Shown: piece by piece, positions 1 through 64,000 of the stretch | Numbering within the stretch: the first letter of the stretch is position 1 | Layout: every line of letters begins with the position of its first letter | From: Anaerolineales bacterium | GTDB lineage: Bacteria > Chloroflexota > Anaerolineae > Anaerolineales > UBA11579 | DNA: 64,000 bases | NCBI GenBank assembly: GCA_021463845.1 | Contig: JAJTXV010000004.1 | Span: 62,001 to 126,000 of the forward strand | Direction: 5' to 3' | Made by a program: the position numbers and the translations under genes | Notes under the pieces: model-generated | Database searches by the model: none | What the model was told of the DNA's origin: nothing | The model's input: only the letters and a program-made list of their open reading frames with translations

Positions 1-1
1 C

Positions 2-91
2 AGCCTGTACACGCAGGTGCTGCCGCGCCTGATCGCCGCCATGCGTTGGCGCGGCCGCCGCCAGACGCGGGCGCAAGTGCTGGCTGAGTGA
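2..91 (+). CDS. C-terminal fragment of an unidentified protein (truncated by window start)
   Basis: Frame 2 open from window start: SLYTQVLPRLIAAMRWRGRRQTRAQVLAE*; too short to identify. Confidence 0.4.
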   Translation, partial: SLYTQVLPRLIAAMRWRGRRQTRAQVLAE

Positions 92-254
92 TCAAACCCG
101 TCAAAAGCTTTAATCATCATCATGGTGCAATTTGGGGGCGGGGGTAATAGTTAATAGTTCAAGCTCCTTGACAGCAAAGCAATCTCTGGTCGGATGACCC
201 ATGGCTGTGCATATAACATGCTCTTTGCTGATAGGGTGGAAATGCTGCCTGATG

Positions 255-357
255 TCAAGGCAATGACAGGGAGGAAAAAGCAGATTGCTTCATGCGCAGG
301 CAAGCCTGCGCCTCGCAATGACAACTAATGAGGAAGGGTGCAGCATGCTGCGCCCCT
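255..357. repeat. Intergenic repeat island (CAATGAC..GCAGATTGCTTC..CCTCGCAATGACA module plus GCAGCATGCTGC palindrome)
   Basis: Same motifs recur at 38609-38760, 54776-54876 and 58717-58924. Confidence 0.75.
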
Positions 358-412
358 ACTTCTTCTGTGTGTCTTTTTATCCGTGTCCATCCGTGTTCAT
401 CTGTGGATGATT
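356..412. repeat. Half-site of the ATCTGCG/ATCCGTG 10-nt period repeat family
   Basis: tttttATCCGTGTCCATCCGTGTTCATCTGTGGAT; related to 32062-32135 and 32190-32260; overlaps the 3' end of the UDG gene. Confidence 0.75.
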
Positions 413-1033
413 CCTCTTCGGAAACAGGCGCGCGTACTGGGCGGCAATGAGGCGGATGGCCTGCTGGATGCGCACGCGGTTCTCGGCGATCTGGTGCCAG
501 CGGCTGGCGCCCGAAGGGTGCGGAAGGGGCACATACCAAACCCCGTCCTTCTCCATCTCTGTGCCGATGACTGCCTCCAGCACGATACCGCGGCCATAGA
601 AGGTCTCGATGGCCATTTTGCCGATGGGGATGATGAGCTTGGGGCGCACCAGGGCCAGTTCCTGCTCCAGGAAGGGGCGGCACAGTTGCTGCTCGGCGGG
701 CGACGGCGCCCGGTCACCGCCGCCGGACTTATTCTTGCCGGGGAAGCATTTGGTGACCGAGGTCATGTACTGGGTGCGGCGAAACCAGTCTTCGTCAATA
801 CCCGCCTCGCCCAGCCACTGAAACAAGCGTTTGCCGCTGCCGGCGTTGAAAGGGCGCTTGGCGACCACTTCGGTAACGCCGGGGGCTTGGCCCACGGTCA
901 TCATGCGCGCCCTCACGCTGCCATGCGTCACCGCGGGCGGTTCGATGTAATAGCCTGCCGCCAGACACTGGCGGCAGGCACGCATGGCTAGTTGGAGTTG
1001 GTCAAAGCGCGCCTGACGCTCGGCGAGCTTCAA
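377..1033 (-). CDS. Uracil-DNA glycosylase superfamily protein
   Basis: Motifs MTVGQAPG, KRPFNAGSGKRLFQWL, LIIPIGKMAIETF and PLPHPSGASRW are typical of the UDG fold. Confidence 0.85.
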   Translation of the reverse strand: MKLAERQARFDQLQLAMRACRQCLAAGYYIEPPAVTHGSVRARMMTVGQAPGVTEVVAKRPFNAGSGKRLFQWLGEAGIDEDWFRRTQYMTSVTKCFPGKNKSGGGDRAPSPAEQQLCRPFLEQELALVRPKLIIPIGKMAIETFYGRGIVLEAVIGTEMEKDGVWYVPLPHPSGASRWHQIAENRVRIQQAIRLIAAQYARLFPKRNHPQMNTDGHG

Positions 1034-1896
1034 GCAGGCTGCCCGCCCACGATCACTTCACCGCCCAGCCGCTCCCAGGTTTGCTGGTACAGCTTGGCAT
1101 CTTCTTCAAGGATGGGGCTCTCGCTCAGAATGCGCCCGCCGCAATCCATATCCTTGAGGGCGCGGAACAGCTCTTCCAGTTTGAAATCCGACTCTGCGAT
1201 GGTGAGGTGGTTCTTTTCGCCCGCCTCAGTGTAGGCGATGCCGGAGAGGTGGCAGCTCATGTTCTTGAGCGCCTCCTGGCCCAGCGCGTCGCGGTATTTG
1301 CCCAGCGCCACCATCCACTCGTCGTAGCTGTTCATGCTGCCGTCCCCGGCGCGTGCATGCAGGTGGGCAAAATCGACGCAGGGCACCACGCCGGGGATCT
1401 CCGCGGCCATCTCCAGGTTCTCTTCCAGCGTGCCCAATTGGGAGGACTTGCCCATCGTCTCGGGCCGCAGGTTGACCGGGTTACGGTTGCGGCGCAGCTC
1501 GGCCACGCAATCCTGCAGGCGGGCCTTGGCCAGCTTCATGGCCTCGTCGGGGGGCTTGCCGCTGTAGCTGCCGGGATGGAAGATGATCTCGGTGGCGCCG
1601 GCCAAGTTGCCGTAGTGGGCGGCATCCATCAAGCGGCGGCGCGCATTCGGCCACTCTTCAAAATTGGCGTTGAGGTTGATGTAATACGGCGCGTGCACAC
1701 TGAGCAGCACGTCAGAGTCTTTGGCCTGCTGGCGAATGGCGGCGCAAGTCTCCTCGCTGACGCGTACGGACTGCACCCAGCCCAGCTCCAGCGCGCCCAT
1801 GCCCATGGCGCGGATGTGCTGCACGGCGCCCACGCTGCCACCGGGCTTCTTCGGCGCCGAAATCGGCGCTCCTACGGTTCCAAATCGAAAGGCCAT
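1030..1896 (-). CDS. AP endonuclease (endonuclease IV-like TIM barrel)
   Basis: MAFRFGTVGAPISAPKKPGGSVGAVQ..LSVHAPYYINL..HPGSYSG..CVDFAHLHARAGDG..; ORF track start at 2475 is too long, ATG at 1896 matches the family start; 4-nt overlap with the UDG gene. Confidence 0.85.
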   Translation of the reverse strand: MAFRFGTVGAPISAPKKPGGSVGAVQHIRAMGMGALELGWVQSVRVSEETCAAIRQQAKDSDVLLSVHAPYYINLNANFEEWPNARRRLMDAAHYGNLAGATEIIFHPGSYSGKPPDEAMKLAKARLQDCVAELRRNRNPVNLRPETMGKSSQLGTLEENLEMAAEIPGVVPCVDFAHLHARAGDGSMNSYDEWMVALGKYRDALGQEALKNMSCHLSGIAYTEAGEKNHLTIAESDFKLEELFRALKDMDCGGRILSESPILEEDAKLYQQTWERLGGEVIVGGQPA

Positions 1897-1974
1897 GCAG
1901 GAATTGTAATAGAATGACTCCCGCATAGGACTGGCTGAATAAAGCCGAGGACCATTGCAGACCGAGAGGTATTT

Positions 1975-2559
1975 ATGACTACACGAGATGAAGCCCTGGC
2001 AATCGTTCAAGAACACGTCAAGAACGAGGGCCTGGTGCGCCATATGCTGTGCGTGGAAACCGCCATGCGCCACTACGCCCAAATGTACGGCGAAGATGTG
2101 GAACAGTGGGGCCTGGCCGGCCTGCTGCACGACTTTGATTGGGAGATCCACCCCAGCCTGGAGGCGCATCCGCAAAATGGTGCGCCGATCCTGCGGGAGC
2201 GCGGCGTGCCCGAGGAGATCGTGCAGGCGGTGTTGAGCCACGCCAACCACAGCGGCGTGCCGCGCACAACCCAAATGCAAAAGGCACTGTACGCCTGCGA
2301 CGAGCTGACCGGCCTGATCACCGCCGTGGCGCTGGTGCGCCCCTCGCGCTCTATTCTGGACGTCAAGGTCAAGTCGATCAAGAACAAATGGAAGGACCGC
2401 GCCTTTGCCGCTGGGGCCAACCGCGAAGAGATGGAGGACGGCGCGCGTGAGCTGGGCCTGGACCTGTGGGAGCATGCCGGCAACGTGCTGGCCGCCATGC
2501 AGGCCAATGCGGCCGAACTGGGCCTGGTGGGCAACCCGGAGGCTGGCTCCGCCAGCTAG
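1975..2559 (+). CDS. HDIG/HD-domain phosphohydrolase
   Basis: VRHMLCVETAMRHYA..GLAGLLHDFDWE..HANHSG; classic HDIG pattern. Confidence 0.85.
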   Translation: MTTRDEALAIVQEHVKNEGLVRHMLCVETAMRHYAQMYGEDVEQWGLAGLLHDFDWEIHPSLEAHPQNGAPILRERGVPEEIVQAVLSHANHSGVPRTTQMQKALYACDELTGLITAVALVRPSRSILDVKVKSIKNKWKDRAFAAGANREEMEDGARELGLDLWEHAGNVLAAMQANAAELGLVGNPEAGSAS

Positions 2560-2583
2560 TCCAGCCGCTTGACGAACAGCCTC

Positions 2584-2609
2584 AAAAAGCCCGCAAATGC
2601 GGGCTTTTT
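2584..2609 (+). terminator. Intrinsic terminator
   Basis: 12-bp perfect arms AAAAAGCCCGCA / TGCGGGCTTTTT downstream of HDIG gene. Confidence 0.85.
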
Positions 2610-2788
2610 GTTATCACTGCAGCCGGCCCAAGCTGGCACGCAACTTGCAAACTTTAGGGGGAGATGATGCTGAACAACGCATACCTTATGGATTCCCAGA
2701 TCAGGCATAGCTCTTGCAAGCAAGATGCTTGCGCAACTATGCAAACCTACCTAACCTACTCAACTGCCCTCGACAGCCAGGTGAAGAA

Positions 2789-3886
2789 ATGAGCATACTC
2801 AGCGGCAAAGGCATGTACTTGTGGATCATCAGCCGGGTGGAAGGGGGCGACCCCAACCGCATCGCCGAGCTGGCCCAGCAGGCGGGGATGACCCACGTGC
2901 TGATCAAGGTGGCTGACCGCAACTACACGTACAACGTAGACAGCTCAGGATTTGACCATGTGCCCGGGGTGGTTTCTGCATTGCGCGCCCGCGGCATCCA
3001 ACCCTGGGGCTGGCAATATATCTACGGCACCAACCCAGCCGCCGAGGCTGCAATGGCCATTCAGCGCGTGAAGCAATTCAGCCTGGATGGTTTTGTAGTA
3101 AATGCGGAGAAGGAGTTCAAGGTGAAAGGCATGGATGTGCCGGCGCGGCAGTATATGCAAGCGTTGCGGGCCGGCTTGCCAGGCACACCGATCGGGTTCA
3201 GCAGCTTCCGCTACCCCACCCTGCACCGGCCGCTGCCCTTTGAAGTCTTTCTGGAATACAGTGACATCAACATGCCCCAGGTCTACTGGGTGCAGTCATC
3301 CAACCCGGCCCAGCAACTGCTGCGCTCGGTGCGCGAGCACCAGGCGCTCAGCGTCTGGCGCCCGATCCTGCCCACCGGGGCCGCCTACCCAGAGGGCAGC
3401 TGGAACCCGACGCCTGGCCAGATCACCGATTTCATGAAGGCCTGCCAAGACAACAACATTTCCGGAGCCAACTTCTGGGAGTGGTATTACGCCCGCCGCA
3501 TCAGCGGCGTCTGGAACGCAGTGAGCAACTACCCATGGGCAGTCAAACCGGCGCCTGAGCCGGACATCAGCATTCGTTTCCTGGATGCGCTCAACTCGCG
3601 CGACCCGGTCAAGGTGGCGGCGCTGTACGGCAACGCGGGCGTGCATGTGAATGCCCAGCGCACCGTGCAGGGCAGCGAAGGCATCCTGCGCTGGTACAAC
3701 TCGCTGCTGCGCGAGACGCTGCCGGGCGCCCGCTTCGAGATCACCGGCTCGACCACCAACAAGAACCTGCGCGTCCTGACCTGGACGGCCACCTCGGACA
3801 AGGGCCGTGTGCTGGACGGCAAAGATTCGCTGGGCGTGCAAAACAACAAGATCGCCTACCACTACACGTACTTCACGGTGAAGTAG
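2789..3886 (+). CDS. TIM-barrel glycoside-hydrolase-like protein with C-terminal SnoaL/NTF2-like domain
   Basis: KGMYLWIISRVEGGDPNRIAELAQQAGMTHVLIKVADR..GFVVNAEKEF..; C-term IRFLDALNSRDPVKVAALYGNAGVHVN resembles SnoaL-like. Confidence 0.6.
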   Translation: MSILSGKGMYLWIISRVEGGDPNRIAELAQQAGMTHVLIKVADRNYTYNVDSSGFDHVPGVVSALRARGIQPWGWQYIYGTNPAAEAAMAIQRVKQFSLDGFVVNAEKEFKVKGMDVPARQYMQALRAGLPGTPIGFSSFRYPTLHRPLPFEVFLEYSDINMPQVYWVQSSNPAQQLLRSVREHQALSVWRPILPTGAAYPEGSWNPTPGQITDFMKACQDNNISGANFWEWYYARRISGVWNAVSNYPWAVKPAPEPDISIRFLDALNSRDPVKVAALYGNAGVHVNAQRTVQGSEGILRWYNSLLRETLPGARFEITGSTTNKNLRVLTWTATSDKGRVLDGKDSLGVQNNKIAYHYTYFTVK

Positions 3887-3895
3887 AACGCTACG

Positions 3896-3953
3896 GATTA
3901 GAGATTAGAGAGATGAAGAATTAGAGTAAATCTCTAGTCTCCAATCTCTATTA
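3896..3953. repeat. Degenerate TTAGAGA/TCTCTA inverted repeat
   Basis: ggattagagattagagagatgaag...aatctctagtctccaatctctatt forms an imperfect dyad. Confidence 0.6.
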
Positions 3954-3965
3954 ACATTGCTATCC

Positions 3966-5105
3966 ATGAAGCAATTATTCTTCGCCTGCCTCGTACTGGC
4001 CTGTTTGCTTGCCGCCTGCACGCTGCCAACCAGCGGCGCCACGGCTGAGCCGAGCATTACGCCCAGCCCGTTCGCGCCGTCCGCAGCCACCAACACGCCT
4101 GCGGCAAGCAATACACCGCTAGCCAGCAGCACCCCGACGATCACGCCCACCCCGGCGCCGCAGCCGGCTGGTTTCACCAGCGGCCTGCTGCGCGCCTGGG
4201 TGCAGCCCGTGGGGTACATCGCTGATCAGTGTGAGTACCTGGCCAAACGCTGGGACCCAGACGGCAGCCAGCCGGGCACGGTTGTGGCGCCGATCATGTA
4301 TCACAGCATCCTACGCGGCAACGCCGTGCCGACCCTCTCGCAGGACATCAACGAGGTCACCTTTTATCGCATTGTGGAGGTGGCGCGCGAACTGGGTTTC
4401 GAAGCCATCACCAGCCAGCAGCTGGTAGATTTTTTGCACACCAACACCGCCATCCCGCCGCGCAGCATGCTCCTGATCCTGGATGACCGCCGGGCCGGCA
4501 CCGCCCAGGAATACTTTCTGCCGCTATACGAAGAATACGGCTGGCGCACTGTGCTGGGCTGGATCATTGGGGACACCGACCAGCGCACCGGAGAGAACAG
4601 CAGCGAAAGCCTGTGGGACTGGATCGAGCGCCTGAACGACACCGGCGCGTTCGATGTGCAGTCACATGCGCTCAACCACATCCCGATCGTAGGCGGTGAG
4701 AGCGCCGAGTTCCTGCGCAGTGAGCTGGGCGACAACATTCCCATCCTCGAGGAGCACTTCGGCCAGCGCCCGGTGGCGCACATCTGGACCGGCGGCAACT
4801 TCAGCGCGGCTGGCGTGGATATGCTGGAGGAGCTGGGTTACGCGATCGGCTTCACGGTGTACTCACGCGGCCCGATCCAGTTCAACTGGGTGCCGCAGGG
4901 CGAAGAGGAACGCGCCATCGGCAAGCCGCTGCTGCTGCTGCCGCGCTATTGGGACAGCGCGGCAGAGCTGAACCTGCGTCAGGCGGCCGAGATCGGCGAT
5001 GCGGCCCAGCAGTTCGCCCGCGCAAACTATGCGGCGGAAGCCGCATGGTTTGCACAGAACTGCGGCGGCGAGCTGCCGCCGCTGAGCGCAGTGTTTGACG
5101 AGTAG
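3966..5105 (+). CDS. Lipoprotein, polysaccharide deacetylase-like
   Basis: Lipobox LAAC, Thr/Pro/Ser-rich linker, then APIMYHSI..LILDDRRAGTAQEYFLPLYEEYGW..DVQSHALNH; carbohydrate esterase 4-like motifs. Confidence 0.7.
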   Translation: MKQLFFACLVLACLLAACTLPTSGATAEPSITPSPFAPSAATNTPAASNTPLASSTPTITPTPAPQPAGFTSGLLRAWVQPVGYIADQCEYLAKRWDPDGSQPGTVVAPIMYHSILRGNAVPTLSQDINEVTFYRIVEVARELGFEAITSQQLVDFLHTNTAIPPRSMLLILDDRRAGTAQEYFLPLYEEYGWRTVLGWIIGDTDQRTGENSSESLWDWIERLNDTGAFDVQSHALNHIPIVGGESAEFLRSELGDNIPILEEHFGQRPVAHIWTGGNFSAAGVDMLEELGYAIGFTVYSRGPIQFNWVPQGEEERAIGKPLLLLPRYWDSAAELNLRQAAEIGDAAQQFARANYAAEAAWFAQNCGGELPPLSAVFDE

Positions 5106-5172
5106 GCCAGGCGTAGCATGGTGGCTGCGAGCAACATACACCCTGCGAGTAGCTAACTCAAGCTCAACATAG

Positions 5173-5250
5173 AAGACATGGCTGCAAGGATCCTTCGCTG
5201 GACTGGCCTCAGCGGTCCGATGTAGCTGTCTTCACCCGCTCAGGATGACA
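5173..5250. repeat. Intergenic repeat module (AAGGATCCTTCGCTGG...CCCGCTCAGGATGACA)
   Basis: Close copy at 58810-58890. Confidence 0.75.
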
Positions 5251-5260
5251 CATCGCATAA

Positions 5261-5293
5261 AAAAACCGCCCGCACAATGTGCGGGCGGTTTTT
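5261..5293. terminator. Bidirectional intrinsic terminator between convergent genes
   Basis: 15-bp perfect arms AAAAACCGCCCGCAC / GTGCGGGCGGTTTTT, loop AAT, between deacetylase(+) and rpoC(-). Confidence 0.92.
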
Positions 5294-5301
5294 GGTTTTG
5301 C

Positions 5302-9639
<4,338 letters not shown>

Positions 9640-9805
9640 ATGTGCGGCCTCCAATGATTCAGATACAGCGAAAAGCGAACCACTACTCCGTCTGACGTCC
9701 TACGTTCCCCCAAAGCTCGGACCTTTGATCCAGTCAGGCAGTGCAGCGTGCGCTCTGCAGTTTCTTGTTAATCGAACAATTGTGCTATTTTTGAGACAAA
9801 CCAAA

Positions 9806-9839
9806 GCAAGCGCTTCGAGGCATCTCCTCAAGCGCTTGC
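9806..9839 (-). terminator. Hairpin, putative terminator/attenuator between the histidine kinase gene and rpoC
   Basis: GCAAGCGCTT C GAGG CATCT CCTC AAGCGCTTGC; 10+4 bp stem, minus-strand continuation TTTGGTTTG. Confidence 0.6.
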
Positions 9840-9913
9840 TTGCTCTCAGCACTATTCGATTTGTGTTCGTGAAGGATTATACCAACCAAAAACAGAGAGT
9901 CAAGGCGTGCAGA

Positions 9914-12900
9914 CTAGGAGTCTGTGAGAGGCAGCTGACAGTAGAAACTGCTGCCTACCCCGAGGTCACTCTCGGCCCAGACCTTGCCCTTATGACGCTG
10001 GATGATGGAGCGCACGATGTGCAGGCCGGTGCTGGCGGCCTGGCCCTCGCGGCGCTCAAAGATGCGCGGCAGGTCCACCGGGGCGATTCCTGCCCCGCTG
10101 TCCTTGACCCGTAGCACCACCGCGCCGTCAGCATAGCTGGCGCCCAACCGCACCGCCCGCCCACGCGGGCTGAAGCGGATGGCATTGTCGACGAGATAGA
10201 AGACGGCACGCTGCAGCAGCGTGCGGTCGGCCCGCAGCAGGCGTTCGGCGCCTTCGGCTGGCTCCAGGACCAGCTCGATCTGCTTCTGGCGCGCCTGCGG
10301 GGCGGCCTCATCCAGCACGGCCTGCAATACTTCGCTCAGGGCCAGGCTCTCCAGGCGCAGACCTTCGGCCTCCTGCATGCGGTCGGCCGCAAGCAGGCTG
10401 GCGGAGAGGCGCGTGATCTGCTCTATGCTGGCATCGATCTTTTGCACATAACCTTTTTGCTGATCGTTCAACGGGCCCAGCACGCTGAGCATGGATACAT
10501 AGCCACTAACCATCTTGAGCGGATCCTGCAGATCATGCCCGACGGTGCTGAGCGCTTCCAGCCGGGCTGATTCCAGTTTCTTGGATTGGGTTACATCCTG
10601 CAAGGTGCAGACAAAGCCCAACAGCTCCGGCCCGGCCCACAGCGGGTTCAGCGTGGCTTCGTAGGCGGCCTGGTCGATCTGCACTTCAGCGCTGTGCGGC
10701 CGCGGCCCGGCGGCGCGCAGCAAGCTTAACAGTGAGCGCTCCGTAATGATGCGCTCGGCGGGCACACCCAGCGGCTGGTCCGGGCGCAGACGCAGAATGC
10801 GGGCCGCGGCCGGGTTGGCGAATACCAAATTCTGCCCGGCATCCAACATCAGCATTGGCTGCGGGTCGGCCTGCAGCACCGCTTCCAGGCGCTGCTGGCC
10901 CAGGCGGGCCTGCAAATATTGGCGCGCATTGGTGGCGGCGGTGGAGGCCTGGGCGGCCAGAGTTTCCAGGTAGCTCACCGCGCCGCTGCCGGGGGCGAAC
11001 TGCTGCGGCTGGTCATAGGCCAGCCACAACGCGCCCAATTGCTTCTTGCCATCCTTCAACGCGAAGGCGGCGACTGAGCCGGGATACGGCGTGCCTTTAT
11101 CCACCTTCAAGCGCGCACGCGCCGGGTTGGATAGCAGCACCTGCTCCTGGCTGCTGGTGAGCGCCAGCATCTGGGCATCCAGCGCTTCGTAGCGTTCATA
11201 GCCTTCGCCCTTGCCAAAACTGAGGCCGCTGCTGCCGTTCTCGCCTAAAAATACCAGCCGCGCCAACGATGCGCCGCTAGCCAGGGCGGCTTCAAGCAGC
11301 GGTTCGATATGGCTGCGCACTTCCAGGCTGGATGACAGGCCGTGGCTCAGCGCCAGCAGGCGCTGAGTTTCCTCCGTACGTGTTAGCACGGCGCGGCGCA
11401 TGACCTCGAATGCCGAACCCAGCCGGCCGACTTCATCCGTACCTTTGACTGACAGCGGGGCGCCCAGGTCACCGGAGGCGATCCGCTGGGTCTCGGCAGC
11501 CAGGGTTTGTAATGAGCCGCTGACGGTTTGCAGGCTGCGGCGCAGGAGCATATAAGCCACCGCCACAAGCAGCAGCAAGACGCCGACGATCGGCAAAGCA
11601 ACCTGCAGCGCCAACTGCTGCGACAGGCTGACCGGCCAGCGCGCCACCACCGCCCAATTGCTTCCCGGCACCGGCTGATAGTGCACCTGCAGCCGCGTAC
11701 CGTCGGAGGCGGCTTCTTCGTAGGCTTGGGGGCTGGCGCCTGCTGGCCCGTTGTAGGGCTGCAGCACCGCGGCAGCGAACGGCGCCATGACGATCTGGCC
11801 TTGCGCGTCGATCAGCAAGGCTTGCGCGCCCAGGGCGTTGATGCTTTGCAGGCTCTGCACCACCGGGCGGGCAAAGGGATTTACATGCAGCGCGGTGCGC
11901 CCCACCAGCACGTTGCGCACCTGGTTGTTGCTGTTGCGCACCGCCGCCACGAAGACCAGCTGGGCCGAAGTCTGCTCGGCGCCGGCCGCGGGCGGGGCGC
12001 TGAGGATCTGCAGCGAGACGCCCTGGATCGCCAGCGCCACCGCGTCGAGCTCGGCCTGGCTGGGCTGCATGCGAGCGTACTCGGCGGCGGGGATCCCGGC
12101 GACCGAGTTGCCGCCGGTATCCAGCAGGCTGAGCTGCTCAAAGTACGGCGCGCCGTTGAGCTGGGCCTGCAGCAGGCCGCTGGCCTGCTCCGGCGAGGCG
12201 TCAGCCAGGCGCGTGTCGGCCGCCAGCTGCAAGATCAGGTTCTGGCCGGTCTCGAGCACGAACGGCACTGAGTCAGCCGCGATCTGGACATTGTTGGTGA
12301 TACGGTCAGCGAATAACTGCTGCGCGCCGCGCCCCACTGTCCACCAGGTGAGGGCGCCCATCACCACAAAGGCCAGCAAGGCCAACGGCGCCAGGGCGAA
12401 CAGAAAGCGGGCTTCCAGGCTGCGCTCGCTGGGTGCGGGCTCACTGGCGCGTTCCAGGCGGGGCTGGCGGGCCTGAACAACCTGCAGCGCAAGCGCGCCC
12501 AGCAGCAGAGGGACGGCGACGGCCAGGGCGGCGCCGGGCAGGCGCGAAAGCGCAAAGTCGAAGCTGACCAGCCAACTGGGCGAGACCCAAAACAGGGCCG
12601 AGCCAATATAAAGAACGGGATACAGCAGCGAGAGCACACCGGCGGCCACCAGCGGCTGGCGCAGCCAGGCGAACAAGGCCGTGCCGTAACGCTGGCTGCG
12701 CAAAAAGGCGAAGGCAGCCGCCAGGGCAGCAGATTCCAGCGGGGTGAAGGGGCTGCGCGTGTCCCAGGCGGCCAGCAGCCAGCCGCCGAGTGCGGCCAGC
12801 GCGGTGGCCGCCGGGGCTCCATACCAGAGCAGGGCCAGCATCCACGGCAGGGCCAGTAGCGGCGCGATCAGCGCGCCGCGGGCAGGCACGCCGAGGGCCG

Positions 12901-13144
12901 GCACGGGCAGCGCGCCATCGGCCGGCATGCGCAGAGTGAATACCAAGATGGAAAGGGGAACCGCGAGCGCCAAAGCCAACAGGCGCAACTGCTGCTTACG
13001 CGTCCACAGCACGGGGCGGCTGCCCAGGCGCAACGCCAGGGCAACGCAGGCACCCAGCAGGATCAGCCAGGCCAGCCAGCCCAGCAGGTCTGTGGGCGCA
13101 AGAATGCTAAGGAAAGGAAACGACTGCAGAAAAGTGTAGGTCAC
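9914..13144 (-). CDS. Membrane-bound sensor histidine kinase (extracellular sensor, HAMP, GAF, PAS, HisKA, HATPase)
   Basis: Multiple TM, HAMP-like SGDLGAPLSVKGTDEVGRLGSAFEVMRR, H-box STVGHDLQDPLKMVSGY, N-box VFYLVDNAIRFSPRG, G1 VKDSGAGI. Confidence 0.88.
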   Translation of the reverse strand: MTYTFLQSFPFLSILAPTDLLGWLAWLILLGACVALALRLGSRPVLWTRKQQLRLLALALAVPLSILVFTLRMPADGALPVPALGVPARGALIAPLLALPWMLALLWYGAPAATALAALGGWLLAAWDTRSPFTPLESAALAAAFAFLRSQRYGTALFAWLRQPLVAAGVLSLLYPVLYIGSALFWVSPSWLVSFDFALSRLPGAALAVAVPLLLGALALQVVQARQPRLERASEPAPSERSLEARFLFALAPLALLAFVVMGALTWWTVGRGAQQLFADRITNNVQIAADSVPFVLETGQNLILQLAADTRLADASPEQASGLLQAQLNGAPYFEQLSLLDTGGNSVAGIPAAEYARMQPSQAELDAVALAIQGVSLQILSAPPAAGAEQTSAQLVFVAAVRNSNNQVRNVLVGRTALHVNPFARPVVQSLQSINALGAQALLIDAQGQIVMAPFAAAVLQPYNGPAGASPQAYEEAASDGTRLQVHYQPVPGSNWAVVARWPVSLSQQLALQVALPIVGVLLLLVAVAYMLLRRSLQTVSGSLQTLAAETQRIASGDLGAPLSVKGTDEVGRLGSAFEVMRRAVLTRTEETQRLLALSHGLSSSLEVRSHIEPLLEAALASGASLARLVFLGENGSSGLSFGKGEGYERYEALDAQMLALTSSQEQVLLSNPARARLKVDKGTPYPGSVAAFALKDGKKQLGALWLAYDQPQQFAPGSGAVSYLETLAAQASTAATNARQYLQARLGQQRLEAVLQADPQPMLMLDAGQNLVFANPAAARILRLRPDQPLGVPAERIITERSLLSLLRAAGPRPHSAEVQIDQAAYEATLNPLWAGPELLGFVCTLQDVTQSKKLESARLEALSTVGHDLQDPLKMVSGYVSMLSVLGPLNDQQKGYVQKIDASIEQITRLSASLLAADRMQEAEGLRLESLALSEVLQAVLDEAAPQARQKQIELVLEPAEGAERLLRADRTLLQRAVFYLVDNAIRFSPRGRAVRLGASYADGAVVLRVKDSGAGIAPVDLPRIFERREGQAASTGLHIVRSIIQRHKGKVWAESDLGVGSSFYCQLPLTDS

Positions 13145-13845
13145 GTCCCGGTTGCCAGCTGCGCCTGGCGCTCTCGCACCAGCGCCAGCGCCCGCTCCAA
13201 CACCTGCTCGGCCTGCAGACCGTCGGACACCAGACTGATGGCGTCCTCGGCGGCGCGCAGCGGCGCGACTTCGCGGCTGGTGTCGTAAGCGTCACGCTGT
13301 TTGAGAGACTCTAGCACTTCGGCATAGCTCGTGCTGTCGCCGCGCGCCCGCAATTCTTCAAAGCGGCGCTGGGCGCGCTCTTCCTGCGAAGCGGTGAGGA
13401 AGATCTTGGGGTCAGCCTCTGGCAGCACCACCGTGCCGATGTCACGCCCCGCCATCACCACCCCGCCGCGCAAACCGATACGGCGCTGCTGCTCGGTCAG
13501 CGCAGTGCGTACACCGGGATACGCGGAGACTTGCGATACGTGCGCCTCCACATCCGGCGTGCGCAGATCCCAAGTGCAATCGACATCATCGAGCAGCACA
13601 TCATACAGGCGGCCATCGGCCACGCTGGCCGGGCGCAGGTCAATGTGGACCTCACGCGCCAAAGCTTCCACCGCGGCCTGGTCATCCATGCTCAGCTTGC
13701 GCTGCAGCGCCGCCAACGTGACGGCGCGGTACATGGCCCCGGTGTCGAAATACAAATACCCGAGCGCATCCGCCAGGCTCTTGGCCAAGGTGGATTTGCC
13801 GGAGGCTACCGGACCGTCGATGGCGATGGTGAGTTGTTTGGACAT
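13141..13845 (-). CDS. cmk: Cytidylate kinase
   Basis: TIAIDGPVASGKSTLAKSLADALGYLYFDTGAMYRAVT; VMAGRDIGTVVLPEAD. Confidence 0.96.
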   Translation of the reverse strand: MSKQLTIAIDGPVASGKSTLAKSLADALGYLYFDTGAMYRAVTLAALQRKLSMDDQAAVEALAREVHIDLRPASVADGRLYDVLLDDVDCTWDLRTPDVEAHVSQVSAYPGVRTALTEQQRRIGLRGGVVMAGRDIGTVVLPEADPKIFLTASQEERAQRRFEELRARGDSTSYAEVLESLKQRDAYDTSREVAPLRAAEDAISLVSDGLQAEQVLERALALVRERQAQLATGT

Positions 13846-15528
13846 CTAGCGTGTGTCTCCACTTGAATTGGCTGTTTCGTCCTGCGGCAGCAGGTCGCTG
13901 GCCGCCCACAGAATGATGTGCTCGTGTGTTTGCGGCGCCTTGCGATACAGCAGCCAACTGATGCTGCTGGCCGGCGCATGCTGCCAGCCAGCCGTGCTGC
14001 TGAGCAGGAAGCTCTGGCCGCGGTAGGCGCTGGCTTCGGCCGGCTCAGCTTCGTTGGCCAGGGTAATGATGAGCGGTGCGCTGCTGCCGGATGGCGCGGC
14101 GGGCAGCTGGCGCAGCAGCCAGGCCAGCGCAGCGCTATTCACGCGCAGGTCCACGCTCAGCGCGCCGGGCTGCCCGGCGGCATAGTTGGAAAGATCTGTC
14201 AGGCTGTCTTGCAGCAGATCGAGCTGGCCGGCGGCCGGGCCAGGCGCCCACAACTCGGCGCCGCGGGGTGATTCTGAATTCGCAAAGCGGGTCGCGCCCG
14301 CCAAAGCGAACAGCGCGAAGAACAAGCCCAGCCCCCACACCAGGCCGTGAATGGCGGCCTGGGCGGACCAACCCAGCCCGATCAGCAAACTGGCGACCAC
14401 GCCCAAGGCCACCACCCCCAGAGCGACGAACATGTATGAACGCACCAGCTCTGGGATGGCCTCGTTGCTGGGAATACGGGCCAGCGACAGGATCAAAAAG
14501 GACAGCAAGACCGACACCAGCAGCGCCTGTCCCCAGGCCGCGACCGGCTCGTCTTGCGGGACAGATAAATAACGGCCGATGGCCTGGGCGGCCAGCGCCC
14601 ACAACGGCACCAGCGCCCACAGCAGATCGGCCACTTGGCGGCCGGGGTAGAGCAGCACGAGCGCCAGTGCGATGGCTGCAAACAAGCTCAGCAAGCGGCC
14701 GGCAAGATCAGTATCGCGCCAGGCCAGCGCCGCGCCCCATACGCCGAACAACACCGCGGGCAAACCATAGCCCAGCAGCGCGAACAGCACCTTGAGGGCG
14801 CTGATCCCCGAGGGCTGGGTCCACCCGGAGACGAAGCTGACCAGCGGCGCAGTGATGCTGCCCAACCCGGCCGGCACCTGCAGGAACAGCGTGCTGCCCA
14901 ATACCAGCACGGCGGCGGCAGCCACGGCGGCCGGACGCCACGCAGCCGCGGGCACGCGCGCGTTGCTCACGAAGAACGCCCACACCAATATCATGGCGAA
15001 CAGGCCAACATACACACTCGGTGCACTGAGCAGGGCCAGCCCCAGCATGGCCCCTGCCAGCACAAAGCGCTGGTGGCGCCAGGCAGTCAGCGCCAGCAAG
15101 CTGGCCGCCACGGCCAGCATCTGGCCGCTGGCCACGCGCGAGACGGCCACCAGGCCGGGGTCCAGCGCCAAACCGAGCGCCAACACCAAGGCCGCCGGGC
15201 GGCCGAGCACATCCCGCCAAAAGTACGGCAGCACCACCAGCAGGACGCCAAACAAGGCCGGCCACAGACGTGCGGCAAATTCGCTGCTGGGCAGGATGGA
15301 GAAGAGCGCGGTTGTCAGCAAGGTATAAGCTGGCTGGTCGCCAATTTCATCAGCGCCGATCTCGGCACCACCACCTTGCGCCAGCGCATAGGCTGGCAAG
15401 GCGGCCGCAGCCTCGTGCTCGTTGAGCGGCAAGCCACCCAAACTGCCAAAGCGCAACAACACCGCCAGGATGGCGATGGCTACATAGGCTGCGGTTTCAA
15501 TGCTGAAAGGAGGGGTCTGGCGCGCCAT
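13846..15528 (-). CDS. Polytopic membrane protein, GT39/PMT-like (TIGR03663-type candidate)
   Basis: N-term RFGSLGGLPLNEHEAAAALPAYAL followed by many hydrophobic helices; adjacent to a YYY-domain protein. Confidence 0.6.
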   Translation of the reverse strand: MARQTPPFSIETAAYVAIAILAVLLRFGSLGGLPLNEHEAAAALPAYALAQGGGAEIGADEIGDQPAYTLLTTALFSILPSSEFAARLWPALFGVLLVVLPYFWRDVLGRPAALVLALGLALDPGLVAVSRVASGQMLAVAASLLALTAWRHQRFVLAGAMLGLALLSAPSVYVGLFAMILVWAFFVSNARVPAAAWRPAAVAAAAVLVLGSTLFLQVPAGLGSITAPLVSFVSGWTQPSGISALKVLFALLGYGLPAVLFGVWGAALAWRDTDLAGRLLSLFAAIALALVLLYPGRQVADLLWALVPLWALAAQAIGRYLSVPQDEPVAAWGQALLVSVLLSFLILSLARIPSNEAIPELVRSYMFVALGVVALGVVASLLIGLGWSAQAAIHGLVWGLGLFFALFALAGATRFANSESPRGAELWAPGPAAGQLDLLQDSLTDLSNYAAGQPGALSVDLRVNSAALAWLLRQLPAAPSGSSAPLIITLANEAEPAEASAYRGQSFLLSSTAGWQHAPASSISWLLYRKAPQTHEHIILWAASDLLPQDETANSSGDTR

Positions 15529-15576
15529 AACCCGTTCATTATAGTCGGCGCAATTCGTGCCGCTGATGAGTTGCAG

Positions 15577-18006
15577 TTACGGAACTGCGTAGATGCTGAC
15601 CGTGCCGTTCTGGAACACCAGCGGCAGGCGCGCCTGGAACTTGGCTTCGTTCACAGGATAGGCAGCGCGCTCAAGATCGCCCACGACCACATAGTCAATG
15701 TTGTAGCGCTGTAAGATCTCACTCGCCGTCGCCCAGTCACCGGTGGCATACAGGCTTTCGATGGCGCCAATGCGCCCGTAGTCCACATTGCCGCCGCGCC
15801 ATTGGCCCTCATGGCCCGGCCAGCCCATCACATTTTGCATGCCGGTGAATGTAGCGTAGCGAGCGTAGGCGCTGTAGCTGCCGCCCACCGCCTCGACCAG
15901 CACACCGGGTTGCGCCGCCTGCAGCCAGGCGATCGCCTCGCGGGCATCTGGCGGCAAATGCATGCTGCCGTCCAGAGTGAGCGGCTGGCTCTCGGGGCGG
16001 CTGGCCACGTCGGCAAAGGCGTAGGCCGGATAGACCAGGCCCGCTCCCACCGCGGCGAACAGCACCAGCGCGGCCGCCAGGCGCGCCGAGCGGCGCAACT
16101 CCAGCATCAGCACCGAGATCCCGAAGGCGGCCACCACGCTCCATAGCAGCCAGGCCTGGTAATAGAACTTAAAGACGGTGTTCATGCGCGTGCCAAACTG
16201 GTCACGCAGGTAGATGAACTCGGGCGCAGTCACCAGTAGGGCCGCCACCAGCGCCATCAGCAGTGCGAAGTGGCCGGCTTTCTCTGCAGGCTGTTTGCTG
16301 CGAGCGGGCTTGCCCGCCGCTGCCAGCAGCCCGCCCAACAGGCCCAGCACCGCGATCAGTGTCAGCCAGCCGCCCGGGCCGGCAAAGCGGCGACGCAGCG
16401 ATTCGGCGAACAGGCTGCCGAGGTCCGGCGCGCCCAGGTCGCTCAAGATCGCCGAGCCGAGCGGCGTGCCGCCCAGCACGGCGGCGTACAGCCAGGCCAG
16501 CACCAGCGAGCCGAGCCATAGCGCAGCCACGAAGGCCAGGCTGTATAGCAGGGCCTTGGGCAGGCCGGCCCAACCGCGCTGCTTCCACTGCCACAGCGCC
16601 CACAGCAGCACCGGCGCCAGCAGGGTTACGAACATGATCCACAAATGCGTGCCGCGCGTCGGCGTCAGCAAGTTGGGCAGGATCCCGCCAGCCTGCGAGG
16701 TGAAGCCAATAAAGAAGGGCAGGAACAGCAGGATGCCACTCACCCCCACCAGCACCACCAGATTCAGGAATTCGTTCAGACGTTCCCGCGCCCAACCTTC
16801 CTGGGTTACCTGGCGCAGCACATACGCGCCTGCAAACAGGATGGCATAGATGGGCAGGTCCCAAATATTCAGGAACGCTAAAGCGCCGATCACCAACGCG
16901 GCGAAGGCGAGCGATTCTTCTTTAATGTACAAGCCCATGCGCGGCTTCTTGCGCTCACTGCCACCGAGGTACGTGTTCAGCGCCACACCGGTGGCCAACA
17001 GCACGAATGGGATCGAGAGCACATGCGGGTGCAGGTCGCCCAGCACGAACGAGAAGGCCGGGAATTCGTCGATCAGCTCCTGCTCGCCGCCGTCGAAGGT
17101 GCGGTCATTGATCACGCGCGAGGCGCGCCACCACCACCATGACCCTGTATCAAAATAGCGCGGCACCCAGCGCGGCTCTTCTACCGGTGGATTGACCAGC
17201 TCCTTGACATCCAGCCAGGCCCACAAAGCGGACTGGCTCTCACCGACCGCGTTGGTTTCCCAGAACCAATGCCGCGCATGCGCGATCTCCAGCGGGCCTT
17301 CAGCATTGCCCATCACCAACATGAGCAGCGGGGCCAGGCCGGCCAGCCAACGGGCCGTGCGCACCAGGGCCGGCTTGTAAACGGTCAGCAGGTTATAGGC
17401 CAGGCCGTATGCGGCCGCGGCCGCCATCGCAAATACATTGGCAACGCCCAAATTGAAAGCTATGGCTCCCGGGATGCTGAGCAGCTTGGCCTTCATGGCC
17501 ACCATCAGGAAGCCAAAGTAATAGTACGAAATAGAAAAACCCGACAGCCAAGGATCCTGTGGCGGCATGCTGGGCGACTGCAGAATGGCGTTGATGAACG
17601 CCAACTCCATTGGCTTTTCAGTACCCTCCACCCGCGGATAGCTGGCCCGCATCCACAGCATGAAGACGAACGCCAGCACGAAGACCAGTTCGGTGGCCAG
17701 GATCTGGCCGCGCTGCGCCCGCAGCCAGGCGCCTAGTGCGCCGTCGGGCTGGCTGCGCCAGGCCCACAGCGCCAGCCCGGCCAACAGCAGCAAGGCGGTC
17801 AGCAGCCCGGCGGCGTTGTTGGCCAACAGGCCAAAACTGCTCAACAGCCAGAACACGAAGCCCCACAGTAGCAGGGCCAGCGGGCGCAGCACAGCGTAAC
17901 CGCGCTCCGGCAGCGCCAGCAACAGGCGGTACGCAATCGGCAATGCCAGCCAGCTCAGGCCGGCTAGCAGCAGATACCAGGAAACAATGTAGAGTATTTC
18001 GCTCAT
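15577..18006 (-). CDS. DUF2298 / Chlor_Arch_YYY membrane protein (single-module)
   Basis: SGFSISYYYFGFLMVAMKAKLLSIPGAIAFNLG, GDLHPHVLSIPFVLL, TRMNTVFKFYYQAW, YARYATFTGMQNVMGWPGHEGQWRGG. Confidence 0.87.
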   Translation of the reverse strand: MSEILYIVSWYLLLAGLSWLALPIAYRLLLALPERGYAVLRPLALLLWGFVFWLLSSFGLLANNAAGLLTALLLLAGLALWAWRSQPDGALGAWLRAQRGQILATELVFVLAFVFMLWMRASYPRVEGTEKPMELAFINAILQSPSMPPQDPWLSGFSISYYYFGFLMVAMKAKLLSIPGAIAFNLGVANVFAMAAAAAYGLAYNLLTVYKPALVRTARWLAGLAPLLMLVMGNAEGPLEIAHARHWFWETNAVGESQSALWAWLDVKELVNPPVEEPRWVPRYFDTGSWWWWRASRVINDRTFDGGEQELIDEFPAFSFVLGDLHPHVLSIPFVLLATGVALNTYLGGSERKKPRMGLYIKEESLAFAALVIGALAFLNIWDLPIYAILFAGAYVLRQVTQEGWARERLNEFLNLVVLVGVSGILLFLPFFIGFTSQAGGILPNLLTPTRGTHLWIMFVTLLAPVLLWALWQWKQRGWAGLPKALLYSLAFVAALWLGSLVLAWLYAAVLGGTPLGSAILSDLGAPDLGSLFAESLRRRFAGPGGWLTLIAVLGLLGGLLAAAGKPARSKQPAEKAGHFALLMALVAALLVTAPEFIYLRDQFGTRMNTVFKFYYQAWLLWSVVAAFGISVLMLELRRSARLAAALVLFAAVGAGLVYPAYAFADVASRPESQPLTLDGSMHLPPDAREAIAWLQAAQPGVLVEAVGGSYSAYARYATFTGMQNVMGWPGHEGQWRGGNVDYGRIGAIESLYATGDWATASEILQRYNIDYVVVGDLERAAYPVNEAKFQARLPLVFQNGTVSIYAVP

Positions 18007-18009
18007 CAG

Positions 18010-21000
18010 TTATTGCGCCAGCACTTCGTACACAACCGTATCGCCGATGCGGAAGATCTCGCGCCACAAGCGGCCGTCCTGGGCCTCAAACTTCGCCAGC
18101 CCCGCGTCACTATATACGGCATGCTCCATCTGCCCCACGATGATATAGCCCACGCCATATTTCTCCAACAAGCGCTGCGCCTCAGCGATGTCGGTCGTCT
18201 CGTAGAACTGGTTCACATCCCCCATGCGGCCCCACACATCATTGCCGGGCACAAATTCGCGCTGCTGGCGCTGGTGGTGGTTCCAGCCCAGCACGGCGGG
18301 CAGGCCGGTGTTGATGGCGTAGCGTCCTCCCCAGCGATACTCGCTGACATAGCCTTCGATGATCACCGGCGAACCGCTGATATTGTCCTGCATCCAGCGG
18401 ATGGTTTCATAGTCCTCGCGCAGATCGAGCACGTGGTCGTTTTCGTAATACACCGAGTACTGCATGTACTCCATGCCGTCCAGGCTGCGCGGCGAGCCGG
18501 CGGTCATGCGGTCGTTGATCTTGGCCGTGACGCCCAGCAGCAGGAACAGCGCACCGCTGGTCACCAGCGCCATGCCGGCGCCTTGCCAGACGCCACGCCA
18601 GCCTGGCGTCCACTCCTGCATGGCCTGCCAGCACCAGGCCGCCGCCAGGGCCGCGCTGAGCGCCAGCAGGGTCCACGCCTGCATGTAGAACTTGAAGACG
18701 GTGTTCATGCGCGAGACATCGCCTTGCAGCACCATCACTTCCACGAACAAGGTCAGGAAAATGGCGGTGCCGACCATGAACAAGGTCACACGCTTGATCT
18801 CATCCTGGCCGGGGCGCAGGAACAACAGGCCAACCCACATCAACAGTGGCACCAGCAGCCAGCCCACGACCACGCCGAGGATATGCAGTGCGAACATCAC
18901 CATCAGCACGGCCACAAAGCCCAGCGCCAGCACCCACAGGTACGGCTCCAGCTTGCGTAGCGATGACAACGGCGTATTGGCCAGCCACTGGCGCGTTTCC
19001 CACACCAGCCAGGCCACAATAAAGAAAAGGAAGATGCCCCAGTGCGTGAAGTACGGCCCAAACTCCACATGGATGCCGTCCCACACTCGCAGCGAGCTGT
19101 AGCCGGTGCGGTACCACCAGCTGAAGGGCAAATAGGCCAGGTAGCACAGCGCCGCCAGGGCCGCCGGCCCGGCCAGCACTTTCAGGCTGCGCGGCCAACG
19201 GTCAGTTTTGCCTTGCGGCACATAGCGCCAGATCGCATAGCCGGCGGCGATGGCCGCCAGCAACGCATACACCGGCAGGTCCCAGGTGTTGATCGGGCGC
19301 AGGCTGCCGATGACGATGCCGCCGAACACGAAGACCCAAGCCAGCTGCAGCCAGCCGCCTGCGCCGCGCTGCGCCCGCGCTGCGCCCCAGGCGGAGCTCA
19401 ACACCGCCGAGAGCGCCCAGGCCAACGCCAGCAAGGTGACCGGCAGCGCGATCATATGCGCATGCAGATCAGCATACGTAAATGTGAACAGCGGGAACTC
19501 AGTGATGGGGGCCGACTCGCCCGGCGCGGGGAAGATACGCGTCGGGTTCCAGTACCACTCGCCCAACCCATACGGCAACGAGGCGCCGGATATCGAAAGC
19601 ACAAAGCCGCGCAGCATCCACCACAAGCGGGTGAAGAACGCCGCGCCTTCCACGCTATCACCGCCCAGGCGGGCATAGCCTTCCAGGATCATATACAGGT
19701 TGCCCAGGTTGCCCAGCAGCACGGTGGCGGCCGCGGCCGCCAAGCCCACAGACTGCGGGCGCGGCCCGCGCAGCTTGGGTTGGCGCGCCTGCCAGGCCGT
19801 CCATACATTCCAGGCCAGGCTGTAAGCGCCCAGCGCCAGCATGGCGAACAGACTGGGCAGGATCAGGTTGTAAGCCACCGAAGGCACAATGCCGAGCAGC
19901 TTGACCAGCGAGCCCACCAGCACGAAGCCGTAATAGTAGTAATTGATGTAGCCGCCCGCGAACCACGGGTCATAAGCCGGGAAGCTGGTGCTCTTCAAGA
20001 CCGCATTGAAATAAGCAAAGTCCATCGGCTTTTCGCCGCCCTTGGCCGGGTGCCACAGATCCGGATTGCCCAAACGGATGAGCAGCATGAGTAGGAAGAA
20101 ACCCAGGAACACCAGCTCGGTGCGAATGAACATGGAACGCTGGCTTTTCCACTCCGCTTTGATGCTGGCCCATTGCGGGCGGGCCGCCAGCACACCCAGC
20201 AAGCCGATCAGCAGCGCGAACACGGCCAGCCAGCCGCGGCTGAACACTAGCCCCAGTGAGCCGCCCATCCATCCAAAATAGGCCAGCAGCAGTAAGCCGG
20301 CCAGACGCGCAAGCGGATAGCCGCCATCGCGCAGACCGGGCAGCGCCCAGCGCACCAGCGGGTAGGCCAGCACGCCCAGCACGCCCAGAGCCATATACCA
20401 CACCACCAAACTCACCCACGGCGAAGCATTCACCCATGAATCGCGGCTGAATAACTCAGACCAGGTGCCGCCGGCCTGCTGCTGCGCCAGCCGGTCGGCT
20501 GGCAGCATCAGCGTGGGCGGCACGCCGCCCGAGGCTTCTTTGGGGGTCAGGCGAATGGCCTGGTCCACCGGGGCGGCGGCCAGGATGGCGGCCACATTGG
20601 CCGGGTCGTAGTCGGCCGTCTTGCGGAAGATCAGCACCTTGGTATGGTCGTACACCGTGAAGGCTTCTTCAGCCCACTGGTCATTGATCTTCCACTGGCC
20701 AAGGCGGGGCGCATTCTCAAAAACCTGCACCAGCTCAAAGCCCAGCTGGCCTGCGAACATGCCCGGCTGTGCCTCGGCATAGCACCACTCGATCGTGCGC
20801 TCCGCCGGGCAGCCCAGCAGGGCGCGGTAGTAGGCGATGACCAGCGGGAAGCGCTCCGGGATGCGCGGCAGGCTGCCCCACTGCCGGTTGGAAGAGATGA
20901 ACACGTATTCGGATTGGTCTAGGGTGGTTTGAAAACGCTGCACCTTCTCGGCGTTCTCATCCCAATACATTTCAAAGTTCAGGCCACCCTGGTAAATGCC

Positions 21001-23157
21001 GCCGAAGCCGTCATAGCCATCCATGCGCAGCGGCAGGCCGTCATCCCAACTGGTCTCGTTGGCTAGCGGGCTGCCCTGCACGATCACCTGGGTTTCGGAC
21101 AATGCGCTGAGCTGCAAGTAATAGATGATGCCTTGGCTCAACTCAAAGGGCTGCGGCAGCGGGTAGCTGCCCGCCAGGCCGGGCTGCATGCCCGGTTCAA
21201 TATCCAGCTCAATATCCAGCAAGGCCGGAGCAAATTCCGGCGTCAGGCCGATCTGCAATCGCAGCGGCACAGGCGCCAACACGATCGCTTCTTGCGGGCG
21301 CAGGTACAGCACCACCTGGTCCGGGAAGGTGCCTGGCGAAAGCACGAACTGCAGCTCCAATGATGCGCCCATGCTCAGGCTCAGCGGCTCACTCAGGATG
21401 TCCTGCTCAGGGATCTCTGCACTCTGTGAGGAGCTCAACACCACGCGTTCCAGCACCAGGCGGCCCTCGCCGGCTGGCAGCTGCAAGTTCAACTGGTACA
21501 TCGCCAACGGGTCAGCGAAAGACGTAGCGCCGAGCAGCATGGCTACCGGGGTGGTTGTACCCACCGGCAGGCTTTCGTAATCGACCGCCTGCCCATAGTC
21601 AGCCGTGAGGATCTCGTTCATCTGGCCGGTGCGCAGCATCAGCGCCGTGACCGCCTGCACAGACTTGACGTCAACCTGGGTCAGTACGCCATCCACCCGC
21701 GCCGAGAAACTGGTGAGCAGCGGCGCCACCTGGCGCACACGCGCGTTGTATGGCAGCGAAAGCTGCTGCTTCTGCGCGCCGTCTTCACCTTGCAGATTGA
21801 GGGTCAGCGGGCCAGGGATGTTGTCATAGATCCAGCGGGTGGCCTGCACGCGGGCGTGCGGCTGGCGATACACCTGCACGAAGGCCAGCGACCAAAGCAA
21901 GCCGCCCACCGCGCCCAGCACGGCCAGGCTGACGGCTGCCGGCCGCAGCCAGCCCGCCAGCCGCCCGGCGGCGGGCTGCGCCTTGCGGCGCGGGGCCGCG
22001 CCGCCCAGCCGCCACAACTCGAACACGCCCCGGGCGCCCAGGATGGCCAGCACGGGGTACAGCGGCAGGAAGTAGCGCATGGTGGGGTTGAAGGCGGCGG
22101 ACTGCCACACAAAGTACACAAAACCCCAGCTCCACAGCACGAAGTACGGCTTCAGCCACTCGCCCTTGAGGGCGCGCCAGCCAGCCCACACGAAGCCGGC
22201 CCAGGTGGTGATCGCCAGCGGGATACCGAGCCCCCATTGGACAATATTTTGCAGGCCGAACCACAGCGGGCGGCGTGCCCACTGCATGGAGGGCGGCCAG
22301 TCAGCGTCACCGCTGACCTGGGCCGCCAGCTGGCGCATCGTCTCCACCCAGGCCGGGTTGAGGCCGAAGCCCAGAAAGGCGTACGGCTGGAAGACGCGGA
22401 AGGCCAGCACGCTGACCGCGGCCGCCAGCAAGGTATACAGCACGCCGCGGCCCAGCTCGCTCTCGCGCTGCTCGGCAGGCTGGTTGCTGACGCGGATCAG
22501 CACGGCCAGCGGCAGCGTCAGGCACACCAGGCCTACGCTGGCCTTGGAAGCCATGGCGCTGCCCAGCGCCACGCCAAACCACACGAAGTCCCATATATCG
22601 AAGCGCCCTGCCCGTTTGGAGGGCGTAGCCACGCGCACCGCGAAGTACACCGTCAGCAGTGCGAAGAAATTGACGAAGTTATCCACTGTCCAGAAATGGG
22701 ATTGCTGGATCGGCATCACCGACACGGCATAGAAGAACGCCGCCAGCAAACCCACGCGGCGGTCAAACAGCCGCGTGGCGATCAAATACACTAGGTACAG
22801 CACGCCCAGGTCAGCCACGGCGGAGAGGGCCCGCCCTACCAGCTGCACCTGGCCCGGCATGCCCAGCCACTCCACCGCATAGCGCACGATGATGACCGGC
22901 AGGTTGCCGTACACAAAGAAGCTGTAACCCACATTGTTGGGATTGAGCGGCGATGCCGCTGTGTCGAAGTATTCACCAATGCTGCTGGCCGGCCGCATGG
23001 AGGAGACGACCTGGATAAGGAAGCGCTCGTCCGGGTGCAGCTGCTGGCCCTCGCCCCACTCAATGCCGGTGAAGCGCAGCCAGGCCGCACCCATCAGCAC
23101 CAGCACCAGGGCAAGCTCATACATCCATTTGAAGTGAAGCGTCCGTTTTTGAGGCAT
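18010..23157 (-). CDS. Giant 1715-aa fusion: N-terminal PMT/GT39-like membrane domain + soluble beta-rich region + C-terminal Chlor_Arch_YYY (DUF2298) module
   Basis: N-term WLRFTGIEWGEGQQLHPDERFLIQ; C-half AGGYINYYYYGFVLVGSLVKLLGIVPSVAYNLILPS, YADLHAHMIALPVTLL, SRMNTVFKFYMQAW, GGRYAINTGLPAVLGWNHHQRQQRE. Confidence 0.87.
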   Translation of the reverse strand: MPQKRTLHFKWMYELALVLVLMGAAWLRFTGIEWGEGQQLHPDERFLIQVVSSMRPASSIGEYFDTAASPLNPNNVGYSFFVYGNLPVIIVRYAVEWLGMPGQVQLVGRALSAVADLGVLYLVYLIATRLFDRRVGLLAAFFYAVSVMPIQQSHFWTVDNFVNFFALLTVYFAVRVATPSKRAGRFDIWDFVWFGVALGSAMASKASVGLVCLTLPLAVLIRVSNQPAEQRESELGRGVLYTLLAAAVSVLAFRVFQPYAFLGFGLNPAWVETMRQLAAQVSGDADWPPSMQWARRPLWFGLQNIVQWGLGIPLAITTWAGFVWAGWRALKGEWLKPYFVLWSWGFVYFVWQSAAFNPTMRYFLPLYPVLAILGARGVFELWRLGGAAPRRKAQPAAGRLAGWLRPAAVSLAVLGAVGGLLWSLAFVQVYRQPHARVQATRWIYDNIPGPLTLNLQGEDGAQKQQLSLPYNARVRQVAPLLTSFSARVDGVLTQVDVKSVQAVTALMLRTGQMNEILTADYGQAVDYESLPVGTTTPVAMLLGATSFADPLAMYQLNLQLPAGEGRLVLERVVLSSSQSAEIPEQDILSEPLSLSMGASLELQFVLSPGTFPDQVVLYLRPQEAIVLAPVPLRLQIGLTPEFAPALLDIELDIEPGMQPGLAGSYPLPQPFELSQGIIYYLQLSALSETQVIVQGSPLANETSWDDGLPLRMDGYDGFGGIYQGGLNFEMYWDENAEKVQRFQTTLDQSEYVFISSNRQWGSLPRIPERFPLVIAYYRALLGCPAERTIEWCYAEAQPGMFAGQLGFELVQVFENAPRLGQWKINDQWAEEAFTVYDHTKVLIFRKTADYDPANVAAILAAAPVDQAIRLTPKEASGGVPPTLMLPADRLAQQQAGGTWSELFSRDSWVNASPWVSLVVWYMALGVLGVLAYPLVRWALPGLRDGGYPLARLAGLLLLAYFGWMGGSLGLVFSRGWLAVFALLIGLLGVLAARPQWASIKAEWKSQRSMFIRTELVFLGFFLLMLLIRLGNPDLWHPAKGGEKPMDFAYFNAVLKSTSFPAYDPWFAGGYINYYYYGFVLVGSLVKLLGIVPSVAYNLILPSLFAMLALGAYSLAWNVWTAWQARQPKLRGPRPQSVGLAAAAATVLLGNLGNLYMILEGYARLGGDSVEGAAFFTRLWWMLRGFVLSISGASLPYGLGEWYWNPTRIFPAPGESAPITEFPLFTFTYADLHAHMIALPVTLLALAWALSAVLSSAWGAARAQRGAGGWLQLAWVFVFGGIVIGSLRPINTWDLPVYALLAAIAAGYAIWRYVPQGKTDRWPRSLKVLAGPAALAALCYLAYLPFSWWYRTGYSSLRVWDGIHVEFGPYFTHWGIFLFFIVAWLVWETRQWLANTPLSSLRKLEPYLWVLALGFVAVLMVMFALHILGVVVGWLLVPLLMWVGLLFLRPGQDEIKRVTLFMVGTAIFLTLFVEVMVLQGDVSRMNTVFKFYMQAWTLLALSAALAAAWCWQAMQEWTPGWRGVWQGAGMALVTSGALFLLLGVTAKINDRMTAGSPRSLDGMEYMQYSVYYENDHVLDLREDYETIRWMQDNISGSPVIIEGYVSEYRWGGRYAINTGLPAVLGWNHHQRQQREFVPGNDVWGRMGDVNQFYETTDIAEAQRLLEKYGVGYIIVGQMEHAVYSDAGLAKFEAQDGRLWREIFRIGDTVVYEVLAQ

Positions 23158-23159
23158 GG

Positions 23160-25307
23160 CTAGTTATCCGCGGCAACCAGATACATCAGAAAATCGCGCG
23201 TGGGGGTTTGGCTGGTGAAAGTGGTCAGCACGCCCTGCGGGAACAGTTGCTGCAGCGTGCTGGCAGCAAGTGTATCCTCCGGCTTGAGCAGGTACAGGCG
23301 CGGGGCCGGCACGCTGGCCGTGTTGGCCAGCTGCTCGGGCCACACGGCGTAATCGTGACCGGGCTTGCCCGCCTCCATCGCCACCAGGCGGGTGTCCACC
23401 CAGTGCGGGTAAGCCACCACCCAGGCGCTCTCCAACGAGCCGAAGCTGTTGGCGTAATCAGCGATCGCCTGACCCATCTCGCGGCTGTTCCACGAATTGG
23501 CCGTGTAGTTGCGCGTGTACTCGCCAAAGAACAAGCCATAGTTCAGCAGCGCCACCAGACCCAAAACGCCAACGCCGAGCAATTGCGCCAGGCGCAGACC
23601 CAGCCCGCCGTTGAAACGGGCGCGGATGCTGTGCAATACCGCGTCCAGCGCCAGCGCGCACAGCAAGAACGCCGGGATCCACGCCGCGCTGGCGCGGTTC
23701 ATGGCCGGGTTCTCCTCCGGAAAAGCTAGCGAAAGCGTAGAGGGCAGCATCAGTAGCGGGATGCTGAGCAGCAGGAACAGATCCTGCCATTGGCGGTGGC
23801 GCGCATAGCGCATCACCGCCAGGCACACGCCTAGCAGCAACAGCGCGCCGCTCAGCGGGTCAAAGGCCGGGGCGCGCACCGCGCCTGTCACCCACAAGGT
23901 GCCGCCGGAATAATTGAACAGCCCCAGCCCATTGAGCACATTGCTCACAAAGATAGCGCCGGCTGGGCCGGGGTAGGCGCGTTCGGCTTCGCCCAGGCGG
24001 GTCAGCACGCGCTGGTTCACCAGGGCCGGGTTGTCGATCGCAAAGCGCAGCAGAGGTGTCACCGCCACGATGGCCACTACGGCCAGCAGCACCGCGCCCA
24101 GCAGCGCCTGGCTGCGCGCCTGCGGACTGCTGCGATGCAGCAGGAAGATGGCGACCGCCGCGGCCGCCACCAGGGGCACGATGCGAAAGGCGGTGTAGCC
24201 GTTCAAGCCGATCCCCATGAACAGGCCAGCCAGCAAGAAGTCGTTCAGGCTGCTGCGGCGCAAGCCGCGCAGCAAATAGTACAGGGTCGGCGCGGCCAGC
24301 GCCGCGTACAGGCCAAAGTTCAGGCCCAGGCGTGAGAGCACATTTGGCCAATAGGCCAGGCCGGTGAGCAGCAGGGCGAACAAACCGACCCAGCGGCCGC
24401 CCAACTCCTTGCCCAATAGATACATGAAGGCCAGCGATGCGAAGGCCACCAGCGCGCTGGCCAGCTTCAGGGTCAGGAAGCTTGCGCCGGTGCCGAACAG
24501 GCTCCCGACCCAGACCGCCAGGTAAAACGGCAGCGGCTCGCGGCCCGTATTGCGCTCAAAGAAAATGGAGGTCTTGCCATTCTGAATATCAAGCACATCC
24601 ATCAGCATTTCAGCATGGTCGCTCACCATCTCCGGCGGTGTGACAGTGAGCTGATGAAAGCGGAAAAATGCGATCAGGCCGAAGGCCAGCAGCACCAGCA
24701 CGCTCCAGCGCGAGACGCGCAGCGTGAACTCCGGCTGGCGCACAAACCCGGCCAACCGGGCGCGCAGGCTGGGCTGCCTGGCCGCCTTGGCGGCCGGCTG
24801 CCAGAATGCGTACAGCAGACTGCCAACCGCCCCCAGCCAGCAAGCTACATTGAGCAAATTGAACTGGTTGTTGCCGCTCAACAGGAAAGCTAGCAAAAAC
24901 AGCGCGCCGGCCGCCAGCAGCGGCGTGCGCCGGAAGACGGCCACGCCTTTGTGCGCCTCGGCCGGCGCCGGCTGAGGCAGGCTCCACTCGCCTTCCACAT
25001 AGGCCCAGGCCGCCAGACCCACAGCCAGCAGCAGCACGCTTGCCGCCAGAGCCCAGGCGCCACCTGGCGGGGCGAGCAGGATCTGCCCAGCGAAGAACAG
25101 CACGAACGCTCCTACACTCCGCCAGGGCAGCTGGGCCAGCGTAAAGACTGGCGCAGTTGCCTTGGCCCGCCCGCGGCTGGATGCAGACGGCTTGGCCGCC
25201 GGTTTGCGCACGCGGCTGCGGCCGCTGCGCGGCAGCGGCGGCACGGCAGGCGCCTTTTGCCCGCTGAGCAGCGCCTTCAAATAATCGAGAACACTGGGCT
25301 CTTGCAT
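23160..25307 (-). CDS. Glycosyltransferase family 39-like membrane protein
   Basis: RFHQLTVTPPEMVSDHAEMLMDVLDIQNGKTSIFFERNTGREPLPFYLAVWVG; polytopic. Confidence 0.8.
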   Translation of the reverse strand: MQEPSVLDYLKALLSGQKAPAVPPLPRSGRSRVRKPAAKPSASSRGRAKATAPVFTLAQLPWRSVGAFVLFFAGQILLAPPGGAWALAASVLLLAVGLAAWAYVEGEWSLPQPAPAEAHKGVAVFRRTPLLAAGALFLLAFLLSGNNQFNLLNVACWLGAVGSLLYAFWQPAAKAARQPSLRARLAGFVRQPEFTLRVSRWSVLVLLAFGLIAFFRFHQLTVTPPEMVSDHAEMLMDVLDIQNGKTSIFFERNTGREPLPFYLAVWVGSLFGTGASFLTLKLASALVAFASLAFMYLLGKELGGRWVGLFALLLTGLAYWPNVLSRLGLNFGLYAALAAPTLYYLLRGLRRSSLNDFLLAGLFMGIGLNGYTAFRIVPLVAAAAVAIFLLHRSSPQARSQALLGAVLLAVVAIVAVTPLLRFAIDNPALVNQRVLTRLGEAERAYPGPAGAIFVSNVLNGLGLFNYSGGTLWVTGAVRAPAFDPLSGALLLLGVCLAVMRYARHRQWQDLFLLLSIPLLMLPSTLSLAFPEENPAMNRASAAWIPAFLLCALALDAVLHSIRARFNGGLGLRLAQLLGVGVLGLVALLNYGLFFGEYTRNYTANSWNSREMGQAIADYANSFGSLESAWVVAYPHWVDTRLVAMEAGKPGHDYAVWPEQLANTASVPAPRLYLLKPEDTLAASTLQQLFPQGVLTTFTSQTPTRDFLMYLVAADN

Positions 25308-25366
25308 ATCGATGGCTGGTTTAAGGCCAGGTTGATTTTATCGTAGGGTGCGGAGGCACGCTGAGG

Positions 25367-26188
25367 CTAGCGGCGCCGGGCTACATACCAGGTATACGTA
25401 CCCTCAGGATCAGCGCCATGGTTGGCATGCGCCGCAAACAAGCGCTCGGTCAGGCCGAGATTCCAGCGGGCTGGCGCCAGCACCCAACGCCCAAACAGCT
25501 TGCGGGCCACATAGCTCGGCAGGCCAAAGTAGTGCCCCCACTCCAGAGCGTGCAGCGCGGCGGGCGGGAAATAGTGCCACCAGGTTTCTATATCGAAGCC
25601 CGCCTCATCCAGCCGGGCGGCCCACTCCTCGGGCGAGAGCATGTTGACGTGCCGCGAGATGCGCGTGAACAAGCGCACATACCCATTCGCCAATCCCCTC
25701 AACCCCAGCTTGCGCAGCCCGCTGGCGATGGCCAGGTTGTGCGGCCAGCGATGGTTGGGCACGCAGAACAGGAACAAGCCGCCCTTGCGCACCAGGCGGC
25801 CGGTCTCGTTCAGCACCTCTTGCAAATTAGGAATGTGTTCCAAAACGGAGTTACTGAGCGCGCTGGCAAAGTGACCGGCAGGCAGCGGGGCACGGTGCCC
25901 CAGCGCCTGCACCAGGCCGCCATACGCGCCCCAACCCTTAGCTTCCTGCAGGGATACGAAGGCCGGGTCCAGCCCGACATCCAGCTTGTGCGTAAACACC
26001 TGGCTGGCAAAGTGGCCATCCCCGCAGCCAAGGTCGTACACCGGCGCGGTCAGCTCAAAGTCTTTGTAGAAATCGGCCTCGACGGCCCGCAACAGAGCAC
26101 GGAAATAAGGCAGCGCCTGTAGCTGCACCCACCAGTGCTTGTTCTCACCATCACGCGGTGAAGGGGCTGTTTGCGGCGGCAGGCTCAC
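25367..26188 (-). CDS. Class I SAM-dependent methyltransferase
   Basis: VYDLGCGDGHFASQVF..VGLDPAF..SNSVLEHIPNLQEVLNETGRLVRKGG. Confidence 0.85.
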   Translation of the reverse strand: MSLPPQTAPSPRDGENKHWWVQLQALPYFRALLRAVEADFYKDFELTAPVYDLGCGDGHFASQVFTHKLDVGLDPAFVSLQEAKGWGAYGGLVQALGHRAPLPAGHFASALSNSVLEHIPNLQEVLNETGRLVRKGGLFLFCVPNHRWPHNLAIASGLRKLGLRGLANGYVRLFTRISRHVNMLSPEEWAARLDEAGFDIETWWHYFPPAALHALEWGHYFGLPSYVARKLFGRWVLAPARWNLGLTERLFAAHANHGADPEGTYTWYVARRR

Positions 26189-27351
26189 TTGCTGACCTCA
26201 CGCGCGATCTCTTCGAACAGCGCTTCGTGACGCGCTGCGCAGGTCTGCGGGCTGAACTCGGCCCGCAATGCGGCTGCATCGCCGCGATACTTCTCAGGAT
26301 GCGAGAGCACTTCGATCATATTGGCGGCCAGCGCGTCGGCGTCGCCGATCGGCGAGACGAGGCCCATGCCGCTCATGCGCACTGGCTGGCGCACGCCCGG
26401 CAGCGCCGAAGCCACCACAGGTTTGCCGTTCATCATGGCCTCGATCTGTACAAAGCCAAACGTCTCAGTGGAGTTGGTGCTCGGCACCACGAGCAGATCC
26501 AGGCCTTGATAGAACGAGGGCATGTCTTGCATCGGCAGCGTGCCTAGAAATTTCCACTGGCCTTTGCGTTCATACTCCGCGATCAGCGGAAACAGGCGCT
26601 GGGCGTACTCTTCCTCGCCCAACACTTCCTTATATTGGCCCGCAAACCATACCAGTGCATTGGGGAACTTCTCCAGCACGTCCGGCAGGGCCTGCAGCAG
26701 CACTTCCACACCCTTTTCGGCGGCAAAGCGGGTGGCCATAGCGATCACCGGCCGCTTGCCCGCTGGATTGTGCTCGGCCGCAAACGCGGCGGCCGCCCGC
26801 GGCTCGCTTTGCGGCAGCTCCACCGCTGGCGAGATGACGCGCACCTTGGACGCAAAGCGGCGCAGGTACGGCGAATGGCTGGCAAAATCCTCTGTATATG
26901 AAGAGATGCGATGGGTAAAGCGGGCCGCAAGGTCGTTCATGAAGTTGATGACAAAGTTGACGAAGCGGTTGAACAGCCCGGCCGACAGGATCAGGTCTGA
27001 GTGATAGATGATCACGGTTGGCTTCTTAAACAGCCAGCCGCGGATCGCCAAACCGGCCGCATCGAACTGCGGCAGGTGCAGCAACAAAGCATCATGCTTG
27101 CGGGTTTCCTCCCAGGCCAGGCGGCCCAGGCTGGGCATGATGACCCCTTTGCTGATACGCAGGGCCACCGGCACGCGGCGGATGCGCACGCCGTCCTGCA
27201 CTTCTTCCAGCGGCAAGTCCTTCTCGAACTGGGAGGTCAGCACAGTCACTTCGTGCCCGCGCTGCACCAGCGCCTTGGCTAAGCGCTCGGCGTAAATGGT
27301 CAGCCCGCTGGTATGCGGGCGGTAATAGGTCAGGACCGTGAGGATGCGCAC
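26185..27351 (-). CDS. Glycosyltransferase family 4
   Basis: MRILTVLTYYRPHTSGLTIYAERLAKAL..RFAAEKGVEVLLQALPDVLEKFP..VVPSTNSTETFGFVQIEAMMNGKPVVASALPGVRQPV. Confidence 0.93.
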   Translation of the reverse strand: MRILTVLTYYRPHTSGLTIYAERLAKALVQRGHEVTVLTSQFEKDLPLEEVQDGVRIRRVPVALRISKGVIMPSLGRLAWEETRKHDALLLHLPQFDAAGLAIRGWLFKKPTVIIYHSDLILSAGLFNRFVNFVINFMNDLAARFTHRISSYTEDFASHSPYLRRFASKVRVISPAVELPQSEPRAAAAFAAEHNPAGKRPVIAMATRFAAEKGVEVLLQALPDVLEKFPNALVWFAGQYKEVLGEEEYAQRLFPLIAEYERKGQWKFLGTLPMQDMPSFYQGLDLLVVPSTNSTETFGFVQIEAMMNGKPVVASALPGVRQPVRMSGMGLVSPIGDADALAANMIEVLSHPEKYRGDAAALRAEFSPQTCAARHEALFEEIAREVSK

Positions 27352-27389
27352 GGGGGTCAGTTTATCTCAGAACAGGCTAAGAACAATAA

Positions 27390-27455
27390 CCACAAAGACA
27401 CAAAGAACACAAAGTTCTTCATTGGAAATTCTTTGTGCTCTTTGTGTCTTTGTGG
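27390..27455. repeat. Near-perfect 25-bp inverted repeat of ACAAAG/CTTTGTG units
   Basis: CCACAAAGACACAAAGAACACAAAG ... CTTTGTGCTCTTTGTGTCTTTGTGG; one mismatch in 25 bp. Confidence 0.9.
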
Positions 27456-27471
27456 TGAAAAGAATAAATAT

Positions 27472-28503
27472 CTAGTCAAACAGCTCGCGGTGGGCCTGTA
27501 CCCAGGCCACCAGCTCGGCCGTGCCTTGCTCCACGCCGATCTTGGGCTTCCAGCCCAGCGCGTTCTGCGCCTTGCGGATGTCGCTGATGTACACCTTCTG
27601 GTCGCCCGGACGTATCGGCCCATAACTCACCGGGATCTTGCGGCCTAGTAGCTTCTCCAGCATGGGGCCGCACTCTTTCCATATAGACAACGTAAAGTCC
27701 GGCCCGCCGCCAATGTTGTAGGCCTCGCCGGCCACCTTCTTTTGCCGGGCCACGGCCGCATCGTAAGCCGCGATCAGGTCGTGGACATGCAGCATGTCAC
27801 GCACTTGCTTGCCGTCGCCATAGATGCTGATCGGCTTGCCCAGCACCGCGGCGATCACGAACCAGGCCAGCCAGCCCTGATCCTCGACGCCGAACTGGCG
27901 CGGGCCGTAGATACAACTCTGGCGGAATACCACTGAGGGGATCCCATAAATTCGCGAATAATCACGCACGTACTGCTCGGCCGCGCCCTTGGAGCAGCCA
28001 TACGGCGAGTGAAAGTCAAGCTGCTGCGTCTCCGGCAGGCCGTGCGGCAGCTTGGCATATCGGTATCGCGTTTTCTGCGCCACCAGGCGGTGCTCCAGCA
28101 TCTCGCCATACACCTTGTTGGTGGAGGAATAAATAATGAAGGGCTTATGCCCGGCCAGGCGAGCAGCTTCCAGCAAGTTGAAAGTGCCCAGCGCATTGAT
28201 CTCAAAATCGGTGCGCGGGTCCGTCACCGAGGAGGTAACCGCCACTTGCCCGGCCAGATGGGCGATCACATCGGCGCGCTCCACCGGCTCGTGCAGCGCG
28301 CCGGCGGTGCGCACATCGCCCACCAGCAGCTCGAAAGATTCGGCGCCGTGGGTATCCCGCAGCCAGGCCAGATTGCGCTGCGCCCCTTTGCGGGAAAGAT
28401 TATCAAAAATAATGACGCGCTCACCGCGGCCCAGCAGTACGTTGGCGTAATTGGAGCCAATGAAGCCTGCCCCGCCAGTGATCAAGTAGGTTTTCTTTGC
28501 CAT
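27472..28503 (-). CDS. NAD-dependent nucleotide-sugar epimerase, CDP-paratose 2-epimerase-like
   Basis: ITGGAGFIGSNYANVLLGRGERVIIFDNLSRKGAQRNLAWL, YSSTNKVYG, DFHSPYGCSKGAAEQYVRDYSRIYG, CIYGPRQFGVEDQGW. Confidence 0.85.
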   Translation of the reverse strand: MAKKTYLITGGAGFIGSNYANVLLGRGERVIIFDNLSRKGAQRNLAWLRDTHGAESFELLVGDVRTAGALHEPVERADVIAHLAGQVAVTSSVTDPRTDFEINALGTFNLLEAARLAGHKPFIIYSSTNKVYGEMLEHRLVAQKTRYRYAKLPHGLPETQQLDFHSPYGCSKGAAEQYVRDYSRIYGIPSVVFRQSCIYGPRQFGVEDQGWLAWFVIAAVLGKPISIYGDGKQVRDMLHVHDLIAAYDAAVARQKKVAGEAYNIGGGPDFTLSIWKECGPMLEKLLGRKIPVSYGPIRPGDQKVYISDIRKAQNALGWKPKIGVEQGTAELVAWVQAHRELFD

Positions 28504-28506
28504 AGG

Positions 28507-29511
28507 TCAGGCCTGCCGGTTCAGCAATTTTCGGTAGATGCCACCCAACGATTCGCCCTGTTGCCAGAAGCCAATGATGCCAATGATGCCAGTGACCACA
28601 AAATAGGTCACATGCCCCACCACCGCGAAGGCCAGCGCCACCGCCGGGTCAGCATTGAACAGGCTCAACGCCCCCACCAGCACGCCTTCAAACACGCCGA
28701 TGTACCCGGGCGAGGAAGGCAGCGCCACCCCCAGCGAAGACACCGCCACGGTAAAGAAGCCCCACAGCCACTCCGCCATCGGGAAGAAAGCCCGCATCAG
28801 CACAAAATACCAGCCCACATTGGTAAGCCAGGTCAGTACCATCCAGAACAGCACCCGCAGAAAGCGCTTGCCATCCCTTAGCGCAGAAAGTCCTTGCGTG
28901 AATGCGCCGGCCTTGTCCACCAGCCACTCGCGCAGCGTGGGCCAGCGCCCGGTCAGCCGCTCGATCAGCGCCGGCACCTGCTTGGGATTGCTGGCCATCC
29001 AGAACAGCAGCGCGAAGCCAATCACTACCAGCCCCAGCGATATATACGCGGCCGTGCGCGCCCAATCGGCGCCCACCACCAGCGGCAGCGTGAACAGCAG
29101 CATGGCCGCCGCCAGCCCCAGGTCGAACACACGCTCAACCACCACAGTGGAAAGCGCCTCCCAGAACCCCATCCTGGCCCGGTCGCTGATCAGCACCGCC
29201 CGCCCCAGCTCCCCCAGCCGGAAGGGCAGCACATTGTTGAGCAAATAGGCCTGGTTGAGCACCAGGAAACAATCCTTGAATGAGGCGCGCTCTTGCAGGA
29301 TGGTGCGCCACGCGAAGGTGCGCGTGGTCAATGTGCCCAGAAAGATAAGCAACACCAGCGGGAACCAAGTGAAGTCCGCAATCCGCAGAGCTGGCCCGAG
29401 CTGGTCCATGTCAATGAAGTAGAACAAGCCAGCCACCGCCGCGGCGGTTACCAGCAGGCCGGGCAGCAAGCGCAGCAAGGTGTTGGAGCCGGCCGGCTTA
29501 GTTTTTGTCAT
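28507..29511 (-). CDS. Lysylphosphatidylglycerol synthase TM-region / AglD-like (UPF0104) membrane protein
   Basis: [74 protein letters not shown]. Confidence 0.87.
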
Positions 29512-31300
29512 CGCTCAGGCGCAGCACAGCCAGGAAGGCTTCCTGCGGGATCTCCACGCTGCCCACCATCTTCATGCGCTTCTTACCCTTCTTTTGCTTT
29601 TCCAGCAGTTTGCGCTTGCGGGTGATGTCACCGCCGTAGCACTTGGCCAGCACGTCCTTGCGCATCGCCTGCACATTCGCACGCGAGATCACCCGCCCCT
29701 GCGATACGGCCTGGATCGGCACCACGAACATCTGGCGCGGGATCAGATCCTTCAGTTTGGTGATGACGGCCTGGCCCTTGTGAAAGGCCGATTCCTTGTG
29801 CACGATGGTGGTGAAGGCATCCACCGGCTCATAGTTCACATGGATCTCCAGCTTGACCAGCTTGTCGGCGCGGTATTCCTTGAATTGGTAGTCCAGCGAG
29901 GCGTAGCCGCGCGTGACCGACTTGAGCTGATCGAAGAAGTCAATGATGATCTCGGCCAGCGGGATCTCAAAGTTGAGCTGCACCCGGTCCTTGCCCTGAT
30001 GGTCCTGCCCGGTGAAGATGCCGCGGCGGCGTTTGACCATCTCCATCACCGGGCCATAGTAGCTGGTGGGCGTGAAGATCTGAATATCCATCCACGGCTC
30101 GCGCACTTCCACGATCTCGCCCTCATTGGGCAGCTCGGCCGGCGAGTCGATGCGCAAGGTTTCGCCAGACTGCAGCACCACCTCATACGCCACGGAGGGC
30201 GCGGTAACGATGATGTCCAGGTCGTACTCGCGCTCCAGGCGCTCCTGCACGATCTCCATATGGAACATGCCCAGGAAACCACAGCGGAAGCCGAAGTTCA
30301 GCGCCTGCGACGTCTCAGGTTCATATACCAATGAAGCATCGTTGAGTTGCAGCTTCTCCAGCGCTTCCTTGAGTTCCTGGTAGTCGTCACCCTCTACCGG
30401 GTAGATGCCGGCAAACACCATGGATTTGACCTGGCGGTAGCCGGGCAGCGGCTCGCTGGCCGGGTTGGCCTTATAAGTGAGCGTGTCGCCCACCCGGCAC
30501 TCCGAGACTGATTTGAAGCCGGTGGCGACATAGCCCACCTCGCCGGTGTTCAGGCTGGCCCCGGCGGTCAGCCGCGGGGTGAAGCTGCCCACTTCGATCG
30601 GCTTGAACTCCGCATTGGTGGCCATCAGCCGCAGGGTTTCGTCACCCTTTACGCTGCCATCCATCACGCGCACATACGCCACCACCCCCTTGTAGGTGTC
30701 ATAGTGTGAATCAAAGATCAGGGCGCGCAACGGCGCATCCGGGTCGCCTTTGGGCGGCGGCACGCGCGCCACAACCGCCTCCAGCACCGCTTCCACATTC
30801 AAGCCAGACTTGGCCGAAATTTGCAGCACTTCCTCGGCGGGCACGCCCAGCAGCTCAACGATCTCCGCCGTCACGCGCTCCGGGTCGGCTGCGGGCATGT
30901 CGATCTTATTAATGACCGGAATGATCTCCAGGTCCGAGCCCAGCGCCAAGTACAGATTGGCCAAGGTCTGCGCCTGCACGCCCTGGCTGGCATCCACAAT
31001 CAGCACCGCTCCTTCGCACGCTTCCAAGGCCCGGCTCACTTCGTAGCCAAAGTCCACATGGCCCGGCGTATCGATCAGATGCAGCTCGTACTCCTGGCCG
31101 TCCTTGGCCTTGTACTGCATGCGCACCGCCGAAGCCTTGATGGTGACGCCCTTCTCGCGCTCCAGGTCCATGCTGTCCAGCACCTGGGCCTGCATGTCAC
31201 GCGCCGACACGGTGCCGGTCAGCTGCAGCAGCCGGTCTGCCAGGGTGGATTTGCCATGATCAATATGGGCAATGATGCAAAAATTACGGATATGTTGCAT
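29498..31300 (-). CDS. lepA: Elongation factor 4
   Basis: [40 protein letters not shown]; full-length LepA architecture; ATG at 31300 preferred. Confidence 0.97.
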
Positions 31301-31344
31301 AGAGCGCAAAGTATAACTGAGCGAAGGTTTGGGCGCGACAGGCG

Positions 31345-32049
31345 CTAAAGCAAACGCGCTTGCACCTTATCGCTGGTGATCTCGCGCAGTACATCGGCCG
31401 CCACCCAGCGCGCCGCCCGCGCCCCTATCGCAGAACCACTCTGCTCGGCCGTCCGCGCGATCCGCTTGGCGGACGCCACCGCCTGCTTATTCAGAAACTT
31501 GCTGCGCTTGCCCAGCTGGCGCAGCGCCCAGCTGCTGGCTTTCTTTACAAAATTGCGCTCGTCATCCGCCACCGCTTCGATGGCCGGGAAGAAACCCAGG
31601 AAGGTTTCCTCCGGCTCCCGTTTGCGGTGCACGGCCAGCCAGGCCATCATCGCCAGCCCGGCCCGGCGCACAAACTCGCGCTTGGAGCGCGTCCACTGAT
31701 AGGCCTTGTCGAAGGCGTACGGCGTCGGCTCGAACAGATGGCCGGTCACCGTATCGCAAATATCCCATGAGTGAAACTCGCCCACCCAGGCATCCATCTG
31801 CGCTTTGGTGACCTGTTTCGGGTCATCTATGAAGGCGGCCAGCAAACGGGCCTCGTGGTAGCCGCTGTCCCACAGCTCCAACGCCAGCGCATGGTCTTTG
31901 CAGTGCTGCTTGGCGATGGCGTGCAGCGCCGGGTGCGGCACGCCGAAGGCTTTGTCCGTCGCGATCCCAAACCGCGCCATGCCGGCCAGGTTCTTGGCAG
32001 TGCCGAGAGACTTGAGCTGCTTGATGATTGCGTTGGACTTAGCGCTCAT
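31345..32049 (-). CDS. DNA alkylation repair (AlkD-like HEAT) protein
   Basis: [67 protein letters not shown]. Confidence 0.9.
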
Positions 32050-32061
32050 AAATTACTTCAC

Positions 32062-32135
32062 TTAACCGCAGATGGACGCAGATACACGCAGATAAGGCAA
32101 AAATCTGTGTTCATCTGTGTTTATCTGTGGATTAA
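32062..32135. repeat. Inverted repeat of 10-nt period ACGCAGAT / ATCTGTGT units
   Basis: TTAACCGCAGATGGACGCAGATACACGCAGAT ... ATCTGTGTTCATCTGTGTTTATCTGTGGATTAA. Confidence 0.9.
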
Positions 32136-32189
32136 CCTCATTTAGGTTGATAAACACCCGCGCTTCGCTCGAAGTGACAAATTCAAAAA

Positions 32190-32260
32190 TTCTTTGTGCT
32201 CTTTGTGCCTTTGCAGTTACTGGTTTTATCTGCGTCCATCCGCGTTTATCTGCGGCAAAG
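32190..32260. repeat. Composite repeat: CTTTGTG half-site followed by ATCTGCG half-site
   Basis: tTCTTTGTGCTCTTTGTGCCTTTGCAG...TTATCTGCGTCCATCCGCGTTTATCTGCGG. Confidence 0.85.
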
Positions 32261-32262
32261 GT

Positions 32263-33846
32263 TTAGATGTTTACCAGCACCGCTGGCCGCTCGGCCCGCC
32301 AGGCTTCGCCTGCCGTGGCCGCCTCGAAGGCTCGCGCTGCACGCAGCAGGGTCGCCTCCGAGAAGTCCGGCCCGATCAGCTGCACGCCCAGCGGCAAGCG
32401 CTCGCTGCTCAACCCCGCCGGCAGCGAGATGGCCGGCACGCCGGCGTGGTTGGCCGGCACTGTCAGCTGGTCGGCGTACTGCATCAGCACCGAGTCGCCG
32501 TAAATATCGCCCACCGGGAAGGCTGGCGTAGGCGTGGTGGCGGTCAGCAGGGCGTCCAGCTTGTGCGTCCCGTTGGCGTCGAACGCGGCGTCAAAGTCGC
32601 CACGGATCAGTGAGCGCACTTGCAGGGCGCGGTGGTAATACTGCTCGCTGTACTGGGCCGCGCTCACATACATGCCCATCAAAATACGCAGCTTGGGCTG
32701 CGGGCCAAAACCCTCGGCCCGCGTCTTGCGGTACAGGTCACGCAGGTCCTTGGGCTTGAACGCCGTGCGGTGGCCGTACTTGACGCCATCGAAGCGGTGC
32801 AGGTTGGACGCCGCCTCGACGCGCGAGATCACAAAGTAGGCCGGGATCCCGTAGCGCGTGTGCGGCATGGGCACGCCTTCCACGATACGCGCCCCGGCGT
32901 CCGAGAGCTTGTCGGCCGCCCGCAGCACCGCATCGGCGATCTCTTTGGGCAGCGGCTGGCTGTCCATCTCGCCGGTCTCGTGATTGAAGAAGGTGATCTT
33001 GTCGTAATCCGGCGAAAGGCCGATGCGCATGCCCTTGACTCCCTCTTCCAGCGCGGCGGTGTAATCCGGCACCGGGGTGGCCGCGGCGGTGCTGTCGTGC
33101 GCGTCCGGCCCGGCGATGACGTTCAGCATCATGGCCGCATCGCGCACCGTGCGCGCCACCGGGCCGGGGCAGTCCAGCGAGGAGCCGAACGCGATCAGCC
33201 CATAGCGCGAGACGCGCCCATAGGTCGGCTTCATCCCCACCACGCCGCAGAATGCGGCGGGCTGGCGGATGGAGCCGGCCGTATCCGTGCCCAGCGAGAG
33301 CGCGCCCTCGCCGGCAGCCACAGCCGCGGCGCTGCCGCCGCTGCTGCCGCCGGGCACATGCGCCGGGTTCCACGGGTTGCGTGAGGCCGGCTGGTAAGCC
33401 GACGACTCGTTGGACGAGCCATAGGTGAATTCATCCAAATTGACCTTGCCCAGCATCACCGCCCCAGCCGCGTTCATGCGCTCGACCGGCGTGGCGGTAT
33501 ATGGGGCGACAAAGTTCGAGAGAATACGTGAGGCGGCCGTGCTGAGCACATCTTTGACCGCGAAAATATCCTTGACGGTGTACGGTACACCCGCCAGCGG
33601 GCCTGGCACTTCGCCCTTGGCCAGGCGTGCATCCACGGCTTTGGCCTGGGCGCGGGCTTGCTCCTCGCTGACGGTGATGAAGGCGTGCACTTTCTCGACC
33701 TCATCCCGCGGCCCATCCAGGCGGCCGGGTTCACCGTCCACAGCGCGCACGCGCTCCAGGGCGGCTTCGGTCGCCTCGACGGCAGACACGTCTTTCTTGC
33801 GGATCAGCTCGGCAAGTTCGTGGGCAGACAGATCAGCCAGCTGCAT
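32263..33846 (-). CDS. gatA: Asp-tRNA(Asn)/Glu-tRNA(Gln) amidotransferase subunit A
   Basis: GVPYTVKDIF, PGGSSGGSAAAVAAGEGALSLGTDTAGSIRQPAAFCGVVGMKPTYGRVSRYGLIAFGSSLD; next to gatC. Confidence 0.96.
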   Translation of the reverse strand: MQLADLSAHELAELIRKKDVSAVEATEAALERVRAVDGEPGRLDGPRDEVEKVHAFITVSEEQARAQAKAVDARLAKGEVPGPLAGVPYTVKDIFAVKDVLSTAASRILSNFVAPYTATPVERMNAAGAVMLGKVNLDEFTYGSSNESSAYQPASRNPWNPAHVPGGSSGGSAAAVAAGEGALSLGTDTAGSIRQPAAFCGVVGMKPTYGRVSRYGLIAFGSSLDCPGPVARTVRDAAMMLNVIAGPDAHDSTAAATPVPDYTAALEEGVKGMRIGLSPDYDKITFFNHETGEMDSQPLPKEIADAVLRAADKLSDAGARIVEGVPMPHTRYGIPAYFVISRVEAASNLHRFDGVKYGHRTAFKPKDLRDLYRKTRAEGFGPQPKLRILMGMYVSAAQYSEQYYHRALQVRSLIRGDFDAAFDANGTHKLDALLTATTPTPAFPVGDIYGDSVLMQYADQLTVPANHAGVPAISLPAGLSSERLPLGVQLIGPDFSEATLLRAARAFEAATAGEAWRAERPAVLVNI

Positions 33847-34166
33847 CAGTCCAGCTCCTCATGCGGAATGCCGGGCACAACAAAGTAGCCCTCACTGGTC
33901 TGCGGCGCACGCGTCTTGATGTCGCCCGCCTCCGGCGCCAACGCCGCTGCATCCTTGCGCAGCGGGGCGCGCACATCCGGCGGGAAGGGCACGCCGTGGG
34001 CAGCCGGCGGCGTGCCTTCAGGGATGGGGATGGCCGCCAATTCTTCGATGGATTTCAGTTGCTTATTGAGCTGGTCTCGCAAATACTCGGCTTCCTCAGC
34101 CGTCAGCTCCAGGGCAGCCAGTTCTACGAGATGATTAAAGAGGTCGGGAGAAATTTGATCGGGCAT
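33846..34166 (-). CDS. gatC: Asp-tRNA(Asn)/Glu-tRNA(Gln) amidotransferase subunit C
   Basis: ISPDLFNHLVELAALELTAEEAEYLRDQLNKQLKSIEELAAIP; VPFPPDVRAPLRKDAAA. Confidence 0.92.
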   Translation of the reverse strand: MPDQISPDLFNHLVELAALELTAEEAEYLRDQLNKQLKSIEELAAIPIPEGTPPAAHGVPFPPDVRAPLRKDAAALAPEAGDIKTRAPQTSEGYFVVPGIPHEELD

Positions 34167-34265
34167 TTTAAGCGCTCCGCGGGCAGTATACCATCCGAGG
34201 TTCGGCAGGCTCGCGATGCTATAATCACCCTACTCCAACTTAAAAATCCTACGGAGGCTCCCCGC

Positions 34266-35432
<1,167 letters not shown>

Positions 35433-35436
35433 TGCC

Positions 35437-36489
35437 ATGAAACGCTGCATTTGGCTTGTAGCAACCCTGCTGCTGGCCGGCTGCTCCCAGCCCGCCGTAT
35501 TGCCAACCACACTGCCCGCCACCCCGGCGGGCAGTGCTGTTCTCAAAGGCTACGGCATCTCGCCGCTGGGGTTTCCAGCTGATTTCAGCCAGTACCCACA
35601 ATTTCTCGAAGAGGTCGCCAGCCTGCCCAACGCCGCAGTCATGTTCAACGGCGCCTGGCGTGATTCGATCGACAGCAGCGGCCAGCCACCCCAGGCGGCG
35701 GCCGGCCTCATGCAAGCGGCGACCGACTATGGCTTCACGCCCATCATCGTCTTCGGCTGGCGCAGCAGCAATGCGCAGCTGCACTTGGACGTGTCCTCTG
35801 ACCCAACCAACAACTGGAGCAACCCAGATGCGCGCGCCTTGTTCATTGAGATGCTGGCGGGTTTCGCTACACAACACCAGCCGCCCTACATCTTCCTGGG
35901 CAATGAGAATGATGACTACTTCATCGCTCAGCCCGAGGATTATGTACGTTGGATCGAGGTCTACAACCAGGCTTATGACGCCATCAAGGCTGCCTCACCT
36001 GCTACGCAGGTTGGCCCCATCTTCCAATACGAGCACATGGCCGGCCTCGGCCTGCTCAACGGCTGGAACCAAGCCCACTGGGGCGCGCTCGAAGCTCACG
36101 ATCTGAACAAGGTGGATGTTGTCGGCATTACGCTCTACCCCTGGTTCAGCGTTGCCACTCCCCAGCAGATTCCGGATGACTATCTGGCTCCTCTCTTACA
36201 GCGCACCGGCGCCACACCGATTGCGATCACTGAAACGGGCTGGCCCGCCGATATACAAGGGCTGCAGGCGCCCTGGCAGGCAAGCCCGCAGGCGCAAGTG
36301 GACTATGTGGATGCGCTGCAGCGCATACTTCAAGGGACCAGCGTAAGCATCCTAAACTGGTTGTTCATCAACCCTATCGCCGCCGAGCCCAACTCGTTGG
36401 AAGTGCAGTTATTTGGCAGCATATCTCTACGCACTGTTAGCGGGGACAAACGCCCCGTATACGACGCATGGGTCAACTTCCTGCCCTAG
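35437..36489 (+). CDS. Lipoprotein, glycoside-hydrolase-like (GH53/GH5-type TIM barrel candidate)
   Basis: MKRCIWLVATLLLAGCSQ lipobox; YIFLGNENDDYF..VDVVGITLYPWFSV..PIAITETGWPAD. Confidence 0.65.
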   Translation: MKRCIWLVATLLLAGCSQPAVLPTTLPATPAGSAVLKGYGISPLGFPADFSQYPQFLEEVASLPNAAVMFNGAWRDSIDSSGQPPQAAAGLMQAATDYGFTPIIVFGWRSSNAQLHLDVSSDPTNNWSNPDARALFIEMLAGFATQHQPPYIFLGNENDDYFIAQPEDYVRWIEVYNQAYDAIKAASPATQVGPIFQYEHMAGLGLLNGWNQAHWGALEAHDLNKVDVVGITLYPWFSVATPQQIPDDYLAPLLQRTGATPIAITETGWPADIQGLQAPWQASPQAQVDYVDALQRILQGTSVSILNWLFINPIAAEPNSLEVQLFGSISLRTVSGDKRPVYDAWVNFLP

Positions 36490-36504
36490 ACACGCCGGGG
36501 ACAG

Positions 36505-37794
36505 CTACTGTGATGGCCACACGATGTGTGCGCCTAACACTTCTAAGGGAGGTAAAAGGTATACAACCTCGGACGACATTGGATACTCATACAGTACTTC
36601 TGCTGTAGCCAGATCCACTACCACGGCGCTTTCTACTAGAAAAGTATATTCGTCAGGACCCGTAAACCGAAAGCCTACAAAAGCGCTTCCATCCGGACTG
36701 ACGGCCATGGGCAGCACGTTTGGCAGGGTATTTGCCGGCTCACCTTCCACTACTGTGAAAGGTATCTCGGCGGATGGGCTCCAGGCGGAATAGTATTCCG
36801 TTTCGGATCCTTCAATGGTGGCTCCTGCGATCTGTTGCACAAAAAGCAAGTAATCGCCTCGCTGCCACAATGGGAACAGCTTTCCTACATCCGGTAAGAA
36901 GTACTCCCGCTCCAGGGCGCGTTCCGTCTGGAAGGTGGCCACATGCGCCAGCAGCTCCATCGTCTCGCTATCAACCAGGTCGTATTGATAGCGACCGGCG
37001 CTGCGCTGGGAAGACATGTAATCACGCACCTGGCCCAGTTCCGGATGTACACATAGATACCAGCACGAAGGGGAGTTAAAGTCTGGCTTAAGGCCATCGT
37101 GCGTAAGCAAAACCTCGATTGCTTCATATCTAGGGCTGGGCCAAACCGTCTCTTGGCCTGTAGACAGGTCGTAGGTGGTGCGCACATTAGTGTCTACGTA
37201 GCTCAAAATATCTTCTGTGGTGGACCAGTTAACAACGCGAGCATCAGCAACATGCGTTAGATCGCCGGTTGCCAGGCTGTACACCCACAATGAACTGAGA
37301 CCGGCATTGTGCGCTTGGAAGTTCAGCCATTGCTGGCTGGGCGACCAAACCGCCTGCCCGAGAGTGCCCCCAGCAGTCACTTGCGCTGACAGGTCAATCG
37401 CGCGGCTCTCGCCGCTTTCCAGATCATAGATCACCCCCTCACCACCAAAACCAGTGGCGTTGAACAACATGCGACCGTCAGGGGAGAGGGCCATTCTCCA
37501 CGAGTCCTCTATGGAAATGGTCGCCACAACATCCTCGCTGCCTAATTCAATCACGCGGATGACAAGCTGTTCGCCCTCGTAGCCCCACATCGCCAGGCGC
37601 GGGTTCGGCCCGCTGTAGGGCAGTGGAATGTCCGTCGGGCTGGGCTGCGCAGCGGGGTCAGCCGCCACCGTTGCAGTGGCGGCGCTGGTTGCCGTGCTGG
37701 CTTCAGGCTGCGCCGCTGATGTGGCCGCGGGCGCAGAGCTGCAGCCGCACAGCGCAACCAGGCAAAGGAGTGAGATCAGGGCATAGGTTCGCAT
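36505..37794 (-). CDS. Lipoprotein with TolB/WD40-like beta-propeller repeats
   Basis: LISLLCLVALCGCSSAPA lipobox; LSPDGRMLF, SPSQQWLNFQ, VSPDGSAFVGF blade-like segments. Confidence 0.6.
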   Translation of the reverse strand: MRTYALISLLCLVALCGCSSAPAATSAAQPEASTATSAATATVAADPAAQPSPTDIPLPYSGPNPRLAMWGYEGEQLVIRVIELGSEDVVATISIEDSWRMALSPDGRMLFNATGFGGEGVIYDLESGESRAIDLSAQVTAGGTLGQAVWSPSQQWLNFQAHNAGLSSLWVYSLATGDLTHVADARVVNWSTTEDILSYVDTNVRTTYDLSTGQETVWPSPRYEAIEVLLTHDGLKPDFNSPSCWYLCVHPELGQVRDYMSSQRSAGRYQYDLVDSETMELLAHVATFQTERALEREYFLPDVGKLFPLWQRGDYLLFVQQIAGATIEGSETEYYSAWSPSAEIPFTVVEGEPANTLPNVLPMAVSPDGSAFVGFRFTGPDEYTFLVESAVVVDLATAEVLYEYPMSSEVVYLLPPLEVLGAHIVWPSQ

Positions 37795-37942
37795 AACTCA
37801 ATAGCTCCCTTTCAGATGTAATACTCTAACAGTGATTGAAGCCACACTCGCTGGCCCATGCGTACTGATTCTTGCAAAGCACATATCTACCAGCGCCGAT
37901 ATAATCGCCTACACATCATTGCAAAGGAAGTAACGAACCACA

Positions 37943-38593
37943 ATGAAGATTGATATCTGGAGCGACATCGCTTGCCCCTTCTGCTACGCCGGCACCACCC
38001 AGCTCAGCCAGGCCCTGGCCAATTTTGAGCACAAGGATCAGGTGCAGATCGTGCATCACAGCTTTCAGCTTGACCCAAGCTCTCCCTTCGAGCCACAGCA
38101 GAGCATCAATGCCATGCTGGCCGCCAAGCGCGGCATCTCTGAAGATCAGGCCGACCAGATGAACCAACAGGTGGGCCAGATGTTTGCCGGCCTGGGGCTG
38201 AGCATGAACCATCATCACGCCAAGCTGGTCAACACCTTGCATGCCCATCGCCTGGTGCACTTTGCCGCGGCCCACGGCAAACAGGCGGCCATGCTGGCGC
38301 GCTTGTTCAAGGCCTACTTCACCGATGGCCTCAACACCGCCGACACCGAGACGCTTGTGCAGCTGGCCGGCGAGGTGGGCCTCGAGCCAGACGCGGCTCG
38401 CGCCGCCCTGGAGTCAGACGCCTACACCGCCGAAGTGCAAGCGGACATCAACCAGGCCGCCCAATATGGCATTCAGGGCGTGCCCTTCTTTATCTTCGAC
38501 AACAAGTACGCCATCTCCGGCGCGCAGGGCGCCGAGGCCTTCGGCCAGGCGCTCGACCAGATCTGGCAGGAGCTACACGCCGCGGCTGCATAG
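37943..38593 (+). CDS. DsbA family oxidoreductase (FrnE-like)
   Basis: MKIDIWSDIACPFCYAGTTQL; QYGIQGVPFFIFDNKYAISGAQGAEAF. Confidence 0.93.
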   Translation: MKIDIWSDIACPFCYAGTTQLSQALANFEHKDQVQIVHHSFQLDPSSPFEPQQSINAMLAAKRGISEDQADQMNQQVGQMFAGLGLSMNHHHAKLVNTLHAHRLVHFAAAHGKQAAMLARLFKAYFTDGLNTADTETLVQLAGEVGLEPDAARAALESDAYTAEVQADINQAAQYGIQGVPFFIFDNKYAISGAQGAEAFGQALDQIWQELHAAAA

Positions 38594-38608
38594 TTAGCTC
38601 AACTCCCT

Positions 38609-38760
38609 CATTGCGCGGACCATCCCGCGCTACCTCCGTCATTGCGCGGACCATCCCGCGCTACCTCCGTCATTGCGAGGACCATCCCGCGCCACCTCCG
38701 TCATTGCGAGGAGTATTCCAGCGCGCAAGCGGTGGAAACGGACGAAGCAATCTGGTTTTA
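38609..38760. repeat. 31-bp tandem repeat (four starts at 38609, 38640, 38671, 38702) ending in a dispersed CATTGCGAGG..GAAGCAATCTGG element
   Basis: Unit CATTGCGCGGACCATCCCGCGCTACCTCCGT; exact 31-nt spacing of CATTGCG starts. Confidence 0.92.
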
Positions 38761-39088
38761 GTCAAACGTGCCCCTGAGCGCAGCGCCAGTTACTCCGTCC
38801 AGCCGCTTGACAAACGCCTCTCACACCTTGCCCCATTGGCCGCCCCGCGTTATAGACAGCAGCAGGCTGGCCCAACTTTCCAAACCTTGTCATTCCGAAC
38901 GAGGCCGCAGGCCGAGGAGGAATCCGTTATGCGTCCATTTAAAGGATTAAAAGTCTGAGAAAGGATAGGCCAAACATTCAAGCCAAAAAAGTTGTTACTA
39001 ATATATTTTGACCCCCACCCCCTTTCGCGCATAATAACTTTCACCCTTGGGCCAACTTCCCCCGTATCCACTGGGTAAACTACTGCCT

Positions 39089-40138
39089 GTGAACCGCCGC
39101 CTGCGCAGCCTGGCGCTCCTACTGCTCACCCTGCTGGCCGCCTGCAACTTCCCGCTGGCCGGCTCCGCCAGCCTGCCCGGCCCGCAGATCGCCCTCATCA
39201 CCGCCACGCCCACCCTGACCCCTAGCGCCACGCCCACACCCACCCAAACGCCCACCGCCACCCCGGTGCCGCCGCACCCGCTCAGCATTGCATACCTGCG
39301 CCAGCAGCAATACCCGGCCTCGCAACTCACCATCGAAGAAACGCTGGAAAGCGGTGATACCTTCTCTCGCTACATTGCTTCCTACATGTCAGAGGGCTTG
39401 AAGCAATACGGCCTGCTCACCATCCCCTTTGGCGAAAAACCGGAGACCGGCTGGCCGGTGATCATATTCAATCACGGCTACATCCCGCCCGATGTGTACC
39501 GCGCCACCGAGCGCTACCTGGCCTACATGGATCGTTTCTCGCGGGCCGGCTACATCGTCTTCCGGCCCGACTACCGCGGCCATGACCGCTCCGAAGGGCT
39601 GGCCCGCGGCGCCTACGGCCGGCCTGATTACGTCATCGATGTGCTCAACGCCACCGCAGCCCTCAAAGCCTATCCCGATGCCGACCCGAACCGCATCGGC
39701 ATGTGGGGCCATTCCATGGGCGGCTATATCACGCTGCGCGCCATGGTGGTGGACCCTGACATCAAGGCGGGGGTCATCTGGGCCGGCGTCATCTCCGCTT
39801 ATGCCGACATGGTGGATATCAACGGCCGCCCGCGCTTCGGCACCCGCAGCCTCCTCGAAGCCTACGGCCCGCCCAACTCCGATCCTGAGTTCTGGGCTTC
39901 GATCTCAGCCAACAGCTACCTCGCCGACCTTTCCGGCCCGCTGCAGCTGCACCACGGCACCAGCGATGCCACCGTGCCGGTGTTCATGTCCTACCAGGTG
40001 GCCGAGCAGGCCCGCGCCGTGGGCGAAATTGCCGAGCTGTTCATCTACGATGGCGACGACCACAACATCGTCAATTACTTTCCCGCCGCCATCCGCCGCT
40101 CAGTGGAATTCTTCGATCTGTATGTGAAAGGCCCGTAG
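39089..40138 (+). CDS. Alpha/beta-hydrolase (dipeptidyl-peptidase-like) lipoprotein
   Basis: GTG start VNRRLRSLALLLLTLLAACNFP lipobox; TPTLTPSATPTPTQTPTATP linker; GMWGHSMGGYITLRAMVVDPD; DDHNI. Confidence 0.82.
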   Translation: MNRRLRSLALLLLTLLAACNFPLAGSASLPGPQIALITATPTLTPSATPTPTQTPTATPVPPHPLSIAYLRQQQYPASQLTIEETLESGDTFSRYIASYMSEGLKQYGLLTIPFGEKPETGWPVIIFNHGYIPPDVYRATERYLAYMDRFSRAGYIVFRPDYRGHDRSEGLARGAYGRPDYVIDVLNATAALKAYPDADPNRIGMWGHSMGGYITLRAMVVDPDIKAGVIWAGVISAYADMVDINGRPRFGTRSLLEAYGPPNSDPEFWASISANSYLADLSGPLQLHHGTSDATVPVFMSYQVAEQARAVGEIAELFIYDGDDHNIVNYFPAAIRRSVEFFDLYVKGP

Positions 40139-40145
40139 CCGCGCG

Positions 40146-41132
40146 CTATTCCAGAAACTTAGGCTTGCGCTTCAGATCGCCGTTGTGCCAATACCAGGCC
40201 AGCGTCGTGCGCAGCGCCTCATCCATAGGCATGTAGGCAAGGCCCAGCTCACGCTGCGCCTTGCTGCCATCGAACAGGGTGCCTTGCGTGCCTGACTTGT
40301 ACTGCATCACTGAAACCAGCGGCAGCTTGCCGGTCAGGCGCGAGAGTCCTTCCATCAGGATGGCGGTGGCATGGATCATCGGCCCCGGCAGGAACGGCGG
40401 CAGCTTGCCGCCGCCCAGCGCCACTACCTCGCCGAAGAATGGCTTGTAACCAATGTTCTGCTCGGCCAGGATGAAGCGCTCGCCGGCGGCCGCCTTCGTC
40501 GCGGCCAGAATATGCGCCCGGGCCACATCCACCACATACACGATGGCGAAGGTGGCAGGCCACGCGGATGGCAGAGTGCCGTTCAGCAGCGCCACGATCG
40601 AGCGGCCCAGCGGCTTGGTGTCCCGCGGCCCGAACACATTCGACGGATTGAGAAACACTACATCCAGCCCCTTGGCGATGTAGCTCTTGGCCAGCTCCTC
40701 TGACTCGCGCTTGGAGCGGTAGTACACATCCGGCAGCGGCCCCTGGCCGCTGGCCTCGGTCACCGTCTGGTTGCGCGGCAGCCCAAACACCGCGCCGGAG
40801 CTGGTGTGCAGCACCTTGCGCACGCCCGCCGCCAGGGCGGCGTCCAGCACATTGCGGGTGCCCTGGTTGGCCGTCTCCAGCATCAGCTGCGGGTCGGCCG
40901 TCCAAGTCTCGAACTGGGCGGCGGCGTGATACAAGGTGCGCACGCCTTGCATCGCCTGCGCCAACGAATCCTTGTCGAGCACATCGCCATAGACGATCTC
41001 GGCGCCCTTCAGGTGCTCGCCGAGTTTGCTGCTGCGCCGCGCCAGCACGCGCACGGGCTGGCCGTCAGCCAGCAGCTGCTCCACAATGTGCCCGCCAATA
41101 AATCCGGTGCCGCCAGTTACCAGGTTCGTCAT
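40146..41132 (-). CDS. NAD-dependent epimerase/dehydratase (dihydroflavonol-4-reductase-like SDR)
   Basis: MTNLVTGGTGFIGGHIVEQLLADGQPVRVLARRSSK..HTSSGAVFG..YYRSKRESEELA..FLNPSNVFGPRD. Confidence 0.9.
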   Translation of the reverse strand: MTNLVTGGTGFIGGHIVEQLLADGQPVRVLARRSSKLGEHLKGAEIVYGDVLDKDSLAQAMQGVRTLYHAAAQFETWTADPQLMLETANQGTRNVLDAALAAGVRKVLHTSSGAVFGLPRNQTVTEASGQGPLPDVYYRSKRESEELAKSYIAKGLDVVFLNPSNVFGPRDTKPLGRSIVALLNGTLPSAWPATFAIVYVVDVARAHILAATKAAAGERFILAEQNIGYKPFFGEVVALGGGKLPPFLPGPMIHATAILMEGLSRLTGKLPLVSVMQYKSGTQGTLFDGSKAQRELGLAYMPMDEALRTTLAWYWHNGDLKRKPKFLE

Positions 41133-41265
41133 CGCATCTCCGTGTATGTCAAGTTGGGCGGAATTATATGCGCCAAAGTTTCAATCCCTTTGAAGATGCT
41201 ACTAAACCGCCCCACTTGAGCTTGCCCAGCGTGGTGCGCATAATGCCCATACGAAAGGCACAACT

Positions 41266-42219
41266 ATGCGCATTCATTCTCGCATCCTGATTTCGCTGGC
41301 CCTGCTGGGCCTTCTGCTGGCCGCTTGCGGCGGCAACATTGAAACCAAACCACTGGTGGTCATCGGCGAAACCGCCACCACCCGCACCATCGAGCACACC
41401 TTCGGCATCACGGAGATTCCCGCCAACCCCCAGCGCGTCATCGCCCTGGGCGAGGAGGGTATGCTGGCCGACCTGCTCGACGCGGGCATCACGCCCGTCG
41501 CCTCGATCGTCAACCTGCCCGAGCATCTGCCTGCATTTATCAACCCAGAGGAAGTTGCTGGCGTGGAGCTGTATTCTTCCTCAACCAACACTTCCGTCGA
41601 GCGCCTGGCTGCTCTAGAGCCGGACCTGATCATTGGCACTGCGTTCTTCATAGACCAAATTGGATACGAGACCCTCTCGCAAATGGCGCCCACGATTGCC
41701 GTTGGTGGCAGCGATGAAGTAGAGAATTACGCCCAAACCTTGACTGCCCTGGGCCTGGCCGAGCAGGCCGCCAGCGATCTAGCCGCCTTTGACGCGGCCG
41801 TCGCCGCCGCCCGCAGTCAACTGGGCAGCGGAGCCAATGCTTCAGTGGTCGTCATCTACCCCGGCGAAAGCGTAGCCGTGTTGACAGACCGCCCGCGCAC
41901 GGTGCCCTGGCTGCTGCGCGAGCTGGGCGTTACCCTACACCCGGATGGCAGCGAAGAGGGCCTGAACGTGCGCACGGGCCGCGCGTTCATCAGCCTGGAG
42001 CGACTCGACCTGCTCTCGGGCGACCATTTGTTCCTGCTGCAAAGTGATGGTGTGGAGGGCGAAGCCGAATCCGTAGCCGAGATCTCGGCCAACCCGCTGT
42101 GGCAGCAGATCCCGGCGGTGCAAGCCGGCAAGGTCACCGTGCTGGACCGGCTGGGCTATCCCGGCTTCCGCGGCATGAACGCGCTGCTGCAGGATCTGGT
42201 TGAAGCGCTGAGCCAATAG
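41266..42219 (+). CDS. ABC transporter substrate-binding lipoprotein (FecB/FepB-type)
   Basis: LLGLLLAACGG lipobox; GITEIPANPQRVIALGEEGMLADLLDAGITPV; LAALEPDLIIG. Confidence 0.88.
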   Translation: MRIHSRILISLALLGLLLAACGGNIETKPLVVIGETATTRTIEHTFGITEIPANPQRVIALGEEGMLADLLDAGITPVASIVNLPEHLPAFINPEEVAGVELYSSSTNTSVERLAALEPDLIIGTAFFIDQIGYETLSQMAPTIAVGGSDEVENYAQTLTALGLAEQAASDLAAFDAAVAAARSQLGSGANASVVVIYPGESVAVLTDRPRTVPWLLRELGVTLHPDGSEEGLNVRTGRAFISLERLDLLSGDHLFLLQSDGVEGEAESVAEISANPLWQQIPAVQAGKVTVLDRLGYPGFRGMNALLQDLVEALSQ

Positions 42220-42240
42220 CACAGCATAGTTTCTCGCAAA

Positions 42241-42272
42241 GCAAAAAGACCGCACTCGTGCGGTCTTTTTGC
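42241..42272 (+). terminator. Intrinsic terminator
   Basis: GCAAAAAGACCGCAC / GTGCGGTCTTTTTGC perfect arms. Confidence 0.88.
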
Positions 42273-42332
42273 TTCTTGACGCTGACGCTCGGGGCATCTA
42301 TTATTTAGGTATAACTAAATATTGGAGACTCG

Positions 42333-42833
42333 ATGATCCCTCTTCCAACAACGCTCTTCTATGGACTGCTGATCTGCATTCCGTTCACCATCTTCGTCCT
42401 GGTCAGCTTTTGGGGCTGGCCACGGCTGTGGCTGCATAGCTTACCCGAGGACATCGCAAAGATGGCAGCGCCTAAGACGGCTGCCGAGGAGCGCGCCACC
42501 AAGCTCCTGCTTGTGCCCTATTTGCTCATTCTGCCCGGCCTGTCCGTCGCTTCGGCAATTTATGTAGCGCGGAGCACCAACATAGATCTGAGCTTTGTGG
42601 GCGCTCTCGTACATCTATATCTGATCTGGATTATGGTGCACGTTTACGACTTTGCCGTGATCGATTTATTCCACGCTCTTTTGATCAACCCGGCCAAACC
42701 GCCGATCAAAGGCACCGAAGGAGCCAAGGGCTGGAAAGATATGCGCTTCCACTTCCACTCTTTGCTGAAGGCAATACCGAACAGCGCGATCTTTGTAGTG
42801 CCAGCCGCGTTGATCGTTTCACTATTCGTATAG
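42333..42833 (+). CDS. Hypothetical membrane protein
   Basis: 166 aa, about four hydrophobic segments; no family recognised. Confidence 0.7.
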   Translation: MIPLPTTLFYGLLICIPFTIFVLVSFWGWPRLWLHSLPEDIAKMAAPKTAAEERATKLLLVPYLLILPGLSVASAIYVARSTNIDLSFVGALVHLYLIWIMVHVYDFAVIDLFHALLINPAKPPIKGTEGAKGWKDMRFHFHSLLKAIPNSAIFVVPAALIVSLFV

Positions 42834-42841
42834 CATAAACA

Positions 42842-42867
42842 AAAGACCGCAAATTACTGCGGTCTTT
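42842..42867 (-). terminator. Intrinsic terminator (best U-tract on minus strand, downstream of tRNA-Lys; may be bidirectional)
   Basis: AAAGACCGCA aattac TGCGGTCTTT; minus continuation TTTGTTT. Confidence 0.75.
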
Positions 42868-42874
42868 CTCATCA

Positions 42875-42946
42875 TGGACGCGACAGGAGTCGAACCTGCA
42901 ACCGTTGGCTTAAAAGGCCACTGCTCTGCCATTGAGCTACGCGTCC
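42875..42946 (-). tRNA. tRNA-Lys (anticodon TTT), CCA not encoded
   Basis: GGACGCG TA GCTC..GAGC A GTGGC CTTTTAA GCCAA CGGTT GCAGG TTCGACT CCTGT CGCGTCC A; perfect 7-bp acceptor stem. Confidence 0.95.
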
Positions 42947-43069
42947 GGTAACCAGACGATTTTATCATGCCCTCCAAAGCGGCCTGGCTCGCTTGCTTGA
43001 CAGCCGCGTGCCGGCTTGCTAGTATTCCATCCCCGCGCGCCGCGTGGCCCACTATCCCAATGGAGAGCC

Positions 43070-43393
43070 ATGAGCACCCTGAAAGCGATCGACAGCCAAA
43101 GTTTTGAAGCTGAAGTGTTGCAAGCCCAGAAGCCCGTCCTGGTGGAATTTGGCGCGGTGTGGTGCCAACCCTGCCGCATCCTGGAGCCTGTGTTGGAAGA
43201 ACTGGCCGGCGAATGGGGCGACGCTGTCACCGTGGCCAAGCTGGATGTCGACGAGGCGGCCGAACTGACCCAAGACTACCAGGTGCTCAGCGTGCCTACG
43301 GTCATGCTATTCAAGAACGGCAAGATCGTGGAGCGCATGACTGGCTACCAGCCCAAGGACAAGATCCAAGGCAAAGTAGGACCGCACATTTAG
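43070..43393 (+). CDS. Thioredoxin
   Basis: PVLVEFGAVWCQPCRILEPVLEELAGEW..VAKLDVDE..YQVLSVPTVMLFKNGK. Confidence 0.95.
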   Translation: MSTLKAIDSQSFEAEVLQAQKPVLVEFGAVWCQPCRILEPVLEELAGEWGDAVTVAKLDVDEAAELTQDYQVLSVPTVMLFKNGKIVERMTGYQPKDKIQGKVGPHI

Positions 43394-43418
43394 TAGTCAG
43401 ATGTCAGCAATCAGACAA

Positions 43419-43452
43419 AAAAGAGAGCGGTGCATATGCACCGCTCTCTTTT
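43419..43452. terminator. Bidirectional terminator, perfect 34-nt palindrome between convergent thioredoxin and metK
   Basis: AAAAGAGAGCGGTGCAT/ATGCACCGCTCTCTTTT. Confidence 0.88.
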
Positions 43453-43522
43453 ATCTATCAGGCTGGCGTTGCGTCGCTCCGCAAAGCGGAGCAGCAAGGC
43501 CAAAGAGTTCGCTTTGCGAACT

Positions 43523-44734
43523 CTACGCAGCAGCGGCTTTGGCCAGCGCATCAGCGCGGCTGGTGTCTTCCCAGGGCAGCTTGACGTCGTCACGGCCAAA
43601 GTGGCCGTAGGCCGCCGTCTGGCGGTAGATCGGGCGGCGCAGGTCCAGGTCGCGGATGATGGCGCCCGGGCGCAGATCGAAGTGCTTCTCAACCAGCGCG
43701 GCGATCTTGTCATCGGCGATCTTGCCGGTGCCAAAGGTCTCCACGTTCACGCTCAGCGGGCGGGCGACGCCGATGGCATACGCCACCTGGATCTCACAGC
43801 GCTCCGCCAGGCCGGCGGCCACCACGTTCTTGGCCGCCCAGCGGGCCGCATACGCGGCCGAGCGGTCCACCTTTGTGGGGTCCTTGCCGCTGAAGGCGCC
43901 GCCGCCATGGCGGCCCATACCACCGTAGGTGTCTACGATGATCTTGCGCCCGGTCAGGCCGGCGTCGCCCATCGGGCCGCCGATAACAAAGCGGCCGGTC
44001 GGGTTCACATAGATCTTCAGCTCACCGTCCACCAGTTCCTTCGGCAGCACGGGGTTGATGACTTTCTCAATGATCTGCTTGCGGATCTCTTCGCCGGAAA
44101 TGTCGTCAGCGTGTTGAGTGCTGATCAGCACCGTGTCGATGCGCTTGGGCTTGCCCTTGGAGTACTCCACGGTCACCTGGCTCTTGCCGTCCGGGCGAAG
44201 CCAGGGCAGCGTGCCATCCTTGCGCACTTCAGACAGGCGGCGGGTCAGTTTGTGAGCCAGGTACACCGGCATCGGCAGCAGAGTCGGCGTCTCATTGCAG
44301 GCATAGCCAAACATCATGCCCTGATCGCCGGCGCCCACGGCCTCGATCTCGGCCTCGGTCATCTCGCCCGACTTGGCTTCCAGGGCTTTGTCCACGCCCA
44401 TGGCAATGTCGCCAGACTGCTGGGCGATGGCGACTTGCACGCCGCAGCTCTCGCCGTCAAAGCCATAATCGCTGCTGGTGTAGCCAATATCCTTCACCAC
44501 CGAGCGCACCAACTGGTCATAGTTGATGTTGGCCTTGGTGGTGATCTCGCCCAGCAGCATCACGAAGCCGGTCTTCACAGCGGTCTCACACGCCACACGC
44601 GAGAGTGGGTCCTGCTGCAAACAGGCGTCCAACACCGCATCACTTACCTGGTCACAAATCTTGTCGGGGTGTCCTTCGGTCACGGATTCTGACGTGAACA
44701 GAAGTTTTTCCGCCTGCATAAAGGTGCTACTCAT
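43523..44734 (-). CDS. metK: S-adenosylmethionine synthetase
   Basis: [70 protein letters not shown] upstream of ATG 44734. Confidence 0.97.
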
Positions 44735-44760
44735 AAACAACAAGCCTCCGTTAAACAAAA

Positions 44761-44792
44761 ATTTGCCCTTTAGACAGCAGAGAAGGGCAAAT
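44761..44792 (-). terminator. Riboswitch expression-platform terminator
   Basis: ATTTGCCCTT ... AAGGGCAAAT followed on the minus strand by TTTTGTTT immediately before the metK RBS. Confidence 0.88.
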
Positions 44793-44810
44793 CCAGCAGT
44801 TTTTTGCTCC

Positions 44811-44910
44811 CTCTCATCTTCCAGAAACTTTCTGTCGGAATTGGCACCTTCCGTCTAACGGGGGTTGCCGAGGTTTCAACGGGCCGATTCCCTTAACCTC
44901 TCTGGATGAA
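44811..44910 (-). ncRNA. SAM-I (S-box) riboswitch aptamer controlling metK
   Basis: Minus strand: TTTCATCCAGAGAGGTTAAGGGAATCGGCCCGTTGAAACCTCGGCAACC..AAGGTGCCAATTCCGACAGA..GGAAGATGAGAGGG; P1 UUUCAUC/GAUGAGA. Confidence 0.96.
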
Positions 44911-44990
44911 ATGCGTACCCGTGTTCTGGCACGCTGGGCAGTATTCAGTTGTCGGGCGAGACTATACCACCGCCCTATTTCAATGTCAAT

Positions 44991-45362
44991 TTAGGCCGCT
45001 TGGGTGAAAGCCAACATGTGCCCGTCAGGGTCAGCCAGCTCGAATTCGCGGTCACCCCACGGGCGCACGATAGGCGCCTGCATGAGCGCGCCAGGGTTCT
45101 GGTGATCGAGCGGTTGGAAGCCAGCCGCCACTACCTTGGCAAACAAGCCATCCACATCCGGAGTGGTGAAGTGGATCACCGGCAGCCCGGCTTTCTCGCC
45201 CGGCTCAGCCGGGTGCAGCATCAGCTCCCCATCGCCCACGGCGAACCAGTGCATGCCCTGGTAGCCACGCAAGTAGGCGAAACCCAGCGCTTCGTAGAAG
45301 CCGCGTGAGCGCTCCGTATCGGCGCAAAACAGCACCAGGTGGTGCAAGCCAGAGATCGCCAT
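44991..45362 (-). CDS. VOC/glyoxalase family protein
   Basis: ISGLHHLVLFCADTERSRGFYEALGF..VIHFTTPDVDGLFAKV..PWGDREFELADPDGH. Confidence 0.9.
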   Translation of the reverse strand: MAISGLHHLVLFCADTERSRGFYEALGFAYLRGYQGMHWFAVGDGELMLHPAEPGEKAGLPVIHFTTPDVDGLFAKVVAAGFQPLDHQNPGALMQAPIVRPWGDREFELADPDGHMLAFTQAA

Positions 45363-47293
45363 TAGTCCTCCAGCGTGCTCAGGTCACCCTCCGGCAAGCC
45401 TTGCGCGCGTGCTTTCAGCACGCGGCGCATGATCTTGCCGGAGCGGGTCTTGGGCAGCTTGTCGGTGAAGCGCACGTCCTCAGGCCGGGCGATGGCTCCC
45501 ATGTGCTGGGCCACATGCTGGCGCAGTTCCTCGGCCAGCGCCTCGCTGGCCACCGCGTCTTGGCGCAGCACCACAAAGCAATGGATGCCCTGCCCTTTGA
45601 GCTCATGCGGCAGGCCAATGGCGGCCGACTCGGCCACGGCGGGATGGGTAATGAGGGCCGACTCAACTTCCGCCGTGCCGAGGCGGTGGCCGGAGACCTT
45701 GATGACATCGTCCACTCGGCCAATGATCCAGTAATACCCATCCTTGTCACGCCGGGCCGAATCGCCGGTCATGTACTTGCCGGGGTAGGTGCTCCAATAT
45801 TGCTTGACGTAGCGCTCAGGGTCGCCATAAATTCCGCGCAGCATGGCGGGCCAGGGCCGCGTCAGCACCAGGTAGCCTTCCTCGCCATCCTTGACGGGCT
45901 TGCCAGCCTCGTCGAGGATCTCGGCCACCTGGCCGAAGAACGGTTTGGCGCCGGAGCCGGGCTTGAGCGGCACGACTGGCGTGGGTGTGATCATGAACAT
46001 GCCGGTCTCGGTCTGCCACCAGGTGTCCATGATCGGGCAGCGCTTCTTGCCGACCACGTTGAAATACCAGCGCCAAGCTTCCGGATTGATCGGCTCGCCG
46101 ACCGAGCCCAGCAAACGCAGGCTGGAGAGGTCATACTGCTTGGGCCAGTCGTCGCCAAAGCGCATCAGGCCGCGGATGGCGGTGGGTGCGGTGTACAGGA
46201 TGGTGATGCCGTAGCGCTCGATCAACTGCCACCAGCGGCCCGGGTTGGGGAACGCCGGCCCGCCTTCATACAAAAAGCTGGTGGCGCCGTTCAGCAGCGG
46301 CCCATACACAATGTACGAGTGGCCCGTGATCCAACCCGGGTCAGCCGCGCACCAATATCGGTCCTCTTCCTTGATGTCGAACACATACTTGAGCGTGGTG
46401 TAGGTGCCTACCATGTAGCCGCCGTGCGTATGCACGATGGCTTTGGGCCGCCCGGTGGAACCGGACGTGTACAGGATGAACAGCGGGTCTTCGGCATCCA
46501 GCGCCTCGGTGGGGAAGCGTTCCTGCGCCACGGGGCTCTCGAGCAGCTCGTGGTACCAGTGGTCGCGTTCGGGCTGCATGTTGACTTCGTGGCCGGTGCG
46601 CTGCACGACCAGCACATTCTGCACGCTGGGGCTGCGTTGCAAGGCGGCGTCGGCGATCTGCTTGAGCTCGATGCGCTTGCCGTTCTGGTAGCTGCCGTCA
46701 CAGGTGATCAGCAGCTTGGACTGGCTGTCTTCGATGCGGCTTTGCAGCGCATCCACCGAGAACCCGCCGAACACCACCGAGTGCACCGCGCCGATCTTGG
46801 CGCAGGCCAGCATGGCGAACACCGCCTCGGGGATGCGCCCCATGTAGATCGTGACCCGGTCGCCCTTGTGGACCCCCATCGACTTGATGATGCTAGCCAT
46901 GCGCGAGACTTCGCGGCTCAGCTTGTAGTACGAGAAGCTGCGCTCCTCTTTCCCGTCTTCGCTCTCCCAGATCAGGGCCAGCTTGTTCTTGCGATGGGTA
47001 TTGAGATGGCGGTCGACCGCGTTATGGACAATGTTGACCCGCGAGTCTGTGAACCACTTATAGAATGGCGCCTTGGACGAATCCAGCACTTTCTTCCAGG
47101 GTTTGAACCATTCCAGTTCACGCGCTTCGGCTTCCCAAAAGCCTTCCAGGTCGCGGTTGGCTTTGCGCGCCACCGTTTCCCAGTTCTTGAGATTGGCTTG
47201 CGCTAAGACATCAGCCGAAGGCCGGTAGGCCACGCCGCGCAAGGCGGCTTTTTTGGCGGCGGCTTTCTTGGGCGCGGTTTTCTTCTTCGGCAT
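45362..47293 (-). CDS. acs: Acetyl-CoA synthetase with Lys/Ala-rich N-terminal tail
   Basis: YTSGSTGRPKAIVHTHGGYMVGTY; DTWWQTETGM; VDDVIKVSGHRLGTAEVESAL; PKTRSGKIMRRVLKA; ATG at 47293. Confidence 0.95.
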   Translation of the reverse strand: MPKKKTAPKKAAAKKAALRGVAYRPSADVLAQANLKNWETVARKANRDLEGFWEAEARELEWFKPWKKVLDSSKAPFYKWFTDSRVNIVHNAVDRHLNTHRKNKLALIWESEDGKEERSFSYYKLSREVSRMASIIKSMGVHKGDRVTIYMGRIPEAVFAMLACAKIGAVHSVVFGGFSVDALQSRIEDSQSKLLITCDGSYQNGKRIELKQIADAALQRSPSVQNVLVVQRTGHEVNMQPERDHWYHELLESPVAQERFPTEALDAEDPLFILYTSGSTGRPKAIVHTHGGYMVGTYTTLKYVFDIKEEDRYWCAADPGWITGHSYIVYGPLLNGATSFLYEGGPAFPNPGRWWQLIERYGITILYTAPTAIRGLMRFGDDWPKQYDLSSLRLLGSVGEPINPEAWRWYFNVVGKKRCPIMDTWWQTETGMFMITPTPVVPLKPGSGAKPFFGQVAEILDEAGKPVKDGEEGYLVLTRPWPAMLRGIYGDPERYVKQYWSTYPGKYMTGDSARRDKDGYYWIIGRVDDVIKVSGHRLGTAEVESALITHPAVAESAAIGLPHELKGQGIHCFVVLRQDAVASEALAEELRQHVAQHMGAIARPEDVRFTDKLPKTRSGKIMRRVLKARAQGLPEGDLSTLED

Positions 47294-47318
47294 GCCTGCT
47301 CCGTGGATCTCAGTGAGA

Positions 47319-48305
47319 CTAATAATCGATGGGGCTGATCTTCTCCAGCTTTTCGAAGCTGTGGTTGGCAATGATCTGGCGCACCGTGCCGGTGGTGCCG
47401 CGCACCACCAGGCTGTGGGTGCGCGCCCCGCGCGCCGAATACTTGACGCCGTCGAGCAGCTCGCCATCCGTAATGCCCGTGGCGGCAAAGAACACATCTT
47501 CAGAGGAGACAAGGTCATCCATGGTCAATATCTTGTCAAAGTCGTAGCCCATCTCGCGGCCGCGGCGCAACTCGTCCTCGTTGCGGGCGTACAGCTTGCC
47601 CTGGATCTCGCCGCCCATGGCGCGCAGGGCGCAAGCTGCCAGCACGCCCTCAGGCGTGCCGCCGATGCCGAGCAGCACATCGATGCCGGCATCCGGCATG
47701 GCCGTCATCAGCGCGGCGGCCACGTCGCCGTCATCGATCATGCGGATGCGTGCTCCACAGCGGCGCACCTCGGCTTTGAGCTCCTCGTGGCGCGGCCGGT
47801 CGAGCATGATCACCGCCAGGTCCTGAATACGCTTGCCGCTGGCCTTGGCGATGGCATCCAGATTCTCTTTGATGCTGCGCTCTACATTGATAGCGCCTTT
47901 GGCCGCCGGGCCGACCGCGATCTTGTCCATATAGACGAACGGCCCGGGGTCGAACATGGTGCCGCGCGGCGCCACGGCGACAGTGGCGATCGAGTTCAGG
48001 CGGCCTTCGGCCAGCGGCCGGGTGCCGTCGATCGGGTCGACGGCAATGTCCACTTCAGGCTCCCCGCCGAAGCCCACAGCTTCACCGTTGTAGAGCATGG
48101 GCGCCTGGTCCTTCTCGCCCTCGCCAATGATCACCACCCCGCTCATCTCGATACTGTTGAGCACCAGGCGCATGCCATCCACGGCCGCCTGGTCACCAGC
48201 GGGTTTGTCACCGCGCCCCATGAAGCGCGCTGCAGACAGCGCAGCCGCCTCCGTCACGCGCACCAGTTCAAGCGCCAGGTTTCGGGAAGGAGAGAGGTCG
48301 TTCAA
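47319..48305 (-). CDS. glpX: Class II fructose-1,6-bisphosphatase
   Basis: ALELVRVTEAAALSAARFMGRGDK; IGEGEKDQAPMLYNGE; DIAVDPIDGTRPLAEG; GIGGTPEGVLAACAL. Confidence 0.95.
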   Translation of the reverse strand: MNDLSPSRNLALELVRVTEAAALSAARFMGRGDKPAGDQAAVDGMRLVLNSIEMSGVVIIGEGEKDQAPMLYNGEAVGFGGEPEVDIAVDPIDGTRPLAEGRLNSIATVAVAPRGTMFDPGPFVYMDKIAVGPAAKGAINVERSIKENLDAIAKASGKRIQDLAVIMLDRPRHEELKAEVRRCGARIRMIDDGDVAAALMTAMPDAGIDVLLGIGGTPEGVLAACALRAMGGEIQGKLYARNEDELRRGREMGYDFDKILTMDDLVSSEDVFFAATGITDGELLDGVKYSARGARTHSLVVRGTTGTVRQIIANHSFEKLEKISPIDY

Positions 48306-48318
48306 TATGCACTCCTGT

Positions 48319-49131
48319 TTAGAAAACGAGGGTTATCAGGAAGTAACCGATGGGCAGCGCCCACAGCCACGAATCGATGCGGTCAAAGATGCCGCCGTGA
48401 CCCGGCAGGATCTGGCTGGCGTCTTTCACTTTCATCTGGCGCTTGATCATGCTCTCGCCCAGGTCACCCAGGGTGGTCAGCGCGCCCACGGCGAAGCCGA
48501 GGATGGCCAGGTTGCCCAGGGCAAACATCAGATGAGCTGGCAAGCCCAGCCGCGCCAGCAGCAGACCGAACAGCGGCGCGCCCAGCGTGGCGAATACCAC
48601 GCCAGCCGCGTAGCCTTCCCAGCTTTTCTTGGGGCTGAGGCGCGGGCTCATCTTGTGCCGGCCCAGCGGCGTGCCGATGGCGTAGGCGGCCGTGTCGGCC
48701 AGCCATACGGAGAGCAGGGTCAGCAGCAGCCACCATTCGCCGTGCTGCAGGTTGCGCATGTGGGCAAAGTACATGCCCAGCACGCCGATGTAGAAAATAC
48801 CGCTCAGCGTGACGGCGAAATCAGTGCCGGCTTGTTCCCGCCCGCGCTCGTACTGCACCAGGTGCACCACCAGCGCCAGCATGGCCAGCGCCGCCAGCAG
48901 CAGGTCAGTGCGCGCCTGCACATGGGCCGCCAGAAACAGGCCGGCCGCGCCGGCCACCACCAGCCAGCGGGCTGGCTGGGCGCCGCCGTTGGCGAACAGC
49001 CCGGCGTACTCCCAGGCAGCCAGCCCCAAAATGATGGCGAAGGCCGCCGCAAACAGCCAGCCGCCCGCCATGAAAATAGCAATACCGATCGGCAGCCCGA
49101 TCAGGGCCACCAAAATGCGCTTACCCGCCAT
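48319..49131 (-). CDS. cdsA: Phosphatidate cytidylyltransferase
   Basis: DTAAYAIGTPLGRHKMSPRLSPKKSWEG..KDASQILPGHGGIFDRIDSW. Confidence 0.95.
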   Translation of the reverse strand: MAGKRILVALIGLPIGIAIFMAGGWLFAAAFAIILGLAAWEYAGLFANGGAQPARWLVVAGAAGLFLAAHVQARTDLLLAALAMLALVVHLVQYERGREQAGTDFAVTLSGIFYIGVLGMYFAHMRNLQHGEWWLLLTLLSVWLADTAAYAIGTPLGRHKMSPRLSPKKSWEGYAAGVVFATLGAPLFGLLLARLGLPAHLMFALGNLAILGFAVGALTTLGDLGESMIKRQMKVKDASQILPGHGGIFDRIDSWLWALPIGYFLITLVF

Positions 49132-49867
49132 TGTCTTCCTCTTTCACCAGCCCGCCAAAGCGGCGCTCACGCTGGCCAAAATCCTGGATGGCTTTCAGTA
49201 GCTCGTCACGCCCAAAGTCAGGCCAATACGTCTGCGGGAAGACCCACTCCGCATAGGCGGCCTGCCAGATCAGGAAGTTGCTCGTGCGCTGTTCGCCGGA
49301 AGTGCGAATGACCAGGTCAGGGTCGGGGATGCCGGCGGTGAACATGTAGCGCGACAGGGTTTCCTCGTTGACATCTTCCGGCTTGAGGCCATCCTTCAAG
49401 ATGCCGCGCACAGCCTGCACCAGCTCGTCCCGCCCGCCATAGTTGAAGGCCACGTTGAGCACCAGGCGCTCGTTGCCCTTGGTGAGATCCATGCCTTTGA
49501 GCACCTTTTCGCGCAGCGAGGGGCGCACCTGCTCCAGGTTGCCGATGTGATTGAGCCGCGCCCCCTGCTTGTGCAGTTCGGCCAGCTCACGCTCGAAGAC
49601 CTCGTCGAAGATGCCCATCAGGCCGCTGACTTCATCCTGCGGGCGGCCCCAGTTCTCAGTTGAAAAGGCGTAGATGGTGAGGTACTTGACGCCAAATTCC
49701 ACACAAGCGCGGATGATATTCCTGAGATTTTCCGTGCCGGCGCGGTGGCCAGCCAGGCGCGGCAGGCCGCGGGCCTTGGCCCAGCGGCCGTTGCCATCCA
49801 TGATGATGGCGATATGTTGGGGAACGTGCCCGTTCAGCTCGGCAGCGGGCTCAGCCCTGTGTGCCAA
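49121..49867 (-). CDS. uppS: Isoprenyl transferase (undecaprenyl-PP synthase type)
   Basis: HIAIIMDGNGRWAKARGLPRLAGHRAG; YLTIYAFSTENWGRP; DLVIRTSGEQRTSNFLIWQAAYAEWVF. Confidence 0.96.
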   Translation of the reverse strand: MAHRAEPAAELNGHVPQHIAIIMDGNGRWAKARGLPRLAGHRAGTENLRNIIRACVEFGVKYLTIYAFSTENWGRPQDEVSGLMGIFDEVFERELAELHKQGARLNHIGNLEQVRPSLREKVLKGMDLTKGNERLVLNVAFNYGGRDELVQAVRGILKDGLKPEDVNEETLSRYMFTAGIPDPDLVIRTSGEQRTSNFLIWQAAYAEWVFPQTYWPDFGRDELLKAIQDFGQRERRFGGLVKEEDNGG

Positions 49868-49869
49868 GA

Positions 49870-50427
49870 CTAGATCTCCATCACTTCTTTTTCTTTTTGC
49901 TTGCCCAGGCTGTCAATTTCACCGGTGGTCTCATCGGTCAGCTTCTGCACATCGTCTTCGCCGCGCTTGAGCTCATCCTCTGAGATCATCTTCTCATCTT
50001 TGTACTCGCGCATGTCCTTGATGACGTCACGGCGAATGTTGCGGACGGCCACGTTGGCTTCTTCCAGGCGGGCATTCACCACTTTCACCAGCTCGCGGCG
50101 GCGGTCCTCGGTCAGCGGGGGCAGGTTAAGGCGCACCACTTTGCCGTCCGAGTTGGGAGTCAGCCCCAGGTCAGAGGTCTGCACGGCTCTTTCAATATCC
50201 TTGATGCTGCCGGGGTCAAAAGGCTTGATCAGGAGTTGGCGCGGCTCAGGCACGCTAATGGAGGCCAGCTGGATCAGGGGCGTGGGCTGCCCGTAGTACT
50301 CCACCAGCAGCTTCTCAACCAGGGCCGGGGTAGCGCGGCCGGTACGGATGGCCGAAAGATCTTCCTTGAGCGCGGAAATTGCGCCTTGCATGCGCTCTTT
50401 GGTCTCTTTGAGCATATCTGCGATCAC
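49870..50427 (-). CDS. frr: Ribosome recycling factor
   Basis: MQGAISALKEDLSAIRTGRATPALVEKLLVEYYGQPTPLIQLASISVPEPR. Confidence 0.97.
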   Translation of the reverse strand: MIADMLKETKERMQGAISALKEDLSAIRTGRATPALVEKLLVEYYGQPTPLIQLASISVPEPRQLLIKPFDPGSIKDIERAVQTSDLGLTPNSDGKVVRLNLPPLTEDRRRELVKVVNARLEEANVAVRNIRRDVIKDMREYKDEKMISEDELKRGEDDVQKLTDETTGEIDSLGKQKEKEVMEI

Positions 50428-50517
50428 AAAAGCCTCCTGAAACCGCGGCCTAGGCCGGCGGCAAAGACGAATGAGGGCATTTTACCACTGAGGTACTTTT
50501 GCCCAATTTGGCGCCGC

Positions 50518-50946
50518 TTACGGGCGCTCCCACTCAGCGATGGGGCCAGGCTGCACGTAGAACATGGGGTGCGGCTGCGGCCCGGCCAGTGCGGCCTGCT
50601 GGGCGTGCAGCGCCGGGGCACGCTTTGCCAGCTTGGCCAGCAGATGCTGCCACTCGTAGGCCAGCTGGCCATCAGTGACCGCCAGTCGCTCGCCGGTGCG
50701 CGGGGCGGCGATCAGCTCTGCGTTGAAGCTGTACCCACGCGCCTGCGCCTCGGCATGCACGCTGGCCAAGTACGTGGCAATGGCCGCCTGCGGGTCAACG
50801 CAGGCCTTGAAGCGCAGCAGCTGCGGGTGCTGGGTGTAGCCGTGCGTGCGCCCCTGCAGCACGCGCTGCGCCAGCAGAGTCTCGCGCCACAGGGCGGTCA
50901 GCCCTTTGGCGTCCAGATGCTGCGGGTGCAGCGACCAGATACGCAT
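50518..50946 (-). CDS. Pyrimidine dimer DNA glycosylase family protein (PF03013-like)
   Basis: MRIWSLHPQHLDAKGLTALWRETLLAQRVLQGRTHGYTQHPQLLRFK matches the T4 endonuclease V-type family N-terminus. Confidence 0.85.
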   Translation of the reverse strand: MRIWSLHPQHLDAKGLTALWRETLLAQRVLQGRTHGYTQHPQLLRFKACVDPQAAIATYLASVHAEAQARGYSFNAELIAAPRTGERLAVTDGQLAYEWQHLLAKLAKRAPALHAQQAALAGPQPHPMFYVQPGPIAEWERP

Positions 50947-50965
50947 GACCGGCTAATGCCGCCGC

Positions 50966-51703
<738 letters not shown>

Positions 51704-51715
51704 TCATTCTACAAA

Positions 51716-51740
51716 AACGGCCAACACAACGTTGGCCGTT
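51716..51740 (-). terminator. Intrinsic terminator between tsf and pyrH
   Basis: AACGGCCAAC acaac GTTGGCCGTT; minus continuation TTTTTGT. Confidence 0.85.
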
Positions 51741-51826
51741 CTTTGTCTTGTTCCCAATTATGAGAATCACCTGCTGCGGGGGGACCGCTTTGGTCATTCT
51801 CATCAAAGTACTTGACAAGTGTTGGG

Positions 51827-52423
51827 TCACTTGCCGCCCAGCTCCCAGCGGGCAAAGCGGCGCACCACGATGTTCTCGCCGGTGGCCACGACGCCTTCGC
51901 TGATCATGTCCTTGATGGTCTTGCTGTCGTCACGGATGTAGCCCTGGCGCAGCAGCACGCTCTCATCGAGGAACTTCTGCACGCGGCCTTCCACGATCTT
52001 GTCCCAGGAGGCTTCGGGCTTGCCGGATTCTTTGGCGGTGTTGCGAGCGACTTCCTTCTCGCGCTCGACCGCGGCCGGATCGACCTCTTCTTCGGTCAGC
52101 CACTGCGGGCTGCTGGCGGCGATCTGCAGGGCGATCTCGTGGGCCAGCTTGCGGAAGGCTTCTGAGCGGGCGACGAAGTCAGTCTCGCAGTTGACTTCCA
52201 CCATCACGCCTACGCGGCCGTCACCGTGGGAGTACAGCTCCACCACGCCGTTGAGCACTTCGCGGTCGGCGCGCTTGGCGGCCTTGGAGAGGCCCTTCTG
52301 GCGCAGCACATCCACGGCCTTGTCGAAGTCACCCTTGGCTTCTTCGAGGGCGGCGCGGCAATCCAAAATGCCGGCGCCGGTGGCCTGGCGCAGTTCTTTG
52401 ATCAGTTCAGTCGTGATTTCCAT
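51827..52423 (-). CDS. tsf: Elongation factor Ts
   Basis: ELIKELRQATGAGILDCRAALEEAKGDFDKAVDVLRQKGLSKAAKRADREV; VNCETDFVARSE. Confidence 0.97.
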   Translation of the reverse strand: MEITTELIKELRQATGAGILDCRAALEEAKGDFDKAVDVLRQKGLSKAAKRADREVLNGVVELYSHGDGRVGVMVEVNCETDFVARSEAFRKLAHEIALQIAASSPQWLTEEEVDPAAVEREKEVARNTAKESGKPEASWDKIVEGRVQKFLDESVLLRQGYIRDDSKTIKDMISEGVVATGENIVVRRFARWELGGK

Positions 52424-53418
52424 TATTCGCTTGCTTCTTCCTCGCCTGTACCTTGCAGGTCAGACTTCTTCAGTTTCGGTTTGCGGGTCTTGGCCGCCGG
52501 GGCGCCAGCCGGCTTCTTGGGGGCGGCGGCGGGCTTGGCCTCAGTGGTCTCGGCCTTCTGAGCTTCCTTGGCCTGCTCCTCGGCTACTTTAGCCAGGGTG
52601 GCCTGGCCTAGCAGGGCCTCATCGGTCAATTCCTGCACCGGGCCATCCTCAGTGCGGCGGCGCGGGGCAGCCGTCTTGGTCTCCACCTTGGCAGTCTCGA
52701 CTTCCTGCTTGTCCTGGCGCAGGGACCGGCCTTCCAGGGCGGCGTCAGCCATGTAAGACACCATCAGTTTGATGGCGCGGATGGCGTCATCATTGGAGGG
52801 GATGACGTAATCGATCACGCTGGGGTTGCAGTTGGTGTCGACCAGACCCACCACGGGGATGCCGAGGATGTTGGCCTCGCGTACCGCGGTCTCTTCGCGA
52901 TTGACATCCACCACAAACAGCAGGTCAGGCACGCGGTTCATATTGCGGATGCCGCCAAAGCGCTCTTGCAGTTTCTCGGCCTTGCGGGAGTTGGTGAGCA
53001 TTTCGCGCTTGGTGAGCTTGAGCTTGCTGCTCTCGCCCTCAGCGGGGGCCTGGGCGGCCATGCGCTCGAGGGTTTCGAGCTCGCCGATGCGCTGGCGCAT
53101 GGTGCTCCAGTTGGTGAGCATGCCGCCCAGCCAGCGCACGGTGACGTAGGGCATGCCGGCGCGCTGCGCCTCGGCTTCGATGGTCTCGACCGCCTGGCGC
53201 TTAGTACCGACGAACATGACAGTCTTGCCATCCGCCACGGCTTCGCGCACCAGCTTGTAGGCTTCTTCCAGCGCTTTTACGGTTTGCTGCAGGTCAATGA
53301 TGTGGATGCCGTTACGCTCAGTGAAGATGTACGGCTTCATGCGCGGGTCCCATTTCTGGGTGCGGTGCCCGAAGTGCACGCCCGCTTCGAGAAGGGCCTT
53401 CATATCAATGGGGGCCAT
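52423..53418 (-). CDS. rpsB: 30S ribosomal protein S2 with long charged C-terminal extension
   Basis: [82 protein letters not shown]. Confidence 0.97.
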
Positions 53419-53463
53419 AGGTAAAACTCCTTTTGCGTTATACGTCCGCTTCCGTCATCCCTA

Positions 53464-53493
53464 GCGGTGACCCTCTGTGAGGGCACGCACCGC
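53464..53493 (-). promoter_or_regulatory. Structured leader hairpin upstream of rpsB (candidate autoregulatory leader)
   Basis: GCGGTG..CCCTC ACA GAGGG T CACCGC on the minus strand; two-part stem with bulge. Confidence 0.4.
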
Positions 53494-53632
53494 CAAGTCA
53501 GGCAAGCGTGAGAGTGTTGTTGCCATGCACTGGACATTGGCATACAACGCGCCCGCGAAAGCGAGCGCAAGAGCAAGTATACCAGCGCCAGGCAGCAGAG
53601 TCCAGGCCAGCACCTTGATATAGAATGACCTT

Positions 53633-54424
53633 ATGAACAAAGTAGAGTTCTCCGAGGCGGTAGCCGGCCTGCCGCTGGCCCGGGCCGAGTTTTATGAGAG
53701 CGTAGGCTCCACCAATGACGTGGTGGCCGCCTGGGCGGGCGAAGGCGCCCCGGCGGGCATTTGCCTGGCGGCGGCCGACGAGCAGACCCAGGGCCGCGGG
53801 CGGGATGGGCGCAGTTGGCACACCCCGGCTGGCAGCGCCCTGGCCTTCAGCCTGCTGCTGCCGCCGCAAGGCGCCGAGGCGGGCCAACTGGGCCGTATAT
53901 CCGGCCTGGGGGCGCTAGCGGTGTGCGAGGCGCTGGAAACGCTGGGGGTTGCGGCCGAGATCAAGTGGCCCAATGATGTGCTGGCTGGCGGCCGCAAGCT
54001 ATGCGGAGTGCTGCCCGAAGCGCACTGGGCCGGCAACCAGCTGCAGGCGGTGATTTTGGGAATTGGCATCAATGTTGCAGCCGAGTCCGTACCGGGCGCC
54101 AGCGAGCTTCACTTTCCGGCCACCAGTGTGGAGCAGGCCGCCGGAAAACCGGTGGCCGCAGGCGGCCTACTGCGGGCCGTGCTCGAACGGATATTGGCCT
54201 GGCAGCCGCAACTGCTGCGGGCCGAGTTCCTGCAAGCCTGGGAGCAGGTATTGGCCTACCGCGGCCAGCCGGTGCAGCTGCACAGTGGGGCTGAGCCCGT
54301 GGTGGGCGTGCTGGCCGGCCTGGCCGCCGACGGCAGCCTGCGCCTGCTGGTGGACAGCGCGGAGCGTACCTACCCCGCCGGGCAGGTTCAACTGCGGCCC
54401 TTGGTTGACAGGCCGAGCAATTAG
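53633..54424 (+). CDS. birA: Biotin--[acetyl-CoA-carboxylase] ligase
   Basis: YESVGSTNDVVAAWAGEGAP; ADEQTQGRGRDGRSWHTPAGSALAFSLLL; IKWPNDVLAGGRKLCGVL; LGIGINVA. Confidence 0.94.
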   Translation: MNKVEFSEAVAGLPLARAEFYESVGSTNDVVAAWAGEGAPAGICLAAADEQTQGRGRDGRSWHTPAGSALAFSLLLPPQGAEAGQLGRISGLGALAVCEALETLGVAAEIKWPNDVLAGGRKLCGVLPEAHWAGNQLQAVILGIGINVAAESVPGASELHFPATSVEQAAGKPVAAGGLLRAVLERILAWQPQLLRAEFLQAWEQVLAYRGQPVQLHSGAEPVVGVLAGLAADGSLRLLVDSAERTYPAGQVQLRPLVDRPSN

Positions 54425-54448
54425 GCTAGACTGAAGTACAGGAGAAAT

Positions 54449-54667
54449 ATGCTCGACGATTTTTTACGAGAAGACGACACGGAAAGTTTCCTGAACGAAA
54501 TTCAGGAGACGCCTACGCTAATCCAGACCGAAGATGACGAAACTGGCTTCCTGGGCATGACGCCCGTGCAACGCTTCGTGATCTCGGTGATGTTTTTCTT
54601 CATGGTGCTGATCATCGGCGCCTTCTGCCTGCTGATCACGGGCTCGATCGGTATTCCGCTAGGATAG
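54449..54667 (+). CDS. Small single-TM protein with acidic N-terminus
   Basis: MLDDFLREDDTESFLNEIQETPTLIQTEDDETGFLGMTPVQRFVISVMFFFMVLIIGAFCLLITGSIGIPLG; RBS AGGAG; followed by strong terminator. Confidence 0.75.
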   Translation: MLDDFLREDDTESFLNEIQETPTLIQTEDDETGFLGMTPVQRFVISVMFFFMVLIIGAFCLLITGSIGIPLG

Positions 54668-54682
54668 AGCGGCGGATATTTT

Positions 54683-54730
54683 GCACAAAAACAAAAATCC
54701 CACCGAACGGTGGGATTTTTGTTTTTGTGC
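54683..54730. terminator. Bidirectional terminator, 22-bp perfect inverted repeat
   Basis: GCACAAAAACAAAAATCCCACC GAAC GGTGGGATTTTTGTTTTTGTGC. Confidence 0.92.
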
Positions 54731-54775
54731 ATGCTGAGCGACGGACCGCCGTAGCCCAGAGGCGGAATGGCTAAA

Positions 54776-54876
54776 GTCAGCCCTTAACGGATTCCTCCTC
54801 GCCGCTACGCGGCTCGTTCGGAATGACAACTTGCCTGACACCGTAGGGGGCGCAGCATGCTGCGCCCCTACTACGG
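54776..54876. repeat. Intergenic repeat island: GGATTCCTCCTCG..TTCGGAATGACA module + GGGGCGCAGCATGCTGCGCCCC palindrome
   Basis: Shares palindrome with 336-357 and 58902-58920; module A' inverted at 38890-38935. Confidence 0.8.
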
Positions 54877-54907
54877 ATATGACTTGGGATTGTAGTTGCA
54901 GGCGGGA

Positions 54908-55462
54908 CTACAGCTTGGGCAGCACGATGCTTTGCTGCTTCTGATACTTGCCCTTCTTGTCTGCATATGAAACGCGGCACTCTTCGTCGGCCTCGAAGAA
55001 GAGCACCTGGGCCAGGCCCTCATTGGCATAGATCTTGGCAGGCAACGGAGTGGTGTTCGAGATCTCGAGGGTGACGTAACCCTCCCACTCCGGCTCGAAC
55101 GGGGTCACATTCACAATGATGCCGCAGCGGGCGTAAGTGCTTTTACCCAGGCAGATGGTGAGTACGTTGCGCGGGATGCGGAAGTACTCGACCGTGCGGG
55201 CCAGCGCGAAGGAGTTGGGCGGCACGATACATACATCGCCCTGAAAATCCACCATCGACTTTTCGTCAAAGTTTTTGGGGTCCACCACGGCCGAGTGGAC
55301 ATTGGTGAAGATCTTGAACTCGTCGGCCACGCGAATATCGTAGCCGTAGGACGAGACGCCGTAGGAGATCACGCCCTGGCGCACCTGGGCCGGCTCATAC
55401 GGTTCGATCATGCCCTTTTCACGGGCCATCTTTTCGATCCAGTGGTCCGGTTTCAGTCCCAT
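54908..55462 (-). CDS. dcd: dCTP deaminase
   Basis: [96 protein letters not shown]. Confidence 0.97.
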
Positions 55463-55465
55463 GTC

Positions 55466-57133
55466 TTACTCCTCCACTTCAGTTGGGCGCGGCTGCCAGA
55501 GGCTGTTGTTGAAGATGATGCCCAAGAATTCGGCGCGCTCCTCGGCACTCAGCCAGCGCGGCTTGGCATAGTCCACGAACACAAAGGGCAGCAGCTCGGC
55601 GCCGATGTAGTGATTATCGTATATCACATGACGCACCATCATGCCGTGGGACGTGTCGTAGCCAAAAATGATCTGGTCAAAGAACATGTTGCCCAGGCCA
55701 TAGGTGATTAACGTATCCGGGTCGTAAAATTCCACGCCGTGGGGCTGGTGGGCCTGGCTGCCGCTGACGATGCTGGCGCCAGCCGCAGCCACGCGGCCAA
55801 AATCGCGCACCAGCGTATCTGAGGGCCGGTACTGGTAGACCTCATTATGCTGGAAGGTGGTGATGACGATGTAGCCCTCGTCCACCAATTGGCGGATGGT
55901 GCGTTCCATGTAGTCGTAATCACAGGCCCAGGTGCCTGGATAGGAATCGGTGGCGGAAGCGTAGCCACCGCCTTTGCCGTTGCAGCCAATGAAGGCGATA
56001 TGGTTGCTGTTGTTCTCCAGGCGCAGGGGCTGCATGGCCTCGTTGAGGTCAACGCCCCCGCCGTAGTAGGGCCAGCCGCGCTGGCGGTATTGCTCCAGCG
56101 TGTACTCCATGGCGGCGCGGGTCCAATCGTTGAAATGGTCGCCGGTCAGCTCGACAACATCTGTGCCGAGCGCATCCATCAATTCAATGTAGGAGGCGTC
56201 ACTGCAGAAGACGAGGGTACGCTGGCTGGGGTCGGGCCGCGGGCAGTTCTCGGCGAAGGGTACTTCGTTGCTGATGTGAGTGATGTCGGCTTCGCGCATG
56301 ACCTCGCCCACGTCCTCGGCGGGGTATGTGATGCCCTTGCGCTCCATCTCCCAGGCGGTGGCGCGCACCAGGGCGGTCACGCCGGTCAGCAGCACCGTGG
56401 TGAGTTTGTCCGCGTCGCGGTTGCTGGCAGGCGCGCTGGCCATCTCCGCCGCGCTGCCCGTGATGGGCAGTGTCAGGGCGTAGCTGGCGGCGTCGAAGCT
56501 CTTCCACAGTGGCGACTGGCCGTCCACGGCCAGCACCTTCCAGCGCGGGGCCAGCGCCTCGAACGGCACCAGCGCCCAGCTGGGCTGCTGGGCCCAAGCC
56601 GCGTCGAGCAGCTCCTCGGCGGGCAGCACCTGCACCGCACCGGCGGCGGGCTGGCCCCAGGCGGCGCTAAAAGCAGCCAGGGTGCTCTCGCTGAGTAGCA
56701 TCGGCAGGCCGGCGAATGGTCCGGCACTACGTCCGGCCCACGCGGCTTGCAGGTCAGCCGAGGAGACTTCTTCGGCGATGGTGGGGAACGGCGCCACCAT
56801 CGCATAGACCCACTGCGCCAGCGGCTCGCCCTCCCCTCCGATGCTGATGCTGTGCAGAGCCGCGGCCGCGTCTTGGGTGATGACGGCGTCTTCGGGCAAT
56901 GCCAGTTGGGCCACGAAGGCTTCGGGCAACCCCGGCGCCAGATACCACAGCGGGTCAGGCGCGGCGGTGGGGTCCGGCGAGAAGTCAGGCTGGAAGGGGG
57001 TCAGGGTGGTGCGCAAATCAGTGCTGCCTTGCGGCAGCACCGTTTGCGCGGCGGGCAGGTTGCAGCCCGCCAGCAAAATGCTGGCGGCCAGCAAGCCCAC
57101 CAGGCCGCGTTGCAAAGGGTGAGTGTGGCGCAT
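55466..57133 (-). CDS. CapA-family (poly-gamma-glutamate synthesis-like metallophosphatase) lipoprotein
   Basis: Lipobox LLAGCN; ELTGDHFNDW; IAFIGCNGKGGGYA; VITTFQHNEVYQYRPSDTLVRDFGRVAAAGASIVSGSQAHQPHGVEFY. Confidence 0.85.
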   Translation of the reverse strand: MRHTHPLQRGLVGLLAASILLAGCNLPAAQTVLPQGSTDLRTTLTPFQPDFSPDPTAAPDPLWYLAPGLPEAFVAQLALPEDAVITQDAAAALHSISIGGEGEPLAQWVYAMVAPFPTIAEEVSSADLQAAWAGRSAGPFAGLPMLLSESTLAAFSAAWGQPAAGAVQVLPAEELLDAAWAQQPSWALVPFEALAPRWKVLAVDGQSPLWKSFDAASYALTLPITGSAAEMASAPASNRDADKLTTVLLTGVTALVRATAWEMERKGITYPAEDVGEVMREADITHISNEVPFAENCPRPDPSQRTLVFCSDASYIELMDALGTDVVELTGDHFNDWTRAAMEYTLEQYRQRGWPYYGGGVDLNEAMQPLRLENNSNHIAFIGCNGKGGGYASATDSYPGTWACDYDYMERTIRQLVDEGYIVITTFQHNEVYQYRPSDTLVRDFGRVAAAGASIVSGSQAHQPHGVEFYDPDTLITYGLGNMFFDQIIFGYDTSHGMMVRHVIYDNHYIGAELLPFVFVDYAKPRWLSAEERAEFLGIIFNNSLWQPRPTEVEE

Positions 57134-57154
57134 CTTGCGGGCTCCGGTGTGCGG

Positions 57155-58666
<1,512 letters not shown>

Positions 58667-58716
58667 GGGCAGAATCATACTACCTGGCAATTCGATAGGG
58701 GCAAAGCATACCTACC

Positions 58717-58924
58717 CTTTCCGTCATTGCGAGGAGGCAAGGCGAGCGCAGCGAGCCATTTGCCGACGTGGCAATCTTGGGGGTTTGCCCTCAGACAGCG
58801 TCTACTCCGAAGACCAGCCAGCAAGGATCCTTCGCTGGTCTGGGCTCGGCAGTTTGGTGTTGTAGCGCATACCCGCTCAGGATGACACGGGGCGATTTAA
58901 TGGCGCAGCATGCTGCGCCCGTGA
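58717..58924. repeat. Mosaic intergenic repeat island (three modules)
   Basis: CATTGCGAGGAGGCAAGG..GGCAATCTT; AAGGATCCTTCGCTGG..CCCGCTCAGGATGACA; GGCGCAGCATGCTGCGCCC. Confidence 0.85.
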
Positions 58925-59833
58925 CTACATAGAATTAATGTCCACCTGCGCCCCTTGGGCGCTGCTGCGCAGCACATAGTGGCGCGCAGCCAGCTTGTGC
59001 GCCTCGAACGCGGCCAGCATGGCCGCCAACACGGCCTGTTCGCGGCCAGGTTCAACGAAGGCGATCAGCCCCGGCCCGGCGCCGGAGAGTCCGGCGGCGG
59101 CGCCTGCCCGCTGGGCCGCCGCCAGCGCATCCGCCGCGCCCGGCAGTAGCGGCAGGCGGTAGGGCTGATGCAGGCGGTCCTGCATGGCCTCGGCCAGGGC
59201 GGCCAGGCTGCCGCTGCGCAGCGCCTCGCGCACGGCCAGGGCGTTGCCCATGTTGAACACGGCGTCAGCCATGCTCACCTTCTTGGGCAGCGCGGCGCGG
59301 GCGGCCCGCGTGCTGAGGCGCACCTGCGGCAGCACATACACGGCCTGCCAGGCAGTGCACTCCAGCGCCTGGGCGGTGGTGCGCCACTCGGTGTGCTTCA
59401 CCAACACCAGGCCGCCGTACAAGGCGGCAGCCAGGTTGTCGGCATGGCCTTCGAGTTCGGCGCCCAGGCGCATCACCAGCTCCGGCTTGAGCGGGTTACG
59501 TAGCAGGGCGTTGGCGCCCAGCAGCCCCGCCAGGCTGGCGGCGGCGCTGGAGCCCAGCCCGGAGCCGAGCGGGATCTTGTTGTCGCAGATGATACGAATA
59601 TTTTTGGGCGGCGCTTCGCTGACCTCTTCATATACACGCGCCACAGCCCGGTAGACCAGATTGCGCTCATGACGAGGCAGGCGCTCAGCGCCTTCGCCGC
59701 GCACCGAGACCTGCAAACCGTCGCCGCCGAGCTCGAACTCGGCCTCGTTCCACAGGTCGAGCGCCAGCGCCAGGCAATCGAAGGCGGGGCCCATGTTGGC
59801 GGTGCTGGCCGGGACGCGGACCTTCACTTTCAT
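58925..59833 (-). CDS. thrB: Homoserine kinase
   Basis: VRVPASTANMGPAFDCLALALDLWNEAEFE; KIPLGSGLGSSAAASLAGLLGANAL; GLSGAGPGLIAFV. Confidence 0.95.
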   Translation of the reverse strand: MKVKVRVPASTANMGPAFDCLALALDLWNEAEFELGGDGLQVSVRGEGAERLPRHERNLVYRAVARVYEEVSEAPPKNIRIICDNKIPLGSGLGSSAAASLAGLLGANALLRNPLKPELVMRLGAELEGHADNLAAALYGGLVLVKHTEWRTTAQALECTAWQAVYVLPQVRLSTRAARAALPKKVSMADAVFNMGNALAVREALRSGSLAALAEAMQDRLHQPYRLPLLPGAADALAAAQRAGAAAGLSGAGPGLIAFVEPGREQAVLAAMLAAFEAHKLAARHYVLRSSAQGAQVDINSM

Positions 59834-60882
59834 TCTGTTTCCAGCTCACGCACCAAGTCGGCCAGCTTGGCGGCCACCGGACGCGGCGCAGTGAATTGGC
59901 TGGCGACGATCTCGGCATCCTTCAAGCCGTGGCCGGTGCACACCGCCACCACGGTCTTGCCGCCCAGATCCAGGCGGCGGGCAGCCACTTCCGCGGCCAG
60001 GCCCGCCAGGCCAGCCGCGGAAGCCGGCTCAACCCAGATGCCCTCGGCGGCCAGCTGGCGCTGCATGGCCAGAATGGCTTCGTCACTGGCGGCCACAATG
60101 CTGCCGCCAGATTCCTGCGCGGCGGCCAGGGCTTGCTCGCCGCGGGCGGGCTTGCCGATGCGGATGGCGGTAGCCACCGTCTCGGGCTGCTCGACGGCGC
60201 GGGCGAGCACCAGCGGGGCTGCGCCGGCGGCCTGTACGCCCAGCAGGGCGGGCAGGCCGCTGCCATGCAGGGCGTGATATTGTTGAAAGCCCATCCAATA
60301 CGATGTGATATTGCCGGCATTGCCGACTGGCAAACACAGCCAGTCCGGGGCGCGGCCCAATTCTTCGATGATTTCGAACGCGGCGGTCTTCTGCCCCTGC
60401 AGGCGGTGCGGGTTGAGCGAATTCACCAGCGCTACCGGCGTGCGCTGGCTGGCTTCGACCACCAGACTGAGCGCATCGTCAAACGAGCCTTCGATCTGCA
60501 GCACGCGTGCGCCATACGCCACGGCGCCGGCCAGCTTGCCAGCCGCCACTTTGCCCTGCGGGATGAGCACAAAGGCGCGCATCCCAGCCCGGGCGGCATA
60601 GGCCGCCGCGCTGGCGGCGGTGTTGCCGGTGGAGGCGCAGATAACGGCCTGCACGCCGCGGCCGGCCGCCTCGCCCACGGCGGCGGTCATGCCGCGGTCT
60701 TTGAACGAGCCCGTCGGGTTGAGGCCCTCATACTTCACATACAGCTCAAAGCCGCCGCCCAGCTGCTGCGCCAGGCGCGGCATAGGGATCAGCGGGGTAT
60801 CGCCCTCATGCAAGCTGATGGTACGAGTATGGGCCGGCAGGTCGATCAGGGCGCGGTAGCGTTCCAGCAGCGGCGTTTTCAT
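59830..60882 (-). CDS. thrC: Threonine synthase
   Basis: LHEGDTPLIPMPRLAQQLG; LYVKYEGLNPTGSFKDRGMTAAVGEA; ASTGNTAASAAAYAARAGMRAFVLIPQGKVA. Confidence 0.95.
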   Translation of the reverse strand: MKTPLLERYRALIDLPAHTRTISLHEGDTPLIPMPRLAQQLGGGFELYVKYEGLNPTGSFKDRGMTAAVGEAAGRGVQAVICASTGNTAASAAAYAARAGMRAFVLIPQGKVAAGKLAGAVAYGARVLQIEGSFDDALSLVVEASQRTPVALVNSLNPHRLQGQKTAAFEIIEELGRAPDWLCLPVGNAGNITSYWMGFQQYHALHGSGLPALLGVQAAGAAPLVLARAVEQPETVATAIRIGKPARGEQALAAAQESGGSIVAASDEAILAMQRQLAAEGIWVEPASAAGLAGLAAEVAARRLDLGGKTVVAVCTGHGLKDAEIVASQFTAPRPVAAKLADLVRELETE

Positions 60883-61292
60883 TCATTCTCAAGCGTGATA
60901 AAGCCTTGCAAACCCTCAAAGGTCTTGGGGCCAATGCCTGGCACGTTGAGCAATTCATCCAACGCGGCAAACGCGCCGTGGCGCTCGCGGTACGCCAGGA
61001 TGGCCTGGGCGGTGCTGGGGCCAATGCTGGGCAGCAGTTCAAGCTCCTGCACGGTGGCAGTGTTGATATTGACGATCAACGGGCCTGCGGTGGGCAATGG
61101 AGTACGCGTGGCAGAAGTCACAGGCATCATGAATGCGCTCGTGACCGTGTTGGATTGCAGGCTGATGGCGCTGCCGCGCGGCGGCGTGGTAAAAAACCAT
61201 AGCAAGGCCGTGGCCGCGATGCCGATCAGCAGGCCGTAGGCCACCCACCAGGCGGGCGAAATGACGCGGGCGGCTTTGGCTGGCTTTGCCAT
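60879..61292 (-). CDS. Membrane-anchored ComEA-like helix-hairpin-helix protein
   Basis: One TM then VNINTATVQELELLPSIGPSTAQAILAYRERHGAFAALDELLNVPGIGPKTFEGLQGFI. Confidence 0.9.
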   Translation of the reverse strand: MAKPAKAARVISPAWWVAYGLLIGIAATALLWFFTTPPRGSAISLQSNTVTSAFMMPVTSATRTPLPTAGPLIVNINTATVQELELLPSIGPSTAQAILAYRERHGAFAALDELLNVPGIGPKTFEGLQGFITLENE

Positions 61293-61315
61293 TGCGGCAT
61301 TATATAATGCGGCCC

Positions 61316-62032
61316 ATGCTCGGAACCATCATCAATATCATCACCGTCTTGGTGGGCGGCACACTGGGACTGCTCTTCGGAGCGCGTTTCCCGGAGCGCA
61401 TGAGCCAGACCATCGTGGCCGGCCTGGGCCTATTCACGCTGGCCATCGGGGCGCGCCTCTCACTGGGCAGCGAGAACGTGATCCTGGTGCTGGTCAGCCT
61501 GCTGGTCGGCGGCGTACTGGGCGAGCTCATGGCATTGGAAGACCGCCTGGAGCATTTCGGCGCCTGGCTGCAAAACCGCTTCGCCGCCAACGCCAAGGGC
61601 GGCAGTGCCCTGTTCGTGCGCGGCTTCCTGACCGCTTCGCTGGTGTTTTGCATCGGCCCCATGGCGATCCTCGGCTCGATCCAGGATGGCTTGTCGGGCA
61701 ACTACGAGCTGCTGGCCATCAAAGCTGTGCTGGATGGTTTCGCCAGCATCGTGTTCGCATCCACTTTGGGAGTCGGCGTGCTGTTCTCGGCGCTGGTGGT
61801 GCTTCTGTATCAGGGCGGCATCAGCCTGCTGGCACAGCAGGCCCAGACGCTGCTGTCCGAAGCCATGATCGCTGAGATGAGCGCAGTGGGCGGGATCCTG
61901 CTGCTGGGCGTGGCGGTCAGCAGCCTGCTGGAGATCAAGAAGATCCGCGTGGGCAACTTTCTGCCGGCCCTGGCCATTGCGCCCCTCATCGTCGCCATCA
62001 TGACAGCCTTGGGTCTGAGCCTGACGCCCTAG
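61316..62032 (+). CDS. DUF554 family membrane protein
   Basis: MLGTIINIITVLVGGTLGLLFGARFPERMSQTIVAGLGLFTLAIG; FLTASLVFCIGPMAILGSIQDGLSG. Confidence 0.92.
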   Translation: MLGTIINIITVLVGGTLGLLFGARFPERMSQTIVAGLGLFTLAIGARLSLGSENVILVLVSLLVGGVLGELMALEDRLEHFGAWLQNRFAANAKGGSALFVRGFLTASLVFCIGPMAILGSIQDGLSGNYELLAIKAVLDGFASIVFASTLGVGVLFSALVVLLYQGGISLLAQQAQTLLSEAMIAEMSAVGGILLLGVAVSSLLEIKKIRVGNFLPALAIAPLIVAIMTALGLSLTP

Positions 62033-62051
62033 CTATTTGCAACGAAACAAA

Positions 62052-62081
62052 AAAAGAGCGCCCGTTTTCGGGCGCTCTTTT
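62052..62081. terminator. Bidirectional terminator
   Basis: AAAAGAGCGCCCG TTTT CGGGCGCTCTTTT between convergent genes. Confidence 0.92.
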
Positions 62082-62101
62082 ATTTGCAGAAAGGCGCAGC
62101 C

Positions 62102-62794
62102 TTAGTTGCCGGAGGCAGCCAGGGCGGCGTCGATCACTTCAGCCAGCTGCTCAAAGGTGCGCGAGCCGCCCAGCAAAGTGCCATTGATGATGAAGGCCGG
62201 CGTGCCGTTCACACCGTTGGCGCGGGCTTCGTCCACCGCGGCCTGCATGCCAGCCAGGCCGGTGCCATCCGCCATGCACTGCTCGAACGCAGGCACGTCC
62301 AGACCCACCGAGTCGGCCATGGAGACCAGGCGGCTTTCAGAGTACCCGCCGGCATTGCTGTGCGAGAAGTTGGCGAACAGGGTGTCGTGATACGGCCAGA
62401 ACAGGTTCTGCTCCCCGGCGCAGAACGCGGCCGCGGCCGAGCTGTCCGACTCAGGGCCAAGGAAGCCTACCGGGCGGTAGGTGAAGTGCACCAGGCCGGT
62501 GTCAATGTAGGTTTCGATCAGTTCATCTTCAGCGCCGAGGTACACGTTGTAGCAGTGCGGGCACTGGAAGTCTGCATACTCAACCATCTGCACGGGGGCA
62601 TTCGGGTCACCCAGGCTGAGGCCATTCGGCTGCAGGTAGGTGCGCTCGGGCGCGCTGCGTACACGGCTGGCGTAGATCAGCATGCCGGCGATGACGACGG
62701 CCACAATACCGATGTAAAAGACCCACTTCATCTGGCCGCGGCGTTCGGCGCCACGGCGGCGGTCCAAGCGGGCTTGGCGGGCACTTCTGTCCAT
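62102..62794 (-). CDS. Membrane-anchored DsbA/thioredoxin-fold protein
   Basis: N-terminal TM; LGDPNAPVQMVEYADFQCPHCYNVYLGAEDELIETYIDTGLVHFTYRPVGFLG; GVNGTPAFIINGTLLGG; GGAGG upstream of ATG 62794. Confidence 0.93.
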   Translation of the reverse strand: MDRSARQARLDRRRGAERRGQMKWVFYIGIVAVVIAGMLIYASRVRSAPERTYLQPNGLSLGDPNAPVQMVEYADFQCPHCYNVYLGAEDELIETYIDTGLVHFTYRPVGFLGPESDSSAAAAFCAGEQNLFWPYHDTLFANFSHSNAGGYSESRLVSMADSVGLDVPAFEQCMADGTGLAGMQAAVDEARANGVNGTPAFIINGTLLGGSRTFEQLAEVIDAALAASGN

Positions 62795-62887
62795 CTCTTC
62801 GTTCCTCCAAAAGAACAGGGTAAGGGTGAAATCAGTGTAGCAGAGATTCGCAGCACCCTTCACAGACGGTTGCGCTTTTACTTTGAA

Positions 62888-63748
62888 TTAATCTGATGGG
62901 CCAAACATGAACTGGTACACCGGAAAGCGCTCTGAAGTCAGCACGAAGCCGAGTTTCTTGTACAACGCCAGCGAAGGTGTGTTGTTGTCCTGCGTGTTGA
63001 CGCTCAAGCGCAATCCTTTGCGCGTCTGCGCATGGCGCTGCAGATCCGTGGTCAGCGCCACTGCCAGGCCGCGGCCCTGCATGCTGGGATGCGTGGCCAG
63101 CCGCGCCAGGTGCAACCCCTGAGCGTTCTGGGTACTGATCTGGTAAGCCACAATATTGCCTTGCTCTTCCACCACGGTGGCAAAACCGGCCTGCTCATAG
63201 GCGAACTCCAGAGCGGCCAGCGGGTTCTGCCACAAGGGGGCGAAGGCGGCCTTATCCACCTGGTAGACCGCCGGCAGATCCTCCACTTGCATGGGGCGGA
63301 TGCGCAGTTGGTGGTCGGAGGGCAAGATCGTCTGGCTGGCCGCCCAATCCAGCACCACCACGTTCTGGGTGTGCTCAAAACCAGCGCCTTGCAATAGGGT
63401 CACAAACCAGTCATTGAGCGGGATGGCGGCGGCCTGCTGGGCGCCGCCCTGTTGCAGCTCCTCGCGGGCGGCGGCCCACAGCAGGTTCCAGGCCGCGGCC
63501 ATGTCCACGCGGGTCATGGCGGCAAACAGGCGGATCCAGGCCAGCCCGGGCGGGTCTTGCGGGCAGGCCAGGGCTGCCGCCAGGCGGCCGCCGTTCTCGG
63601 CGATCAGGAACGGCGAATGCCCAAGCCAATCCAGCGGGCGCCGCCAATCCAAATGGCGGTGCACATGTGTCTCAAAATGCAGCAGGTTGGCTAACCGGCT
63701 GCGATCTTCTTCAGTTGCAGAACGCAAGGAAAAGACGGCGGGAGCCAT
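62888..63748 (-). CDS. GNAT family N-acetyltransferase
   Basis: LATHPSMQGRGLAVALTTDLQRHAQTRKGLRLSVNTQDNNTPSLALYKKLGFVLTSE. Confidence 0.88.
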   Translation of the reverse strand: MAPAVFSLRSATEEDRSRLANLLHFETHVHRHLDWRRPLDWLGHSPFLIAENGGRLAAALACPQDPPGLAWIRLFAAMTRVDMAAAWNLLWAAAREELQQGGAQQAAAIPLNDWFVTLLQGAGFEHTQNVVVLDWAASQTILPSDHQLRIRPMQVEDLPAVYQVDKAAFAPLWQNPLAALEFAYEQAGFATVVEEQGNIVAYQISTQNAQGLHLARLATHPSMQGRGLAVALTTDLQRHAQTRKGLRLSVNTQDNNTPSLALYKKLGFVLTSERFPVYQFMFGPSD

Positions 63749-63790
63749 CAACCCCATTATACATAGACGGGCAGCAATGCCCGGCAACCT

Positions 63791-64000
63791 TTAGGAACGC
63801 TTAAGGATGTGGGTGAAAAAGGCATCCACGATGGCCGGGTCAAAGTGCTTGCCGGCCTGCTCGCGCAGATGCTCGGCCACCTTGTCCTCCGGCCACGCAT
63901 CGCGGTACGGCCGTTTGGAGGTCAGCGCATCCCACACGTCAATGATGGCGAAGATGCGCGCCTCCAGCGGAATGTGACGCCCCTCCAGGCCCTCCGGGTA
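63791..64000 (-). CDS. HD-GYP domain protein, C-terminal fragment (truncated by window end)
   Basis: Minus strand: YPEGLEGRHIPLEARIFAIIDVWDALTSKRPYRDAWPEDKVAEHLREQAGKHFDPAIVDAFFTHILKRS*. Confidence 0.9.
   Translation of the reverse strand, partial: YPEGLEGRHIPLEARIFAIIDVWDALTSKRPYRDAWPEDKVAEHLREQAGKHFDPAIVDAFFTHILKRS

Follow-up and report, generated by a model that had tools for sequence, protein, structure and literature searches.

Among the closest described counterparts of the protein analysed here are several GT-C enzymes. For DPY19, Glu71 (E71) has been proposed as the catalytic base, and the outer dome of this enzyme is common to oligosaccharyltransferases and arabinosyltransferases (PMC10154233). 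Carbohydrate-binding beta-sandwiches are found in the GT-C enzymes GT136 ORF12, EmbC and AftD (PMC11127046). Agl23 is reported to flip lipid-linked sugars; in liposomes, the purified protein transported lipid-linked oligosaccharide from one side of the membrane to the other (PMC11182771), and the fold alone is therefore no proof of transfer. For the family Chlor_Arch_YYY (TIGR03662; DUF2298, PF10060), no function was found in the open literature searched. Members occur in roughly two thirds of the sampled Chloroflexota genomes (TIGR03662 matches in 208 of 301) and in some archaea. Among the matches listed, the frames are roughly 740–990, 1280–1900 and 2100–2870 aa long.

The window, that is, the whole stretch of 64,000 nucleotides analysed, contains a gene (18010–23157, minus strand) that joins a PMT_2-type GT-C unit, an outer domain with two beta-sandwich modules and a YYY/DUF2298 unit predicted to be a second GT-C. 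The N-half resembles ArnT and PMT (PF13231) in its fold and in having an acidic pair in the first loop, where the first juxtamembrane helix starts, but differs from them in its large outer domain, into which tandem beta-sandwiches are inserted. The C-half has its best structural matches in DPY19, AglB/STT3 and AftA and, like DPY19, carries a first-loop Glu; however, it possesses three extra lead-in helices. A GT-C core with an extracytoplasmic beta-sandwich is shared by the N-half with GT136 ORF12, EmbA/B/C and AftD, whereas the modules of the fusion are inserted within the outer domain in 0, 1 or 2 copies. Both the C-half and the next downstream gene are clear members of TIGR03662/PF10060. 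A GT-C fold is now proposed for this family, and a single YYY unit fused to an N-half with two beta-sandwiches represents a further layout. DUF2298 may already be included in Pfam's GT-C clan, which would limit the novelty of the fold assignment. Taken as a whole, the fusion is probably a tethered pair of GT-C transferases that would use polyprenyl-phosphate sugars on the outer face of the membrane at neighbouring steps of one envelope glycan.

The fused frame and its two GT-C units

The gene is one uninterrupted frame of 1715 aa with an ATG start. Every motif quoted in the preliminary description (GIEWGEGQQLHPDERF, GGYINYYYYGF, DLHAHM, RMNTVFKFY and RYAINTGLPAVLGW) is present in its translation, and the strand is newly assigned. 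All features of the gene and its cluster described below lie on the minus strand.

The membrane core of the N-half (residues 1–446, 21820–23157) is of the PMT_2 type according to PF13231, the AF2 model and Foldseek. Residues 102–223 match PF13231 with an E-value of 4.7e-11 and 43.6 bits, above the gathering score of 26.1, so that the homology to PF02366/PF13231 on which the PMT-like reading depended was found through the latter family. For PF02366 (PMT, GT39 proper), the Pfam scan gave no match of the window's fusion protein at E<=0.01; one fused relative passes the threshold of this family (40.6 vs. 22.7 bits). The C-half (residues 914–1712, 18022–20418) had been described as a YYY module, and it exceeds the cut-offs of both relevant families: TIGR03662 over residues 914–1712 (E 3.7e-149, 498.6 bits against 300.25) and DUF2298 PF10060 over residues 957–1498 (E 8e-110, 368.5 bits against 27.8). 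The YYY signature DPWFAGGYINYYYYGF occupies residues 1063–1078 (19924–19971) in the translation and the orthologue alignment, and RMNTVFKFY, located by translation and comparison of the fused sequences, occupies residues 1483–1491 (18685–18711). The halves are connected by a junction segment (residues 861–912, 20422–20577) including the conserved GGTWSELF, in which G897 is invariant and T898, W899 and F903 are almost invariant. The AF2 confidence drops to 55–71 at residues 880–905 of the junction.

AF2 models were built separately for the N-half with its outer domain (pLDDT 93.3, pTM 0.89) and for the C-half (pLDDT 94.0, pTM 0.94). A Foldseek comparison of the N-half model with the PDB yielded 32 matches at E<=1e-3, each of them either a GT-C enzyme or a chain from an oligosaccharyltransferase/translocon complex. 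ArnT was the best (1.2e-7), and AglB, EmbA/B, STT3, Pmt4, ALG12 and ALG9 were also among them. The C-half gave six matches at the same threshold, GT-C without exception, with CeDPY19 at the top (7.2e-6), followed by AglB (9.5e-5) and AftA (2.9e-4), at an identity of about 11–14%. Below this set, the isolated C-terminal globular domain of AglB was matched with a probability of 1.00 and PglB with 0.75, and the first non-GT-C match reached 0.11. The TM-scores of the C-half to solved GT-C structures are modest (0.25–0.38 when normalised to the query length, at best 0.49 when normalised to the target), which supports the fold class and not a detailed superposition. Searches of the PDB sequences with each half using phmmer and profiles gave nothing significant. 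By sequence family and/or predicted structure, both halves are thus assigned to GT-C folds, in agreement with the initial proposal of two GT-C units, and the C-half is supported as a second GT-C from a family different from that of the N-half.

For the YYY unit, an outer globular domain at the C-terminus was placed at residues 1550–1712 (18022–18510), where the mixed alpha/beta tail of the model would correspond to the globular domain of AglB 3vu0 (Foldseek probability 1.00, TMt 0.55, about 165 columns). The hhalign comparison of the N-half with the C-half gave 86%, but it aligned hydrophobic stretches that are non-equivalent and is not taken as a sign of recent duplication within the protein.

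Candidate active sites, topology and the middle region

Motif counts were based on 83 non-redundant fused sequences. All 83 carry the HPDE motif (residues 41–44, 23026–23037) with the candidate catalytic acid pair; it lies in the N-half's first external loop, and in the model, helix 42–53, the first juxtamembrane helix after TM1, starts at this motif. In the YYY unit, GGEKPMD (residues 1040–1046, 20020–20040) is located in the corresponding first external loop. GGE[K/R] is likewise found in 83 of 83 sequences, and helix 1043–1055 starts there, after helix 1007–1030. The Glu equivalent to the candidate catalytic E1042 is also invariant in stand-alone YYY proteins. A second conserved acidic/His motif, DLHAH (residues 1230–1234, 19456–19470), includes D1230 and H1232, which are invariant among fused and stand-alone YYY proteins. 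Hence, an acidic residue in the first external loop, as is characteristic of GT-C enzymes, occurs in both halves (D43/E44 and E1042), and these residues are the candidates for catalysis suggested by invariance and the models. With YYY assigned to the GT-C glycosyltransferases and a specific Glu put forward as a catalytic candidate, DUF2298 becomes directly testable.

The last membrane helix of the N-half (395–431 in the model) runs into the outer domain. Three lead-in transmembrane helices (residues 913–1005, 20143–20421), recognised from the AF2 model and hydropathy, precede the GT-C first helix of the fusion's YYY unit, and the stand-alone YYY paralogue likewise begins with hydrophobic lead-in segments. 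With the N-half predicted to end outside the cell and an odd number of lead-in helices, both active sites would be located on the outer face. The topology prediction and AlphaFold modelling suggested in the preliminary description accordingly predict both first loops to lie outside.

Residues 440–880 had been noted as poorly hydrophobic and beta-rich. The region is indeed non-membrane, with AF2 strands from 451 to 846. The soluble middle of the preliminary description is, however, no independent domain: the models and alignments attribute it to the N-half's own outer alpha/beta domain (residues 436–860, 20578–21852), interrupted by two optional beta-sandwich modules. Module A (residues 478–606, 21340–21726) was delimited by length classes and the gap profile, and a large part of it is missing in about half of the fused orthologues. 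Module B (residues 607–716, 21010–21339) is a tandem copy of A, as the hhalign comparison of the two profiles indicates (99.1%, E 4.6e-19). In the orthologues, the counterpart of residues 470–725 comprises about 30, 135 or 260 aa, corresponding to 0, 1 or 2 modules, and the modules can be regarded as accessory because of this variable copy number. The sole recurrent family signal in the middle region is DUF4082; 9 of 39 relatives show it (1e-6 at best), and the window's own copy does not. No CBM family or PDB match was found for the middle region, in which the modules were searched as parts of the larger region. Acceptor binding by the modules is nevertheless plausible by analogy, given the existence of GT-C enzymes with carbohydrate-binding beta-sandwiches, and the carbohydrate binding considered in the preliminary description is possible.

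Distribution and history of the fusion

Matches to the fusion were found in 58 of 61 genomes (its own and 60 relatives), many of which carry the same 1700–1800-aa fusion, and 24 full-length orthologues were aligned end to end at 41–92% identity. In a scan of the genome collection, nearly all of the best 80 loci belonged to Anaerolineae or Chloroflexi. The fusion is widespread in Chloroflexota. An open frame of this kind could also result from a chimeric assembly of two adjacent genes. The probability of such an artefact is negligible, since the fusion is conserved across independent assemblies: frames of full length, near 1700–1800 aa, also occur in G005 and G007, each assembled as a single contig, two cultured species, Bellilinea caldifistulae and Ornatilinea apprima, carry the fusion, and 83 non-redundant fused sequences are available. 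Pieces are seen in one genome (G044), which is the reverse situation. The single-frame fusion was thereby confirmed. The G044 case (locus L145, contig C196) is a metagenome assembly in which the fusion gene is split into two frames, probably by a frameshift, and it was excluded from the Rosetta-stone evidence.

A more elaborate arrangement was also encountered. The largest length class was examined in genome G166, where a tandem-YYY + TPR protein of 2500 aa starts with a region homologous to the N-half from the window (34% identity, HPDE kept), followed by two copies of YYY and by TPR repeats. This layout, with HPDE in the N-half, is recorded for the 2498-aa protein at 4597–12093 of locus L149, which may represent three GT-C units in one chain.

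The Rosetta-stone test asked whether the halves exist elsewhere as separate adjacent genes. Two lineages, G060 (a single contig) and RUG13631, encode the C-half orthologue on its own (829 and 821 aa, respectively), at the same cluster position as the fusion; no N-half adjoins it. In a tree of 120 rows, built by a quick method without bootstrap, these separate C-halves nest within the fused clade, and their small group also contains a fused sequence (L129). A secondary loss of the N-half, in one or two events, is therefore most likely. Stand-alone relatives of the N-half (in G060, G035 and G036) form their own clade, have HPDEYG instead of HPDER and are not adjacent to a C-half. Judged from these results, the fusion seems to be ancient and not of recent origin.

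The retention of the C-half alone in two lineages makes an obligate coupling of the two halves unlikely; coupled or sequential transfer, as proposed in the preliminary description, may occur but would apparently not be obligatory. In a channelled two-step enzyme, a single lipid-linked acceptor would go straight from the PMT site to the YYY site, or YYY would flip a lipid-linked sugar into the PMT half. We consider this arrangement quite unlikely; if true, it would amount to a naturally occurring GT-C machine with two functions, for which no characterised example exists so far. The loss of the N-half in these lineages, which is evidently dispensable in some hosts, favours the possibility that one half is catalytic and the other is a pseudo-enzyme or a scaffold holding the acceptor or a partner. 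This possibility is unlikely, since neither half shows any variation of its acidic first-loop motif throughout the 83 sequences, contrary to the expectation for a decayed active site. For the tethered pair of transferases, the fusion would serve co-localisation and not be required by the mechanism, given that the C-half is maintained where the N-half is missing. Two different GT-C units per chain provide a tractable case for studying whether successive outer-face sugar additions are coupled.

Gene neighbourhood and proposed role

The fusion gene is spaced by 2–3 bases from its neighbours on each side, an arrangement as in an operon. The next gene upstream (23160–25307) encodes a separate PMT_2 glycosyltransferase of 715 aa (PF13231, 37.5 bits), and the next one downstream (15577–18006) encodes a stand-alone YYY paralogue of 809 aa (TIGR03662, 476.9 bits), which forms a clade apart in the tree. 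The cluster at 9914–31309 on the minus strand runs through LepA, a flippase-like protein, an SDR epimerase, GT4, a methyltransferase, PMT_2 and the fusion, and continues with YYY, an Agl23-like protein, cytidylate kinase (Cmk) and a histidine kinase. The GT4 glycosyltransferase (26185–27351) was assigned by the Pfam scan and locus comparison. With small changes, the cluster is kept in Bellilinea, Ornatilinea and the other loci examined, from several genera. The genome contains two TIGR03662 matches only, 15 PMT_2 matches and one GtrA-type gene; no match to STT3 was obtained in the genome searched. GtrA is a proposed family of carrier-lipid-sugar flippases. The content of the cluster and the genome fits envelope glycan assembly from polyprenyl-linked sugars on the outer face, and the conserved cluster offers a concrete entry to the envelope glycans of Anaerolineae, about which little is known.

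Following established GT-C chemistry, each half of the tethered pair would use a polyprenyl-phosphate sugar that has been brought across the membrane and transfer its one sugar onto a growing envelope glycan, lipid-linked or on protein. The two halves would act at neighbouring steps of the same product, as the fusion and the gene neighbourhood suggest, and the paired beta-sandwich modules of the N-half's outer domain would probably position or hold the acceptor.

Two genes downstream of the fusion, a gene at 13846–15528 encodes an Agl23-like membrane protein of 560 aa, a diverged relative of Agl23 (TIGR03663) with 47.7 bits, below the family cut-off of 126.25. Weak GT-C-like similarity is known at the N-terminus of Agl23. 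This neighbour, together with the movement of lipid-linked oligosaccharide by Agl23 in liposomes (PMC11182771), could point to the YYY half as a flippase of lipid-linked sugars feeding a transferring PMT half. Such a role is very unlikely: the Agl23-like protein is distinct from the YYY half, lies outside the fusion and is below the family cut-off, the matches of the C-half are transferases (DPY19, AglB and AftA), with the outer globular domain included, and YYY units are found alone and as tandem copies. Two further frames were recorded. A 429-aa frame at 36505–37794 is without a Pfam match at E<=0.001, and outside the window, a separate gene (G000:C1:372181–374184), contained in a 1188-aa frame, is above the TIGR03663 (Agl23) cut-off.
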